Below, piece after piece: positions 1 to 56,755 of a DNA stretch of 56,755 nucleotides (positions are counted from its first letter, which is position 1; the number at the start of each line of letters is the position of its first letter). The position numbers and the translations under genes are program-made. The notes under the pieces were generated by a model, which worked only from the letters and a program-made list of their open reading frames with translations, did no database searches and was not told the origin of the DNA. Source of the DNA: Candidatus Schekmanbacteria bacterium (lineage in GTDB: Bacteria; SZUA-182); assembly GCA_016235675.1 (NCBI GenBank), contig JACRJN010000032.1, positions 1-56,755 of the forward strand. The letters run 5' to 3'.

Positions 1-49
1 GATCATCTAGCCCAGTAAAATAGTCTAAAAATTCCAGCTTTTCCATCAT
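1..49 (-). CDS. Start of an unidentified gene, cut by the window edge
   Basis: A minus-strand reading frame opens with two consecutive ATG codons at 49 and 46 and runs off the window after 16 codons (MMEKLEFLDYFTGLDD). A G-rich Shine-Dalgarno-like stretch (complement of 51-58) precedes it, resembling the AGGGGG that precedes the divergent ankyrin gene. Too little is present to name a family. It could equally be a chance frame. Confidence 0.35.
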   Translation of the reverse strand, partial: MMEKLEFLDYFTGLDD

Positions 50-452
50 TGCCCCCTTTGTTGGAAAAAGCTGTATTTTAATTGTTTTTATTGAAAATTA
101 CAATATTCCCAGTGCAATATTTTTATATGAGGTTGCCCTGCCCTGTTACCAAGTATTTATTAACGAAAAACATCTCCCTTGGGGAGAGATTAAAAAAATC
201 CCTTCAATATTTTTTTCATATATTGCAGACCGGGGAAATATGGTGTATTATAAAGTTACCAAAGGCGGCTATTATAGCGTTTCATTAAAACATGTACATT
301 TAATTGTCATTGCGAGGCAGCCTTATCGCCGAAGCAATCTCAGGCGCTACAATAAAATCGAGATTGCTTCGCTCCGCTCGCAATGACAGGTTTGTATATC
401 TTTTAATGAAACGTTATACTATGCCTGATAAACCAAGACAAGGGGGCAAGTT
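50..452. other. Intergenic region, AT-rich, no convincing gene
   Basis: About 400 bases between the divergent partial gene and the ankyrin gene. A 68-codon frame at 82-288 has no recognisable domain, no Shine-Dalgarno site and an odd Phe/Ile/Leu-rich composition, so I do not call it. The right-hand part is occupied by a palindromic repeat (273-418, listed separately). Confidence 0.6.
273..418. repeat. MITE-like palindrome, family A copy 1
   Basis: Inverted arms (CGTTTCATTAAAA at 278-290 against 401-413) enclose a second inverted pair carrying TCATTGCGAG and GAGATTGCTTCG. TATA lies directly outside both ends (273-276 and 415-418), compatible with a TA-type target duplication. A similar element lies at 39183-39335, and half copies at 28216-28260 and 3381-3434. 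There is no coding capacity, so it would have to be moved in trans. Confidence 0.75.
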
Positions 453-1514
453 ATGTTGTTGAGCTTCGTGTTTGGTTTTTACCGATCGGTTAGCGAAACC
501 CTCGGATGGGACAGGCAGTTAAATTCCATTGATATTCAGCGCGCCGTATGCATCGACGATGACATTGCCGTTAAGAAATATATCGATGCGGGTATGGATG
601 TCAATATCCCCAATAAAGACGGCAAAACACTGCTGATGCTTGCGGCGATCGGCGGCTATGCTAAAGCCCTGAAAATGCTTTTAAACAATGGCGCGTTAGT
701 AAATTATAAGGACAACCACAACGGCACCGCTCTGATGTACGCCGCCTGGAACGGAAACGAGGAAATAGTCACCGGCATTTTAAAGGTGGGGGCGGATGTA
801 AAAGCCCGCAACAGGAACGGTTATTCCGCCCTGATGTTCGCCGTGGTAAGCGGTAAAATATCCGCCGTGCGTCTGCTGCTTTCCGCAGGAGCTAATATTG
901 AAGACACCGATAAACTGGGAATCAGCGCTTTATTAATGGCGGTCGGCAAATCCGATCTGTCTATGATCAGGTTGCTTCTCAAATCCGGGGCAAATCCGCG
1001 ATCGAAGGCTGTGAGCGCCTGGAATCCTCTGTTGACGGCTGTGGAAATCGGGCAGACGGAAATTGTCCAGATTTTGCTCGATGCCGGAGCGGATGTAACG
1101 ACCAAGGATCAGGATGATAATACCGCCCTGATGGTTGCCGTCGAACGCGGTCATACGGAAATCGTGAATAAATTGATAAATGCCGGCGCTGAGGTCAACG
1201 CCCGGCAAAAAGAGGGCACTACCGCTTTATTGTTGGCGACTTTCAAGGGTTATACCAATATTGTCAAATACTTAATCTCTCACGGGGCGGATGTGAACGC
1301 TAAAACCAAATCCGGCGTTACCGCCCTGATGATTTCCGCCTGTAACGGCCAGCGGGAAATAGTGCGCGCCCTGTTGGAGCAAGGCGCCAAGGTGGATGAT
1401 AAGAATATTCACGAGGGAACCGCCTTGCAGATAGCCGCCCAACGCGGGGATCAGGAAATGCTGCGGATGCTATTAAATAAGCGGGTGAGCGGTAGTATTA
1501 AAGCTGAAGCCTAA
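453..1514 (+). CDS. Ankyrin-repeat protein
   Basis: A 353-residue protein made almost entirely of about nine ankyrin repeats from residue ~45 to ~340. Each shows the G-T-A-L-M-x-A and I-V-x-x-L-L-x-x-G-A-D-V pattern (for example GTALMYAAWNG, HTEIVNKLINAGAEVN). Ankyrin solenoids mediate protein-protein contacts and no catalytic domain is attached. The short hydrophobic N terminus (MLLSFVFGFYRS) is not a clear signal peptide, so a cytoplasmic location is likely. The ATG at 453 has AGGGGG six bases upstream. The stop is 11 bases from fpg, so co-transcription is possible. Partner unknown. A second, unrelated ankyrin-type gene lies at 37510-38799. Confidence 0.9.
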   Translation: MLLSFVFGFYRSVSETLGWDRQLNSIDIQRAVCIDDDIAVKKYIDAGMDVNIPNKDGKTLLMLAAIGGYAKALKMLLNNGALVNYKDNHNGTALMYAAWNGNEEIVTGILKVGADVKARNRNGYSALMFAVVSGKISAVRLLLSAGANIEDTDKLGISALLMAVGKSDLSMIRLLLKSGANPRSKAVSAWNPLLTAVEIGQTEIVQILLDAGADVTTKDQDDNTALMVAVERGHTEIVNKLINAGAEVNARQKEGTTALLLATFKGYTNIVKYLISHGADVNAKTKSGVTALMISACNGQREIVRALLEQGAKVDDKNIHEGTALQIAAQRGDQEMLRMLLNKRVSGSIKAEA

Positions 1515-1525
1515 TAAAATAACTT

Positions 1526-2344
1526 ATGCCTGAATTACCGGAAGTGGAATCAATAGTGCGCGGTTTGCGGCCAAACATCTGCGGCAAGGTCATTTGGCAG
1601 ATTGAGATTTTGGATTCCCGCCTGTTACCCAACATTACCCCACCTGATTTACAAAATAAAGTGACAGGCCGGACGATCGGGCAATTGCAGCGCCGTGGCA
1701 AGTTTATCCTTTTTGTTTTAGCTAATAAGAGTTGTCTGCTTGCCCATTTGCGCATGACCGGCAAATATCTTTACTTTCCCGCGCAGAAATCCGCCGGTAG
1801 ATACACCCGGATGATTATTTCTTTCAGCGACGGCAGTCAACTGCATTATGAGGACCTGCGCCGTTTCGGGCAGTTGTCTTTCCATGCCAGTCAATCGGAT
1901 ATTCCCTCTTTGGCTGATTTAGGCCCGGAACCTTTCAGCGCCGAATATTCAGTCTCCTATTTACAGAAAAAGTTCGCATCCGGTAAAAGGCCGGTTAAAG
2001 TGCTCTTGTTGGATCAAAGGATTATCGCCGGTATCGGCAATATTTATGCCTGCGAAATTCTCTATCGGGCGGGAATATCTCCATATCGGCCAACTAATTT
2101 AATATCAAAGCAGGAGACAGAGCGGCTGGTTGCGGCAACCAGGGAGATATTGGAAAAAGCCATTCAATGCCAGGGAACGACCATCAGCGATTACGTTATG
2201 TCTAACGGGGATACGGGTAGTTTTCAGGAATGCCTGAATGTTTACGAGCGGGGCGGGGAAAGCTGTAATGTTTGCTCAACCCCGGTCAAAAGGGTGAAAC
2301 AGGCGCAACGCAGCACCTATTTTTGTCCCACCTGCCAAAAGTAA
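1526..2344 (+). CDS. mutM: Formamidopyrimidine-DNA glycosylase (Fpg/MutM)
   Basis: Bifunctional glycosylase/AP lyase that removes 8-oxoguanine and formamidopyrimidines from DNA. The N terminus MPELPEVE supplies the catalytic proline (exposed after Met removal) and the following Glu. The RRGKF beta-hairpin lysine sits near residue 60. A helix-two-turn-helix region contains GIGNIYACEILY, and a C-terminal zinc finger has cysteines 247, 250, 267 and 270. The 272-residue length is normal for the family. It follows the ankyrin gene by 11 bases and converges on rlmN. The shared palindrome between the two genes starts at its stop codon. Confidence 0.97.
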   Translation: MPELPEVESIVRGLRPNICGKVIWQIEILDSRLLPNITPPDLQNKVTGRTIGQLQRRGKFILFVLANKSCLLAHLRMTGKYLYFPAQKSAGRYTRMIISFSDGSQLHYEDLRRFGQLSFHASQSDIPSLADLGPEPFSAEYSVSYLQKKFASGKRPVKVLLLDQRIIAGIGNIYACEILYRAGISPYRPTNLISKQETERLVAATREILEKAIQCQGTTISDYVMSNGDTGSFQECLNVYERGGESCNVCSTPVKRVKQAQRSTYFCPTCQK

Positions 2345-2401
2345 TTGATAATGGATAATTGATAATGGGTAATGAATTTTTCGTTATCCATTATCCATTA
2401 C
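2342..2401. repeat. Palindrome, family J copy 1 (GATAATGGATAA type)
   Basis: Copies of AATTGATAATGGATAA face ATCCATTATCCATTA across a short spacer. It lies between the convergent fpg and rlmN genes and contains the stop codons of both. The last residues of RlmN (Ser-Asn-Gly-stop) are read from the repeat. The same repeat recurs at 40719-40780, where it gives AroQ its Asn-Gly-stop and PepP its start. It could also fold as a bidirectional terminator-like hairpin. Confidence 0.7.
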
Positions 2402-3230
2402 TTCTCAACTGCCCGCAGGCGGCTTTAATCCCGCCTCCGAAACTTTTGCGCACGGTAAAGCGCAGCTTGTTCTTTTGCAAAAATTGAATGATTTGCCTGC
2501 GCCGTTCCGAACCGGTGGGTTTGAAGTCTCCAAGAGTCTGGTTGTAAGGAATTAGATTCAAATGAAACAAGTAATGTCTTTGTATCAATTTTATCAGTTG
2601 GTTGATTTCCCGATTGGTATCATTGATGTCTTTAAGTAAAATATATTCGAAGAAAAGCTTGCGGGAGGTGCGTTGGACGTAATCAAGACCGGCTTCGATT
2701 AGGTCATTTAATGGATATTGGCGATTTATGGGCATCAAAAGGTTGCGGGTTTCGTTTTGCGCCGAATGCAGGGAGATAGCCAGATTGATTTGAGTTTTCA
2801 GGGCGGTGAATTCCCGGATTTTATCGACAATGCCGCAGGTGGAAACACTGATGTGGCGCTGACCGATATTCAGGCCGTCCGGGGAGGTGATGAAAATCAT
2901 CGCCGCTTTAACGTTTTCCCAATTGAGAAACGGCTCGCCCATCCCCATAAAGACTAAATTCCTGACCCGTTTCAAATCTAAAGCCAACCGCTTGTTCCAG
3001 AAATTGATTTGGTCTGTAATCTCATCAACGGCAAGATTCCGGACAAAACCGCTCTGTCCGGTGGCGCAAAAGACGCACCCTAATGGGCAGCCCACCTGGG
3101 AGGATAGGCACACGGTGTAATGGTCAAGGTGCTTTATCAGAACCGTTTCGATGGTTTGACCGCCGGTAAGTTCCAGCAAGGCTTTACTGACGCTGCCGTT
3201 ATTTGAGGTATAGAGTTGTTGTAATATCAT
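2391..3230 (-). CDS. rlmN: RlmN-type radical SAM 23S rRNA/tRNA methyltransferase, N-terminally short
   Basis: RlmN methylates C2 of adenosine (A2503 of 23S rRNA, A37 of tRNAs) using a 4Fe-4S cluster and SAM. Visible are the cluster motif C48-x3-C52-x2-C55, the upstream Cys41 in TVCLSSQVGC, and the C-terminal methyl-accepting Cys272 in AACGQL, so the catalytic set is complete. Only 279 residues are encoded, against roughly 340-370 in typical family members. The N-terminal helical domain that binds RNA is missing. An in-frame TAG lies one codon upstream of the ATG and no Shine-Dalgarno site is visible. A family E palindrome and half of another repeat lie just upstream. Either the gene was truncated by repeat insertion or the start is unusual. 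Confidence 0.88.
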   Translation of the reverse strand: MILQQLYTSNNGSVSKALLELTGGQTIETVLIKHLDHYTVCLSSQVGCPLGCVFCATGQSGFVRNLAVDEITDQINFWNKRLALDLKRVRNLVFMGMGEPFLNWENVKAAMIFITSPDGLNIGQRHISVSTCGIVDKIREFTALKTQINLAISLHSAQNETRNLLMPINRQYPLNDLIEAGLDYVQRTSRKLFFEYILLKDINDTNREINQLIKLIQRHYLFHLNLIPYNQTLGDFKPTGSERRRQIIQFLQKNKLRFTVRKSFGGGIKAACGQLRSNG

Positions 3231-3292
3231 TTTCTATTTGATACGACACTTTGTCATCCCCAAATGACAGGATGAGGGCTTTTTTTTAATTT

Positions 3293-3378
3293 GATGTTTC
3301 GGCGTGTCCTCACGCCGAAACTCTCAAGGGGTAACGTTGCCCCTTTACGGTTTCGGTGTGAGGACACACCGAAACATC
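3293..3378. repeat. Palindrome, family E copy 1, uninterrupted
   Basis: Perfectly symmetrical arms GATGTTTCGGCGTGTCC and its reverse complement variant GGACACACCGAAACATC enclose AAGGGGTAACGTTGCCCC. It serves as the empty-site reference for the interrupted copy at 35434-35667. Half copies occur at 17308-17336, 46526-46570 and 54921-54951. Confidence 0.8.
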
Positions 3379-3380
3379 AA

Positions 3381-3434
3381 GATTGCTTCGCTCCGCTCGC
3401 AATGACGCTACGGGTTTCCTGTTGAGAACGCTAC
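3381..3434. repeat. Half copy of palindrome family A (second subtype)
   Basis: GATTGCTTCGCTCCGCTCGC through CCTGTTGAGAACGCTAC corresponds to the right half of the element at 48741-48874. The left half is absent and is replaced by the family E palindrome that ends two bases earlier. This suggests truncation by insertion or recombination. Confidence 0.65.
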
Positions 3435-3484
3435 CAATAATTTAGCACAAAAAACCAAATAAGGCGAGTTCAAACATACGGCTA

Positions 3485-3512
3485 TTGACAATCGTCCGCT
3501 TAAGCGTATAAT
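3485..3512 (+). promoter_or_regulatory. Consensus sigma-70 promoter abutting the start codon
   Basis: TTGACA at 3485-3490, a 16-base spacer and TATAAT at 3507-3512 match the housekeeping consensus in all twelve positions. A start site about seven bases downstream would fall on or one to two bases before the ATG at 3521, so the pseudouridine synthase message would be leaderless or nearly so. Confidence 0.75.
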
Positions 3513-3520
3513 TACCCGCC

Positions 3521-4297
3521 ATGGAAAGTATGCGATTACAAAAATTTCTCTCCCAGGCGGGGATTTGCTCGCGGCGCAAGGGCGAAGAATATATGCAGCG
3601 CGGCTTGATTGCCGTCAACGGGAAAATCGTCAGAGAACTGGGAACGAAAATCAGCCCGGAAAAGGATCATATTACCCTGCGGGGCAGGCTGATTAAACCG
3701 GTCAGGGATAAGCTTACCGTTCTGCTTTACAAGCCCAAGCAATATGTAACCACTCTAAACGATCCGGAAAACCGTCCTACGGTTAGCGATCTGGTTAAGA
3801 ACATTCCGGTGCGCCTTTTCCCCATCGGACGTCTGGACTATCATTCCGAAGGGCTGATTCTGCTTACCAGCGACGGCGATTTGGCGCAGGCACTCAGCCA
3901 TCCCAAGCATGAGATTGAAAAGGTTTATTGGGTAAAAGTGGAAGGCATACCGGGTGCAGATAAGCTGGAACGCTTGCGTCAGGGGGTTAAACTGGATGAC
4001 GGGATCACCGCTCCCTGCAAAGTGCGGATGTTATATCGCCGGGGAGAAAATTGCTGGATCGAGATTATTTTGACCGAGGGCCGAAACCGCCAAATCCGGC
4101 GTATGATAGACGCGGTAAGTCATAGCGTTATCAAGCTCAAACGCGTCCGGCTGGCTTTTTTGACCTCCGAGGGGTTAAGCGCCGGTCAATTTCGCATCCT
4201 CAGCCCGCAGGAGGTTAAGAAGTTGAAACGGATGGCGGTGAGTGGAAACACTTTAAACGTTCATAAAAAGCCTAACGTTTATCCCGGTTTGACCTGA
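3521..4297 (+). CDS. RsuA/RluB-family pseudouridine synthase
   Basis: Converts specific uridines in ribosomal RNA to pseudouridine. An N-terminal S4 RNA-binding domain (residues ~4-50, MRLQKFLSQAGICSRRK) precedes the catalytic domain. The catalytic Asp106 lies in GRLDYHSEGLILLTSDG, and the late motif EGRNRQIRRM is present. At 258 residues it fits the RluB/RluE/RluF/RsuA group. The exact target uridine cannot be read from sequence, although RluB (23S rRNA near 2605) is the usual assignment for this length. ATG 3521 lies eight bases after a perfect -10 box. An in-frame ATG at 3530 is the alternative start and would leave a leader of about ten bases. Confidence 0.93.
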   Translation: MESMRLQKFLSQAGICSRRKGEEYMQRGLIAVNGKIVRELGTKISPEKDHITLRGRLIKPVRDKLTVLLYKPKQYVTTLNDPENRPTVSDLVKNIPVRLFPIGRLDYHSEGLILLTSDGDLAQALSHPKHEIEKVYWVKVEGIPGADKLERLRQGVKLDDGITAPCKVRMLYRRGENCWIEIILTEGRNRQIRRMIDAVSHSVIKLKRVRLAFLTSEGLSAGQFRILSPQEVKKLKRMAVSGNTLNVHKKPNVYPGLT

Positions 4298-4317
4298 TTG
4301 CCTTTTTGTGTTATCCT
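4289..4317 (+). promoter_or_regulatory. Candidate sigma-70 promoter for mltG
   Basis: TTGACC (4289-4294), 17-base spacer, TATCCT (4312-4317). It overlaps the end of the pseudouridine synthase gene and sits 27 bases before the mltG start, with a GGGGATG Shine-Dalgarno site in between. Confidence 0.5.
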
Positions 4318-4344
4318 TTACAGCCATAAAAATGGGGATGCAAA

Positions 4345-5376
4345 ATGCGCGATAAAAACAGGGGGTACGAAGCTATCCCGTTGATATTCCTATTATCGGC
4401 TTTATTGCTGACCGCTGTGTTTACCCATTCTTATATGCTTTTGCGCATTCCGGTTTCGGCTAAATCCACCACACGATTGATAACAATTAAGCCAGGATGG
4501 GGATTGCGCCGCATCGGGCAGGTGTTGCAGCAGGAGGGGCTGGTTCCTTCGGCGGAACTTTTTACCGTAGTGGCGCGCTTACGCGGTGCTAAGATCATCG
4601 CCGGGGAATATTTGCTCAACCGCGCCCTTACCCCTTTGCAAATACTGAATGTTTTGCAGCAGGGAAAAGCCTACTTATATAAAGTAACAATACCGGAAGG
4701 ATTTACCGTCCGTCAAATCTCCCAATTACTTAGCAACCGGGGATTAGCGGAAAACGGTCAATTTTTTACCATCGTAAACAGTCCGGCCTGGGCAAAAACA
4801 TTATTAAGGTTAGATATAAATAGCTTAGAGGGCTATCTTTTCCCCGATACCTATTATTTTGCCAAAGGGGTGCCGGTGGAAAATATTATCCTGGCTATGG
4901 TGGAGCGCTTCAAACAGGTTTTTGATGAGGAGCAACAGAGACAAGCGTTGAAAAGCGGTTTAAGCCCTCATGAGATTATAACCCTGGCATCGCTGATTGA
5001 GAAAGAAACGGCGGTGGATGCGGAGCGTCCTTTAATATCAGCGGTATATCATAACCGGCTCAAACAAGGCATCCGATTGCAATGCGATCCGACGGTGATA
5101 TACGCCCTGGAATTGCTCAATCAATATGACGGCAATCTCAGCCGGGATGATTTGTTGCTGGATTCGCCCTATAACACCTATTATTACAAAGGGTTGCCGC
5201 CGGGGCCGATCGCCAATCCGGGAGAGGATTCAATATTGGCCGCCCTTAATCCGGCTGAGGAGGATTATATTTATTTTGTCTCCCGCAATGACGGCACCCA
5301 TCAGTTCTCCCGCAGTCTGGACGAACATAATCTGGCGGTCAATCATTACCAGAGACAATCGTTTGATAGTCAATAA
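4345..5376 (+). CDS. mltG: Endolytic murein transglycosylase MltG (YceG-like)
   Basis: Cleaves nascent peptidoglycan strands at the membrane, acting as a terminase for glycan synthesis. One N-terminal membrane helix (residues ~11-33) is followed by a LysM-like region (residues ~45-110) and the YceG catalytic domain. The catalytic glutamate is Glu219 in ASLIEKETA. The conserved QCDPTVIYAL and SPYNTYYYKGLPPGPI segments follow. The length of 343 residues is typical. The start is ATG 4345 with GGGGATG upstream. It stands alone between a pseudouridine synthase gene and hisG. Confidence 0.95.
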   Translation: MRDKNRGYEAIPLIFLLSALLLTAVFTHSYMLLRIPVSAKSTTRLITIKPGWGLRRIGQVLQQEGLVPSAELFTVVARLRGAKIIAGEYLLNRALTPLQILNVLQQGKAYLYKVTIPEGFTVRQISQLLSNRGLAENGQFFTIVNSPAWAKTLLRLDINSLEGYLFPDTYYFAKGVPVENIILAMVERFKQVFDEEQQRQALKSGLSPHEIITLASLIEKETAVDAERPLISAVYHNRLKQGIRLQCDPTVIYALELLNQYDGNLSRDDLLLDSPYNTYYYKGLPPGPIANPGEDSILAALNPAEEDYIYFVSRNDGTHQFSRSLDEHNLAVNHYQRQSFDSQ

Positions 5377-5399
5377 TAATATAACCTAATTTTGTATTT

Positions 5400-5481
5400 A
5401 CCACGAAGGACACGAAGAGCACGAAGAAAAAATATTATGGTATTTGTTTTTATCCTTTGTGGTCTTCGTGCTCTTCGTGGT
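5400..5481. repeat. Palindrome, family F copy 1 (CACGAAG type)
   Basis: ACCACGAAGGACACGAAG with further CACGAAG units on the left faces CTTCGTGCTCTTCGTGGT on the right, separated by about 35 AT-rich bases. Other copies are at 14005-14553, 16613-16680 and 43012-43320. It ends 18 bases before the hisG start. Confidence 0.8.
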
Positions 5482-5499
5482 TAAAAAGGAGTAGGGAAA

Positions 5500-6372
5500 T
5501 TGAGCAAACTCAGATTAGGACTGCCAAAAGGCAGCTTGCAGCAGTCGACCATGAATATGTTTAAAAAGGCCGGCTACAATTTCACCGTAGGCAGCCGTTC
5601 CTATTATCCGTCGGTGGATGATGAAACCATCGAAGCCATGCTGATCCGCGCCCAGGAAATGGCGATTTATGTTCAGGACGGCATTCTGGACGCCGGGATC
5701 ACGGGCAAAGACTGGATTATGGAACAAGGGGCGCAGGTGGTGGATGTGGCCGATTTGAACTATGCCAAGGAGGGATTGCGTCCGGTGCGCTGGGTGGTGG
5801 CCGTCCCGGAAAACTCGGATATAAAAAAGATTGAAGATTTGCAGGGCAAAAGAATCTCTACCGAACTGGTGCGTTTCACCGAAAGATACCTGGCGGAAAG
5901 AAACATCACCGCCCATATCGATTTTTCCTGGGGAGCCACCGAAGTAAAACCCCCGCGCCTGGCCGACGCCATTGTGGAACTGACTGAAACCGGCAGTTCC
6001 CTGCGCGCCAATAATTTGCGGATAGTTGAAACTATTTTAACGTCCAACACCAAGCTGATTGCCAATGAAACCTCCTGGACTGATCCCTGGAAACGAGAGA
6101 AAATCGAAAACCTGGCCTTGCTGCTGCAAGGGGCGATTTTAGCCGAACAAAAGGTCGGTTTGAAAATGAACGTGGAAAAGAAAAACCTCCAGGCGGTTTT
6201 GGCGATTCTACCGGCCATGCAAACCCCTACCATCTCCCATCTTTACGATGAAAACTGGGTAGCCTTGGATACGATCCTGGATGAAAAGATTGTCCGCGAT
6301 CTGATTCCGGACATGAAAAAAGCCGGAGCCAGCGGGATTGTGGAATATCCGTTAAGCAAGGTGATTTGGTAA
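5500..6372 (+). CDS. hisG: ATP phosphoribosyltransferase, long form (HisG)
   Basis: First step of histidine synthesis, joining ATP and PRPP. The N-terminal catalytic domain shows [10 protein letters not shown], the [10 protein letters not shown] loop and the PRPP-binding [14 protein letters not shown]. The 290-residue length and the C-terminal region from residue ~210 indicate the long form with a regulatory ACT-like domain that senses histidine, so no HisZ partner is needed. The start is TTG at 5500, supported by AAAGGAGTAGGG upstream. An ATG-initiated alternative would delete the conserved LPKGSL. It is not clustered with other his genes. hisI lies 10 kb away on the other strand. Confidence 0.95.
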
Positions 6373-6380
6373 GATAATTT

Positions 6381-6463
6381 TTCACCGCAGAGACGCAGAG
6401 TCGCAGAGAAAAAAATATTTATTTAACTTATTATTCTTTGCGTCTCTGCGCCTCTGCGGTGAA
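6381..6463. repeat. Palindrome, family G copy 1 (CGCAGAGACGCAGAG type)
   Basis: TTCACCGCAGAGACGCAGAG faces CTCTGCGCCTCTGCGGTGAA across an AT-rich centre. A degenerate half copy lies at 22821-22848. It fills the gap between hisG and the RDD protein gene. Confidence 0.75.
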
Positions 6464-6483
6464 ATATCTATATTTGGTTTACT

Positions 6484-7026
6484 ATGGAACTCACATGCAC
6501 CAACTGCGGGAAAATCAACCACCCGCAGTTGGCTTTTTGTTTAATCTGCGGGACTAAACTGGCGAAAAGCCCCAGTCCTAAACCTGTGTTCAAGGCGCAG
6601 GCTTTTGATACCAACAATCCTGCGGGTTTTTTCAAACGTCTGAGCGCCTTTGTGCTTGATCAGATGATTTTGCTGTGTATCGGATTGGCCTTCGGCAGCC
6701 TTTTAAGCTTGGCACTGATAAAGTCGGGCGGACAGGAATGTATCGCCTATGTTATGACTAAAGCGTTCGGGGTGCTAGCCGGCTGGGCTTATTACACCAG
6801 TCTGGAGACCTGTCTTCAAGCCACCTTCGGCAAATTAGCCTTAGGGTTAGCAGTCACCGATCTGGCCGGTCAACCCATATCATTCCTGCGCGCCAATGTC
6901 CGCTACTTCGGCAAGATTCTCTCTGCCATCGTTATGGGCTTAGGATTTTTAGCCATAGCCACAAGCCGCAAAAAACAGGGCTGGCATGATAAGCTGGCCG
7001 GGTGTCTGGTGCTGGAGAAAGGGTAA
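6484..7026 (+). CDS. RDD-family membrane protein with N-terminal zinc ribbon
   Basis: A 180-residue protein. Residues 1-25 form a CX2C...CX2C zinc ribbon (Cys5, Cys8, Cys19, Cys22), followed by a Pro/Lys linker. The RDD domain contains PAGFFKRLSAFVLDQMI, two to three hydrophobic helices (around residues 55-78, 88-105 and 140-158) and the characteristic end KKQGWHDKLAGCLVL. RDD proteins have been linked to Na+/H+ antiport in some bacteria, but the function of zinc-ribbon versions is unknown. It is flanked on both sides by palindromic repeats, so it is probably a single-gene transcript. Confidence 0.85.
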   Translation: MELTCTNCGKINHPQLAFCLICGTKLAKSPSPKPVFKAQAFDTNNPAGFFKRLSAFVLDQMILLCIGLAFGSLLSLALIKSGGQECIAYVMTKAFGVLAGWAYYTSLETCLQATFGKLALGLAVTDLAGQPISFLRANVRYFGKILSAIVMGLGFLAIATSRKKQGWHDKLAGCLVLEKG

Positions 7027-7034
7027 CTTAAACT

Positions 7035-7131
7035 CCTTCTCCCTCTGGGAGAAGGTTGGGATGAGGGTACAAAAGTTTAAAAAATTAAATTAAGGAACCC
7101 TCACCCTAGCCCTCTCCCAGAGGGAGAGGGG
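7035..7131. repeat. Palindrome, family H copy 1 (CCTCTCCCAGAGGGAGAGG type)
   Basis: CCTTCTCCCTCTGGGAGAAGG with GGGATGAGGGT faces ACCCTCACCCTAGCCC and CTCTCCCAGAGGGAGAGG. Related sequence forms inner layers of the nested palindromes at 14.1-14.4 kb and 26.9-27.1 kb. Confidence 0.75.
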
Positions 7132-7211
7132 ACAAAACGATGGGCAATAACCGTTTATGAGCCTAATCTATTAGTATGGGAAAAAGGTTTCAGATACAGG
7201 AGAAAATAAAT

Positions 7212-7442
7212 ATGAAATGTCCATCTTGCCGGGGAAAAATGGAAAGGGGCGTAACTACACTTCCCTATGAATTAAACCGGGATAAATTAATTGTGGTTAG
7301 AGATGTCCCGGCTCTGGTTTGTGTCCAATGTGGAGAAGTTTTTATTGAAGCCCTGATTCTAAAACAGGTGGAAGGGTTGTTGAATACCGTGCAAAAAAGC
7401 GGAATGACCCTGGGTTTTCTGGAATACCGGGAAGCGGCGTAA
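7212..7442 (+). CDS. YgiT/MqsA-type zinc finger protein, orphan antitoxin-like
   Basis: A 76-residue protein starting MKCPSC. Two CX2C knuckles (Cys3/Cys6 and Cys37/Cys40) form the zinc domain typical of MqsA-like antitoxins, which bind DNA and often pair with a DUF4258 or MqsR toxin. I chose ATG 7212 because AGGAG lies nine bases upstream. A start at 7176 would only add a non-conserved leader. The C-terminal segment (LEYREAA) is too short for a full helix-turn-helix. No toxin gene lies next to it on either side, so the partner is either lost or elsewhere. Confidence 0.8.
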   Translation: MKCPSCRGKMERGVTTLPYELNRDKLIVVRDVPALVCVQCGEVFIEALILKQVEGLLNTVQKSGMTLGFLEYREAA

Positions 7443-7459
7443 AGATGATTCTTCGAACC

Positions 7460-7604
7460 CTTAAGGAGGTACGTTACCCCTTAAGGGTTTCGGCTTGGGG
7501 ACAGGCCGAGACATCGACTTCCATGTGTCATTCCCGAATGAAGTTATCGGGAATCCAGTTTAATTTCAACACCATATCCCCGATAAAGGCATTCGGGGAT
7601 GACC
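7460..7604. repeat. Composite of palindromes: family E-like half and family I copy 1
   Basis: CCTTAAGG repeats (7460-7487) and a degenerate E half (7488-7517) precede GTCATTCCCGAATGAAG...GGGAATCC, which is mirrored by ATATCCCCGATAAAGGCATT. The block separates the MqsA-like gene from dapL and contains no gene. Confidence 0.65.
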
Positions 7605-7647
7605 TGTTGATGGTATTCATTAATATCCCCGGAAAGGAAGGTTCCAT

Positions 7648-8826
7648 GTGTCTAAATCAATAAAGGTCGTACAATCCCAGCGCCTCGGCGCTTTGCCTCC
7701 ATATCTTTTTGCACGTTTGGATGAACTCAAGCAGGAAGCCTTATCCCGCGGCGTGGATATTATCGACCTGGGGATTGGCGATCCGGATTTACCGACTCCC
7801 GCTCCTATTATTGAGAGGCTATACACGGCGGCGCAAGACCCGGCCAATCATCGCTATCCCTCTTATGTGGGGATGTTGGCCTTCCGGGAAGCGGTGGCGA
7901 ATTGGTTCAAACAGCGTTACCATGTGCAGCTTGACCCGAAATCTGAAATCGTCAGTCTGATCGGCTCCAAGGAGGGTATCGCCCACATTCCCTTGGCCTT
8001 CGTCAATCCCGGCGATGTGGTGTTGGTTCCCGATCCCGGCTATCCGGTCTATCAATCCTCCACCATCTTTGCCGGGGGGATTCCCTGTATCATGCCGCTT
8101 CTGCCTGAGAATAACTTCCTGCCGGACTTGGACGCTATCGACAAAAACATGCTGGCCAAAGCCAAGCTGATGTTCATCAACTACCCCAATAACCCCACCG
8201 CCGCCATAGCCAGCCGTGAATATTTGCAGAGCGTGATCGATTTTGCTTATAAGCACAATATTATCCTCTGCCAGGATGCGGCCTATAACGAGATGGGCTA
8301 TGACGATTACAAGCCGCTCAGCATTTTGGAATTGGACGGCGGGCGGGATGTGGCCATCGAATTTCATTCCTTTTCCAAGACCTTCAACATGACCGGCTGG
8401 CGTCTGGGGTTTGCGGTGGGCAACAAGGACATTGTTCAGGGCCTGGGCAAGATCAAAACCAACGTGGATTCCGGGGTCTTTCAGGCCGTGCAGTGGGCCG
8501 GAATCGAGGCATTAAAACATTATAATGAATTTGTACCAACTTTTTGCAAGACATTTGCCTCCCGGAGCGCTATAATTATAGCAGGTCTGCAAAAACTGGG
8601 GTTTCAGATAAATTACAGTAAAGCGACGTTCTATCTCTGGATCAGAGTCCCCAAAGGGTTTGACTCCACCGGTTTTTGTCTGCACCTGCTAGACCAGGCC
8701 GGAATAATCGTTACTCCGGGGGTAGGGTTCGGTCAATACGGAGAGGGCTTCTTCCGTATCGCAACAACCGTACCGCAGGAACGTTTGTATGAAGCCCTAG
8801 AGCGTATAAGAAAGGTGGTACTTTAA
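7648..8826 (+). CDS. dapL: LL-diaminopimelate aminotransferase (DapL-type)
   Basis: A PLP fold-type I aminotransferase, probably converting tetrahydrodipicolinate directly to LL-diaminopimelate for lysine and peptidoglycan synthesis. N-terminal QRLGALPPYLFARLDELK and LGIGDPDLPTP are typical of DapL. The NYPNNPT substrate loop and the PLP lysine Lys244 (HSFSKTFNMTGWR) are present. The start is GTG 7648, preceded by GGAAAGGAAGG. 392 residues is family-typical. The stop overlaps the folK start (TAATG). Other class I aminotransferases share this architecture, so substrate assignment is less certain than the fold. lysC lies 13 kb downstream on the same strand. Confidence 0.85.
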   Translation: MSKSIKVVQSQRLGALPPYLFARLDELKQEALSRGVDIIDLGIGDPDLPTPAPIIERLYTAAQDPANHRYPSYVGMLAFREAVANWFKQRYHVQLDPKSEIVSLIGSKEGIAHIPLAFVNPGDVVLVPDPGYPVYQSSTIFAGGIPCIMPLLPENNFLPDLDAIDKNMLAKAKLMFINYPNNPTAAIASREYLQSVIDFAYKHNIILCQDAAYNEMGYDDYKPLSILELDGGRDVAIEFHSFSKTFNMTGWRLGFAVGNKDIVQGLGKIKTNVDSGVFQAVQWAGIEALKHYNEFVPTFCKTFASRSAIIIAGLQKLGFQINYSKATFYLWIRVPKGFDSTGFCLHLLDQAGIIVTPGVGFGQYGEGFFRIATTVPQERLYEALERIRKVVL

Positions 8827-9347
8827 TGACTGACAACGCTGCTACCGCTTTCATCGGGTTGGGATCCAATCAAGGCGATCCGCTGGCCAATTGCCTGCGC
8901 GCTCTGCACAAACTGGATTCGGACGAAGTCAGAGTCGTTTGCTGCTCCTCGTTTTACCGCACCCAGGCGGTGGGATATGAAAATCAACCGCATTTCATCA
9001 ATGCCGTGGCGCGGGTGAAAACGCAACTGCTGCCGAATGAGCTTTTGGGCCGAATGCAGCAGGTTGAGCAATCCTTAGGGAAAAATACCCCTTTTAAGTG
9101 GGGGCCGCGTTCTATCGATCTGGATTTGCTGCTTTATGATGACGAGATTATCAATTACGCTGATTTACAGGTGCCGCATCCGCTGATGCACGAGCGCCGT
9201 TTCGTCTTGATCCCGTTAGCGGAAATCGCCCCCGATCTGGAACATCCGCTGCTTAGGGAAAATATCGCCCATTTACTTGAAGAGACTTTAGATCAAAAAC
9301 CTTGTGTTCGCTTAAGGACCGATAATCCATGGCTGGTCGCAAAGTAA
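8826..9347 (+). CDS. folK: 2-amino-4-hydroxy-6-hydroxymethyldihydropteridine pyrophosphokinase (FolK)
   Basis: Transfers pyrophosphate from ATP to the pterin in folate synthesis. Diagnostic motifs are IGLGSNQGDP near the N terminus, PHFINAVARV in the middle, and the magnesium-binding segment GPRSIDLDLLLYDD followed by VPHPLMHERRFVL. At 173 residues it has the usual length. The ATG overlaps the dapL stop by one base. The 3' end overlaps panB by 19 bases, so dapL-folK-panB form one operon. folP and folB are not in the window. Confidence 0.96.
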   Translation: MTDNAATAFIGLGSNQGDPLANCLRALHKLDSDEVRVVCCSSFYRTQAVGYENQPHFINAVARVKTQLLPNELLGRMQQVEQSLGKNTPFKWGPRSIDLDLLLYDDEIINYADLQVPHPLMHERRFVLIPLAEIAPDLEHPLLRENIAHLLEETLDQKPCVRLRTDNPWLVAK

Positions 9348-10135
9348 CCATTCCCGATCTGGTCAAAAAGAAGCAGGACGGTCAGAAGATTACCATGCTT
9401 ACCGCCTACGATTGCCCTACCGCTAAGGTTTTGGATGAGGCGGAAATTGATATTGTCTTGGTAGGGGATTCCCTGGGCATGGTGGTTTTGGGCTATGAGA
9501 ATACCCTGCCGGTCACCATGGATGAAATGCTGCATCATACCAAAGCGGTCCGCCGGGGGTTGAAGCGTTCGCTTTTGGTGGGCGATATGCCGTTCATGTC
9601 CTATCAGTTAGGCGTTCCGGAGGCGCTATATAACGCCGGACGCTTTTTGAAGGAGGGCGGAGCGGAGGCCGTCAAGCTGGAAGGAGCCGGTACGCGCATT
9701 TTGGAGATCACCCGCGCTATGGTGGAAATCGGCATCCCGGTAATGGGGCATTTGGGGCTGACTCCTCAGTTCGTGCATCAGATGGGCGGTTACCGGGTGC
9801 AGGGACGTAACGAGGAAGCCGCCAAACTGATTGTCGATCAGGCGCAGAATTTGGAGGCGGCGGGAGTGTTTGCCCTGGTTTTGGAAGGCGTACCCCCGAA
9901 TCTGGCCAAGGTTATTACCCCGCAATTAAAAATTCCTACCTTGGGAATCGGCGCAGGTCCGGATTGCGACGGGCAGGTTTTGGTATCCCTCGATTTATTG
10001 GGAATGTCAGGCGCGCAAAGCCCCAAGTTTGTCAAGCGCTACGCCAATTTACGCGAGGAGAGCCTAAAAGCGGTGCGCCAGTTCAAACAAGAAGTGGAAT
10101 CCCAACAATTTCCCACCCAGGAATATTGCTACTAA
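9329..10135 (+). CDS. panB: 3-methyl-2-oxobutanoate hydroxymethyltransferase (PanB)
   Basis: Makes ketopantoate from alpha-ketoisovalerate and methylene-tetrahydrofolate, the first committed step to pantothenate and coenzyme A. The sequence has MLTAYDCPTAK, the metal-binding VGDSLGMVVLGY, MPFMSYQ, the catalytic-region EGAGT and GHLGLTPQ, and GIGAGPDCDGQVLV. At 268 residues it is normal. It overlaps folK and is probably co-transcribed with it, which fits its folate-dependent chemistry. The later CoA gene coaD is at 22949. Confidence 0.96.
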   Translation: MAGRKVTIPDLVKKKQDGQKITMLTAYDCPTAKVLDEAEIDIVLVGDSLGMVVLGYENTLPVTMDEMLHHTKAVRRGLKRSLLVGDMPFMSYQLGVPEALYNAGRFLKEGGAEAVKLEGAGTRILEITRAMVEIGIPVMGHLGLTPQFVHQMGGYRVQGRNEEAAKLIVDQAQNLEAAGVFALVLEGVPPNLAKVITPQLKIPTLGIGAGPDCDGQVLVSLDLLGMSGAQSPKFVKRYANLREESLKAVRQFKQEVESQQFPTQEYCY

Positions 10136-10248
10136 TCCCCACATGAGTTATAATGGATTGTGGTTTGCTATAGTCTAAAATCCATATAAAGCCAAGTCTA
10201 TATCTTAACAGTTTAATTTCTTTATTATATCCAAATGAAAAAAGCGGC

Positions 10249-10443
10249 ATGAAAAACGAAGACAGAAGAAAAGAACTAGGTAAAATGCTGATGGACATAG
10301 CCAAATACCTTGCCACTATCGGTTTAATCGGCGGTATGCTTACACAAACCCTTAACTTTATTAATGGGATAGTAATTGTTTTGGTCGTATTGATATTGAC
10401 GATAGTAGCCTTTTTCACTATACCCTCTAAAGGAGGCGATTAA
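10249..10443 (+). CDS. Tiny two-helix membrane protein (first gene of a repeated two-gene cassette)
   Basis: A 64-residue protein with a polar start (MKNEDRRKELGKMLMDIAKY), an amphipathic/hydrophobic helix (residues ~19-33, ATIGLIGGML) and a stronger membrane helix (residues ~38-58). It resembles the DUF6722-type small proteins found in several phyla, whose function is unknown. A relative is encoded at 56341-56544, sharing the K-x-x-x-D-I-A-K signature and layout. It is followed after one base by a 33-residue one-helix protein, the same order as at the other locus. Confidence 0.7.
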   Translation: MKNEDRRKELGKMLMDIAKYLATIGLIGGMLTQTLNFINGIVIVLVVLILTIVAFFTIPSKGGD

Positions 10444-10444
10444 C

Positions 10445-10546
10445 ATGACATCTGGAGCATACGTAATTCTTGCCGGATTAGTTCTTATGGCTCTTGGATT
10501 TTACATTTTTATTTATCGTGAGGATCATCCTAAAAAACATAAATAA
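10445..10546 (+). CDS. Micro-protein with one membrane helix (second gene of the cassette)
   Basis: A 33-residue frame, ATG 10445 to TAA 10546, beginning MTSGAYVILAGLVLMALGF, with one membrane helix (residues ~4-23) and a charged tail YREDHPKKHK. The tail resembles that of the 40-residue protein at 56537-56659, which also follows the DUF6722-like gene. AAAGGAGG lies eight bases upstream of the ATG, inside the previous gene, so translational coupling is likely. Confidence 0.6.
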   Translation: MTSGAYVILAGLVLMALGFYIFIYREDHPKKHK

Positions 10547-10589
10547 GAAAAATTTAGTCTATTTTTAAAAGAAAGAACCCGATACACCA

Positions 10590-12347
10590 ATGCAAAGCGT
10601 TAAACTGTACAAGCGTCTCTGGCCTTACATCATACCCCATCTAGCTAAAATCATTTTTGCCATGCTTCTGGCCTTGCTGATTTCCGGAGCCGAGGGAGCG
10701 ACAGCCTGGCTGGTCAAGCCTGCTCTGGATGACATTTTCCTGAAAAAAAGCCTCTTCATGCTTAAAATACTGCCTTTGGCGGTGGTGGTTATTTATGTTA
10801 TAAAAGGTTTTGCCCGTTTCGGTCAAGCCTATTTGATGCACTGGGTCGGCGAGCGGATCATTATGAACTTGCGCAATGAAGTATACAGGCATTTGCAGGA
10901 ACTATCCTTGTCCTTCTTTCATAATAATCCCTCTCCGGTACTGATGGCGCGCATCACCAATGATGTGGGGATGCTGGCAAATGTTTGTTCTCAGGTGCTG
11001 GCGGAATTCTTCCGTGAGAGTTTTACCCTTATTATCCTGTTGGGAGTGATTTTTTATCGTGACTGGAAATTGGCTCTGGCTTATGTGGTTTGCCTGCCGT
11101 TATTGGTAATTCCGGTGACCAGAGTGGGGAAAAAGCTGCGCAAAATCAGCAGGAAGAATCAGGAAAAAATGGGGGATTTGAATACCGTTCTGCACGAAAC
11201 CTTTACCGGCTGTAAAATCGTCAAAGCCTTCGGGATGGAAGATTACGAATATCAGCGTTTTCAAAAGGAAAACGACAAGCTTTACCAGCTTAAAATGAAG
11301 GGTGTCTGGGTGGATGAAATGCTTTCTCCGACCATGGAATTTTTCGGGGCGGTGGGCACTGCGGTCGTTATCTGGTATGGAGGGTTGCAGGTATTCAAGG
11401 GCACGACTACGCCGGGTACCTTCTTTTCATTTTTGGTGGCGATCGGAATGCTCTATAATCCGGTGCGCCGCTTAAGCAAAATGAACAGCACCTTTCAGCA
11501 GTCCATGGCCGCAGCCGAGCGCATCTTTGAAGTAATCGACATCCAAAGCGAAATCCAGGAAAAGCCGGATGCCGTGGAATTGGGCGGTTTTAAGCGGGAG
11601 ATAGTTTTCGATCAGGTTAACTTCCGCTATTATAATGACGGTGATTTGGTGCTGAAAAATATCAACTTAACGGTAAACAAAGGACAGATGGTGGCCTTTG
11701 TAGGCGCAAGCGGGGCGGGCAAATCCACCCTGATGGATTTGATTCCGCGCTTTTACGACACCCTTGGCGGCAACGTCAAAATCGACGGGATCGATGTGCG
11801 GGACTTGAAGTTTAAAGCGTTGCGCTCCCATATCGCCGTCGTTGGGCAGGAGACGATCCTGTTCAATGATACCATCGCCAATAATATCGCCTACGGCAGC
11901 CGGGACGCCTCTATGGAAAAGATCATTGCTGCCGCCAAGGGCGCCCATGCCCATGAATTTATTGAGGAAATGCCCGACGGCTATAACACCATAGCCGGGG
12001 AGCGGGGGGTAAAGCTCTCCGGCGGGCAGCGCAAGCGCATCACTATCGCCCGCGCCTTGTTGAAAAACCCGGAGATTTTGATTTTAGACGAGGCTACCAG
12101 CGAACTGGACTCCCAATCGGAAAAACTGGTACAGGAAGCCCTGGAAATCCTGATGGCAGGCCGTACCACCCTGGTCATCGCCCACCGTCTGTCCACCATC
12201 CGCCATGCCGATAAGATCATCGTCCTGGATAGTGGCCGCATCGTGGAAACCGGCACCCATGATGAACTGATCGCCAAAGGCGGGGTTTATAAGCATCTAT
12301 ATGACATTCAATTCCTGGGACAGGCGGAGGAAGTTGGTGAGGTATGA
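10590..12347 (+). CDS. msbA: MsbA-type lipid flippase ABC exporter
   Basis: A half-size ABC exporter of 585 residues that homodimerises and flips lipid A-core or related lipids across the inner membrane. The N-terminal transmembrane domain has about six helices (residues ~15-320). The ATPase domain carries Walker A GASGAGKST (~372-380), signature LSGGQRKR (~475), Walker B ILILDEATSELDSQ (~495) and the H-loop VIAHRLSTIRHAD. The Lys in SGGQRKR (usually Gln) is a mild variant. ATG 10590 has GAAAGAAC upstream. Its presence argues for an outer membrane. The family also includes multidrug exporters, so the substrate is inferred. Confidence 0.88.
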   Translation: MQSVKLYKRLWPYIIPHLAKIIFAMLLALLISGAEGATAWLVKPALDDIFLKKSLFMLKILPLAVVVIYVIKGFARFGQAYLMHWVGERIIMNLRNEVYRHLQELSLSFFHNNPSPVLMARITNDVGMLANVCSQVLAEFFRESFTLIILLGVIFYRDWKLALAYVVCLPLLVIPVTRVGKKLRKISRKNQEKMGDLNTVLHETFTGCKIVKAFGMEDYEYQRFQKENDKLYQLKMKGVWVDEMLSPTMEFFGAVGTAVVIWYGGLQVFKGTTTPGTFFSFLVAIGMLYNPVRRLSKMNSTFQQSMAAAERIFEVIDIQSEIQEKPDAVELGGFKREIVFDQVNFRYYNDGDLVLKNINLTVNKGQMVAFVGASGAGKSTLMDLIPRFYDTLGGNVKIDGIDVRDLKFKALRSHIAVVGQETILFNDTIANNIAYGSRDASMEKIIAAAKGAHAHEFIEEMPDGYNTIAGERGVKLSGGQRKRITIARALLKNPEILILDEATSELDSQSEKLVQEALEILMAGRTTLVIAHRLSTIRHADKIIVLDSGRIVETGTHDELIAKGGVYKHLYDIQFLGQAEEVGEV

Positions 12348-12380
12348 ATAATGCAGTAGCTATTTTTCGATTGACATTTT

Positions 12381-12482
12381 GTAGGGTGGGCTGTGCCCAC
12401 CAATTTTGAATCGCATAAGTTGTTTATGCAAGGCCAAAATAGCGCAAGAATTATTTAAAATGGTGGGCAGAGCCCACCCCAC
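12381..12482. repeat. Palindrome, family C copy 1 (GTAGGGTGGGCTGTGCCCACC type)
   Basis: GTAGGGTGGGCTGTGCCC on the left faces GGTGGGCAGAGCCCACCC on the right around 60 unrelated bases. Other copies are at 22865-22932 and 48685-48730, with a half copy at 17366-17386. It lies between the convergent msbA and glycosyltransferase genes. Confidence 0.75.
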
Positions 12483-12602
12483 AATTGCTGGTAGTGGAAT
12501 ATTACTGATCCGAATTAAAGATGGATTTCTTTCGGGAAGGATTCCCGGCAAAACAGCACAGTTACTTTTAGGCTTAAGCGAGGGTATAGGCCGGGTGCTA
12601 TG

Positions 12603-13967
12603 CTATTTATCCACCATCAGCGTCAGGCGCCCGAAATCATCGTCGATGCGGATAATATCGTCTTCGCCCAGGTAATCGCCGCGCTGTAGTTCGATGAAAA
12701 GCAATGGACACTCCCCCGGATTCTCGATGCGGTGTTTGGCTTCCCGGGGGATGTCGATGGCCTCCCCGGTTTTTAGGTATACCTGCAAATCATCCAAAGT
12801 GACCAGCGCCTCCCCTGAGGCTATCACCCAATGTTCGGTACGGCGGTGATGATATTGCAGGCTGAGCCTTTTCCCCGGCAGCACGGTGATGCGCTTTACC
12901 TTATACCCCGGTTCATCCGCCAAAACCTCATAATGCCCCCAGGGGCGGTAATCTTCCCGCTTGTGCTTGGCGGCTACTTTGCGGTAAAGCTGCAAATATT
13001 CCTTGACCATGCGCTCGCCGGAAAAAAACTCTTCGGCAATAATCCGGCACTGGCGCCGGTTTATATCTTTGACCTGAGGCAGAATACTGGCCGCTTCATC
13101 CCAACCGGAAATCAAAAAACCGGTTTTGCCGTATTGGACAAATTCCGGCATCGCCCCCTGCGAAAAGGCGATAACAGGCGTTCCTCCCGCCATAGCTTGG
13201 ATTGCCAACAGTCCGAAAGATTCTATAAAATTGGGGGGAAATATCAGAGCATATGCCTCTTGGATCAAACCGCTCAATTTTTCCCAACCAGGTACTGCGG
13301 AATACGTTACCGTCTTCTCATCCAACCGCGGTTGGATTTCTTTATGAAAATATTCTTCGTCCTGAATCTGACCGGAAATTTTTATCGCCATCCCGCTTTG
13401 GCGTGCGATTTCTATTAGCTCCCGTACCTGATTATCCGGGCTGACGGCACCGTAAAAAAGCCAATACTTGCCGGGCACATCCCTGAAGGGATACTGATTC
13501 AGCCCGACCCCTTGATGAATGGTGGCCGCATAATGCAGTTGAGGATGTCTGGCCGTCTCGTTCACCGCTACATAATAGATGTTGTCGTTTTCGTTATATT
13601 TTTTGTAAACCGCCAGGCTGTCGGGAGTCATATCGCCCCACAAAGTGGTAATAACCGGCCTGTGCACCAAACGGCTGTATATCAGGGGGAAAAAATCATG
13701 CAGGTTATGAATTACATCAAACTCGTCAGCCCGCTCGAAAAGGGCGGACACCTGTAAACATTCTGAAACCCTAAAGTTATTAACTACATGATCTTTACTA
13801 TCATTGGTTAATAAATTACATGAAGGCAATTTATGTGAAGAAACCAACGTCACTTCCACCCCGTGGTTTTGCAAACCTTCAACCAATAAGGATGTCAAGT
13901 TAACCCACGGGTTATAATCGGATTTATCTTCTATTATCGGGGCCAGAAGCGCCACACGCAATTGCAT
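12603..13967 (-). CDS. GT4 glycosyltransferase fused to a mannose-6-phosphate isomerase-type cupin
   Basis: The first ~330 residues are a GT-B retaining glycosyltransferase (family GT4): N-terminal VALLAPIIE and a C-terminal nucleotide-sugar site with the E-x7-E motif in NFIESFGLLAIQAMAGGTP. Residues ~335-454 are a cupin of the kind found at the C terminus of ManC/type II phosphomannose isomerases: PWGHYEVLA, VKRITVLPGKRLSLQYHHR, EHWVIASGEA, SYLG-like DYLGEDDIIR. The cupin metal ligands (HH, E, H) look intact. The fusion suggests one protein that both makes or modifies a mannose-type donor and transfers sugar, which is inference. I prefer ATG 13967 (AAAGG eight bases upstream) over the TTG two codons earlier. 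It lies in no operon. Confidence 0.85.
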   Translation of the reverse strand: MQLRVALLAPIIEDKSDYNPWVNLTSLLVEGLQNHGVEVTLVSSHKLPSCNLLTNDSKDHVVNNFRVSECLQVSALFERADEFDVIHNLHDFFPLIYSRLVHRPVITTLWGDMTPDSLAVYKKYNENDNIYYVAVNETARHPQLHYAATIHQGVGLNQYPFRDVPGKYWLFYGAVSPDNQVRELIEIARQSGMAIKISGQIQDEEYFHKEIQPRLDEKTVTYSAVPGWEKLSGLIQEAYALIFPPNFIESFGLLAIQAMAGGTPVIAFSQGAMPEFVQYGKTGFLISGWDEAASILPQVKDINRRQCRIIAEEFFSGERMVKEYLQLYRKVAAKHKREDYRPWGHYEVLADEPGYKVKRITVLPGKRLSLQYHHRRTEHWVIASGEALVTLDDLQVYLKTGEAIDIPREAKHRIENPGECPLLFIELQRGDYLGEDDIIRIDDDFGRLTLMVDK

Positions 13968-14004
13968 ACACAACCTTTCAATTTTTACTAATGACCTTTT
14001 TTAA

Positions 14005-14553
14005 ACCACGAAGGACACGAAGAGCACGAAGAATAAGAGTGTGACCTTTAAATGATGTTGACTCTTTATGGATTCCAGGGTCTTATATCAAGAATTGTTG
14101 GCTCCAGGCTTTGGGTTTTGGGCTAATTCAAATACCCTCCAAAGGAGGGGTCTCTTTCTGAGCCCAAAGCCCCTCAAGCGCTAACTTAGCAATTTCCCCT
14201 CCCCCTTGAGGGGGGAGGAGGGATAGGGTGGGGGTGATTCAAGGACTTTAGTGACGAGGTATGAGGACTAAAGTTAAATTCTATTCTTCAACTCATCCTT
14301 GAGCCCCTCGTCACTCAGTCCTGCAATCACCCCCATCCCAACCTTCCCCCCTCAAGGGGGAAGGAGCTTATTTTGCACCTCTGACTTGCTTAAGTTAGCG
14401 CCTATGGCCCAGAGCCTAAAGCCTAATTAAGAATAACGGTTAATATTTTCTAAGTCCCTTACATCATTACAAGGTCACACCCAAGAATAAAGATAAAAGT
14501 GAAAAACAAACCCTCACTCTTTATCCTTCTTTTTTCTTCGTGCTCTTCGTGGT
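14005..14553. repeat. Five-level nested palindrome in a 610-base gene-free region (family F copy 2 outermost)
   Basis: 13968-14584 holds no gene. From outside inward: (1) ACCACGAAGGACACGAAG at 14005 against CTTCGTGCTCTTCGTGGT ending 14553; (2) GTGTGACCTTTAAATGATG near 14039 against ATCATTACAAGGTCACAC near 14480; (3) CAGGCTTTGGGTTTTGGGCT near 14112 against GGCCCAGAGCCTAAAGCC near 14405-14422; (4) GCGCTAACTTAGC plus TCCCCTCCCCCTTGAGGGGG against CCCCCTCAAGGGGGAAGG and TTAAGTTAGCGCC; (5) GACTTTAGTGACGAGG against CCTCGTCACT near 14308. Each layer sits inside the loop of the previous one, as expected from successive insertions. Confidence 0.75.
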
Positions 14554-14584
14554 TAATCCAATTGGGACATAAACCCCTTAAACC

Positions 14585-15076
14585 TTACCGGAAATTCACA
14601 AACTGCATGTCGATCTTTAAATCCGTTTCTTTCAAAAGCTTGATGAGCGCTTGTAACTCGTCGATTTTTTTGCCGGTTACCCGGACCTGGTCGTTTTGAA
14701 TCTGCGCGATGACCTTATATTTACTCTGTTTGATAATTTTTATTATCTCTTTAGCCTTTTCGGAAGGGATACCCTGCTGCAAGCTTACCTTTTGCCGAAC
14801 CATACCTTTGGCGGCCTGCTCCAGCTTTCCGAGTCCCAAAGCTTTTAAGGAGATGCCGCTTTTAAACAAGCGGGTTTTTAAAATATCGAGAATGCTGTTT
14901 AACCGGTATTCATCCTCCGTTACCACGGTTATCTCCCGCTCCTCCAGGGTAACCGTGCTTTCCGTGCCTTTGAAGTCGTAACGCTGCTGTATTTCCTTGG
15001 TGGTCTGCATCAGAGCATTTTTTACCGCCTGCATATCGATTTCGCACACCACATCGAATGAATTCTCCTTGCCCAC
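14585..15076 (-). CDS. yajQ: YajQ-family nucleotide-binding protein
   Basis: A 163-residue protein of the YajQ/DUF520 family, proposed to bind cyclic di-GMP or nucleotides and, in phage, to assist transcription. Typical segments are SFDVVCEIDMQ at the start, QQRYDFKGT, the KTRLFKSGISLKAL middle and the C-terminal KKIDELQALIKLLKE. The start is GTG 15076 with AAGGAG upstream. It diverges from the methyltransferase gene across 112 bases. No operon partner. The function in this organism is not predictable beyond the family. Confidence 0.93.
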   Translation of the reverse strand: MGKENSFDVVCEIDMQAVKNALMQTTKEIQQRYDFKGTESTVTLEEREITVVTEDEYRLNSILDILKTRLFKSGISLKALGLGKLEQAAKGMVRQKVSLQQGIPSEKAKEIIKIIKQSKYKVIAQIQNDQVRVTGKKIDELQALIKLLKETDLKIDMQFVNFR

Positions 15077-15188
15077 TTTAGCATCTCCTTAGTTTATTAT
15101 TAAAAATTATTTTTCTGTTAAAGCTTTTAGATTATAATAGGGTATAATTATTTAATCAAGATGTTACTTCAAAAGAAAGGTCAATCTT

Positions 15189-16202
15189 ATGACTTTACCT
15201 GATTTCGAACAATTAAGAAGGCTGGGGTGGGAATTCCGGGAAAATAAAATTTTCCTGGCGGTAAACGATCTGGATTTATTCACTTACCTTTCCCCTCAGC
15301 CGTTAACAGCCCAGGAAATAGCGCAGCGCCTGAATTTGAATGCCCGCGCCCTGGAAATTGTGCTCGATGCTCTGGTGTCGATGAAACTGCTGGATAAAAA
15401 AGATAATCATTACAGTAACCAGGAAATAGCGGAAGCTTATTTGGTGAACGGCAAAAAAACTTACCGGGGGGAGATATTTAAACATCTCCATCAATGCCGG
15501 GAACAATGGGAAAATTTAGGGCAGATACTCCGAACAGGCGAATTGCCGTCTGAGCGTAAATTCACCATCCGGGAGGAACGCCGGGCAAACCGGCATTTTA
15601 TCTGGGGCATGGATAATATCGCCTGTGACCGGGCGCAACTGATCGCCGGGATGCTGGATTTGAGTACTGTTGGCAACATGTTGGATTTGGGCGGCGGGGC
15701 GGCTACTTATTCCATCGCCTTTGTTAAGAAAAATCCCCAACTAAAAGCAGTGGTGTTGGATTTACCCTTAACCTTGGAGGTGGCGCGGGAAAATATTGCC
15801 TTAAATGATTTGGAGAAACGCATTAGTACCACAGAGGGAAGTTTTTGGGAGGTCGGTTTGGGAACCGGGTATGATTTGGTCTGGATTTCCCAGATTATTC
15901 ATTCGCTGAACGAATCAAAATGCCGGGAATTAATCCAAAAAGCCGCCGCAGCCTTAGCGCCGGGCGGTGCGCTGATCATTCACGACTTTATTCTGGAAGA
16001 CGACCATACACGTCCCTTCGACGCCGCCCTGTTTTCCGTCCATATGCTGGTGGTAACGGAAGGTGGCCGCAGCTACAGCGTAAATGAAATTATGGGTTGG
16101 TTGAAAGAAGCGGGATTAAGCCAGGTACAGCGTATTGAGATTGACGCTCATAGCGGAATGGTGCGGGGAACTGTTCCAGTAGCACAGGCTGGAAGCACAT
16201 GA
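15189..16202 (+). CDS. SAM-dependent O-methyltransferase (dimerisation winged helix + class I domain)
   Basis: A 337-residue protein of the hydroxyneurosporene/acetylserotonin-type O-methyltransferase architecture. An N-terminal winged-helix dimerisation domain (residues ~15-90, TAQEIAQRLNLNARALEIVL) is followed by a Rossmann methyltransferase with SAM motif MLDLGGGAATYS (~164-175), VVLDLPLTLEVAREN and GGALIIHDFILEDD. The substrate is unknown; in anaerobes the family includes demethylmenaquinone and tetrapyrrole-related enzymes as well as natural-product enzymes. AAAGG lies nine bases before ATG 15189. The last eight residues (PVAQAGST) are read from a family B palindrome, so the native C terminus has been replaced. 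Confidence 0.85.
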   Translation: MTLPDFEQLRRLGWEFRENKIFLAVNDLDLFTYLSPQPLTAQEIAQRLNLNARALEIVLDALVSMKLLDKKDNHYSNQEIAEAYLVNGKKTYRGEIFKHLHQCREQWENLGQILRTGELPSERKFTIREERRANRHFIWGMDNIACDRAQLIAGMLDLSTVGNMLDLGGGAATYSIAFVKKNPQLKAVVLDLPLTLEVARENIALNDLEKRISTTEGSFWEVGLGTGYDLVWISQIIHSLNESKCRELIQKAAAALAPGGALIIHDFILEDDHTRPFDAALFSVHMLVVTEGGRSYSVNEIMGWLKEAGLSQVQRIEIDAHSGMVRGTVPVAQAGST

Positions 16203-16225
16203 CACAGGCAAGATGCCTGTGCTAC
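16179..16225. repeat. Palindrome, family B copy 1 (GTAGCACAGG type)
   Basis: GTAGCACAGGCTGGAAGCAC faces GCAAGATGCCTGTGCTAC. It overlaps the end of the methyltransferase gene and supplies its stop codon. Related copies are at 25420-25468, 37458-37486 and 46438-46483. Confidence 0.75.
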
Positions 16226-16260
16226 CATGAATTTTTACCCCCCATCCCTGCAATAATCTC

Positions 16261-16575
16261 CTATCCCAACTTGCGGTAAAAACAGCTCCGGTTGCCGGTA
16301 TGACAAGCGGCGTCGACCTGTTTGACCTTAATCAACAGAGTATCGGCATCACAATCATAGCTGATGTCCTGCACATGCTGGAAATGTCCCGAGGTTTCCC
16401 CCTTTAACCACAACTTGTTGCGTGAACGGCTCCAGAAGTGGGTTTTCCCGCTGGCAACCGTTTTTTGCAGCGATTCCCGGTTCATATAAGCCAGCATCAA
16501 AACTTCATTGTTTTCGACATCCTGAACGATAGCCGGAATTAGTCCCTTCTCATCAAACTTCAACTCGTTGATCAT
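16261..16575 (-). CDS. hisI: Phosphoribosyl-AMP cyclohydrolase (HisI)
   Basis: Opens the adenine ring of phosphoribosyl-AMP, the third step of histidine synthesis. [19 protein letters not shown] starts the conserved domain. Metal-binding motifs follow: [19 protein letters not shown], then SYDCDAD and [13 protein letters not shown], supplying the zinc cysteines and Asp residues. I set the start at ATG 16575 with AGGAG six bases upstream, giving 104 residues. A longer frame runs upstream to 16788, but its extra 71 residues are the translation of a family F palindrome. It is monofunctional, without a HisE domain. hisG is on the other strand 10 kb away, so the pathway is dispersed. Confidence 0.93.
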
Positions 16576-16612
16576 TATAACTCCTATCAATTTGTCCTGA
16601 AAAACTCTTTTC

Positions 16613-16680
16613 ACCACGAAGATCACGAAGCACACGAAGGAAATAATTTTATTCTTCGTGCTCTTCGTGTCCTTCGTGGT
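16613..16680. repeat. Palindrome, family F copy 3
   Basis: ACCACGAAGATCACGAAG faces CTTCGTGTCCTTCGTGGT with 20 bases between. It lies between the divergent hisI and EIIA genes. One strand is free of stops and creates a spurious N-terminal extension of hisI. Confidence 0.8.
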
Positions 16681-16816
16681 TTGTAAAAGTATTTTGTAGC
16701 AGTTTGAGTTATTTAATATCTTGAAATAAACATGCTTGTCTGAGTTTACGGATTGTGCTAGTATAACACCTATTCGATTTACTGGCAAGGTTAATTACTA
16801 GTCAGGAGGAACTCTT

Positions 16817-17275
16817 ATGGATGTGAAAATCACCCAGTTGCTGCGGCCGGAAAATATCCGATTATACCTGAAAGCTACAGATAAAACGTCGGCTATAGAG
16901 GAAATGGTGGATATGATCGGTGAGGAAAACATTGCCGACCGGGAGGAATTGCTTAACTGTTTATACGAGCGGGAAAAGCTGGAAACCACCGGAGTGGGGG
17001 AAGGAATCGCCCTCCCGCACGGGCGCACCGATGCGGTAAAGGATATGCACGTTGTCTTTGCCCGCTCCAAAGAAGGCGTCGAATTCCAGTCTCTTGACGA
17101 CAAGCCCGTCTACTTGTTATTTCTAATCACCGCCCCCAGAAACGAATCCACCAAGGTATTGAAAATGCTGGCAAAACTATCCCGCTTCCTCAACAACCCC
17201 AGCTTCCGCCAGGAATTGTTGGACGTCAAATCGACACAAGATATTATAAATATGTTTAAGGAGAAAGAGGGCTGA
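16817..17275 (+). CDS. PTS EIIA type-2 domain protein (PtsN-like)
   Basis: A 152-residue stand-alone EIIA domain of the fructose/mannitol (PTS_EIIA_2) type. The phosphorylatable histidine is His68 in GIALPHGRT. The flanking ETTGVGEG and VYLLFLITAP segments are typical. Such single-domain proteins (PtsN, EIIA-Ntr) usually regulate rather than transport sugars, and no EIIB or EIIC gene is nearby. The start ATG 16817 has TCAGGAGGA nine bases upstream, one of the strongest ribosome sites in the window. It is bordered on both sides by palindromic repeats. Confidence 0.92.
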   Translation: MDVKITQLLRPENIRLYLKATDKTSAIEEMVDMIGEENIADREELLNCLYEREKLETTGVGEGIALPHGRTDAVKDMHVVFARSKEGVEFQSLDDKPVYLLFLITAPRNESTKVLKMLAKLSRFLNNPSFRQELLDVKSTQDIINMFKEKEG

Positions 17276-17307
17276 AAAACAGGCTTTGGGCTATAGGCTT
17301 CGGGCTT

Positions 17308-17386
17308 GATGTTTCGGCGTGTCCTCACGCCGAAACCTGTAAAGGGATACTATTGACTAAATTATGTAGGGTGGGCTGTGCCCACC
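17308..17386. repeat. Half palindromes of families E and C
   Basis: GATGTTTCGGCGTGTCCTCA with its own small hairpin (17308-17336) is followed by GTAGGGTGGGCTGTGCCC (17366-17386), the left arm of family C without its right arm. Both are truncated, like the E half at 54921-54951. Confidence 0.6.
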
Positions 17387-17420
17387 TTTTATTTGAATGC
17401 GCCAAACATCAGGTGACGCC

Positions 17421-17699
17421 ATGCAAAACGTCCGCGCCCATCTGAAAATCAGCGGTATGGTGCAGGGAGTATTCTTCCGCGACAGTACCCGGCGGGAAGC
17501 TCAAGCCCTGAATGTTTCCGGCTGGGTGCGCAACTGTCCCGACGGCAGTGTCGAGGTAATCGCCGAGGGTGAAAAAACCGCTGTGGATCAGCTTGTTGAC
17601 TGGTGTCGCTCCGGCCCGATCTATGCCCGTGTGGATCATGTTCTGCTGGATTGGGAGGAGTACCGGGGGGAGGGTGGCGGGTTTTTGATTAGGCGGTAG
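17421..17699 (+). CDS. acyP: Acylphosphatase
   Basis: Hydrolyses acyl phosphates. The 92-residue length from ATG 17421 equals the canonical size. The phosphate-binding loop is GMVQGVFFRDSTR with catalytic Arg20, and NVSGWVRNCPDGSVEV contains the catalytic Asn38. An upstream in-frame codon at 17397 would add eight unsupported residues. It ends 18 bases before the AAA ATPase gene, but composition changes abruptly at that point, so the pair is probably not functionally linked. Confidence 0.93.
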   Translation: MQNVRAHLKISGMVQGVFFRDSTRREAQALNVSGWVRNCPDGSVEVIAEGEKTAVDQLVDWCRSGPIYARVDHVLLDWEEYRGEGGGFLIRR

Positions 17700-17717
17700 G
17701 GGAAAGGATAGAATACA

Positions 17718-18794
17718 ATGTATAAATCAATTAAAATAGATAATTTTCGCTGCTTTGAAGATATAAAAATCGAGCCTTTCAAACAAGTTAATTTAATAAC
17801 AGGTTTGAATAATGCAGGAAAAACTTCTTTGCTGGAAGCTTTGTATTTGTTAATGGCTCCAGGTGATCCTGAAAAATTAATGGTTATCATGGGAACGAGA
17901 TTATCCCCAGGTATTCAAATCCCTATAGAAATGGCGAAGGATTTAGCTTGGGATAATTTGTTTTATAATAAAGCCATTAGTGAAATTATTACAATATCCA
18001 CTGATAATGAAAAAAATAAAACAAATAATCTTAGAATCTTTTTATCTAAAAGTGAATCTTCAATAATTTCTAAAATGGATGAAAAAAACAAATTAACCTT
18101 ATTTGACGTCTCTGAAAGAACGCAGAGTAATAAAATTAAGTACGAATTTATTGATTTTAAAAAGAATAAAAGTTTTTCTAGTGCTGAATTTGTATATGGT
18201 AAAGAGCCTATTTATGAAAGAGCAAATATAAAACCAACAAAGGGAGTATTGGTTTCTTCTCACCATAGATGGGAAGTAAAAGATGCAGATAGATTTAGTA
18301 ACTTAACTATTCAAAAGAATGAAGAAAAATTAGTTGATATTTTAAAACCAATTGAACCACGTCTTACACGATTAGCAGTAATTACCCAAGGCGGGATTGG
18401 AATTATACATGGCGACATTGGAAAACAACAATTGATTCCATTACCCCTGATGGGTGGAGGGATGAACAGGTTTTTATCCTTAACGCTTGTTTTGTTGGAA
18501 AATCAAGGCGGGGTAATTCTAATAGATGAAATAGATACCGGTTTACATTATGAAGGGTTAGTCAATCTTTGGAAAACTGTTTTAATTTTGGCTAAAGAAT
18601 ACAACGTCCAGGTTTTTGCCACAACCCATAGCATTGAATGTATCCGGGCGGCCCATCAGGTTTTTTCAGAAACTCCCGATTATGATTTTACCTTGCATAG
18701 AATGGATATTAACGCAGAAGGCAAAATATCGTCGGTATATATCAATCAGGAAGCGCTTAATACTGCTATTGAAATGCACATGGAAATAAGATAG
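17718..18794 (+). CDS. AAA_15/OLD-like ATPase (putative defence module, first gene)
   Basis: A 358-residue SMC/OLD-like ATPase. IDNFRCFEDIKIEPF and the P-loop GLNNAGKTS (residues 29-37) open it, a variable insertion follows (~90-200), and GGGMNRFLSLTLVLLENQGG and Walker B VILIDEIDTGLH (~265-276) with the late ATTHSIECIRA close it. Its base composition is strikingly AT-rich compared with its neighbours, a sign of recent acquisition. The next gene, 12 bases on, is a Toprim-domain protein. ATPase plus separate Toprim protein is the architecture of PARIS-type (AriA/AriB) and related OLD-derived anti-phage systems. A defence role is inferred from this pairing, not proven. Confidence 0.85.
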   Translation: MYKSIKIDNFRCFEDIKIEPFKQVNLITGLNNAGKTSLLEALYLLMAPGDPEKLMVIMGTRLSPGIQIPIEMAKDLAWDNLFYNKAISEIITISTDNEKNKTNNLRIFLSKSESSIISKMDEKNKLTLFDVSERTQSNKIKYEFIDFKKNKSFSSAEFVYGKEPIYERANIKPTKGVLVSSHHRWEVKDADRFSNLTIQKNEEKLVDILKPIEPRLTRLAVITQGGIGIIHGDIGKQQLIPLPLMGGGMNRFLSLTLVLLENQGGVILIDEIDTGLHYEGLVNLWKTVLILAKEYNVQVFATTHSIECIRAAHQVFSETPDYDFTLHRMDINAEGKISSVYINQEALNTAIEMHMEIR

Positions 18795-18806
18795 CAATTC
18801 AATTGT

Positions 18807-19427
18807 ATGATTAGCAAGATTTCAGAACAATATAAAATCAGCAAAAATAAAATTATCCTGGCCGAAGGCCGGGATGATTGCGAGTTTTTAGACGCGTTAC
18901 GAAACAGTTTGCATATTGATGAGATTGAGTTTATAGACTGCGGTGGCAAAGAGAAGCTTAAAAAATTTGTCAAAAATCTTTTAAAGCTAACAAGCGGTTT
19001 TAGCCAGGTAACTTCTCTTGGTATTGTTATTGATGCTGATACTAATGAAGATGCGGCTTTTCAAAGTATTACCGGAACTTTAATGGCCGCTGGTTTGCCT
19101 GTGCCGGTCAAACCTCTGGAAGCCGCCGGAACAAACCTTAAAGTTACCGTTATAGTTCTGCCCGGCAGAACAATTGGCACATTGGAAGACCTTTGCCTCA
19201 AATCTGTAGAAAATGAGATGTCAATGCAATGTGTTGAAGCTTATTTTGACTGCCTTAAGAGTAAAAACATATCTGAACCGCGGGAAATTTCCAAAGCCAA
19301 ATGTAAAGTCTACTTGGCCTCCAAACCGGAGGCTGTTCCTCATATAGGTGTGGCGGCGGCAAAAGGTTATTGGCCGCTGGAAAGTAGCGTTTTCGACCAG
19401 CTAAGGCAGTTTTTAATCTCTATATAG
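18807..19427 (+). CDS. Toprim-fold protein, DUF3226/DUF4435-like (putative defence module, second gene)
   Basis: A 206-residue protein. The Toprim signature is visible: Glu20 in ILAEGRDDCEFL followed by the D-x-D motif Asp76/Asp78 in GIVIDADTNED. Toprim folds of this type act as metal-dependent nucleases, and in PARIS the DUF4435 effector is released from its ATPase upon phage infection. The C-terminal half (SKAKCKVYLASKPE...HIGVAAAKGYW) resembles DUF3226 proteins. ATG 18807 follows the ATPase stop by 12 bases with a weak ribosome site, suggesting coupling. Whether this is an effector nuclease or a non-defence partner cannot be decided here. Confidence 0.75.
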   Translation: MISKISEQYKISKNKIILAEGRDDCEFLDALRNSLHIDEIEFIDCGGKEKLKKFVKNLLKLTSGFSQVTSLGIVIDADTNEDAAFQSITGTLMAAGLPVPVKPLEAAGTNLKVTVIVLPGRTIGTLEDLCLKSVENEMSMQCVEAYFDCLKSKNISEPREISKAKCKVYLASKPEAVPHIGVAAAKGYWPLESSVFDQLRQFLISI

Positions 19428-19451
19428 TTTTTGTTTATAAAGGACAAATTT

Positions 19452-19621
19452 ATGCGAGAAGCAATAATTTATCCCGATGAAGATGGTTACTGGGTGGTGG
19501 AATGTCCGAGTTTGTCCGGTTGTATCAGTCAGGGAAAAACAAAGGCTATATAGCAGTTCTAGAAGAAGATCATTTACCGATTCCCGATGAGCTTTTTGAC
19601 ACCTTAGTGGTAGCGGTATGA
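19452..19621 (+). pseudogene. Decayed hicB antitoxin gene
   Basis: MREAIIYPDEDGYWVVECP and SLSGCISQGKT match the HicB N-terminal partial-RNase-H domain, but TAG stops the frame at 19551 after 33 residues. The same frame resumes as AVLEEDHLPIPDELFDTLVV, the usual end of that domain. About 15 residues of the normal linker helix (the EEAL-x-NI-x-EAI stretch) are missing between them, so an internal deletion created the stop. It is followed by an equally broken hicA. Confidence 0.75.
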
Positions 19622-19698
19622 GTAAACTACCGGTGGTTTCAGGACGGGAATGTTAAGGCTTTAGCGAAAATCGGGTTTCAAATTCGGTGACAAGAAAG
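19618..19698 (+). pseudogene. Decayed hicA toxin gene fragment
   Basis: ATG 19618 overlaps the hicB remnant and reads MSKLPVVSGRE, the typical HicA start, then hits TAA at 19651. Shifting frame recovers VKALAKIGFQIR before a second stop. The dsRNA-binding core with the catalytic His (GSH motif) is absent. Start, overlap and gene order match a hicB-hicA operon. The module is inactive, and its remnant runs into the ribosome-binding region of the next TA pair. Confidence 0.7.
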
Positions 19699-19709
19699 GG
19701 TTTAAATAT

Positions 19710-19946
19710 ATGCCAAAAAATTTAATTATTTCCGACCCGGCGGTTATGATGGGTAAGCCAGTGGTTAATGGGACGCGTGTCACTGTTGAGCTTATTTTGG
19801 AAAAACTGGCTGCCGGTGAAACTGTGGAGCAGATACTTGAAGCCCACCCCAGGTTAAACCGTAAGACTATCCAGGCAGCCTTGGCCTTTGCCGCAAAAGC
19901 CTTACGGGCAGATGTTATTTACCCGATTGATAAGGCGGCGGCATGA
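19710..19946 (+). CDS. DUF433-family antitoxin-like protein
   Basis: A 78-residue DUF433 protein with the characteristic PVVNGTRVTVELILEKLAAGE segment and a following helix-turn-helix-like LEAHPRLNRKTIQAALAFA. DUF433 proteins act as antitoxin and operator-binding partner of DUF5615 PIN-like proteins. GAAAGGG lies upstream of ATG 19710. Its stop overlaps the start of the next gene (ATGA at 19943-19946), the classic TA coupling. Confidence 0.88.
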   Translation: MPKNLIISDPAVMMGKPVVNGTRVTVELILEKLAAGETVEQILEAHPRLNRKTIQAALAFAAKALRADVIYPIDKAAA

Positions 19947-20299
19947 AGTTTCTGGCTGATGAAAGTGTGGACGGGCAAATTGTTGCACGCTTAAGACAAG
20001 ACGGACATTTTCTTTGGTATGTGGCTGAAATGGAGCCGGGTATTTCTGATGAAACAGTATTGAGCCTGGCCAACAATGAAAAGGCCATATTACTTACAGC
20101 GGATAAAGATTTTGGCGAGTTGGTATTTCGTCAGCATCGGCTTACCTCAGGCGTTGTGCTTATTCGTTTGGCGGGGTTGCCTGGAAACAACAAGTCAGAA
20201 ATAGTGTCTTCCGCTGTAAATAATCATTCTTCAGAGTTAATTCAAGCGTTTACCGTAATTACCGTACAAGCTACACGTATTCGTCGTTATTTTTTATAA
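19943..20299 (+). CDS. DUF5615 PIN-like toxin
   Basis: A 118-residue PIN-like (DUF5615/Mut7-C-related) protein. MKFLADESVDGQIVARLRQDG contains the first acidic residues and ILLTADKDFGELVF the conserved D-K-D-F-G motif, both at the presumed RNase active site. GVVLIRLAGL follows. It overlaps the DUF433 gene by four bases. In this family the protein is the predicted RNase toxin. Activity has been shown for few members, so toxicity is inferred. Confidence 0.85.
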   Translation: MKFLADESVDGQIVARLRQDGHFLWYVAEMEPGISDETVLSLANNEKAILLTADKDFGELVFRQHRLTSGVVLIRLAGLPGNNKSEIVSSAVNNHSSELIQAFTVITVQATRIRRYFL

Positions 20300-20337
20300 A
20301 TACTGGTTAAATTGCAGGAAAGACAAAAGAGTAAGCA

Positions 20338-21540
20338 ATGTCCACAAAATACCTAATACTTATCGGCGACGGGATGGCGGATCGGCCATTGGCGCAGTTG
20401 CAGGGGCGGACATCGCTGGAAGCGGCGCATACGCCTAATCTGGATAGACTGGCGCGGCAGGGCTGTCTGGGGCTGGTAAAAACTATACCCGATGGTTTCA
20501 CGCCGGGAAGCGATGTGGCGAATTTGGCGGTCTTGGGCTATCCGGCGGCGGAGTTTTATACCGGACGGGCGCCGCTTGAGGCGGCCAACATCGGGGTACA
20601 ATTGCAGCCGGGGGAGGTTGCCTACCGCTGTAATCTGGTGGCTTTGGCAAATCAAGATGGTCAGGTCATTATGCGGGATTTCAGCGCCGGGCACATCGAT
20701 ACCAATAGCGCACGTCAGCTTATTAAAACGCTGGATGAGCAATTGGGCGGCGACCAGGTGCGCTTTTATGCCGGGACAAGTTATCGCCATCTGATGGTTT
20801 GGCGCAACGGCAAAGAGCAAATCCAGTGCACCCCCCCCCATGACATCAGCGGTCAGCAAATTGGGCAATATTTACCGCAGGGCGATGGTGTGGACTTTTT
20901 AGCTGATTTGATGCAGCGTTCCCAAAAGATTATGATTAATCATCCGGCTAACCTGGAGCGGCGGCGGCAGGGCAAGCTTTCCGCCGACAGCATCTGGCTG
21001 TGGGGGCAGGGGAGAGCGCCGCAGTTGCCGACCCTGAAACAACGTTATGGGCTGCACGGGGCATTGATCAGTGCGGTGGACTTGCTCAAAGGCATCGGCA
21101 TCTATCTGGGCCTGACCGTTATCAATGTCCCCGGAGCGACCGGCTATCTGGACACTAATTATGCGGGGAAGGCTCAGGCGGCCATCGACGCGTTAAACGA
21201 CCATGACTTTGTCTATCTGCATCTGGAAGCCCCGGACGAGGCCGGACACAGCGGCGATTTGAATGCCAAGATTGAAGCTATCGAAGCCTTTGACCAAAAG
21301 ATTGTCGCCCCGGTTTTACAACATCTGGAACTAAGGGGGGATTTCCACCTCTTGATTATGCCCGATCACGCCACCCCCGTCAGCATCAAAACGCACAGCG
21401 CAGAACCCGTGCCGTTTATCCTCTATCCCCAGATTCCGGCGGGTAAAAGCGGCGGCGGTTATAACGAGAAAGAGGCGGAGAAGACCGGGGTTTTTGTGGA
21501 TGACGGGTGTCGGATTATTCATTGGCTGTTGGGGCGATAA
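20338..21540 (+). CDS. apgM: Archaeal-type cofactor-independent phosphoglycerate mutase homologue (possible homoserine kinase analogue)
   Basis: A 400-residue alkaline-phosphatase-superfamily protein: YLILIGDGMADRP with metal-binding Asp, HTPNLDRLARQG, FTPGSDVANLAVLGY with the catalytic Ser, and late metal ligands EAPDEAGHSGD and LLIMPDHATP. By sequence it is ApgM (interconverting 3- and 2-phosphoglycerate). However, bacterial relatives next to lysC and threonine genes have been annotated as a functional analogue of homoserine kinase, and here lysC follows after 57 bases. Both roles remain open. AGGAAAG is the nearest ribosome site to ATG 20338. Confidence 0.85.
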   Translation: MSTKYLILIGDGMADRPLAQLQGRTSLEAAHTPNLDRLARQGCLGLVKTIPDGFTPGSDVANLAVLGYPAAEFYTGRAPLEAANIGVQLQPGEVAYRCNLVALANQDGQVIMRDFSAGHIDTNSARQLIKTLDEQLGGDQVRFYAGTSYRHLMVWRNGKEQIQCTPPHDISGQQIGQYLPQGDGVDFLADLMQRSQKIMINHPANLERRRQGKLSADSIWLWGQGRAPQLPTLKQRYGLHGALISAVDLLKGIGIYLGLTVINVPGATGYLDTNYAGKAQAAIDALNDHDFVYLHLEAPDEAGHSGDLNAKIEAIEAFDQKIVAPVLQHLELRGDFHLLIMPDHATPVSIKTHSAEPVPFILYPQIPAGKSGGGYNEKEAEKTGVFVDDGCRIIHWLLGR

Positions 21541-21597
21541 ACGTTTATGATTTACCTCAAATCTCAATACGCAAATTTCAAGTTTGAAAGGTAACGT

Positions 21598-22815
21598 ATG
21601 TCATTGATTGTCCAAAAATACGGCGGTACCTCGGTGGGCAGCCCGGAGCGGATTCGGGCGGTGGCGGAGAGGGTGGGGGAAGCCCAAAGCGCCGGTCATC
21701 AGGTGGTGGTGGTGGTCTCGGCCATGAGCGGGGAAACCGACCGTCTGATTAAACTGGCCAGGCAGGTCAGCCCGTACCCATCGGATCGGGAACTGGACAT
21801 GCTGCTGGCCACCGGCGAGCAGGCGTCTATCGCACTGTTAGCCATGGCCTTGCATGAACGGGGGCTGGAAGCCAAATCTTTTGCCGCTCATCAGGTCAGA
21901 ATCGTCACCGACAGCGTCCACACCAGGGCGCGTATCCTGCACATCGAAGACCAGCGTATCCGCCAGGAGTTAGAGCGCGGCCGGGTTGTGATTGTGGCCG
22001 GGTTCCAGGGGGTGGACGAAAACCAGGAGATTACCACATTAGGGCGCGGCGGTTCCGATACCTCCGGGGTGGCATTGGCTGCGGCGTTGAAGGCCGAATA
22101 TTGCGAGATTTTCACCGATGTGGACGGGGTTTATACCGCCGACCCGCGCATTGTCCCTGAGGCGAAAAAGATGCAAAGCATCTCATATGACGAGATGCTG
22201 GAACTGGCCGGACTGGGGGCAAAGGTGCTGCAAATCCGCTCGGTGGAATTTGCCATGAAATACGGGGTGCGGGTGCATGTGCGCTCCAGCATGAATCACG
22301 AGGAAGGAACCTGGGTGTTAAAGGAGGATGCCAGTATGGAAAAGGTAATGGTGCGCGGGGTGACCAGCAACACCAATGAGGCTAAAATCATTATCAAAGG
22401 GGTGCCGGACAAGCCGGGTTTGGCGGCCTTGATTTTCGGCGAAATCGCCAAGGCCAATATTTCGGTGGATATGATCGTCCAGAACGTCAGCGAGGACGGC
22501 AAAACCGACATCACCTTCACCGTGCCCAAGACCGACAGTCATAAGGCGATGGAGGTCATCAACGATAAGATCGTGTCCGAACACGATGTTGCCGCGGTAA
22601 AATGCGACGACAAGATCGCCAAACTCTCGGTAGTGGGCGTCGGGATGCGCAGCCATTCGGGCATCGCCGCCCAAATGTTCCAGGCTCTGGCCGCGGTGGG
22701 CATCAACATCATGATGATCAGCACCTCGGAAATCGCCATTTCCTGCGTGATCGACGTAAAGTTCAGCGAACTGGGCGTGCGCGTGCTGCATGAGACGTTT
22801 GAGTTGGGGAAGTAG
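21598..22815 (+). CDS. lysC: Aspartate kinase (LysC)
   Basis: Phosphorylates aspartate, the entry to lysine, threonine and methionine synthesis. The amino acid kinase domain begins [11 protein letters not shown] and includes [15 protein letters not shown] and [15 protein letters not shown]. Two C-terminal ACT domains follow (~residues 265-405, e.g. [16 protein letters not shown] and [19 protein letters not shown]), which usually confer feedback inhibition by lysine and/or threonine. It is monofunctional, 405 residues. GAAAGG lies upstream of ATG 21598. An internal start giving a separate regulatory subunit, as in Bacillus, is possible but not evident. Confidence 0.97.
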
Positions 22816-22820
22816 ATGAT

Positions 22821-22932
22821 TTCACACGGAGGCACAGAGGCACAAAGAAAATATTAATGCAGTTGTAGGGTGGGCTGTGCCCACCAACCTTATTGAGAAT
22901 CCGCAATCAAAGGTGGGCACAGCCCACCCTAC
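22821..22932. repeat. Family G half and family C copy 2
   Basis: TTCACACGGAGGCACAGAGG (22821-22848) is a half of the CGCAGAG family. GTAGGGTGGGCTGTGCCC against GGGCACAGCCCACCCTAC (22865-22932) is a complete C palindrome. Together they fill the gap between lysC and coaD. Confidence 0.75.
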
Positions 22933-22948
22933 ATCAAGGAACTAACCT

Positions 22949-23443
22949 ATGCCCAGGATAGCGCTCTATCCCGGCAGTTTCGATCCGCTGACTAATGGTC
23001 ATCTGGACCTGATTAACCGCACGGTGCATATTTTTAATCAGGTAATTGTGGCGGTGGCGTCCAATTTACAGAAGGCACCGCTTTTTTCCGCTCAGGAACG
23101 GGTGGAGATGATTAAAGAGGTAACGCAAAATCTGCCCACCGTTACGGTTACTACGTTCGACGGTTTGCTGGTTGATTTTGCCCGGACGCATAAGGTCGAC
23201 GCCATTGTCCGCGGCCTGCGGGTGGTTTCGGATTTCGAGTATGAATTGCAGATGGCCTCCATCAACCGGCAGTTAGGGCCGGAAATCGAGACGGTGTTTA
23301 TGGTGCCCAACGCCAAGTATGCTTATTTAAGCTCCAGCATCGTCAAAGAGGTGGCGTCATTAGGCGGGGAGATTAAAGCGTTTGTCCCCCCGTTGGTCAA
23401 GGAGCGGCTGGAAAAGAAATTCGGGATTCCAACTGTAACTTAG
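22949..23443 (+). CDS. coaD: Phosphopantetheine adenylyltransferase (CoaD)
   Basis: Adenylylates 4'-phosphopantetheine to dephospho-CoA. The nucleotidyltransferase motif YPGSFDPLTNGHLDLI contains the T-x-G-H site. KAPLFSAQERVEMI, IVRGLRVVSDFEYELQMA and the C-terminal YLSSSIVKEVA (ISSS motif) follow. 164 residues is standard. The ATG at 22949 has no strong Shine-Dalgarno site, as the upstream bases belong to a palindromic repeat. Confidence 0.97.
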   Translation: MPRIALYPGSFDPLTNGHLDLINRTVHIFNQVIVAVASNLQKAPLFSAQERVEMIKEVTQNLPTVTVTTFDGLLVDFARTHKVDAIVRGLRVVSDFEYELQMASINRQLGPEIETVFMVPNAKYAYLSSSIVKEVASLGGEIKAFVPPLVKERLEKKFGIPTVT

Positions 23444-23467
23444 CGCTTATAAGCAGGAGAATATAAA

Positions 23468-23656
23468 ATGAAAGTTAAGGTAAAAAAGGGAGTATTAAAA
23501 CCGATTGGAGGTGCGTCCACAATAGAGGTTTTTAAGGAAGATGAAGAGGTGGAAATTGAAATAAAATCCCCTAAAAAATTTTCCTGGCGGGGGGCTTTAG
23601 CCGACATGAAAATTTCTTCGGTCGACTTACAGCACAAAATTAAAGATCGGTGGTGA
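23468..23656 (+). CDS. Small antitoxin partner of the adjacent VapC
   Basis: A 62-residue protein, MKVKVKKGVLKPIGG, with beta-rich charged N-terminal half (a DUF104/AbrB-like look) and a C-terminal segment (SSVDLQHKIKDRW) that would wrap the toxin. It precedes and overlaps the PIN-domain gene, the usual antitoxin position. AGGAG lies before ATG 23468. The exact family is uncertain. The assignment rests mainly on size, order and overlap. Confidence 0.75.
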   Translation: MKVKVKKGVLKPIGGASTIEVFKEDEEVEIEIKSPKKFSWRGALADMKISSVDLQHKIKDRW

Positions 23657-23658
23657 CA

Positions 23659-24081
23659 ATGTATCTTTTGGATACTAATATCTTTCTTGAACTTCTTTTG
23701 AACCAAGAAAGAGCGGATGAATGTGAAAAGCTTTTGCAAAATCTGCACAATGGGAAACTGAAAGGGTATGTAAGCGCTTTTGCTTTACATTCCATAGAGG
23801 TTATTCTTGAAAGGGAAGGGAAACAGGCCGCTTTGATGGCTTTTCTACAGGATATTAGTGAATCCAATAACTTAAAACGATTTGATACCGCTACTTTTGA
23901 GGAGATAGAAGCATTAAAGTTGGCTCAAAAACTCAAGTTAGATTTTGATGATGCGATTCAATATTATATTTGTAAGAGTTTTCGTCTTAAACTGGTAAGT
24001 TTTGACAAGCATTTCGACAATACCGATTTAAAGCGAATAGAACCAATAGAAATAATAAATGACTTATACTTTAAAATATAA
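23659..24081 (+). CDS. vapC: VapC-type PIN-domain toxin
   Basis: A 140-residue PIN-domain ribonuclease. MYLLDTNIFLELL provides Asp5, HSIEVILEREG the conserved Glu, and LDFDDAIQYYICKS the later Asp cluster, followed by VSFDKHFDN. VapC toxins cut tRNA or rRNA when the antitoxin is degraded. ATG 23659 follows GGTGGTGA; a GTG nine bases earlier is an alternative start. The reading frame overlaps or abuts the antitoxin stop at 23656. Confidence 0.9.
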   Translation: MYLLDTNIFLELLLNQERADECEKLLQNLHNGKLKGYVSAFALHSIEVILEREGKQAALMAFLQDISESNNLKRFDTATFEEIEALKLAQKLKLDFDDAIQYYICKSFRLKLVSFDKHFDNTDLKRIEPIEIINDLYFKI

Positions 24082-24138
24082 CATGTTAACCAATTAGTGT
24101 TGATAATTTACATTATGTAATAATTTCAGGAGAACGTT

Positions 24139-25341
24139 ATGTCTTTAAGCGCAAAGGTGGCCGGGATCAATCCATCGCCGACGTTAGCCATTACCGCCAA
24201 GGCCAAGAAAATGAAAAGCGAGGGGATCGACATCATCGGTTTTGGAGCCGGCGAGCCGGATTTCGATACGCCTGATCATATCAAGGCGGCGGCCATCGCC
24301 GCTATCAATGAAGGATTTACCAAATATACACCCTCGGCAGGGATTCTGGCCTTAAGGGAGGCGGTAGCCAATAAGCTGAAACGGGATAACGGGCTGGATT
24401 ACAAAGCGGATGAGATTATCATCTCCTGCGGGGCTAAGCATTCGCTGTTCAATACTATGCTGGCTTTATTCGAGGAAGGGGACGAGATTATTCTGCCTTC
24501 TCCTTACTGGGTGACTTATCCGGAGCAAATCAGATTAGCGGGAGCAACGGCGGTTATAGTAGATACTAAAGTGGAAAACGGTTTCTGCCTAAATCCAAAG
24601 GACTTGCAGGCCAAAATTACCCAGCGCACCAAGGGCATAATCATCAACAGCCCCAACAATCCTACCGGCGCGGTTTATGACCGCAAAACCCTGGAAGCCA
24701 TAGCGGAGATTGCAGTAGCCAAAAATATCCGGGTCATATCCGATGAATGCTATGAGCATCTGGTGTACGATAACCACAAGCATTACAGCATCGCCGCCCT
24801 GGGAAAAGAAATCAAGGCGCGCACGATTGTAATCAACGCCGTCTCCAAGACCTATTCGATGACCGGTTGGCGTATCGGCTATTGCGCCGGGTCGAAGGAT
24901 ATCGTCAGCGCCATGGAAAATCTGCAAAGCCAGTGTACCTCCAATCCCTGCTCCATCGCTCAAAAGGCGGCTGTGGCCGCTTTAAACGGGCCGCAGGATA
25001 ATTTAGCCGTTTGGCAGAAGGAATTTGCCGAACGCCGTAAAATTATGGTGGACGGGCTGAATAATATTCCCGGTTTAGTGTGCCCCTCACCCGGCGGCGC
25101 TTTTTATGTGTTTCCCGATTGGTCGAAGTTGCGCGGTTATCGTACCCCGGCCGGGCAGGTTATCGAAAACTCCGGTCAGATGACCGATTACCTTCTGGAT
25201 AGCGCCGGAGTGGCCTTAGTACCGGGCGGTGAATTCGGCGCTCCCGATTATCTGCGCCTGTCTTATGCTACTTCCCGCCAGGCGATAATCGAAGGGGTGA
25301 AAAGAATCGGCGAGGCGATTGCCAAGCTTAAACAGGCCTGA
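24139..25341 (+). CDS. Aspartate aminotransferase (class I, subfamily Ib type)
   Basis: A PLP enzyme of 400 residues transferring amino groups between aspartate/glutamate and oxoacids. MSLSAKVAGINPSPTLAI and IGFGAGEPDFDTPDHI are typical of the AspC/AspB family in Gram-positives and thermophiles. SPNNPTGAVY, SDECYEHLVY and the PLP lysine Lys237 in NAVSKTYSMTGWR are visible, plus the C-terminal LRLSYATS carboxylate-binding arginine. AGGAG lies eight bases before ATG 24139. Some members also act on prephenate, which sequence alone does not settle. Confidence 0.92.
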   Translation: MSLSAKVAGINPSPTLAITAKAKKMKSEGIDIIGFGAGEPDFDTPDHIKAAAIAAINEGFTKYTPSAGILALREAVANKLKRDNGLDYKADEIIISCGAKHSLFNTMLALFEEGDEIILPSPYWVTYPEQIRLAGATAVIVDTKVENGFCLNPKDLQAKITQRTKGIIINSPNNPTGAVYDRKTLEAIAEIAVAKNIRVISDECYEHLVYDNHKHYSIAALGKEIKARTIVINAVSKTYSMTGWRIGYCAGSKDIVSAMENLQSQCTSNPCSIAQKAAVAALNGPQDNLAVWQKEFAERRKIMVDGLNNIPGLVCPSPGGAFYVFPDWSKLRGYRTPAGQVIENSGQMTDYLLDSAGVALVPGGEFGAPDYLRLSYATSRQAIIEGVKRIGEAIAKLKQA

Positions 25342-25468
25342 GACCTGAGGCTTGAGGGATGAGGGCGAACACAAGTTTTGCCCCTGTATTTGTAGTGCAG
25401 GGCATTAGCCCTGCATCCGGTAGCACAGGCATCTTGCCTGTGATTCACAGGCTGGAAGCCTGTGCTAC
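25342..25468. repeat. Families K, D-like and B copy 2
   Basis: GAGACCTGAGGCTTGAGGG (25340-25360, left arm of family K), GTAGTGCAGGGCATTAGCCC (25392-25415) and the full B palindrome GTAGCACAGGCATCTTGCC...GGAAGCCTGTGCTAC (25420-25468) fill the gap between the aminotransferase and the flippase genes. Confidence 0.7.
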
Positions 25469-25483
25469 TAACGACGGGAAGAA

Positions 25484-26863
25484 ATGACACAAGAATCTGA
25501 ACTAACAAATCCGGCGCAAAATCAACAAAGCCGCAAAATCAAGAAAAACATCCTGGCCAAAGGGGGTTGGGTACTGTCCGCCCGTATCAGCATCGCCGTA
25601 TCCAATCTGCTGGTTAACGCCTTACTAACCCGTTTACTGACGCCCGATGAAGTAGGGGCCTATTTCCTGACTTTCAGTTTGGTTTCCGTAGCCACTTTGA
25701 TTGCCCAATTGGGGCTGTGTCCGACAGTAGTCAAAATAGTGGCCGAAGCATTGGCGCTGAACAACTCCGCCCGCGCCCGCGCCGCCGTTAAAGCGGTCTT
25801 TCTGTACGGGACAATCGGAGCGCTTGCTGTGGCTGGTATTTTATCCTTAGGCTTGGGGCAATGGCTGGCTTATCGGGTGTTTAATTCATCGATCATGGCT
25901 GGGATCATCCAACTGGCGGTTTTCTGGATCATTTTACTGGCCTACCAAAATTTAACGGCGGAAAGCTTCCGCAGCTTTCATGACATACGTAACGCCAGCA
26001 TTTACGGGGGGATGGCTACCAGTATCATCACCACCGGGCTGTTCGCCATTCTGTGCGTTCTGAAAATAAAGATGGATTTGGCCAAAGTCCTGACCCTTAC
26101 CATCAGCGCCTTATCCATCAGTCTGATTATCGCCGGAATGCTGATTTATCGAAAAATTAGGCAATTTGCCCCCGGCGGCCAAATTCCCGCAGATGATATT
26201 TTCGCGGTAGCCGGGCCGATGCTGGTCAATAGCGTCACCGCCTTTGCCCTGACCCAGGCTGACATCTGGGTCTTGGGAGCGTTTCGTCCTCAAAGCGAGG
26301 TGGCGGTATACGGAGCGGCCTTCCGCCTGGTGACCATGATCAATCTGCCGCTGATCATTATCAACGGGGTCGTTCCCCCGCTGATCGCCCAGATGTACGC
26401 CCAAGGCCGGAAGAAGGAACTGGAAAGCACCCTGCGTGCGGCCTCCTCTTTGGCCTTGATTGCTTCCCTAACCGCTTTTTCCATCTATTTGTTGGGAGGA
26501 CGGCCTTTTTTGGAATTGGTCTACGGTAAATATTACCGTGACGGTGCGATAATCCTCTGGATACTCAGCCTGGGGCAAATTGTCAGCGTCGCCTGCGGTT
26601 CCTGCGGGTTTACCCTGACCATGACCGGACACCAGAATAAGATCGTGCGCCTGACCCTTACTTCCTTTGTCATTCTGGTAATCAGCGCCCTGATCCTGGT
26701 CAAACCCTTCGGGGCGGTAGGCGTGGCCATCGCTTCCGCAGCCACCATCGCCTTACAAAACCTGATGGCGTTAGCCTTTGCCAAAAAATATACCGGTATG
26801 TGGACTCACGCCCGGTTTTCACTGGTTCCGGTAAAGCAGTTTTTGCAGAAAGTCAGGGGGTAA
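25484..26863 (+). CDS. Wzx-like polysaccharide/oligosaccharide flippase
   Basis: A 459-residue integral membrane protein of the MOP/MATE exporter superfamily (polysaccharide_synt type) with about 12-14 helices. The first ~25 residues are polar, followed by GGWVLSARISIAVSNLLVNA and LLTRLLTPDEVGAYFL, the usual N-terminal pattern of lipid-linked sugar flippases. Such proteins move undecaprenyl-linked units across the inner membrane. There is no neighbouring glycosyltransferase or polymerase cluster, so the substrate is unknown. The start ATG 25484 lies 15 bases after a palindromic repeat, with GGGAAG as a modest ribosome site. Confidence 0.85.
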   Translation: MTQESELTNPAQNQQSRKIKKNILAKGGWVLSARISIAVSNLLVNALLTRLLTPDEVGAYFLTFSLVSVATLIAQLGLCPTVVKIVAEALALNNSARARAAVKAVFLYGTIGALAVAGILSLGLGQWLAYRVFNSSIMAGIIQLAVFWIILLAYQNLTAESFRSFHDIRNASIYGGMATSIITTGLFAILCVLKIKMDLAKVLTLTISALSISLIIAGMLIYRKIRQFAPGGQIPADDIFAVAGPMLVNSVTAFALTQADIWVLGAFRPQSEVAVYGAAFRLVTMINLPLIIINGVVPPLIAQMYAQGRKKELESTLRAASSLALIASLTAFSIYLLGGRPFLELVYGKYYRDGAIILWILSLGQIVSVACGSCGFTLTMTGHQNKIVRLTLTSFVILVISALILVKPFGAVGVAIASAATIALQNLMALAFAKKYTGMWTHARFSLVPVKQFLQKVRG

Positions 26864-26884
26864 ACGGGACATAAGCGCTAACTT

Positions 26885-27143
26885 TAACGTAGCGCAGGGC
26901 TTTAGCCCTGCCGGCAGACTTAGAACTTATCCGTAAATAACAGCCATTGTTTATCTCCCCCGCAGGCTTTGGGGGATTAAGGGGGATTTTATAATAATGG
27001 CTTTATACCACCAGACTTTTGTTGAAAATCATAAGAAAATCTCCCCTGTCCCCTCTTTTCCAAAGAGGGGGAAGTTATTTACGGATAAGTTCTTAAACAT
27101 TTGTGCCCAATCCGGGGCAGACCTAAAGGTCTGCGCTACGTTA
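26885..27143. repeat. Three-level nested palindrome (family D copy 1 outermost) in a 344-base gene-free stretch
   Basis: 26864-27207 has no gene. Outer arms TAACGTAGCGCAGGGC (26885) and its mirror GTCTGCGCTACGTTA (to 27143) enclose AGAACTTATCCGTAAATAAC (26933) against GTTATTTACGGATAAGTTCT (to 27093). These in turn enclose a family H-like pair rich in CCCCC/GGGGG (26956-27072). Layering indicates sequential insertion. Confidence 0.75.
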
Positions 27144-27207
27144 ATATAATTGAGTTTACTCGTTTGAATGCAAATTGGTATAACTACCGAGAGATTGGAG
27201 GACGAGG

Positions 27208-28176
27208 ATGTTTTTTACAGCCGTTTCCCGATTATGTTCCAAACTAATCGGGGCGCTTATTTTTGTAATGCTTTTTGCCGGAATAGTTCAAGCAGAAGAG
27301 CTTTCCGGCGATTTAGTGGTATATCATGCCGGATCGCTTTCGTTTCCATTTCAAGTAATATCTGAAACATTCAAAGATAACTACCCGAAAGTAAATGTTA
27401 AAAGCGAAGCTGCCGGGTCATTGACTTTGGCTCGGAAAATAACCGAGTCAGGGCAAAACTGCGATGTACTGGCGGTTGCCGATTACACCGTCATCGAACA
27501 ATTTCTTATGCCCCGATACGCCGATTGGTCGGTCGGTTTTGCCGGCGACGAAATGGCTATTATGTACAGACCTGAAAGTAAGTTTGCCGGGGAAATCAAC
27601 GGGCAGAACTGGCCGCAGATTTTGTTGCGCAAAGGGGTGGAGTACGGGCATTCCGATTACAATTCCGATCCCTGCGGTTACCGTACCCTGATGGTTTGGC
27701 AACTGGCGGAACGTCTTTATCGCATCCCCAGATTATCTAATAAACTGGATGCCAAATGCCCTCCCAAAAATATTCGTCCGAAAGAGACCGATTTGATCGC
27801 CTTGTTGGAAACAGGAGAGTTGGATTATATCTTTATCTATCGCTCGATTTGTGAGCAGCAAAAAGCGCCGTGTGTGTTGCTGCCTGAGCAGATCAATCTA
27901 AAATCCAACAAAAGCGAAGAACATTACCAAAATGCCCGGATTGTTGTAGTCGGAGCCACCCCGGAGAGCACCATTGAGAAAAAGGGGATGTCCATCACCT
28001 ACGGCGTGACCATACCTAAAAATTCCACCAATCCGCAAGCGGCAAAGGCGTTTTTAAAGCTACTGCTTTCCGAGAAAGGCCAGACGATTATGCAGAAAAG
28101 TGGACAGCCGCCCTTGATCCCGCCCTCTGTCTTCGGCGATAAAACTAAAATCCCTGCCGAGATTTTTCAGCCATAG
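27208..28176 (+). CDS. WtpA/ModA-like tungstate or molybdate-binding protein
   Basis: A 322-residue secreted binding protein. The signal peptide ends near residue 28 (FAGIVQA). The mature part shows LVVYHAGSLSFPF, the anion-binding start of WtpA-type proteins, SEAAGSLTLARKI, CDVLAVADYTVI and a late YGVTIPKNSTNPQAAKAFL. WtpA delivers tungstate or molybdate to the WtpBC/ModBC ABC importer. No permease or ATPase gene is in the window, so it is an orphan or its partners are remote. ATG 27208 has GGAGG six to ten bases upstream. Other oxyanions are possible ligands. Confidence 0.87.
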   Translation: MFFTAVSRLCSKLIGALIFVMLFAGIVQAEELSGDLVVYHAGSLSFPFQVISETFKDNYPKVNVKSEAAGSLTLARKITESGQNCDVLAVADYTVIEQFLMPRYADWSVGFAGDEMAIMYRPESKFAGEINGQNWPQILLRKGVEYGHSDYNSDPCGYRTLMVWQLAERLYRIPRLSNKLDAKCPPKNIRPKETDLIALLETGELDYIFIYRSICEQQKAPCVLLPEQINLKSNKSEEHYQNARIVVVGATPESTIEKKGMSITYGVTIPKNSTNPQAAKAFLKLLLSEKGQTIMQKSGQPPLIPPSVFGDKTKIPAEIFQP

Positions 28177-28670
28177 ATTGACTTGCAGCTTCAATAAATC
28201 ACCCAAGTTGTTGCTTAGTATAATGTTTCATAAAAAGGCATACAAACCTGTCATTGCGAGCTTATACCAATTCGCTATCAAACATTGAAGAATAATTCGT
28301 AGCACGAGGGTTTATCCCCCGTTTGCAGCGCCTGCTTACGGGAGATGAACTCCCGCTCTACATTAAGAATATATCCGTAAATAACTTTTCCCTCTTTGGC
28401 AAAGAGGGGTTGGGGAGATTTTCAAATTGAATCTAACCTTAAGTAATTATTCGAACACGACATATTACCAAAAAATTACTGCGTCTTGAAAAGTGATATA
28501 TAGAGTACGCCGTTTACGTGTATACTGTGCATTGCGTATCTTATGCGTAGTTTTGGGTATTTTATGTGCCTGGTTTTCGATCGGATACGTGTTAATTTGC
28601 AACATCATATTGGGCAAAGGAGGCTTATAATCTCCCGTTCAGGAAGAAAACGATAAGCAAAGGAAAACAA
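28177..28670. other. Gene-free region of 494 bases with truncated palindromes
   Basis: 28216-28260 is the left half of a family A element, cut by a family L element at 28261-28361 (TTATACCAATTCGCTATC, then GTAGCACGAGGG...). From 28370 fragments of the TATCCGTAAATAAC and CTCTTTGGCAAAGAGG types follow. 28430-28670 is AT-rich, with no stable hairpin or family member that I recognise. It contains a TATAAT at 28626-28631 without a convincing -35 box, probably part of the promoter region of the following cluster. Confidence 0.6.
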
Positions 28671-29498
28671 ATGAGAAAAAAGATTCTGGCAATATTATCC
28701 AATTATGGGTATTGGGGCGTTGAGTTAACCGGGCCGATGGTAAAGCTGGAAAATGCCGGTTATGGTTTGGAATTTGCCACCCCCCGCGGGCAAAGGCCGA
28801 TTGCCTTGCCTCCCAGTTATGATCCCACCTATTATGACCCGCCGCTCGGAACGACCGTTACTACCGAATTCGATGCCAGGCAGGTAATGGGATTTAAGGA
28901 TAGCCCAAAGCTGGATAATCCCCTCGATATTTCTGCCTGGATGCCGGAGCGGCCTTATTTCAGCGTGGAAAATTTCCTGCGCAAATGGGAGGAGTATTTT
29001 CAAACGGTTAGCCAGCGTCATCAGGAAATCCAGGGAAAGTATGCGGGGCTGCTTTTAATCGGGGGAAGCGGCCCGATCATTGATATGGTCAATAATCAAA
29101 GAGTGCACGATATTATCCTGGGGTTTTATCGCCGGAACAAACCCGTTGCGGCCATTTGTTACGGGGTTGCGGCGTTGGTGTTTGCCCGCGATTTTAACGA
29201 ACGGGTGCCTATTATCAGAGGCAAGCATGTAACGGGACACTGTATCGAATATGACTATCATGACGGGACAGGCTTTGTGGGAACCGATTTCAATCTGGGG
29301 CCGCCGCCGTATACCCTGGAATATTTATTAAGAGACGCAGTCGGCCCGAAAGGACGGTTTCACGGCAATTTCGGCAAACCGACATCGGTTATCGTCGACT
29401 ACCCGTTTATTACCGCCCGTTCGTTGCAATGTTCCCACGAATTCGGCGAACAGTTTGTAAATGTGCTGGAAAACGGATTACAACGTTACGGGTGGTAA
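28671..29498 (+). CDS. DJ-1/PfpI-family protein, long form (icfG-type cluster)
   Basis: A 275-residue class I glutamine-amidotransferase-like protein. KKILAILSNYGYWGVEL opens the fold. The nucleophile elbow is AAICYGVAAL with Cys163, and GLLLIGGSGP and GKHVTGHCIEYDYHDGTGF follow. Members include chaperone/deglycase-like enzymes and hydrolases; a substrate cannot be assigned. It is the first gene of a cluster of eight that matches the Synechocystis slr1854-slr1861 set. AAAGGAAAAC precedes ATG 28671. The next gene, 142 bases on, is a second, shorter DJ-1/PfpI member, with a palindrome between. Confidence 0.85.
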   Translation: MRKKILAILSNYGYWGVELTGPMVKLENAGYGLEFATPRGQRPIALPPSYDPTYYDPPLGTTVTTEFDARQVMGFKDSPKLDNPLDISAWMPERPYFSVENFLRKWEEYFQTVSQRHQEIQGKYAGLLLIGGSGPIIDMVNNQRVHDIILGFYRRNKPVAAICYGVAALVFARDFNERVPIIRGKHVTGHCIEYDYHDGTGFVGTDFNLGPPPYTLEYLLRDAVGPKGRFHGNFGKPTSVIVDYPFITARSLQCSHEFGEQFVNVLENGLQRYGW

Positions 29499-29550
29499 CC
29501 GGCAGTCTCCGGGGGAGAGGAACGTTAATTTCATGGTCTTTCGGCTGAAA

Positions 29551-29611
29551 ATGTAGCGCAGGGCTTTAGCCCTGCCTCCCCAGGTAGCAGACCTAAAGGT
29601 CTGCGCTACAT
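29551..29611. repeat. Palindrome, family D copy 2
   Basis: ATGTAGCGCAGGGCTTTAGC faces CCTAAAGGTCTGCGCTACAT around a short centre. It interrupts the spacing between the two DJ-1/PfpI genes of one cluster. Confidence 0.8.
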
Positions 29612-29640
29612 TTTTATTATCAACCGATGGGGGAAGAATT

Positions 29641-30201
29641 ATGGGTTTGAGCAACAAAAAAATTGCTGTGTTGTTTGAGAGCGACTTTTATGAAAATGAA
29701 ATTTTTTATTATAAATTTCGTTTTCAGGAAGAAGGCATCGATTTGCGGTTTTTAACCCGCCTCTGGGGGCAGGAGCGGCTTACTTTCTATGGGCATGAAC
29801 ACAAAATCCCCATGGAATGCGGAGAAAGTTTCGAAAATATATCCGACGAACAACTCAAAACTTTTTCAGCAATTATAGTTCCGTCCGGGATTGTAGCAGA
29901 CAGATTGCGTTATACGGAAACGGTCGGAAAACTGCCGCCGGCCTGCGAATTTATGCGCCGGGCGTTTCAGGAAAAATCGATCATAAAAGGGATTATCTGT
30001 CACGGCATGTGGCTGATGTCTCCGATAATAGAGGTTGTCCGGGGCAGAAGGGTGGTTGTGCATAACAACCTTATCGGCGATGCCAAAAACTATGGTTTGC
30101 AGTATATCGATCAGGATGTGGTGGTGGATCAAGACCTGGTTACCGCCAGAACCGGAAATCATTGTTACCTGTTAGCGCAAACAATCATCAAAATGCTGTA
30201 A
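29641..30201 (+). CDS. DJ-1/PfpI-family protein, short form
   Basis: A 186-residue single-domain protein. KKIAVLFESDFYENEIFYY opens the fold, the nucleophile Cys120 is in GIICHGMWLMSP, and the rest of the domain (RGRRVVVHNNL, VTARTGNHC) is typical of PfpI/YhbO-like members. Two DJ-1/PfpI genes in succession before an AGE-like gene is unusual. It may represent division of labour on a sugar-derived aldehyde, which is speculative. GGGGGAAG precedes ATG 29641. Confidence 0.85.
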   Translation: MGLSNKKIAVLFESDFYENEIFYYKFRFQEEGIDLRFLTRLWGQERLTFYGHEHKIPMECGESFENISDEQLKTFSAIIVPSGIVADRLRYTETVGKLPPACEFMRRAFQEKSIIKGIICHGMWLMSPIIEVVRGRRVVVHNNLIGDAKNYGLQYIDQDVVVDQDLVTARTGNHCYLLAQTIIKML

Positions 30202-30246
30202 AAACAGGTTTGAAATGCCTATAACTCCAATTGAAACGGGGACTTT

Positions 30247-32085
30247 ATGAACAATATCGACAGCATTAAATCAGATTTAATTGCCGGTTATGTGAAGAAG
30301 TTCGACCAAAACAATAAGAAGTTCAGCCTGGAAACCAGCGATGGGAAAACGTTCGATTGCGCCTTGACGGACAGCGTCTATGCGCGCCTTACTCAAAACA
30401 CCAATGAAAATTACCTGGACTGCACCAACAAAATCGGTTCAATGCTTAAGCCCGGTCAACTTATCTACGCATATGGCATCGATTATCACGAAAAGGGAAA
30501 AGATGATTTTGAAGTAAAATCAATAGTTTTCCCCGGCGAGCAAACCAGCTTGTACAGACACGAGGAACCCAACTGGTGGATAAACCAGCTTCGATCGGTG
30601 GCGACATGCTATCTGCAATGGCAATTTAACTACCCCAATCAGGCCATCGATTATAAAAATTATCGTACCATTTTACATCTTGCCGGCGCCAAAAAGGGTG
30701 ATTTTTTGCAGGAAACGGACACCATCTCCCGTCTGGTTTACGGGATGGCTTCAGCCTATTTATGTACCGGCGAGGACATGTTTTTGGAGGCCGCGGAAAA
30801 GGGGACTGAATATTTAAGGGAGCACATGCGTTTTTATGATACCGACGAAGACCTGATTTATTGGTATCATGGGATTAAAGTCTCCGGTGACAGGGAACAG
30901 AAACTCCTCTCTTCTGAATTCGGCGATGATTTCGATTCGATCCCGATGTATGAACAAATTTATGCCCTGGCGGGGCCGATTCAGACCTACCGGATAACCG
31001 GTGACCCGCTGATACTCAGCGATGCGGAAAAAACCATCGATTTGTTTGAAAGATATTATAAGGACAATGAGTATGGCGGCTATTTCTCCCACATCGACCC
31101 CCTTACGTTCGATCCGCTGTCTCCCACCCTGGACAAAGGCAATAACCGCGGCAAAAAGAACTGGAATTCCGTCGGCGACCATGCTCCGGCCTATCTTATC
31201 AATCTGTGGCTGGCGACCGGCGAAAAGAAATATGAAGATTTTCTGGTTTATACCGCAGACACCATAGCCGAGCGTTTCCCGGATGATGCGCATTCTCCTT
31301 TTGTTCAGGAGCGTTTTTTCAGAGACTGGAAGCACGACACAACCTGGGGATGGCAGCAAAACCGGGGGGTTATCGGGCACAACCTGAAAATTGCCTGGAA
31401 TCTTATGCGGATCAACCATCTGCGGCCAAGCAAGACCTATGTTGAACTGGCGGAGAAAATTGCCGGAACAATGCCTGCGGTGGGTTCAGACCGGCAAAGG
31501 GGCGGCTGGTATGATGTGATTGAGAGAACTAAACAGGCCAACGAGAAATTTTACCGGCTGGTGTGGCATGATCGTAAAGCCTGGTGGCAGCAGGAGCAAG
31601 CGATTCTGGCCTATCTTATTATGTATGGCTCTTTGGAGAACAAGGAGTATTTAAAACACTCCCGTGAAGCCGCGGCCTTTTATAACGCTTTTTTTATCGA
31701 TCATGACGACGGCGGGGTTTATTTCAACGTGTTAGCCAACGGGATGCCGTATCTGTTGGGGACTGAACGCTTAAAGGGCAGCCATTCCATGAGTTGTTAT
31801 CACTCTACGGAATTATGCTATCTGTCCGCCGTCTATCTCAACCTGCTTATTACCGGAAATCCGCTGGATTTATATTTTAAACCCAAACCGAATGCCTTCA
31901 AGGATCGGATACTGCGCGTGGCTCCTGATATTTTACCCAAGGGACGGGTCAAGCTGACCTCGGTAAAAATAGACGGCAACGAATATTCGAATTTCGATGC
32001 CAATGCCATGACGGTTAAACTGCCCAACGCAAGCTATCCCTTAAAGGTTCAGGCAACGCTTACGCCGACTAAGAAGTTAATATAA
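30247..32085 (+). CDS. AGE-like (alpha/alpha)6-barrel protein with N-terminal OB-like domain
   Basis: A 612-residue protein. Residues ~1-95 form a small beta-rich domain (IAGYVKKFDQNNKKFSLE), then an N-acylglucosamine 2-epimerase/cellobiose epimerase-type helical barrel with repeated Trp/His-rich helices (WWINQLRSVATCYLQWQFN, WKHDTTWGWQQNRGVIGHN, DRKAWWQQEQAILAYLIM). The family includes epimerases and hydrolase-like enzymes that act on free sugars or oligosaccharides. The homologue at this place in Synechocystis is slr1855. It sits between the DJ-1/PfpI genes and a STAS gene, 45 bases from the former, so it is probably in the operon. The substrate is unknown. A link to glycogen-derived maltodextrin is inferred from the neighbouring GlgX. 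Confidence 0.8.
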   Translation: MNNIDSIKSDLIAGYVKKFDQNNKKFSLETSDGKTFDCALTDSVYARLTQNTNENYLDCTNKIGSMLKPGQLIYAYGIDYHEKGKDDFEVKSIVFPGEQTSLYRHEEPNWWINQLRSVATCYLQWQFNYPNQAIDYKNYRTILHLAGAKKGDFLQETDTISRLVYGMASAYLCTGEDMFLEAAEKGTEYLREHMRFYDTDEDLIYWYHGIKVSGDREQKLLSSEFGDDFDSIPMYEQIYALAGPIQTYRITGDPLILSDAEKTIDLFERYYKDNEYGGYFSHIDPLTFDPLSPTLDKGNNRGKKNWNSVGDHAPAYLINLWLATGEKKYEDFLVYTADTIAERFPDDAHSPFVQERFFRDWKHDTTWGWQQNRGVIGHNLKIAWNLMRINHLRPSKTYVELAEKIAGTMPAVGSDRQRGGWYDVIERTKQANEKFYRLVWHDRKAWWQQEQAILAYLIMYGSLENKEYLKHSREAAAFYNAFFIDHDDGGVYFNVLANGMPYLLGTERLKGSHSMSCYHSTELCYLSAVYLNLLITGNPLDLYFKPKPNAFKDRILRVAPDILPKGRVKLTSVKIDGNEYSNFDANAMTVKLPNASYPLKVQATLTPTKKLI

Positions 32086-32152
32086 CCCGGATAAGCCGGA
32101 AGCAATCAGGCCGATTACGCCGGCCCAAAATGAATTGTTGAGGTTAAAAATA

Positions 32153-32524
32153 ATGGAAATAGCCATAACTAATGTAGAAAACGCCAGCATAGTCGTTATC
32201 GACGGCGACATAGACAGTTCAACGGCGCCGGAGGTTCAAAGACAAATACTGCCTATTGTGGCCGAGAACAGGAAAATCATCATAGACATGAGCAAGGTCG
32301 ATTTCATGTCCAGCGCCGGTTTGCGCACCATGCTGTTAATTCACCGTAATTCGGCAGCTAAAAAATGCCTGGTCATATTGGCCGGGGTCAAAGCACAAAT
32401 AGCCGGTACCATGAAAGCCACCGGATTCTATGCCTTTTTCACAATATACAACAACGTAGATGAAGCTCTTGCAGCCACAAGGGGTGAATATCATGACGGA
32501 GATAGACTTTTATCCAACGCATAA
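32153..32524 (+). CDS. STAS-domain anti-sigma factor antagonist (icfG-type cluster, first)
   Basis: A 123-residue STAS protein. IVVIDGDIDSSTAPEVQ and the phosphorylation loop DMSKVDFMSSAGLR (Ser53/Ser54) show an RsbV/SpoIIAA-type switch protein. It is phosphorylated by an RsbW-like kinase and reset by a PP2C phosphatase, both encoded 2.5-3.5 kb downstream. I chose ATG 32153; a TTG six codons upstream is possible. Its 3' end overlaps glgX by 32 bases, which ties its expression tightly to the debranching enzyme. It corresponds to slr1856 in the cyanobacterial cluster. Confidence 0.9.
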   Translation: MEIAITNVENASIVVIDGDIDSSTAPEVQRQILPIVAENRKIIIDMSKVDFMSSAGLRTMLLIHRNSAAKKCLVILAGVKAQIAGTMKATGFYAFFTIYNNVDEALAATRGEYHDGDRLLSNA

Positions 32525-34592
32525 CTTTGAAGATTATAAGCTGCGCGTAGGAAAGCCCTTTCCTTTCGGCGCAACGCTGGTGCCGGGAGGGGTTAATTTC
32601 TCTGTTTTTTCCCGCCAGGCAACCTCCTGTACCCTGGTGCTTTGCAAAAAAAACTCTTCCGAGATTTTAGCGGAAATCCCTTTTCCTGAGTGTTTCCATG
32701 TCGGAAATGTGTATTGTATGGTGGTGTTTGATTTGGATTTTGAAGAGGTGGAATACGGTTACCGGATGGACGGCCCCTTTGCCCCGGAAAAGGGGGAGCG
32801 TTTCAACAAGGAAAGAATCTTGCTTGACCCATACGCCAAAGCCATGGGCGGAAGGGTTGCATGGGGAAAAACGCCTGATTGGAGCGAACCTTTTCAATAC
32901 CGGGGCCGCTTTGTTTTAGAGGACTTCGATTGGGAAAACGACAAGGCATTGGAAACGCCGATTGAGGATTTGATTGTCTACGAGATGCACGTTCGCAGTT
33001 TTACCCAACACAAATCCTCCGGGGTGACTAATCCGGGGACTTATGCCGGAATCTTGGAAAAGATACCGTATCTGAAAGAATTGGGAGTCAATTGTCTTGA
33101 GTTAATGCCGATCTTTGAATTCGACGAGTTTGAAAACAGCCGTCAAAACCCGGTAACCGGGGAAAGAACCTATAATTACTGGGGCTACAGCACGGTGGGA
33201 TTTTTCGCTCCCAAGGCCGGTTACGCCTCGACGGGCAAATTCGACATGCAGGTTGATGAACTTAAAAATCTGGTTAAACAACTGCACAAGAACGGAATAG
33301 AGGTGATTTTGGATGTGGTGTTTAACCATACGGCGGAAGGCAATGAACAGGGGCCGACCTTTTCCTTCCGCGGGATAGATGACAAGACCTATTACATGCT
33401 GACCCCAGAGGGCTACTACTATAATTTCAGCGGCTGCGGCAATACCCTTAATTGCAACAATCCAATCGTAAGGGACATGGTGCTGGATTGCCTGCGCTAT
33501 TGGGCGGCGGAATATCATATCGACGGCTTCCGCTTCGATTTGGCCGCCATCCTGGGGCGTGATCAGTCCGGCAGGCCGCTTTCCAATCCGCCGCTAATCG
33601 AATCGTTGGCGTATGATCCGATTTTAGCCAAATGCAAGCTGATTGCGGAAGCCTGGGATGCGGGGGGGTTATATCAGGTAGGATCATTTCCCGCTTACGG
33701 CAGGTGGGCGGAATGGAACGGCAAGTTTCGGGACGATGTCCGCAAATTCATCAAGGGCGAAGACGGGCTGGTCGGGGCGATAGCCCAGCGGGTGCAGGGT
33801 TCCCCGGATTTGTACGGCTGGAATCAACGCGGGCCGACGGCTTCCGTCAATTTCATTACCTGTCATGACGGCTTTACCTTATATGACCTTGTTTCGTACA
33901 ACCACAAAAACAACTTGGCCAACGGGGAAGGAAACCGTGACGGAGAAAGCAATAACAATAGCTGGAACTGCGGCGCAGAGGGCGAAACCAGTGATCCGGG
34001 GATTATTCGGCTCAGACGGCAGCAAATAAAAAATGCGCTTTCGATTTTGCTGGTCAGCCAGGGTATTCCCATGATTCTTATGGGGGATGAAGTGGCCGGC
34101 ACCAAACGCGGCAATAACAACACCTACTGCCATGATAACGATCTGAATTGGTTTGACTGGACGCTGCTGGACAAAAACCATGACGTTTTCCGGTTTTTTA
34201 AAAACATGCTGGCCTTTCGCCATGCGCATCCCGTTTTGCGCAATTGTCAATATTTCGAGTGCAGCGCAGCGTATATAACCTGGCATGGAACAAAGGCCTG
34301 GCAGGCTGATTATTCCCCGTCTTCCAAAACGCTGGCTTTTATGCTTCCCGGCAGCAGCGCCAAAGGGGGAACCGCCCCGGACAATACAATATATGTAGCC
34401 ATGAACAGTTATTGGGAGGCATTAGCATATGATCTGCCGTCGTCCCCGGCCAATACCCGCTGGCATGTATTTTCCAATACCGGGATGCAGCCTCCCGCTG
34501 ATATTTGTACCCCCGGCAGCGAAATCCTGATAGACAATCAACAGCAAATTATCGTCGGCGCCCGTTCGGTGATTGTTTTAATCGCCAAATAA
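32493..34592 (+). CDS. glgX: Glycogen debranching enzyme (GlgX, isoamylase-type)
   Basis: Hydrolyses alpha-1,6 branches of glycogen or limit dextrins. An N-terminal CBM48-like domain (FPFGATLVPGGVNFSVFSR) is followed by the GH13_11 barrel: ILDVVFNHTAEG, nucleophile Asp349 in DGFRFDLAAILG, acid/base Glu386 in LIAEAWDAGG, and the transition-state site FITCHDGFTLYDLV. The start ATG 32493 has AAGGGGTGA five bases upstream; an earlier frame start at 32460 lacks support. 699 residues is normal. Embedding between two STAS genes implies regulation by or with the partner-switching relay, as at slr1857. Confidence 0.94.
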   Translation: MTEIDFYPTHNFEDYKLRVGKPFPFGATLVPGGVNFSVFSRQATSCTLVLCKKNSSEILAEIPFPECFHVGNVYCMVVFDLDFEEVEYGYRMDGPFAPEKGERFNKERILLDPYAKAMGGRVAWGKTPDWSEPFQYRGRFVLEDFDWENDKALETPIEDLIVYEMHVRSFTQHKSSGVTNPGTYAGILEKIPYLKELGVNCLELMPIFEFDEFENSRQNPVTGERTYNYWGYSTVGFFAPKAGYASTGKFDMQVDELKNLVKQLHKNGIEVILDVVFNHTAEGNEQGPTFSFRGIDDKTYYMLTPEGYYYNFSGCGNTLNCNNPIVRDMVLDCLRYWAAEYHIDGFRFDLAAILGRDQSGRPLSNPPLIESLAYDPILAKCKLIAEAWDAGGLYQVGSFPAYGRWAEWNGKFRDDVRKFIKGEDGLVGAIAQRVQGSPDLYGWNQRGPTASVNFITCHDGFTLYDLVSYNHKNNLANGEGNRDGESNNNSWNCGAEGETSDPGIIRLRRQQIKNALSILLVSQGIPMILMGDEVAGTKRGNNNTYCHDNDLNWFDWTLLDKNHDVFRFFKNMLAFRHAHPVLRNCQYFECSAAYITWHGTKAWQADYSPSSKTLAFMLPGSSAKGGTAPDNTIYVAMNSYWEALAYDLPSSPANTRWHVFSNTGMQPPADICTPGSEILIDNQQQIIVGARSVIVLIAK

Positions 34593-34606
34593 TATCATTT
34601 TCGAGT

Positions 34607-34646
34607 TGTCATTCCCGAATGAAGTTATCGGGAATCCGGTTTTAAC
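34607..34646. repeat. Family I half copy (GTCATTCCCG type)
   Basis: GTCATTCCCGAATGAAG and ATCGGGAATCCGG form a small inverted pair, nearly identical to 7528-7559. It sits between glgX and the second STAS gene. Confidence 0.65.
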
Positions 34647-34669
34647 TGCTTGAAAAAGGAGCTAGGACA

Positions 34670-34987
34670 ATGGGTTTTAACCTCTCTTATGAACTGGATA
34701 CGGATTTAGTAAAAGTGGTTCTGCGCGGGGAGTTGGACGGTCAAACCGCGATAAAATCGCAAAAGACCTTTGAAGAAGCCGCCAAACTAAAACCTGACAA
34801 AGTAGTAGTATACATGAAAGACCTCAATTATATGTCAAGTGCGGGGATACGTTTGTTGCTTTATATAAAGCAAAGGGTTATGAGTAAAAGTTCCCAAATG
34901 ATCCTGGTCGCCCCGCAAGCGACGGTGCTAAACACCTTAACGATGAGTGGGGTCACGCAGGCCGTACATGTGGTTGACGCTTACTAA
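34670..34987 (+). CDS. STAS-domain anti-sigma factor antagonist (second)
   Basis: A 105-residue STAS protein with VVLRGELDGQTAIKS and the serine loop LNYMSSAGIRLLL (Ser56/Ser57). It is distinct in sequence from the upstream STAS protein, so the relay appears to have two targets for one kinase, matching slr1856 and slr1859. AAAAAGGAGC lies ten bases before ATG 34670. It ends 12 bases before the kinase gene. Confidence 0.9.
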   Translation: MGFNLSYELDTDLVKVVLRGELDGQTAIKSQKTFEEAAKLKPDKVVVYMKDLNYMSSAGIRLLLYIKQRVMSKSSQMILVAPQATVLNTLTMSGVTQAVHVVDAY

Positions 34988-34999
34988 TCAAAGGCTGCC

Positions 35000-35428
35000 A
35001 TGAAATTATTAACCGTTCCCGGCATATTGGAAAATCTCGGTGCGATCCGGCAATTTGTCAACCAAACAGGCCGTGAGGCAGGGCTTTCCGGGCAAGCCTT
35101 ATATGACCTGGTGTTGGCTGTCGATGAACTTGCTGCCAACACGGTTCTTTATGGTTACGAACAAAACCGGCAACCAGGCAATATTGTTGTGACTGCCAAG
35201 ACAAGCAAAACAGAGTTCACGGTTACGCTTGAAGATACCGCTCCGGCCTTTGATCCCGGTAAACATAACCTGCCCCAGGATGCGGATTTAATCCAACCGA
35301 TGGAGGAGCGCAACATCGGAGGGCTGGGTATTTATCTGGCCGTAAAGGGAGTCGACGGCTTTAAATATCAGCGGATTGACCAGAAAAATATAGTTAAGCT
35401 TTCCAAGAAATTACCGCCCGGTTCGTAG
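35000..35428 (+). CDS. RsbW-like serine kinase/anti-sigma factor
   Basis: A 142-residue GHKL ATPase. The N box VDELAANTVLYGY (Glu43, Asn47), the G1-like LEDTAPAFDP and the G2 GGLGIYLA (~107-114) are complete, so ATP binding and kinase activity are likely. RsbW proteins phosphorylate STAS antagonists and may bind a sigma factor. No sigma factor gene is present in the window, so the output is either a remote sigma factor or another target. It corresponds to slr1861. Confidence 0.9.
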   Translation: MKLLTVPGILENLGAIRQFVNQTGREAGLSGQALYDLVLAVDELAANTVLYGYEQNRQPGNIVVTAKTSKTEFTVTLEDTAPAFDPGKHNLPQDADLIQPMEERNIGGLGIYLAVKGVDGFKYQRIDQKNIVKLSKKLPPGS

Positions 35429-35433
35429 CTTTC

Positions 35434-35667
35434 GATGTTTCGGCGTGTCCTCACGCCGAAACTAACAAGGGGTAACGTTCAATGCTGTTGACTTAAGACG
35501 TAGCGCAGGGCTTTAGCCCTGCTTAAGACGCGGCAATTGACCCCTGTGGCCGTAGCAGACCTAAAGGTCTGCGCTACGTAAATATCAAAACAGAATTCCT
35601 TAAGTCAACAGCATTGGGGGTAACGTTCCCCTTTTACGGTTTCGGTGTGAGGACACACCGAAACATC
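35434..35667. repeat. Family E palindrome interrupted by a family D element with 12-base direct repeats
   Basis: Arms GATGTTTCGGCGTGTCC (35434) and GACACACCGAAACATC (to 35667) match the intact copy at 3293-3378. The centre is split by a 135-base insert (35481-35615) with perfect 17-base ends AATGCTGTTGACTTAAG/CTTAAGTCAACAGCATT. GGGGTAACGTTC occurs immediately left of the insert (35469-35480) and one base right of it (35617-35628). In the empty copy this stretch occurs once. Confidence 0.85.
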
Positions 35668-35695
35668 AATTTATATTAGGTTGGCAAAGGACACA

Positions 35696-37441
35696 ATGAG
35701 ACATAAACTTAAAATTCGCACATATATTTTATTTTTGTTAATCCTGGTCATTTTATCCATTAGTGTAACCTATTCAGTTCATTCCTATCTTATTTTAAAA
35801 GACGAGACAATGAAGCTGATAGATGCAGAACTGAGCGAGGGGGCGTTAAAGGCGGTGGATTTAGTGCCGGATGAATATTATCTTAAAATAACCGGCAAGG
35901 ATTCTATCTCCAGGGACGAATATTTTTCGGTGGTGGAGAAATTGACAAAATACGCTAAATTACACGGCTATGCTTATATTTACACCTTTATGATAAAAGA
36001 AGGAAAGATAATTTACCTGGCCAACAGCGTAACAGAGGCGGATTTGAAAAACAACGCCTGGTATTATTATTACTCCGAGGAGCCTCTTCCCCCGGATTTA
36101 CAGGAAAAGTACCATAAGCTGGCACTACAAAAAGAACAGCCGCTGATTAATTTTGAAACGGCTGGTAATAATATTAAAAACCCTTCCCCGGCGAATAAAA
36201 CCAAAAAGCTTTTGGGGAACATTAACCAGTTTGTTTTTTGGGCAAAAGTAAAACGGCTTGTAACCGATCAGGTAAATCTTGTCGATAATTATAAAACCAA
36301 AGATGGTGATTTCCGCTCCGCAACAATCCCTTTTAAGGATTCGCAAGGCCGCCAGTATTTTGCCGGAGCGGATTATTATCTCCATGATATTAAAGCATCT
36401 TTACGCAAATTAATCATAAATTGCATTATAATAGGATTGATAATTCTTATTCCCTTTGTGTATGTTACCATAGTTATCGCGGGGAAAATCGCCAATCCCG
36501 TCATGCAATTGGTGGAATGCGCCGACTCCTTGCAGAAAAACGCCTTTTCATTCCCGGAGAAAACCAAACAGCGCTTAAAAATGATATGCGACGGGAGACA
36601 AAAAGAAATCGGCGATCTGGCCTGTACTTTTATGGCAATGGACAAAACCTTAAATCAATACAAAGAAGAGCTAAAGCAGGAAGTCGCAGCGCAAGAGCGC
36701 ATTTCAAGCGAACTGGAAATTTCCCGTAACATCCAAATGGGTTTTCTGCACAAAAATTTCCCGGCCTTCCCGCAAAAAAAAGAGTTCGACTTATACTCGA
36801 GAGTCCTTCCCGCCAAACAAATTGGAGGCGACCTTTATGATTTTCAATTAATTGACGATGACCATCTTTTTCTCTGCGTAGGGGATGTTTCGGACAAAAG
36901 CGTACCGGCGGCGCTTTTCATGTCGGTCACTCAAACATTAATCAGGTCGGCGCTTAAAAACATTTCCGATCCGGCGCAAGTTTTACAAAGCGTTAATGCC
37001 AACTTATACAAAAACAACGACAATCTGATGTTTGTTACCGTATTTTGTGCGCTGCTTTCCCTGAAAACCGGCGAGTTGATATTTTCCAATGCCGGTCACA
37101 ACCCGCCGGTTCTAATCCCCAAAAGCAGCGATCCCAAATTGGTAGATTTGCCCAAAGGATTGGTATTGGGTGTCGATCCGGATGCACAATTTCAAAATAA
37201 AAGCCTTCGACTGAATATCGGCGACGGGCTTTTAGTTTATACCGACGGCGTTACCGAGGCTAAAGATGTCAGGCGGCAATTATATTCCGAGAGCCGGTTA
37301 CTGGAAATCAGCCACACCTTTAATCAAAAAACCCCACAGCAAATAGTGGAATCCCTAATCGATTCCGTAAATCAGTTTGCGCATGGAACCACTCAGTTTG
37401 ATGATATTACCGTCCTGTCGTTAACATATTCCGGGACATAG
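35696..37441 (+). CDS. SpoIIE/PP2C-type phosphatase with membrane-bound sensor
   Basis: A 581-residue protein likely resetting the STAS proteins. A membrane helix at residues ~4-25, an extracytoplasmic sensor of ~210 residues (LKAVDLVPDEYYLKITGKD...), a second helix (~240-263), a HAMP-like segment and coiled coil (~265-335), then the PP2C SpoIIE domain: PAKQIGGDLYDFQLI, LCVGDVSDKSVPAALFM and VYTDGVTEAKD with the metal-binding Asp residues. ATG 35696 has AAAGGA six bases upstream; a TTG at 35681 is possible. It corresponds to IcfG (slr1860), which lacks this exact sensor layout as far as I recall. The input signal is unknown. Confidence 0.9.
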   Translation: MRHKLKIRTYILFLLILVILSISVTYSVHSYLILKDETMKLIDAELSEGALKAVDLVPDEYYLKITGKDSISRDEYFSVVEKLTKYAKLHGYAYIYTFMIKEGKIIYLANSVTEADLKNNAWYYYYSEEPLPPDLQEKYHKLALQKEQPLINFETAGNNIKNPSPANKTKKLLGNINQFVFWAKVKRLVTDQVNLVDNYKTKDGDFRSATIPFKDSQGRQYFAGADYYLHDIKASLRKLIINCIIIGLIILIPFVYVTIVIAGKIANPVMQLVECADSLQKNAFSFPEKTKQRLKMICDGRQKEIGDLACTFMAMDKTLNQYKEELKQEVAAQERISSELEISRNIQMGFLHKNFPAFPQKKEFDLYSRVLPAKQIGGDLYDFQLIDDDHLFLCVGDVSDKSVPAALFMSVTQTLIRSALKNISDPAQVLQSVNANLYKNNDNLMFVTVFCALLSLKTGELIFSNAGHNPPVLIPKSSDPKLVDLPKGLVLGVDPDAQFQNKSLRLNIGDGLLVYTDGVTEAKDVRRQLYSESRLLEISHTFNQKTPQQIVESLIDSVNQFAHGTTQFDDITVLSLTYSGT

Positions 37442-37457
37442 AATTTTCAATTGTACC

Positions 37458-37486
37458 GGTAACACAGGCATCTTGTCTGTGCCACC
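37458..37486. repeat. Short family B palindrome
   Basis: GGTAACACAGGCATCTTGTC followed by TGTGCCACC forms a small imperfect hairpin of the CACAGGCATCTTGCCTGTG type after the phosphatase gene. It may act as a terminator-like structure, but no T-run follows. Confidence 0.55.
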
Positions 37487-37509
37487 ATTAAATTCTTTGA
37501 GGATAGTAA

Positions 37510-38799
37510 ATGAACAGAACGATACATGCTGGAAATGATGTAAATCCTGTGTTGGCTGAAGGTATGGCTGCGGCTCGTACCGGAAACGTTAAACAACTTG
37601 GGGCCTGGCTGGATCGCGGGAATGATCCGAATCAATATGACCAGGCAGGCTGGACGCCTCTTTTATGGGCGTCAGTCCGCGGCCGGGCAAAAGCTGTCGA
37701 GTTGCTGATTAACAATAAACCCTTACCGGCGGATGTCAGAATGGCGCATAAAGAATCCGAGGCGTTACCGATACATCTGGCCGGCCAATCGGGGAGTGTC
37801 GAGACGGCTGTAATCCTGCTGGCTAAGTGTCCGGAGACTCTCAATATCCCCTGGGACTTAAACGGGCATACCATCCTGCTTCAGGCGGTTTTTTACGGGC
37901 ATTTGGAACTGGCCGGGATGTTATTGAAAAGGGGCGCCAGAACGGACATTACTACCGCGCGCGGGCTTGGCCCGCTGGAACTGGTGTCTCAGTTCCAGTT
38001 TCAGGCGATGATAGACCTGATACGTCCCTTCGATAGTTCTCAGGCATCCAAAGCGGCCTATTATAAAACCTATCTGGAAAAAATCGCACCGCTTGTACCT
38101 TCGGATCAAATAGCCGCTCAACGGTTAAGTGACGAGTTGGTACATACAATTGAGAATGGGATTAAAAGAGCATTTCATGCTAACGCGGCCATTGAAGAGA
38201 CGCTGTCTGCGGTATATGATCTGATCGAAGTCCGAAAGGCCGATGTAAACAGGTTGGGAGGGGGACTTCAACAACCGCCGCTGATCGTGACGGTAACCGG
38301 GAACAACGGATTCCCGCCCGTTCCGGGGGTCGTTAAACTTCGCAATCAACTGGCCGCCTGCCTTCTGAAAAAAGGAGCAGACCCGTCCCTGCCAGAAAAA
38401 CATCCGATGGGTGTTCAAACCGTGATTCGGGCGGCTGTTTTCAATCACCTGGAAATTCTCCGGATGTGTGCTGATTATATGAGTCCGCAGAAACTGGCGG
38501 ATGCCATCAATGAAATCCCCTTGGTTAACGGGCTGACAGCCATGCACGATACGGTCTTGAGGGCCACGATGGCTGCGCCTGACCGTTTCGAGGGGTATCT
38601 GGAGCAAACCTGCTGGTTTATGGCGCACGGCGGACGATGCGACATCGAGGATTTTGCTGGAGTGACCCAGCGCAATATAGCCGAACGCGCTCAAAACCAG
38701 GAATTCGGCAGACGACTTCTGGAGGTGATGGACGAATATTCTCAACTCTCCAAACCCCCATGTCCCTATGGGACACAAAGAGATATGAAAATGATATAG
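37510..38799 (+). CDS. Ankyrin-repeat protein
   Basis: A 429-residue protein with ankyrin repeats concentrated in residues ~25-170 (DQAGWTPLLWASVRGRAKAVELLINN, then ALPIHLAGQSGS and HTILLQAVFYGHLELAGMLLKRGA) and a further degenerate set at ~300-400. The middle (~180-270) is non-repetitive. No enzyme domain or signal peptide is evident. GAGGATAGT precedes ATG 37510. It follows the phosphatase by 68 bases and could be a downstream member of the cluster, but nothing else links it. Confidence 0.85.
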   Translation: MNRTIHAGNDVNPVLAEGMAAARTGNVKQLGAWLDRGNDPNQYDQAGWTPLLWASVRGRAKAVELLINNKPLPADVRMAHKESEALPIHLAGQSGSVETAVILLAKCPETLNIPWDLNGHTILLQAVFYGHLELAGMLLKRGARTDITTARGLGPLELVSQFQFQAMIDLIRPFDSSQASKAAYYKTYLEKIAPLVPSDQIAAQRLSDELVHTIENGIKRAFHANAAIEETLSAVYDLIEVRKADVNRLGGGLQQPPLIVTVTGNNGFPPVPGVVKLRNQLAACLLKKGADPSLPEKHPMGVQTVIRAAVFNHLEILRMCADYMSPQKLADAINEIPLVNGLTAMHDTVLRATMAAPDRFEGYLEQTCWFMAHGGRCDIEDFAGVTQRNIAERAQNQEFGRRLLEVMDEYSQLSKPPCPYGTQRDMKMI

Positions 38800-38999
38800 G
38801 GGCGGGGGCTTCCTGCCGATGCTGTTGACTTAAGACGCAGCGCAGGGCTTTAGCCCCAATACTGTTCACTTAACGTATTCACTTAACGTAGTGCAGACCT
38901 TCAGGTCTGCTCCGGAGTGCACGGTTAAACCACCCCATAAGCAGGGATAGAAGCCCTGCGCTACGTCTTAAGTAAAGTGATGGATTCTTTGTTGAGAAC

Positions 39000-39182
39000 G
39001 ATACTGTCGGGGATCAGCCAGTGCACTGCGTGCCCGCTCTACATAATTTTTACTTTGAGCGCTGTAAATCAAGCCGATTCTTTTACAATCCGGATATACT
39101 TTTTTTAAACCGGCCAACTGCTCTTCGATACCTGCCTCGATGCCGATCCCGCTAAGATTATCCGCCGATAAATCTTTGTTTT
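39000..39182 (-). pseudogene. Fragment of an ABC-transporter substrate-binding protein gene
   Basis: The minus strand reads about 60 codons without a stop: DLSADNLSGIGIEAGIEEQL and KKVYPDCKRIGLIYSAQS are recognisable. This resembles the NLTGvsi...EQL...L-x-P-x-x-KRIGV-ly region of PF04392-type (TrpX-like) substrate-binding proteins. There is no start, and both ends stop at palindromic repeats, so a larger gene was broken up. It is a short fragment, so the family call is tentative. Confidence 0.5.
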
Positions 39183-39335
39183 AGTGTAATGTTCCATAAA
39201 TAACATACTACGTTTAATGTCATTGCGAGGCAGTCTTACCGCCGAAGCAATCTCAGACGCTACAATAAAATCGAGATTGCGTAGTTTAAGCTCGCAATGA
39301 CAGGTTCTGTACATCATTATTTATGGAACACTCTA
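39183..39335. repeat. MITE-like palindrome, family A copy 2
   Basis: Arms TAGTGTAATGTTCCATAAAT (39182) and ATTTATGGAACACTCTA (to 39335) enclose TCATTGCGAG...GAGATTGC...CTCGCAATGA, the same core as at 273-418. TA borders both ends. The termini differ from copy 1 by several substitutions. Confidence 0.75.
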
Positions 39336-39410
39336 CTGGTTTCACTTTTCTTTCATAAAAAAACAGAAAAATACAACTCAATTGATTGCACATAATGGCG
39401 TGCTAATAGA

Positions 39411-40007
39411 ATGACCGATTATACCTTGACACCTGTGATAGCTAGTGTTATGATTACAAGCCATAACGTCGGGGGACAATCTGTGTTAACAGGGGGTAAA
39501 GGCTTGAGCGCGACGTATGAAGATAAGGCGCTGGAAGCATTGGAAGTTTATCTTACCCGCTTTAAGCAGGACAGCGATTCCATTGTATTTTTCCCGTTAG
39601 CCAAAGCCTATTTGAAGGCCGGGGAAACCGCCCAGGCGATAGAAGTCTGTCGGGAGGGGTTGGTCAAGCATCCCTATTACTGGGGAGCGCGGGTAGTACT
39701 GGCCAAGGCTTATCTTAAGCTGAATAAAATCAGCGAAGCCAAAGAGGAACTGGAAAAGGTCAACAAGATAGTTCCTAATAACGTTCTGGCCGCCAAGATG
39801 CTTGCGCAGATTTATTTGCGGGAAGGGGAGTTGTATAAGGCGGTTTTGTGTTACCGTACAATCAGCGCCTTTTACCCGGAACAAAAGGAATTCACCCGGC
39901 AAATTAAGTTTATCCTGGAAGTGGAAGTCCCGCGCAAGAAAAAGCAAATCCAGGTATTGGAAGAGTACCGGGAGGTTATTAGGAATCTTTACAGACGACG
40001 AAGATAA
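39411..40007 (+). CDS. Tetratricopeptide-repeat protein
   Basis: A 198-residue protein. Three to four TPR units span residues ~38-165 (DSIVFFPLAKAYLKAGETAQ, WGARVVLAKAYLKLNKISEA, VLAAKMLAQIYLREGELYKA), with a basic C terminus (YREVIRNLYRRRR). No signal peptide; it is probably a cytoplasmic scaffold. The start is uncertain. ATG 39411 yields a weakly conserved 30-residue leader, whereas the TPR portion could start at a TTG near 39504 with GGGGG upstream. No operon partner. Confidence 0.8.
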   Translation: MTDYTLTPVIASVMITSHNVGGQSVLTGGKGLSATYEDKALEALEVYLTRFKQDSDSIVFFPLAKAYLKAGETAQAIEVCREGLVKHPYYWGARVVLAKAYLKLNKISEAKEELEKVNKIVPNNVLAAKMLAQIYLREGELYKAVLCYRTISAFYPEQKEFTRQIKFILEVEVPRKKKQIQVLEEYREVIRNLYRRRR

Positions 40008-40082
40008 TAGAAATAAATTAAAAATTAAAAAAGAAAAGTTAAAAATTTCAATTTAAAATTCAAAAAGCTTTTTATACGGAAA

Positions 40083-40211
40083 TGTCTTTCGGAAGTCCCT
40101 CCCGAAAGACAGAAAACCTTGGAACGCCGAGCAACATGTAGGGGCGGGGTTTCCCCGCCCTGGTGGTACGTTTCCACCAATCCTGCCAGGGCGAGGAGAC
40201 CTCGCCCCTAC
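40083..40211. repeat. Hairpin and palindrome family M (GTAGGGGCGGGG type)
   Basis: A ten-base-pair hairpin TGTCTTTCGG/CCGAAAGACA (40083-40111) is followed by GTAGGGGCGGGGTTTCCCCG facing GCGAGGAGACCTCGCCCCTA (40138-40211). The second element falls inside the open frame upstream of aroQ and explains that frame's spurious N-terminal extension. Confidence 0.7.
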
Positions 40212-40285
40212 GATGGAACGCTTCAATTTTTGAATTTGTTATTTCCGTATTCTCTGTAGATAAAACGATGAGCAATGGGAAAGAT

Positions 40286-40732
40286 ATGAAGATTTTAATC
40301 CTCCACGGCCCCAACTTAAATCTTTTGGGCAAACGCGAACCGCAGTTATATGGAAATCTCACTTTAGGGCAAATCAATGCCGAATTGGAACGGTTGGCAC
40401 AGGAATTGAACGTAGAACTCGTAATTGAGCAATCGAATTATGAGGGTGTCTTGGTTGACGCGATACAACATGCTTCCGATCAAAACATCGATGCCCTGGT
40501 AATCAACCCGGCAGCATACACGCATAGCAGCGTAGCGATAAGAGACGCTATCGCCGCAGTAGGGATTCCTACTGTAGAAGTACATTTGTCGAATATCTAT
40601 AAGCGGGAGGAATTCAGGCAGCATTCTTACCTCGCCCCGGTAGCCGTCGGGCAAATCAGCGGTCTGGGCGTGAACAGCTATTTATTGGGATTGCGGGCGG
40701 CGGTGGCAATTTGTTCAATGGATAATGGATAA
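40286..40732 (+). CDS. aroQ: Type II 3-dehydroquinate dehydratase (AroQ)
   Basis: Dehydrates 3-dehydroquinate in the shikimate pathway. [19 protein letters not shown] starts the domain, with Tyr22 in QLYG as general base, [15 protein letters not shown] and [15 protein letters not shown] with the active-site His and Arg. From ATG 40286 it is 148 residues, the family norm. ATG 40268 is possible. Longer frames upstream are repeat DNA. Its last residues (MDNG-stop) are read from a family J palindrome, which also provides the start of pepP. Confidence 0.94.
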
Positions 40733-40780
40733 TTGATAATGGATAACGAAAAAGACATTATCAATGATCCATTATCAGAT
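40719..40780. repeat. Palindrome, family J copy 2, spanning the aroQ stop and pepP start
   Basis: ATGGATAATGGATAATTGAT and ATGGATAACG face GACATTATCAATGATCC and ATTATCAGAT. The aroQ stop (TAA at 40730-40732) and the pepP ATG (40739) both lie inside it, so about a dozen N-terminal residues of PepP are repeat-encoded. Confidence 0.75.
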
Positions 40781-41857
40781 GTCTGTTGTTTAAGGTTAAC
40801 CAACTTACAAAGCAGTTTGCCCCGGCACAGAATCGATGCCCTGCTGGTAAGCAGCCATAAAAATATCCGCTGGTTGACCGGCTTTACCGGCTCCAGCGGA
40901 TTGTTACTGGTCGATCGGCGGAAATCTTATCTTTTTACCGACGGACGATATATCGTTCAGGCCAAACAAGAGGTCAGCGGTACGGAAATCGTCATTACCC
41001 ATAAGCCTGCCGCCTTTATAGCCAAAGCGCTGAAAACAGGGGCGATAAAACGCCTGGGATTGGAAGAACAAAACCTGACGCTGGCTGCATATCGGCAACT
41101 GGAAACCGCCCTGAATCAATCAGCGACGAAACTTGTTCCTATCAGGCAAGGGATCGTGGAAAATCAGCGCCGGATTAAAGACGATTCGGAACTGGAACGA
41201 ATTGGGCGGGCAATAGAGATTACGGGAAAAGCCTTCTCGGCAATTTCCGCTGAGATTAAGCCGGGAATAAAAGAGCGGGAACTGGCACTTTTATTAGAAT
41301 GGGCGATGAGAAAGCTGGGAGCGGAGGCCGTTTCTTTTGAGACAATCGTCGCCTCCGGCCAGCGTTCGGCCTTGCCTCACGGGAGGGCATCCGATAAAGT
41401 TATCGAATCCGGCGACTTGGTGGTGATAGATTTTGGGGCAAGCGTTGACGGTTATTGTGCCGATGTCACCCGTACCTTGATGGTAGGGGAGCCATCCGCG
41501 GAACAAAAAAAGATTTACAATTTGATTTCCCGGGTGCAAAAGTTAGGGATTGAAACGGCGCGGCCCGGAATTTTAGTCTCTCAAATCGATCTGGCTATAC
41601 GACAGGAAATCAAAGACGCAGGCTATGGAAATTATTTTGTGCACAGCAGCGGGCACGGCCTGGGACTGGATGTGCACGAAGGCCCGCGTATCTATAAAAC
41701 CGACAAAACGGTTTTGCAGCCCGGCATGGTTTTCACCATCGAACCGGGCGTTTATCTCCCCGGCTTGGGCGGGGTCAGAATAGAGGATATGCTGGTCGTA
41801 ACCCAAGACGGCTGTCAGGTTTTGACCGGCGGGATTCCTAAATATGAGTTTATTTAA
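40739..41857 (+). CDS. pepP: Xaa-Pro aminopeptidase (M24B family)
   Basis: Removes N-terminal residues preceding proline. An N-terminal creatinase-like domain (DALLVSSHKNIRWLTGFTGSSG) precedes the pita-bread catalytic domain with metal ligands in DFGASVDGYCADVTRT, HSSGHGLGLDVHE, FTIEPGVYL and GGVRIEDM. ATG 40739 gives 372 residues. A TTG two codons earlier is an alternative. The first ~13 residues derive from a palindromic repeat, as family members normally begin close to RLxxL. aroQ-pepP-accB-accC is a common gene order, seen here with insertions. Confidence 0.93.
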   Translation: MDNEKDIINDPLSDVCCLRLTNLQSSLPRHRIDALLVSSHKNIRWLTGFTGSSGLLLVDRRKSYLFTDGRYIVQAKQEVSGTEIVITHKPAAFIAKALKTGAIKRLGLEEQNLTLAAYRQLETALNQSATKLVPIRQGIVENQRRIKDDSELERIGRAIEITGKAFSAISAEIKPGIKERELALLLEWAMRKLGAEAVSFETIVASGQRSALPHGRASDKVIESGDLVVIDFGASVDGYCADVTRTLMVGEPSAEQKKIYNLISRVQKLGIETARPGILVSQIDLAIRQEIKDAGYGNYFVHSSGHGLGLDVHEGPRIYKTDKTVLQPGMVFTIEPGVYLPGLGGVRIEDMLVVTQDGCQVLTGGIPKYEFI

Positions 41858-41860
41858 AAC

Positions 41861-41927
41861 AGGCTTGAGACCTGAGGCTTGAGGGATGAGAAGAAGAGCT
41901 TTTACTCAAGCCTCAAGCCTCAAGCCT
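41861..41927. repeat. Palindrome, family K (GAGACCTGAGGCTTGAGG type)
   Basis: AGGCTTGAGACCTGAGGCTT and GAGGGATGAG face CTCAAGCCTCAAGCCTCAAG. It separates pepP from accB. A left arm alone is at 25340-25360. Confidence 0.7.
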
Positions 41928-41952
41928 AATTTTGCGCTTGGGAGTTTCGATT

Positions 41953-42447
41953 ATGAATATTAAAACATTGAGTAAACTAATCTCGTTAGTGGAAAAAAGC
42001 AACATCAACGAACTGGAAGTGGAAGAAGACAACCTCAAGGTACGGATCAAAAAGGCGCCGCCGGTTTATAATTATTCGGCGGAATTTGCAACGATACAGC
42101 CTGTTGCTCCGGCCATGATCCCTATGGGGGGAAAGCCGCTTACTGCCGCAATCCCTCAGGAGGTTAAACCGGCAACAGTTGAAAAAACGGAAATCGACCC
42201 CAACCTCAAGGAAGTCATCTCCCCCATGGTAGGCACTTTCTATCGCTCATCCGGGCCGGGCAGACCCAATTACGTTGGGCTTGGGGATGTGGTGAAAAAA
42301 GGCGACACCCTCTGTATTATCGAGGCGATGAAGCTGATGAATGAAATCGAAGCCCCCTATGACGGGAAAATCGATTCGGTTTTAGCGGAAAACGCCCAGC
42401 CGGTGGAGTTCGGTGAAAAGCTGTTTCTGATCAGAGCGGGAGCTTAA
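41953..42447 (+). CDS. accB: Biotin carboxyl carrier protein of acetyl-CoA carboxylase (AccB)
   Basis: Carries CO2 on biotin between AccC and the carboxyltransferase in fatty acid synthesis. NIKTLSKLISLVEKSN is the usual N-terminal dimer helix. A Pro/Ala-rich linker follows, then the biotinyl domain with EAMKLMNE and biotinylated Lys127. ATG 41953 has GGGAG upstream; a TTG seven codons earlier lies in repeat DNA. 164 residues is typical. accC would normally follow at once, but here a TA pair and a nested palindrome intervene. Confidence 0.96.
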   Translation: MNIKTLSKLISLVEKSNINELEVEEDNLKVRIKKAPPVYNYSAEFATIQPVAPAMIPMGGKPLTAAIPQEVKPATVEKTEIDPNLKEVISPMVGTFYRSSGPGRPNYVGLGDVVKKGDTLCIIEAMKLMNEIEAPYDGKIDSVLAENAQPVEFGEKLFLIRAGA

Positions 42448-42464
42448 AGGACTGAGGAAAATCC

Positions 42465-42689
42465 ATGAAAACAATGGAATATTATGCTAAAGTTTTAAAT
42501 GATGGGCATCTTTCTGTACCGGAAGATGCCGAACTTACGCCTGGTGAATTAGTAAGGGTGATAATTTTATTAGATGATGAAGACGGTTTAGTTTTGAAAG
42601 AAAATTTTGTAAATGAGTTAAAAAAAGCCCAAGAGGAGGATATGCAAGGGCAGGGTATTACTTTGGAAGAGTATGCAAGAAAAATATAA
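42465..42689 (+). CDS. AbrB-like antitoxin
   Basis: A 74-residue protein. MEYYAKVLNDGHLSVPEDAE resembles a swapped-hairpin AbrB/SpoVT domain (LPEDA-type strand), followed by an acidic C-terminal arm (LKKAQEEDMQGQGITLEEY) that could cover the toxin. It overlaps the RelE-like gene by 17 bases and starts 18 bases after accB. The family call is moderate; the pairing is clear. Confidence 0.8.
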   Translation: MKTMEYYAKVLNDGHLSVPEDAELTPGELVRVIILLDDEDGLVLKENFVNELKKAQEEDMQGQGITLEEYARKI

Positions 42690-42963
42690 AATTATTTTGT
42701 TGCCTGTTGCACAGAAAGATTTAAATTCCCAAGATAAAATATTACGGGAGAAATTAATTTCCAAGATTGTTTGGCTGTCTATCCATCCTGAAGTTTTAGG
42801 ACAGTGTCCCTTATCAGGGCTTCCTCCGGAACTCAAGGGGTTATGTAAATACCGGATAGGTGATTATCGTATTATTTATAAAGTTAGTCATAACGATAAA
42901 ATAATAAAAGTTTACGCAGTAAAACATCGTTCTCAAGTGTACAAAGATCTCAAAAACATATAA
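42673..42963 (+). CDS. RelE/ParE-family toxin
   Basis: A 96-residue protein with the RelE fold: YKIILLPVAQKDLNSQ at the start, LPPELKGLCKYRIGDYRII with the basic RNA-contacting residues, and KVYAVKHRSQVYK at the end, typical of ribosome-dependent mRNases or ParE-like gyrase inhibitors. It lies downstream of and overlaps its antitoxin. Insertion of this module separates accB from accC. Confidence 0.88.
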   Translation: MQEKYKIILLPVAQKDLNSQDKILREKLISKIVWLSIHPEVLGQCPLSGLPPELKGLCKYRIGDYRIIYKVSHNDKIIKVYAVKHRSQVYKDLKNI

Positions 42964-43011
42964 AAATTAAATACCATCAATATGGCAGACGCAAGAAACG
43001 TATACTTTTTA

Positions 43012-43320
43012 ACCACGAAGAGCACGAAGGACACGAAGAAATAAAAGTTAAAAACAATTGTTTTTTTCACTTTATAACTCATGTTACGCAAGGATTGGCA
43101 ATCGGCCATAAACAAACAGATTAACAGCAGACGATGCGTAAAAGTGTCATTCCCGTGAAAACGGGAATCCAGGTTTTTCAAGGCTCCGGCTTAAGCCTAC
43201 GCTGATGAAGTTAATTATATTCTGGATTCCCGCTGCTGCGGGAATGACATTTGTGAGTTTTTTTCAAAGTTTGCGTAACATGAGTTTATAATTCTTCGTG
43301 CTCTTCGTGTGCTTTGTGGT
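43012..43320. repeat. Three-level nested palindrome (family F copy 4 outermost) between accB-side TA pair and accC
   Basis: 42964-43396 has no gene. Outer: ACCACGAAGAGCACGAAG (43012) against CTTCGTGTGCTTTGTGGT (to 43320). Middle: AACTCATGTTACGCAA (43076-43091) against TTGCGTAACATGAGTT (43271-43286), perfect 16-base arms. Inner: TGTCATTCCCGTGAAAACGG (43145) against TGCGGGAATGACA (to 43249), family I. Confidence 0.8.
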
Positions 43321-43396
43321 TAAAAAAAATCGCTTAGATTAACGTCAACGACATTGGGGATGCTTCCCCTTAACTTAACATATACGGTAACAACCA

Positions 43397-44737
<1,341 letters not shown>

Positions 44738-44833
44738 GAAGTCAGAATATAGGAGACAGAAGTCAGAATAGATTAAACCCTTGTGATGCGGGGAGATTTT
44801 ATTCTGGCTCCTGACTTCTGACTCCTGTATTCT
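44738..44833. repeat. Palindrome, family N (AGAAGTCAGAAT type)
   Basis: GAAGTCAGAATATAGGAGAC and AGAAGTCAGAATA face ATTCTGGCTCCTGACTTCTG and ACTCCTGTATTCT. It starts at the base after the accC stop codon. Confidence 0.75.
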
Positions 44834-44865
44834 ATTTAAAAGTATAGTAAGAAGGGAGCAGGATA

Positions 44866-45228
44866 ATGGATAAAGCCAAAATAACGGCTATCGAAAAGAA
44901 ACTAAGAGAGGAAAGAGAGCAACTGTTGCAGGAAGCGGGCAAGACTTTAAGCAGCCTGAATCAGCAGCAGGTTACCGATGAATTGGCGGATTTCACCGAC
45001 CAGTCCTCCATGGAATGGGAACGGAACTTTTTACTGCGCATGAAGGAACGGGAGCGCAATCTGCTGATCAAAATCGAGCGCACCCTGGAAAAGATAAAAG
45101 AAGGCACATTTGGCATTTGCGAGGAATGCGGTTGTGAAATCTCGGAAAAAAGGCTGGAGGCACGCCCGGTAGTAACCTTATGCGTCGATTGCAAGACCGA
45201 ACAGGAAAAAAAGGAAAAATATGGCTGA
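44866..45228 (+). CDS. DksA/TraR-type C4 zinc-finger protein
   Basis: A 120-residue protein. An N-terminal coiled-coil hairpin (residues ~5-75) precedes the zinc finger Cys85, Cys88, Cys106, Cys109 (FGICEECGCEISEKR...TLCVDCK). DksA-like proteins enter the RNA polymerase secondary channel and modulate rRNA and stress promoters, often with ppGpp. The coiled-coil tip has an Asp-rich region (DELADFTDQ), compatible with DksA function. GAAGGGAGCAGG precedes ATG 44866. It overlaps thpR by eight bases. Confidence 0.9.
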   Translation: MDKAKITAIEKKLREEREQLLQEAGKTLSSLNQQQVTDELADFTDQSSMEWERNFLLRMKERERNLLIKIERTLEKIKEGTFGICEECGCEISEKRLEARPVVTLCVDCKTEQEKKEKYG

Positions 45229-45799
45229 TGACAGCCCCATCCGCTGTTTTATCGCCCTCAATTTCCCGCCCGAAGTGTTAGCTGCGGCGCAAGAGCTTGT
45301 CCGCCAATTGTCTTGTGCCAAAGGACGCATCACCTGGGTCAAACCCGAAGGGGTGCATCTCACCTTCAAATTCCTGGGGAATATTCCCGCCTCCCAATTG
45401 GAAGAGGTTAAGCGCAAACTCTCCGCAAGCGCCGTCGGAATATCCCCGTTTACCCTGCAATTTACCAACCTGGGAGTCTTCCCCAACCAGAGACAACCCC
45501 GCATCATCTGGTGGGGCACAAAATGCGACTCCCCCGGACTTGCCCAACTCTATCAAAACATCGAAAAGTCCCTAGCCCAATGCGGCTTCCCGGTTGAAAC
45601 CCGCACATTTTCCCCCCATCTTACCCTCGGACGTATCCGCGAACTCCACCAACCCAAGAATCTAATCGAATTACTATCCACAATTTCTATCCCCCAACTC
45701 CCGCCCATCCCCGTCCGCCAGGTGGATTTGATGCAAAGCACTTTGGGCAGAGATGGGGCGGTCTATAGTCGGATGGCGGGAGTGGAGTTGGCGGGATAA
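45221..45799 (+). CDS. thpR: RNA 2',3'-cyclic phosphodiesterase (ThpR/LigT)
   Basis: A 2H-phosphoesterase hydrolysing 2',3'-cyclic RNA ends. The two catalytic H-x-T motifs are His46-Leu-Thr48 (GVHLTFKFLG) and His133-Leu-Thr135 (FSPHLTLGRIR). IRCFIALNFPP at the start is typical, and 192 residues is normal. It is translationally coupled to the dksA-like gene. In several phyla thpR lies close to recA, which follows here after one small gene. Confidence 0.95.
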   Translation: MADDSPIRCFIALNFPPEVLAAAQELVRQLSCAKGRITWVKPEGVHLTFKFLGNIPASQLEEVKRKLSASAVGISPFTLQFTNLGVFPNQRQPRIIWWGTKCDSPGLAQLYQNIEKSLAQCGFPVETRTFSPHLTLGRIRELHQPKNLIELLSTISIPQLPPIPVRQVDLMQSTLGRDGAVYSRMAGVELAG

Positions 45800-45818
45800 A
45801 AATTTATACCTGTAACTC

Positions 45819-45919
45819 TTGACAGACTGCTTAGTACATGATAGAGTGACATTAATGGTATTATACCAAATTCTCTTGATGTTAAAATATGTTGACATTG
45901 CACTGAATGAGGTTAAAAT
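45819..45919 (+). promoter_or_regulatory. Two tandem sigma-70-like promoters
   Basis: TTGACA (45819-45824), 17 bases, TAGAGT (45842-45847); and TTGACA (45892-45897), 16 bases, TAAAAT (45914-45919). The second would start transcription about 14 bases before ATG 45940, leaving just enough room for the GGGGA ribosome site. Confidence 0.55.
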
Positions 45920-45939
45920 ATAAATATATGGGGGAAATC

Positions 45940-46383
45940 ATGAGAAATCTCAATTTATTATTATTGATTGCTCTGTTTGTTGTAGTTCCGTCCGCTTGGG
46001 CTGTGGAGGTAGCTCCGCGTATTTCAGACCGGGAAATAGTAGAGCGGTTGACGCGGTTGGAAGAGGGGCAGCAGGCTTTGAATGCTAGTCAGCAAACATT
46101 GCGTTCGGAAATGAATCTCAGGTTTAATGAATTGCGTGAGGACACAAATACCAGATTTGCCGAATTACGTTCCGATATGAATGCCAGATTTGAACTTATA
46201 ACCTGGATGCTGGGGCTTTTTATCAGCATCGCCAGTATAACCCTGGGGTTTGTAGTGCGGATACAGTGGCAGATGAACAAGCGTCAAACCCAAATGGAAA
46301 AAGCATTGGAAACCCAAAAGGACGAAATGACTTTTCTCAAGGGTTTGGTCGAAAAGCTCTTGCCGACGGGACGGGTTTTGTGA
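45940..46383 (+). CDS. Secreted/membrane coiled-coil protein of unknown function
   Basis: A 147-residue protein. Signal peptide MRNLNLLLLIALFVVVPSAWA, cleavage before VEVAP. It is followed by an alpha-helical coiled coil with an 11-residue periodicity (LNLRFNELRED, NTRFAELRSDM, NARFELIT), then a membrane helix (WMLGLFISIASITLGFVV, ~86-104) and a short cytoplasmic helix. I use ATG 45940 (GGGGA five bases upstream) instead of frames from 45907, which lie inside the promoter. Proteins of this build occur in many environmental bacteria without known function. Confidence 0.75.
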   Translation: MRNLNLLLLIALFVVVPSAWAVEVAPRISDREIVERLTRLEEGQQALNASQQTLRSEMNLRFNELREDTNTRFAELRSDMNARFELITWMLGLFISIASITLGFVVRIQWQMNKRQTQMEKALETQKDEMTFLKGLVEKLLPTGRVL

Positions 46384-46744
46384 TTTAATTAGGTAGGTAG
46401 GTTTGGGTTTCGTCTCTTAACTTAAATTTGTATCCCGGTAGCACAGGCTTCCAGTCTGTGATGCACAGGCAAGTGCCTGTGCCGTCTGATATAGGGATGA
46501 ATGATATTTCAGGGTGATTAAAATAACGTTACCCCTTAATGGTTTCGGTGTGAGGGCACGCCAAAACATCTCATGTATGAACGTAGCGTTGGGGTTTATC
46601 CCCAACATGCAGACGCAGGGATTTTACCCTTACCTCAAAAGCGGGGGATAAACCCCCGCGCTACTAACTACTAACAACAACAGGCGGGACGCCTGTTCTA
46701 CCAATAAACTAATTCAGCAACACCATAACATAAGGAGTAAGGCT
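46384..46744. other. 361-base gap filled with palindromes (families B, E half, L)
   Basis: 46438-46483 is family B (GGTAGCACAGGCTTCC...GTGCCTGTGCC), 46526-46570 the right half of family E, 46581-46666 family L (CGTAGCGTTGGGGTTTATCC against GGGGGATAAACCCCC) and 46677-46701 a small AACAGGCG/CGCCTGTT palindrome. No gene. No SOS box of either the CTGT-N8-ACAG or the GAAC-N4-GTTC type is visible ahead of recA. Confidence 0.65.
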
Positions 46745-47800
46745 TTGAGCAGTATACAAACAAATGCGGGCAAGGAGAAGGTGCTCCAGACGGCGATCGA
46801 GCAGATTGAGCGCAGCTTCGGTACCGGGGCGATTATGCGTCTGGGTGCGTCCGCCCAGGTCAACATAGATTTCATATCTACTACCTCATTAGCTTTGGAT
46901 GCCGCTTTAGGTATCGGTGGTTTGCCGCGGGGCCGGGTGGTGGAGATTTTCGGGCCGGAATCATCCGGTAAGACCACATTGGCTTTGCATGTAGCGGCTG
47001 AGGCGCAAAAGGACGGCGGGGTGGTCTGCTTTATCGACGCCGAACACGCCCTGGATGCCAAATACGCCCAAAAGCTGGGCGTCAACACCGACGAGATGCT
47101 GGTCTCTCAGCCCGACACCGGCGAACAAGCCCTGGAAATCGCCGAAATTCTGGTACGCAGTGGGGCGATGGACGTGGTGATTGTGGACTCGGTGGCGGCG
47201 CTAGTTCCCAAGGCCGAGATCGAAGGGGAGATGGGCGATTCCCATATGGGAGTGCAGGCGCGCCTGATGTCGCAGGCTTTGCGCAAACTTACCGGGGTGG
47301 TGGCCAAGTCCAAGACCTGCCTGATTTTCATCAACCAGTTGCGGGAAAAGATCGGCGGGGTAATCTTCGGCAATCCGGAGGTGACCACCGGCGGGCGGGC
47401 GCTCAAGTTCTACGCTACCATGCGCATCGACATCCGCAAGAAAGAGGCCATCAAAGACGGCACCAACGTCATTGGCACCCGCACCCATGTCAAGGTAGTG
47501 AAAAATAAACTGGCTCCGCCGTTCAAAGAAGCGGATTTCGATATTATGTACGGCATAGGGATTTCCCGTGCCGCGGATTTGCTGGACATCGCCGCTGAAA
47601 ACGGCCTGGTGGAGAAAAGCGGTGTCTGGTATTCCTATCAGGGGCAGCGCATCGGCCAGGGACGGGAAAACGCCAAGAAGTTTTTAGATGAACATACCGA
47701 TATGTTCAACACCCTGAACGAAGAAGTGCGCAAGTTTTTGAATGTGCCGGTGCGCAAAGCAAACGGCGCCGCTAGTTTGACTACCGAAGGGAACGCCTAG
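46745..47800 (+). CDS. recA: RecA recombinase
   Basis: Forms filaments on single-stranded DNA, drives strand exchange and activates the SOS response. [14 protein letters not shown], Walker [10 protein letters not shown] (70-78), [20 protein letters not shown] with loop L1, and the L2 region [20 protein letters not shown] are intact. 351 residues. The start is TTG 46745, supported by AAGGAGT upstream and by the conserved N terminus. The stop overlaps the GTG start of nadX. Confidence 0.98.
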
Positions 47801-48681
47801 TGACTTTTTTTAAGGATGAAGGCGGGATTATGAAGGATGAGCAAAAAAATTCCGCCTTCCGCCTTTCGCCTTCATCCTTGACGCGTGTCGGCATCATCGG
47901 CTGCGGCAGCATCGGCTCTCTAATCGCCCGCGGTTTGTCCGATGTCCCCGCCTTAACTCTGGCGGCTCTGGCCGACGTTGATCAGGCCAAGGCGTCGAAG
48001 TTAGCCCAAAGCCTGACCGCAATACCACAGATTTTGCCAAGCGATCAGTTAATCTCCCAAGTGGATTTGGTGGTTGAAGCGGCTTGTCCGCAGGTTGTGC
48101 CGTCAATACTGGAACAAGCCTGCCGGTTGAACAAAGATGTATTGATTATCAGCATCGGCGGTATGCTGGACTTGTCTCCGCACATATCCACCCTGATGAA
48201 GGAAAGCCGCAGCAGGATATATTTGCCCTCCGGGGCGTTAGCCGGACTGGACGCCGTCAAAGCCGCTGCCGGGGATGAGATTTACAGCGCCACCCTTACC
48301 ACCCGTAAACCGCCCAAAGGGTTTACCGGCGCGCCCTATTTAATCCAAGCCGGAATCGATGTAAATTCCATCTATACCCCTACCGTAATCTTCGAAGGCA
48401 CCGCTTCGGATGCCGTCAAAGCCTTCCCCCAGAATATCAACGTCGCAGCCGCGTTAAGTTTAGCCGGTATCGGCCCGCAAAAGACCAAGGTGCGCATTAT
48501 CGCCGATCCGTCAGTTACCACCAACTGCCACGAGGTGGAAGTAACCGGCAATTTCGGCAAAATGATTGCCCGCACCGAAAATCTCCCCTTCCCCCAAAAC
48601 CCCAAAACCAGCTATCTGGCCGCATTGTCCGCCCTAGCTACTTTGAAAAAGATTGTTAGCCCGTTACAAATTGGAACGTAA
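47800..48681 (+). CDS. nadX: L-aspartate dehydrogenase (NadX)
   Basis: Oxidises aspartate to iminoaspartate for NAD synthesis, replacing NadB. The Rossmann fold begins RVGIIGCGSIGSLIARGL at about residue 28, with DLVVEAACPQVVP, the catalytic-region IYLPSGALAGLDAVKAA, TTRKPPKGF and NCHEVEV following. The first ~27 residues are translated from a palindrome (47812-47879) and are not part of the family. GTG 47800 overlaps the recA stop; ATG 47830 is also possible, but both lie at or inside the repeat. nadA and nadC are not nearby. Confidence 0.9.
   Translation: MTFFKDEGGIMKDEQKNSAFRLSPSSLTRVGIIGCGSIGSLIARGLSDVPALTLAALADVDQAKASKLAQSLTAIPQILPSDQLISQVDLVVEAACPQVVPSILEQACRLNKDVLIISIGGMLDLSPHISTLMKESRSRIYLPSGALAGLDAVKAAAGDEIYSATLTTRKPPKGFTGAPYLIQAGIDVNSIYTPTVIFEGTASDAVKAFPQNINVAAALSLAGIGPQKTKVRIIADPSVTTNCHEVEVTGNFGKMIARTENLPFPQNPKTSYLAALSALATLKKIVSPLQIGT
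47812..47879. repeat. Palindrome inside the 5' end of nadX
   Basis: AAGGATGAAGGCGGGATTAT and GAAGGATGAG face TTCCGCCTTCCGCC and TTCGCCTTCATCCTT. It lies between recA and the conserved part of nadX and is read through in frame. Confidence 0.75.
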
Positions 48682-48684
48682 ATT

Positions 48685-48730
48685 GTAGGGTGGGCTGTGC
48701 CCACCAAATGGCGGGCACAGCCCACCCTAC
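48685..48730. repeat. Palindrome, family C copy 3
   Basis: GTAGGGTGGGCTGTGCCC against GGGCACAGCCCACCCTAC with a ten-base centre; the most compact C copy in the window. It lies four bases after nadX and could act as its terminator hairpin. Confidence 0.75.
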
Positions 48731-48740
48731 TAAAGATTTG

Positions 48741-48874
48741 GTAGCGTAGAAACACAGGGACCCGAAGCGTCATTGCGAGCTTAAGCGAAGCAATCTCCAT
48801 GCGTGAGTATGAGATTGCTTCGGCGATAAAGCTGCCTCGCAATGACGGTTCGGGTCTCCTGTTGAGAACGCTAC
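48741..48874. repeat. Family A element (second subtype) with 9-base direct repeats
   Basis: GTAGCGTAGAAACACAGG and ACCCGAAGCGTCATTGCGAG face CTCGCAATGACGGTTCGGGT and CCTGTTGAGAACGCTAC. TAAAGATTT occurs directly outside both ends (48731-48739, 48875-48883), as expected for a target duplication. Confidence 0.8.
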
Positions 48875-48896
48875 TAAAGATTTTTTAAAATTCCCC

Positions 48897-48926
48897 TTGA
48901 CAACACTAAAAACCTGTTGCTATACT
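48897..48926 (+). promoter_or_regulatory. Promoter for the nickel/cobalt operon leader
   Basis: TTGACA (48897-48902), 18-base spacer, TATACT (48921-48926). Transcription would begin near 48933, about 325 bases before the porin-like gene, giving a long structured leader. Confidence 0.65.
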
Positions 48927-48932
48927 TATATA

Positions 48933-49034
48933 CAAATGGCGGCAAGAAGCCGCGGCAATAAAGTTGAGTTTTAGAATCAAAAGTCACGGAGACTGATTTC
49001 CCAGAAGGGAAAGAATGTTTGCGTGACTTTTTTT
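48933..49034 (+). ncRNA. Structured leader, first stem-loop unit with terminator
   Basis: A hairpin GCGGC-AAGAA-GCCGC (48939-48953) is followed by a long stem AAAAGTCACG/CGTGACTTTT (48979-48988 with 49022-49031), enclosing an inner hairpin TTTCCC-AGAA-GGGAAA (48997-49012). The outer stem ends in a seven-T run (49028-49034), the form of an intrinsic terminator. It matches no riboswitch class I can name. Because it precedes a Ni/Co transport operon, metal-responsive attenuation is plausible. Confidence 0.5.
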
Positions 49035-49043
49035 GTTTAACAG

Positions 49044-49225
49044 GCCACGAAGGCTTAATACTAATTCGCTATCAGTCATTAAAGAATGATCTGTAGCTGC
49101 TGAGGGTTAATCCCCCGCTTGCAGACGAACGTGTTGGGGATAAACCCCAACGCTACATTAATCATGGACAGCGAATTGGTATAACCGGTTAGGAAACCGG
49201 AAAATGACTTCGTGGCATTTTTTTT
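49044..49225 (+). ncRNA. Structured leader, second stem-loop unit interrupted by a palindromic repeat
   Basis: GCCACGAAG (49044-49052) pairs perfectly with CTTCGTGGC (49208-49216), followed by ATTTTTTTT. Inside is CCGGTT-AGGA-AACCGG (49185-49200) then AAAATGA. Plan, purine tetraloop, the AATG linker and terminal T-run mirror the first unit. A family L element (49055-49184) sits in the loop on the 5' side and has replaced the expected ~10-base linker. The unit may still fold, since the insert is itself self-complementary. Confidence 0.5.
49055..49184. repeat. Palindrome, family L copy 2, inserted in the leader
   Basis: TTAATACTAATTCGCTATC at 49055 faces GACAGCGAATTGGTATAA (to 49184), with TAGCTGCTGAGGGTTAATCC against GGGGATAAACCCCAACGCTA inside. 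A left part of the same family is at 28261-28361, and its core type recurs at 46581-46666. Confidence 0.75.
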
Positions 49226-49257
49226 GCGAAAGAATTGCAGAAAGTTAGGAGAAACAA

Positions 49258-50763
49258 ATGAAACAAAAAGTTATGGGGTGGGGTATGAAGCGGTTTTCTT
49301 ATTATTTTTTGAGAAGTTTAGCAGCTAGCGGTTTTCTTTTTTTGGCCGGCAATCCGGTTTTAGCTCACAGCCATGAAGAAAACCAGCATACGGAGCAGAT
49401 TGTTGAAGTAGCCAAAGTGGATTCTCCGGAAAACACTGTGCCGTACAAACAACTAAGTTACGAGGAACTTTGCAATCGTCTGATTGCCGTGGAAAAGGAA
49501 ATTGAGGAGCACAAACATTTCTGGCGGGTGGGCGCACATGAACATGAGGCCGTTAACTTCCTGAAAGGGCTGAACATCACCGGCCAGATGACCACCATCT
49601 ATCAAAGCAGCGGGCTGAAATTAAAGGACGGCGATTTGCCCGCGGTCGCCAGCCCGGACTACCAAACCTATGACCACAAAGCCGGAACGGCCACCTTTTC
49701 CGCCGATTTGTTTGTGGAAAAGCAGTTCGATGACAACGGTTACATCATGTTCGACCTGGAATTCGCCAACGGTGCCGGGGTGGATGCATTCTTGCAGGGC
49801 GGCGGCATGGTCAACAACGATGTGATGGAGGATCGCAACCACCACAATCAGCCCTATATCGCCCGCGCCTATTATGAACGCACGGTGCCCGTCAGCGAAG
49901 GCTACAAATTGATCCTGGATTTAGGGAAATTCGGGGTCAACGATTTTTTCGACGAGGGCGAGCGGGTGGCCGACCAGACTACCCAATTTCTCAACCAGGC
50001 GATCTGCAACAACGGCGCCTTCGATTTCGTCCAGGACTTGCAGGGGCACGGCTACACCTACGGGGCGAGAGCGGCCTTTGAAACGCCCTTTGTCACTTTA
50101 TCCGGCGGGGTTTTTTCCGCGGATTCCTATCTGGACAATATCAACGATAAATACTCCGTTGTCGGCGAACTGGCCTTCAATATCGAATACGCCGAAGGGA
50201 TCAAGGGCGGCTACCGCATCTATGCCTTTAAAAACCGCGGCGAGTATGCCCGTTTCGATGAAAACGGTACGCTGGTCACCAAAAACGCGGCTGCCATCAA
50301 CACCGCCGACAACGCCGACGATTTGAGCAAGGGCGGTTTCGGCATCAGCATCGATCAATCCTTACCCATGGGCATCAACATCTTTGGCCGCTACGGACAG
50401 CAGGACGATGATCGGGATGTACGCCACTACCAGGATATGGACGTAAACATCATGTTCGGCTTGGACGTTTCCGGCCAGAACTGGGGACGCAACGAGGATG
50501 TGCTGGGCGTAGCTTATGAAATCGGCAAACTGACCGGCAATCACCGCAAGGCGCATGAAGCAGGCTACAGCGGTTATTTCGATCGTCCCGGAATCGGCGC
50601 CGGTAATTATGAAGATGAGCGGGTGCTGGAGGTTTATTATAAATTCTCTCTGACCGAGCACACCGCATTTTCCGTGGATTATCAGCATATCGAGAATTTT
50701 TACTACAGCCAGAAAATCGGCGCCGTGGATTTCTGGGCGGCGCGTTTTAATGTAGCCTTTTAG
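49258..50763 (+). CDS. Porin-like outer membrane protein of the Ni/Co operon
   Basis: A 501-residue protein. Signal peptide to about residue 36 (FLFLAGNPVLA), giving a mature start His-Ser-His-Glu with further His. A short coiled coil (~65-85) with HKHFWRVGAHEHE follows, then a beta-rich region with alternating aromatic/polar residues to the end, terminating in Phe as outer-membrane barrels do. It looks like a carbohydrate-selective/OprO-type porin. The His-rich N terminus and downstream DUF4198-NikL-CbiM genes suggest passage or capture of nickel or cobalt, which is inference. AGGAG lies seven bases before ATG 49258. Confidence 0.75.
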   Translation: MKQKVMGWGMKRFSYYFLRSLAASGFLFLAGNPVLAHSHEENQHTEQIVEVAKVDSPENTVPYKQLSYEELCNRLIAVEKEIEEHKHFWRVGAHEHEAVNFLKGLNITGQMTTIYQSSGLKLKDGDLPAVASPDYQTYDHKAGTATFSADLFVEKQFDDNGYIMFDLEFANGAGVDAFLQGGGMVNNDVMEDRNHHNQPYIARAYYERTVPVSEGYKLILDLGKFGVNDFFDEGERVADQTTQFLNQAICNNGAFDFVQDLQGHGYTYGARAAFETPFVTLSGGVFSADSYLDNINDKYSVVGELAFNIEYAEGIKGGYRIYAFKNRGEYARFDENGTLVTKNAAAINTADNADDLSKGGFGISIDQSLPMGINIFGRYGQQDDDRDVRHYQDMDVNIMFGLDVSGQNWGRNEDVLGVAYEIGKLTGNHRKAHEAGYSGYFDRPGIGAGNYEDERVLEVYYKFSLTEHTAFSVDYQHIENFYYSQKIGAVDFWAARFNVAF

Positions 50764-50811
50764 TTTTAACTATGGTATAAATTTTAACAACTAATTTGGA
50801 GAATAAATAAA

Positions 50812-51597
50812 ATGAACAAAAAATCAACATTACTGGCCAGCATCAGCCTGGCCTTAGCCCTTCGATATACACCGGCTTACGCTCATTTCGGGACACTCAC
50901 TCCCTCGGATGATATTGTCACTCAGGAAGACAGCAAGGATGTGAAAATAGCCGTCAAATTTATCCACCCGATGGAAGGCCATTACATGGAAATGGTTAAA
51001 CCCAAACAGTTCGGAGTTTTGTATAAGGGAAAAAAGGAAGACCTGCTGCCTGCGCTGAAAGATAAAAAGATCAATCAGTTTACCACCTGGGAAACCGTTT
51101 ATAAGATAAAACGCCCCGGCGATTACACCTTCTATGTCGAACCCACTCCCTATTGGGAACCGGCAGAGGATTGCTATATCATTCATTATACTAAAGTCTG
51201 TGTCGCTGCTTTGGGTTTGGAAGAGGGCTGGGGCAACGAAGTGGGGCTGGAAACCGAAATTGTTCCGCTTACCAGACCCTACGGCTTCTGGACCGGCAAC
51301 GTTTTCACCGGGATCGTCAAGCTCAAGGGCAAAGCGGTACCCTATGCCGAGGTGGAAGTGGAATACCTGAATGAGTCGCCGGAAAATCCCAAGCAGGTTA
51401 TAGCCCCGGCTGATCCCTATGTTACGCAGGTGGTTAAAGCGGATGCAAACGGCGTGTTTACCTATGCCATGCCGCGGGCCGGCTGGTGGGGTTTCGCCGC
51501 TTTAAACGAAGCCTCCTGGAAGATAAAACATGATGGTCAGGATAAACAGGTGGAAATCGGTGCGGTGTATTGGGTGAGAACCAGGGATATGAAGTAA
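50812..51597 (+). CDS. DUF4198-family periplasmic component of nickel/cobalt uptake
   Basis: A 261-residue secreted protein. Signal peptide ending AYA; the mature protein begins HFGTLTPSDD. The DUF4198 domain covers the rest, with KFIHPMEGHYMEM and GNVFTGIVKLKGKAVPYAEVEVEYL, a beta-sandwich of the kind encoded next to Cbi/Nik ECF transporters (often called NikK). The N-terminal His plus HPMEGHYMEM residues are candidate metal ligands. TTGGAG precedes ATG 50812. It lies in an operon 48 bases after the porin gene. Confidence 0.85.
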   Translation: MNKKSTLLASISLALALRYTPAYAHFGTLTPSDDIVTQEDSKDVKIAVKFIHPMEGHYMEMVKPKQFGVLYKGKKEDLLPALKDKKINQFTTWETVYKIKRPGDYTFYVEPTPYWEPAEDCYIIHYTKVCVAALGLEEGWGNEVGLETEIVPLTRPYGFWTGNVFTGIVKLKGKAVPYAEVEVEYLNESPENPKQVIAPADPYVTQVVKADANGVFTYAMPRAGWWGFAALNEASWKIKHDGQDKQVEIGAVYWVRTRDMK

Positions 51598-51651
51598 AGA
51601 AGGGTGAGGAGTGAGGGGGGGAAGGGTGAAAATTTTTACCCTTTACCCTTG
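51598..51651. repeat. Imperfect palindrome between DUF4198 and NikL-like genes
   Basis: AGAAGGGTGAGGAGTGAGGG and GGAAGGGTGAAAA face TTTTTACCCTTTACCCTTG. It could fold into a hairpin within the operon transcript. Confidence 0.55.
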
Positions 51652-51676
51652 ACCATTTTGACAGAAGGACAGTTAA

Positions 51677-52216
51677 ATGAAGAAAATACAGATTGTATCC
51701 GTTGCTTTGATGGTACTCTTGAACGTTTCGCGGGTTTGGGCGCACAAGGTAAATATTTTTGCCTACGCCGAGAAAGGCACCGTCTTTACCGAGGGGTATT
51801 TCCCGGATGGTAAGGCTGTGGAGGGCGGGAAGGTAGAGGTTTATGACAGTCAGCAAAACAAGCTGTTGGAAGGAACTACCGACAAAGACGGTTTGTTTTC
51901 CTTTAAAATTCCCAAACAGGACGACTTAAACATCGTGCTGATAGCTACGATGGGACATAAAAATTCGTTTCTTTTGAAAAGCAGTGATCTGGCGGGGGAG
52001 GGGAGCGCCGCTACTCCAAGCGCCGGGTCTGACGTTCCGGCGGCAGATGTCCCCGCTTCATCCTCCGGCGCCGTTGCGGAAACAGCCCCGGCAAAACCCA
52101 TAAGACACATGAGCCAGGGAGAACCCCTCCCGGTTTCCGGTATCCTGGGCGGTTTGGGCTTTATTTTCGGCCTGACCGCATTGATTATGCAACTGGCGGG
52201 GAAGAAGAAAGATTAA
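51677..52216 (+). CDS. NikL-like membrane-anchored periplasmic protein
   Basis: A 179-residue protein. Signal peptide ending VWA; the mature start is HKVNIFAYAEKG. A carboxypeptidase-regulatory-like beta domain (KVEVYDSQQNKLLEGTTDKD, GLFSFKIP) is followed by an Ala/Pro/Ser-rich linker (~115-150) and a C-terminal membrane helix (SGILGGLGFIFGLTALIMQL) with a KKKD tail. This matches the NikL/CbiN-like accessory subunit of nickel/cobalt ECF systems. AGAAGGACAG precedes ATG 51677. It ends 35 bases before cbiM. Confidence 0.82.
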   Translation: MKKIQIVSVALMVLLNVSRVWAHKVNIFAYAEKGTVFTEGYFPDGKAVEGGKVEVYDSQQNKLLEGTTDKDGLFSFKIPKQDDLNIVLIATMGHKNSFLLKSSDLAGEGSAATPSAGSDVPAADVPASSSGAVAETAPAKPIRHMSQGEPLPVSGILGGLGFIFGLTALIMQLAGKKKD

Positions 52217-52250
52217 TTACCGGGGTTACAATAATTTGGAGAGTATTAAA

Positions 52251-52868
52251 ATGCACATTTCCGATGGAGTATTACCAACCGCCGTGTGGGCGGGCAGCTA
52301 TGCGGTAAGTGTTGGTCTGGCCGCTTTTACGGCCAGAAAGATCAAACCTGAGGAATTACCCAAGATTGCGGTTATCACCTCAGTGTTTTTTGTCGCCTCG
52401 CTCATTCATATCCCGCTGGGTCCGGCCAGCGTTCACTTACTTTTGACCGGATTGGTGGGCATAATTTTAGGAGCAGCCGCTTTCCCTTCCATCCTGCTGG
52501 GACTGCTTTTGCAAGCCTTGCTTTTCCAGCACGGCGGCATAACCAGCCTGGGAGCCAACGCCCTGATGATGGGGATTCCCGCCCTTACAGCGTACGGTAT
52601 TTTTACCTTAAGGCATCGTTTGCACATTAAAAACGCCGAGTTGATATTCGGTATTATCGCCGGTGCCGGCAGTACTATGCTCAGCGGAATCATTCTGGCC
52701 GTTTTATTAATCAGCGCCGGTGAAAATTTTATCGGGATGGCCAAATATGTGCTCTGGGCGCATGTTCCGGTTATGCTGGTGGAAGGGGCGGTAGTGGGCT
52801 GTACCGCCAGATTTTTAGCGCGGGTCAAACCGGAGATTTTAGACGGCAGGGCGATTGAGCACATGTAA
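52251..52868 (+). CDS. cbiM: CbiM/NikM substrate-specific membrane component
   Basis: The S component of a cobalt or nickel ECF transporter, 205 residues with about six to seven helices. MHISDGVLP at the start is diagnostic. In NikM structures the N-terminal Met-His is inserted into the membrane and coordinates the metal together with an internal His. SLIHIPLGPASVHLLLTGL and LLFQHGGITSLGANALMMG are conserved. ATG 52251 (GGAGAG upstream) is required, since an earlier frame start would bury His2. The T component may be the CbiQ-like protein at 53896; no ATPase (CbiO) gene is in the window. Metal specificity (Ni or Co) is undecided. Confidence 0.93.
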   Translation: MHISDGVLPTAVWAGSYAVSVGLAAFTARKIKPEELPKIAVITSVFFVASLIHIPLGPASVHLLLTGLVGIILGAAAFPSILLGLLLQALLFQHGGITSLGANALMMGIPALTAYGIFTLRHRLHIKNAELIFGIIAGAGSTMLSGIILAVLLISAGENFIGMAKYVLWAHVPVMLVEGAVVGCTARFLARVKPEILDGRAIEHM

Positions 52869-52871
52869 AAA

Positions 52872-52940
52872 ACAGATACGGAGGATGAGAGAACCGGTGA
52901 AACGGAGAATTCACCCTTTCGCCGTTTCACCCCTTCATCT
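52872..52940. repeat. Palindrome between convergent cbiM and truA
   Basis: GATACGGAGGATGAGAG and GGTGAAACGG face CCGTTTCACC and CTTCATCTTTT. The GGTGAAACGG/CCGTTTCACC core makes a ten-base-pair stem that could end both transcripts. Confidence 0.6.
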
Positions 52941-52942
52941 TT

Positions 52943-53677
52943 TCAGTACCCCACGCTAATCAAACACAACCCCTGAGGCGGAGCGGTCTGCCCGGCTTTC
53001 GATCTGTCACGGGCGGCTAATATCTCCGTTATGGCATCGGGAAAAAGCTTACCTCTTCCCACCTCCACTAAAGTACCGACAATATTGCGCACCATGTGGC
53101 GCAGGAAACCGTCCGCCGTCAAATCTATCTGCAAGATATTCTCTCTCAGTTCCAGCGTCAAACCTTCCATATTCCGCACCGTTGTTTCTATATCGCTGCC
53201 TGTTCCCTGAAACGAGGAAAAATTATGTTCGCCTAACAAATAATCAGCAGCCCGTTTCATGGCGTCCAAATCCAGGCGATAGGGGATATGCCAGGCGTAG
53301 TTGCGCTCGAAAGGGCAGTGAAATTTGCTCAATAATATACGATAACGGTAATGCTTATGCAACGCTGAATGGCGGGCGTGAAAATCATCCGGAACAGGCA
53401 CCGCTTCTTTAATCACAATATCTTTAGGCAAAAGTCTGTTGATGGCTTTCTGCCAAACGAGGGGCGGTAACGTTACGTCGGTATGAAAATTTGCCGTCTG
53501 CCCCCAGGCGTGAACCTTGGCATCGGTGCGGCCTGCCCCATACAAGGTGACTGGTTTTTTCTCAATCCGCGACAGGCTTTCTTCCAAAACCCCTTGAATT
53601 GTAAGCCGCCCTTTCTGTACCTGCCAGCCGCAATAACCGCTTCCGTCATAAGCGATGGTTAGTTTGATATTGGACAT
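52943..53677 (-). CDS. truA: tRNA pseudouridine(38-40) synthase (TruA)
   Basis: Modifies uridines 38-40 in the anticodon arm. KLTIAYDGSGYCGWQVQ starts it, the catalytic Asp52 is in GAGRTDAKVHAWGQ, and FHARHSALHKHYRYRI and GFLRHMVRNIVGTLVEVG follow. 244 residues is standard. It is downstream of the ECF T-component gene on the same strand, an order (ecfT-truA) well known from Firmicutes, where ecfA genes precede and rplM-rpsI follow. Here neither flank is present. Confidence 0.97.
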   Translation of the reverse strand: MSNIKLTIAYDGSGYCGWQVQKGRLTIQGVLEESLSRIEKKPVTLYGAGRTDAKVHAWGQTANFHTDVTLPPLVWQKAINRLLPKDIVIKEAVPVPDDFHARHSALHKHYRYRILLSKFHCPFERNYAWHIPYRLDLDAMKRAADYLLGEHNFSSFQGTGSDIETTVRNMEGLTLELRENILQIDLTADGFLRHMVRNIVGTLVEVGRGKLFPDAITEILAARDRSKAGQTAPPQGLCLISVGY

Positions 53678-53698
53678 AAATTGTACTCTTAAATTCCG

Positions 53699-53893
53699 TA
53701 GCTCCAGCCCTTCAGGGCTGAATTTCCAGGGCTAAAGCCCTGGGACTACGACTACTGGGACTACGACAGCATAAGCGCTAACTTAAGGCATTTATATGTA
53801 GCGCAGACCTTTAGGTCTGCCCCGGCTATAGGGTCGAACGTTACGTTCGGGGCAGGGCTAAAGCCCTGCGCTACGTTTAAGTTAGCACTTATG
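53699..53893. repeat. Palindrome cluster with three-level nest (family D copy 5)
   Basis: 53699-53749 is GTAGCTCCAGCCCTTCAGGG against AGGGCTAAAGCCCTGGGACTAC. Then CATAAGCGCTAACTTA (53770) against TAAGTTAGCACTTATG (to 53893) encloses GTAGCGCAGACC...CTGCGCTACG, which encloses CGAACGTTACGTTCG. The block separates truA from the T-component gene. Confidence 0.75.
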
Positions 53894-53895
53894 GA

Positions 53896-54708
53896 CTACG
53901 GCAGGGGGGTATTCCCCAAAATATAGGCTAAAAACGCTATCCCCAACACTGTCATCAGCGAAAGATAATCCATAAATTGCAACTTGCCGGGATAAAGACT
54001 GGTACGGGAAACATCGCTCCGATAGCGGCGGATTTCCATAGAGAGAGCCAGATTATCGGCGCGGCGAAAGGCGGAAAAAATCAAGGGCACGGTCAGGGCT
54101 GATAAGGATTTAATCCGCTGCACCAGTCCGCCTTGAGAAAAACTAATGCCGCGGGCGATTTGGGCTTTACGCAGCCGATCCGCTTCCTGCCATAATAGCG
54201 GCAGAAAATGCAGGCTGAACATGATCATCAACGCTAAATCCTGAACCGGAAAATTGAATCGTTTCAGAGGTGAAAGCAATTTCCCCAGGCCGTCCACCAA
54301 ACGTCCCGGAGAAGTGGTCAAGGTCAACAGGCTGGAAGCGGCCAGAAAAATCAACAGGCGCAGGCTGATATAAGCCCCGTTGTGCAACCCTTCATAGGTA
54401 ATGCCGCGCTCATGCCAGACTAAATAAGGGATAAAATAGCCGGGGGTAAAAAGCAGATGAAAGAAAAAGGTAAAGATCAGGAACCACTTTAATTTCAGCA
54501 GCCAGCGGGCAATCAGCCGATATGGCAAGCGGCTTGCGCCGATAGCTGCGGCAAGAAGCGGCAGGATCAAAAAAACAGCCGTTTCCCGGTAAAAGGCAAT
54601 CCCGACCAGTATTAACAGGCAAATAAGCTTGATTCTTGCATCCAGCAGATACAGGCCGTGATCGCCGTCACGGTATTGACCGAAAATGGGTTGTTGCGGA
54701 GAAAACAT
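53896..54708 (-). CDS. CbiQ/EcfT-type ECF transporter T component
   Basis: A 270-residue membrane protein with five to six helices that couples ATPases to an S component. GDHGLYLLDARIKLICLLIL at the start, then the two coupling motifs: KAQIARGIS (first Ala-Arg-Gly) and ALSMEIRRYR, where the second motif has Arg instead of Gly. That change is unusual and may weaken the coupling helix. It lies upstream of truA like ecfT in Firmicutes, but faces the CbiM operon across truA, so it might serve CbiM or be a general EcfT. No ATPase gene is next to it. Confidence 0.87.
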   Translation of the reverse strand: MFSPQQPIFGQYRDGDHGLYLLDARIKLICLLILVGIAFYRETAVFLILPLLAAAIGASRLPYRLIARWLLKLKWFLIFTFFFHLLFTPGYFIPYLVWHERGITYEGLHNGAYISLRLLIFLAASSLLTLTTSPGRLVDGLGKLLSPLKRFNFPVQDLALMIMFSLHFLPLLWQEADRLRKAQIARGISFSQGGLVQRIKSLSALTVPLIFSAFRRADNLALSMEIRRYRSDVSRTSLYPGKLQFMDYLSLMTVLGIAFLAYILGNTPLP

Positions 54709-54710
54709 TT

Positions 54711-54998
54711 TTAGGCTCTGGGCTTCAGGCTTCAGGGGCTGTGCCGGAACTCATAAAAAGTGACATTTAGCTAAAAAGTCATTGCGAGGAACGAAGCAAT
54801 CTCCTGTATCTGCTTGAGATTGCTTCACTCCTTCGTCGTTCGCAATGACAATTACGAAGCAGTCTACAACTTTTGGAGTTGCGGCACAGTCCCTTCAGGC
54901 TTTTGGCTCGAATTTTTCTTGATGTTTCGGTGTGTTCTCACGCCGAAACATCGGCATAGAATTTGTTTGGCCTGTAGCCTAAAGCCCGAAGCCTAGAG
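54711..54998. repeat. Nested palindromes in a 403-base gene-free gap (family A innermost)
   Basis: 54709-55111 has no other gene. TTAGGCTCTGGGCTTCAGGC (54711) against CCTAAAGCCCGAAGCCT (to 54994) encloses GGGCTGTGCCGGAACTCATA against TTGGAGTTGCGGCACAGTCCC, which encloses GTCATTGCGAGGAACGAAGC...GTTCGCAATGAC (54778-54850). A family E half hairpin (54921-54951) lies within the right flank. Confidence 0.75.
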
Positions 54999-55030
54999 TC
55001 TGATTATAACTTATTGCAATCATTTGGCTG

Positions 55031-55059
55031 TTTACAGCCTAAGTCAATTATGCTATACT
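55031..55059 (+). promoter_or_regulatory. Extended -10 promoter for the cysteine desulfurase gene
   Basis: TTTACA (55031-55036), 17-base spacer, TATACT (55054-55059) preceded by TGC (extended -10). The predicted start near 55066 leaves a leader of about 45 bases before ATG 55112. Confidence 0.65.
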
Positions 55060-55111
55060 GACCTGGTTTTTGTCAAGGTTATTCTATGCTGAACATATTG
55101 GAGGAGCGGAA

Positions 55112-56275
55112 ATGATTTATTTTGATTGCGCAGCCACCAGTTGGCCTAAGCCGGAAGCGGTTTACCGGGCGGTGGATCATTGTCTGCGCGAGGTGGGAGC
55201 TAACCCCGGTCGATCCGGTCACCAGATGTCGGTGGAGGCTGAGCGGATCGTGCTTACAGCCAGAGCCAACATCGCGGAACTTTTAGGCGTAGAGGATGAG
55301 GCGCGCATTATTTTGACCTTCAATACTACCGATGCCTTGAATCTGGCCATTAAAGGCATTTTGCGTCCGAAGGATCACGTTATTACTACCTCCATCGAGC
55401 ACAACTCGGTAATGCGTCCCTTGCGTTCCCTGGAAAAGCAGGGGCTGATCACCGTTACCGTTATCCGTTGTAATTCTCAGGGCTTTTTCGCTCCGTCGGA
55501 GATTGAAAAAAATATTCAAAGCAATACCCGCTTAGTGACGGTTACCCATGCCTCCAATGTAATCGGTTCCATCCAGCCGGTGGAAGAAATCGGCCAAGCA
55601 CTTAAAAAATATCCCAAGGTCTATTATTTGGTGGACGCCGCGCAAACAGCCGGAATTTTCCCGGTTAACGTCAAAGATATTGGCGCCCATCTGCTGGCTT
55701 TTCCCGGTCACAAGGGGCTGTTAGGCCCTCAGGGTACGGGCGGACTGTATGTCGCCGAAGGTGTGGAAGATGTGCTGGTACCGTTAAAGCAGGGGGGAAC
55801 CGGCAGCAAGTCCGAATACGAACTGCACCCCGACATCCTGCCCGATAAATACGAAAGCGGCACCAAAAATACCCCAGGCTTAGCGGGGCTGGCCGCCGGA
55901 GTGGAATTTATTCTGTCTGAGGGACGGGAAAAGATTCAAAAGCACGAGCAAACGCTGACCGCCCATTTATTAAACAAGCTTCAGGAGATCGACGAGGTAA
56001 TCATCTACGGCCCCCAGGACGCCTTAAAGCAAACCGCCGTCGTTTCCATCAACGTCAAGGACATGTCGCCCAGCGATGTAGGCTATTATCTGGATCATGA
56101 ATACTCGGTCATGACGCGGGTCGGGCTGCATTGCGCCCCCACTACCCATAAAACCATCGGCACCGCTCCGTCCGGCACGGTGCGCCTGAGCATGGGCTAT
56201 TTCAACACCATCGATGAGATTGACTATGTCTGCCGCTCGCTGAAGGAGATTGTGGGTAAGTATCGGGGGAAGTAA
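55112..56275 (+). CDS. Cysteine desulfurase/selenocysteine lyase family (class V aminotransferase)
   Basis: A 387-residue PLP enzyme. MIYFDCAATSWPKPEAV starts it, PLP lysine Lys201 is in FPGHKGLLGPQG, and the sulfur-accepting Cys341 is in VGLHCAPTTHKTIG. ATG 55112 has GGAGG eight bases upstream; a frame from TTG 55070 would include the leader. This subgroup (Csd-like, often next to DUF3343 and selD) donates sulfur or selenium. A DUF3343 gene starts at the window end, which supports a Se/S delivery role. A tiny-membrane-protein pair is placed between them. Confidence 0.92.
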   Translation: MIYFDCAATSWPKPEAVYRAVDHCLREVGANPGRSGHQMSVEAERIVLTARANIAELLGVEDEARIILTFNTTDALNLAIKGILRPKDHVITTSIEHNSVMRPLRSLEKQGLITVTVIRCNSQGFFAPSEIEKNIQSNTRLVTVTHASNVIGSIQPVEEIGQALKKYPKVYYLVDAAQTAGIFPVNVKDIGAHLLAFPGHKGLLGPQGTGGLYVAEGVEDVLVPLKQGGTGSKSEYELHPDILPDKYESGTKNTPGLAGLAAGVEFILSEGREKIQKHEQTLTAHLLNKLQEIDEVIIYGPQDALKQTAVVSINVKDMSPSDVGYYLDHEYSVMTRVGLHCAPTTHKTIGTAPSGTVRLSMGYFNTIDEIDYVCRSLKEIVGKYRGK

Positions 56276-56283
56276 AAAATTAT

Positions 56284-56312
56284 TTGACAGGATTAACCGG
56301 ATAAAACAGGAT
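56284..56312. repeat. Possible palindrome half (TTTGACAGGATTAACC type)
   Basis: TTGACAGGATTAACCGGATA followed by AACAGGATAT contains repeated ACAGGAT/ACCGGAT units resembling a short-unit repeat. It offers a TTGACA without a good -10 box. No mirrored arm is present in the window. Confidence 0.35.
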
Positions 56313-56340
56313 ATTTAGAATTCGGTAAGTATTAAATCAA

Positions 56341-56544
56341 ATGGCGAATAAAAATAAGCAGTGGGGCAATTTAGCGAAATTTATCTATGATATAGCCAAA
56401 TTAACCTTTGGCGGTATCGTAATAGGCAATATAATTTCAAGCAAACCTTTTAATTTAAAGCTATTTTCTGTAGGAATTATTATAACTACTGTTCAAATCT
56501 TTTTGGCATTTTATTTAGATGGCAAAGGAGAAAAAAATGATTGA
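56341..56544 (+). CDS. Tiny two-helix membrane protein (cassette copy 2)
   Basis: A 67-residue protein: polar start (MANKNKQWGNLAKFIYDIAK), a helix (~20-36, LTFGGIVIGNIIS) and a second helix (~41-61). It shares the K-F/M-x-x-D-I-A-K signature, length and helix layout with the protein at 10249-10443 (DUF6722-like). The following 40-residue gene overlaps it by eight bases. No Shine-Dalgarno site is evident before ATG 56341. Confidence 0.7.
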   Translation: MANKNKQWGNLAKFIYDIAKLTFGGIVIGNIISSKPFNLKLFSVGIIITTVQIFLAFYLDGKGEKND

Positions 56545-56659
56545 AGAAAAAATGGTGTTTATTGCTTTGGGAGGAGCGTTTATTGCCCTTGTGTTTGCCA
56601 TATATGCTTATATCACCACCCATGGCGACCGCAAGAAAAACAAAGAAAAACACGCTTAA
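56537..56659 (+). CDS. Micro-protein with one membrane helix (cassette copy 2)
   Basis: A 40-residue frame, ATG 56537 to TAA 56659, beginning MIEEKMVFIALGGAFIALVF, with one helix (~7-25) and a charged end GDRKKNKEKHA. AAAGGAG lies before the ATG. It parallels the micro-protein at 10445-10546 in position, size and charged Lys/His tail. Confidence 0.65.
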   Translation: MIEEKMVFIALGGAFIALVFAIYAYITTHGDRKKNKEKHA

Positions 56660-56688
56660 CAGCTATTACATAAAAAGAGGATTAGACA

Positions 56689-56755
56689 TTGGAAAAGGGT
56701 TGTGTTGTCACATTCGACGCCACCCATTATGCCCTAAAGGCCGAACGGGTGCTGA
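56689..56755 (+). CDS. Start of a DUF3343 (putative Se/S carrier-like) gene, cut by the window edge
   Basis: TTG 56689, with AGAGG eight bases upstream, opens a frame reading GCVVTFDATHYALKAERVL and continuing past the window. The beginning resembles DUF3343 proteins, which start with a hydrophobic strand and F-x-S/A-T-H-x-A-L-x-A-E and end with a conserved Cys. They usually accompany cysteine desulfurase-like and selenium-metabolism genes, as here. Confidence 0.7.
   Translation, partial: MEKGCVVTFDATHYALKAERVL

Follow-up and report, generated by a model that had tools for sequence, protein, structure and literature searches.

The described systems closest to the locus analysed here are the ISs of subgroup IS4 of the IS4 family, whose end signature is -AATR--------WTW---- and whose target duplications measure 10-13 bp (PMC2266710 Table 1). 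Type II MITEs of prokaryotes, such as Chunjie, Nezha and QMITE, are short, non-coding, present in many copies, flanked by a duplication and similar to ISs only in their terminal inverted repeats (TIRs), and in Coxiella the GTAG palindrome of QMITE2, a dispersed repeat, is the landing site targeted by the mobile element IS1111 (PMC10969869). GTAG-tagged REPs and REP doublets (PMC3733652) are a third point of comparison. The element studied here, which we call D, shares properties with all of these. Its signature, duplication range and target specificity are those of subgroup IS4, and ISs of 1502-1623 bp with DDE/YREK transposases have identical 18-bp ends, but D carries no transposase gene and no partner was found in the host assembly. 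It has the listed properties of the type II MITEs, whereas in this one genome the same ends (type D1) enclose palindromic interiors of at least six kinds, some of them common to two other end families. Like a REP doublet, its interior is an inverted pair of palindromes starting with GTAG (cargo C), although these palindromes are enclosed by DDE-type ends and a search for a RAYT gene flanked by them gave none. As in Coxiella the landing site is a dispersed palindrome, here one called E that appears to have received an IS4-type MITE.

The window, that is, the whole stretch of DNA analysed (56,755 nucleotides), is contig 170 of the 190 contigs in the assembly of Candidatus Schekmanbacteria bacterium (2.98 Mb, 89.65% complete). 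The interrupted E palindrome and its uninterrupted counterpart are composed as follows.

35434..35479, + strand: E palindrome, interrupted copy: left half with the left target copy
35469..35479, + strand: left copy of the 11-bp target-site duplication, GGGGTAACGTT
35480..35616, + strand: D1-type MITE, 137 bp, non-coding, self-folding (z -10.9)
35480..35497, + strand: left TIR, CAATGCTGTTGACTTAAG, 18 bp, with the IS4-subgroup signature -AATR--------WTW
35500..35522, + strand: interior palindrome GTAGCGCAGGGCTTTAGCCCTGC, GTAG-REP-like, first unit of cargo C
35555..35577, - strand: interior palindrome GTAGCGCAGACCTTTAGGTCTGC, second unit of cargo C, inverted
35599..35616, - strand: right TIR, perfect complement of the left
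35617..35627, + strand: right copy of the 11-bp target-site duplication, GGGGTAACGTT
35628..35667, + strand: E palindrome, interrupted copy: remainder of the right half
3293..3378, + strand: D-free (empty-site) E, 86-bp near-perfect palindrome, core GGGGTAACGTTGCCCC

Direct reading of the sequence sets the limits of D at 35480 and 35616, with TIRs that are perfect over 18 of 18 bp, the terminal C...G included. The initial annotation had described an element of 135 bases with perfect 17-base ends, flanked by a 12-base direct repeat whose right copy lay one base off; the perfect ends and the repeat stand, the sizes are corrected to 137, 18 and 11 bp, and within the new limits both copies of the repeat directly abut D. 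The twelfth base, C, belongs on the left to D, as its first base, and on the right to the target, as the next base; that the two match is coincidental. GGGGTAACGTT occurs once in the E at 3293-3378 and twice around D. When the flanks are joined with a single 11-mer they give 86 bp that align without gaps, at 95.3% identity, to the D-free E at 3293-3378, a paralogous empty site in an order represented by this genome alone, and equally (ungapped, 95.3%) to a further sequence, L211. We take the duplication to be 11 bp because 10 or 12 bases would give joined products of 87 or 85 bp and force a gap against E. Chance is excluded as the source of the repeat, a given pair of 11-mers having a probability of 2.4e-7. 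The whole strand of D folds on itself, no open reading frame of at least 60 aa is listed across it, and an Rfam search of the window gave no match. The interrupted E falls within a 252-bp intergenic gap, with a HATPase_c_2 gene of anti-sigma type (35000-35428) on one side and a gene for a SpoIIE phosphatase (35681-37441) on the other, and no coding sequence is disrupted there. With this clean pair of filled and empty sites the unit of a high-copy MITE from an uncultured lineage is established, together with its ends and its 11-bp duplication.

Analysis of the host genome extended these results to the whole family. The genome has 50 matches to D, of which 13 are near-full copies (92-100% identity); the D1 end occurs 97 times with at most one mismatch (reversed-pattern control, 0), and D1 together with its sister end D2 (CAATACYGTTCACTTAAG) 192 times with at most two mismatches. 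Ends were paired within fetched loci that had been chosen by their ends, which yielded 32 D1 pairs and 17 D2 pairs. The D1 flanks agreed at 9 or more of 11 positions in 20 of the 32 pairs, 8 of them exactly, and did so only at length 11 (null from mismatched flank pairs = 1.5%; binomial about 7e-29), other lengths staying near the null level. Where both ends were perfect, 16 of 21 pairs reached this agreement and 5 of 21 had no good repeat. These duplications span many unrelated flanks, most of which are not E, and the earlier proposals that the repeat is a target-site duplication and that D elements move as units hold genome-wide. Copies of D lacking a direct repeat, or D-free E copies carrying two GGGGTAACGTT stretches, had been named as evidence that would count against these proposals. 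The former exist, 12 of the 32 D1 pairs showing no good duplication; this minority is compatible with decay or recombination, and its members are probably best read as decayed or recombined copies. The latter were sought in 27 parsed D-free E copies, none of which has two GGGGTAACGTT on one strand, and the empty form is therefore the common one.

The D1 duplications favour G at positions 1-4, T at position 5, A at position 7 and C throughout the final four (strands pooled), examples being GGGGTTTCCCC, GGGGAAACCCC and GGGGTAACGTT; those of D2 always have a central TA. The palindromic core of E, AAGGGGTAACGTTACCCCTT, has the form of a D1 target. In another copy of E (L085) the mirror position of this core is occupied by a second D1 element, whose interior differs from that of D. 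About 40 further copies of this high-copy 86-bp palindrome, which forms a strong hairpin, are free of D in the genome. The E copies themselves (that at 3293-3378 and the about 40 others) show no visible target duplication, and at one locus (C53:8465-8579) an E palindrome lies inside or beside a D1 end, the reverse of the nesting seen in the window.

Both D1 and D2 ends agree with the subgroup-IS4 signature at all seven conserved positions (PMC2266710), and their duplications, of 11 and 10 bp respectively, fall within the range of 10-13 bp for that subgroup. The ends of D thus fit subgroup IS4, a putative assignment made from end signature and duplication length. We considered whether they might belong to the IS231 subgroup (Bacillus type) instead. 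The target preference of D1, an 11-bp duplication bounded by runs of G and of C, resembles the rule that IS231A reportedly follows. Against this, IS231 ends begin with CAT and those of D with CAA, D fits the IS4-subgroup signature, and the IS231 signature (CAT, -AA--TAA-) is found in the ends of a third family, D3 (CATARGCGCTAACTTAAG), and not in D, so that membership of D in the IS231 subgroup is unlikely.

An origin of the interrupted site by IS4-type transposition, D having inserted into E with an 11-bp target duplication, is in our view very probable. A DDE transposase supplied in trans would bind the 18-bp ends of D, excise the element and paste it into a target of the approximate form GGGG-T-N-A-CCCC; the two target strands would be cut 11 bases apart, and repair of the gaps would leave the 11-bp duplication. 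The centre of E (GGGGTAACGTT[A/G]CCCC) is such a target. We infer that an IS4-type transposase moved D here by this cut-and-paste chemistry.

The 18-mer of the D end, which a text search of the literature did not find, was scanned across 84,980 species genomes and recovered in at least 100 stretches (Methylobacter, Desulfonema, Desulfamplus, Syntrophobacteraceae, Aminicenantes, Planctomycetota and others). Among the matches listed were three full ISs with both ends identical to those of D.

L150 132-1633: IS with D ends, Desulfobacteraceae, 1502 bp
L198 5885-7507: IS with D ends, Planctomycetota, 1623 bp
L201 68-1687: IS with D ends, Verrucomicrobia, 1620 bp

Their proteins match NF033592 (IS4 family) with 172-181 bits against a cut-off of 115, and also PF01609; the transposases of L198 and L201 are 51% and 49% identical, respectively, to that of L150. 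All three have the YREK motif (Y319 R322 E326 K333 in L150); the DDE residues and the Y(2)R(3)E(6)K pattern of the subgroup are found in the partner ISs of other genomes and not in D itself, and by inspection their interiors are unrelated to that of D. A related transposase lies 6-185 bp from a perfect D end at 11 loci from several phyla among the matches listed. With identical ends surrounding IS4 transposases in three ISs elsewhere, D can be classed as a type II MITE that was very probably mobilized in trans; it is short and non-coding, with perfect TIRs and a fixed-length duplication, and shares its ends, and not its interior, with autonomous IS4-type ISs. These results tie orphan MITEs of several phyla to one IS4-type clade.

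The initial annotation had suggested searching the genome for a transposase with matching terminal repeats, which exists in the three ISs of other organisms and was not found in the host. Neither in the host assembly (89.65% complete) nor in eight relatives of its class was a transposase with D ends found, an autonomous partner in the same genome being usual for type II MITEs and not definitional. A profile of the partner transposases, which worked on the three donor genomes as positive control, gave no match over nine genomes of the phylum, and one relative (G007) has 189 copies of the D end yet no such transposase gene. The host genes matching PF01609 and NF033592 were rejected as partners, having inverted ends of the AGTGTCCGGTTA kind or no D ends, and so were single D ends near contig edges as broken autonomous ISs, their interiors being other palindromes and tblastn detecting no transposase. 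The partner of D has probably been lost, lies in the unassembled part of the genome or is very divergent. A further IS4-type IS, with ends TAATACTGCTTACTTAAG akin to D2, occurs in a Bathymodiolus endosymbiont (L135 2161-3597), where the 8-kb stretch holds several copies of the IS end after near-identical GGGTCARACTC flanks.

The interior of D offers another candidate for the mover, a RAYT/IS200-type tyrosine transposase acting on a GTAG-tagged REP doublet. Tyrosine transposases are not known to leave a duplication of the kind described here. The interior units of D do begin with GTAG as REPs do (PMC3733652) and the host genome has four Y1 transposase genes, but none of the four is flanked by interior motifs of D, D1 ends show the same behaviour even where their interiors have nothing in common, and the duplications follow the ends and not the interior, all of which makes such a mover very improbable. 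Least probable of all is that D is a static stem-loop and the 11-bp repeat around it a product of slippage or recombination in the middle of the E palindrome: E and D are both strong hairpins, which promote rearrangement, and the clean repeat is missing in the 12 of 32 D1 copies, but this reading is already contradicted because the duplication, fixed at 11 bp, occurs at many unrelated sites that are mostly not E, and IS4 transposases are flanked by the same ends.

Transposition by IS4-type ends leaves the variety of their contents to be considered, and the indication of interchangeable cargo is the least ordinary part of our results, D itself belonging to a known kind of element. The sister families obey length rules of their own, D2 flanks agreeing only at length 10 (at least 8 of 10 positions in 12 of 17 pairs; null 5.2%) and D3 flanks only at length 11 (14 of 20 pairs; null 1.8%). 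Ends of all three families, D1, D2 and D3, enclose the cargo C doublet, which is also present bare (window position 29553), a CATTGCGAG palindrome is found inside D1 and D2 ends, and a CTCTCCC palindrome inside D2 and D3 ends. Other D1 interiors are unrelated palindromes, among them 11 of the CATTGCGAG type and 6 of the GTCATCCCCGAA type, as counted in loci selected by their ends. In other phyla D1 ends, identical letter for letter, enclose yet other and mostly self-complementary interiors that differ by host. The interiors shared under D1, D2 and D3 ends point to an exchange of shell and cargo, which may have proceeded by recombination between palindromes or by insertion beside palindromes followed by loss of ends. 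We tentatively suggest, as a possibility somewhat short of even, that pairs of IS4-type ends form exchangeable shells in which the palindromic repeats of the host itself are enclosed. If true, this would be a general route for dispersed palindromes to become mobile by gaining transposon ends, and whether REP-like palindromes are mobile through being wrapped in IS ends has become a testable question.

Three other places in the window carry related elements. A D3-type MITE with ends CATAAGCGCTAACTTAAG at 53770-53893 has the same GTAG-REP doublet inside as D and a duplication matching at 10 of 11 positions (53759-53769 and 53894-53904), and a 234-bp D3-type element at 14173-14406 has a CCCCCTTGAGGGGG interior and a duplication matching at 9 of 11. 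At 38818-38973 a D2-type left end interrupts a D1 left end at GCTTTAGCCC and cargo C comes after it, an arrangement that looks like a D1 element invaded by a D2 element, with the right side decayed.
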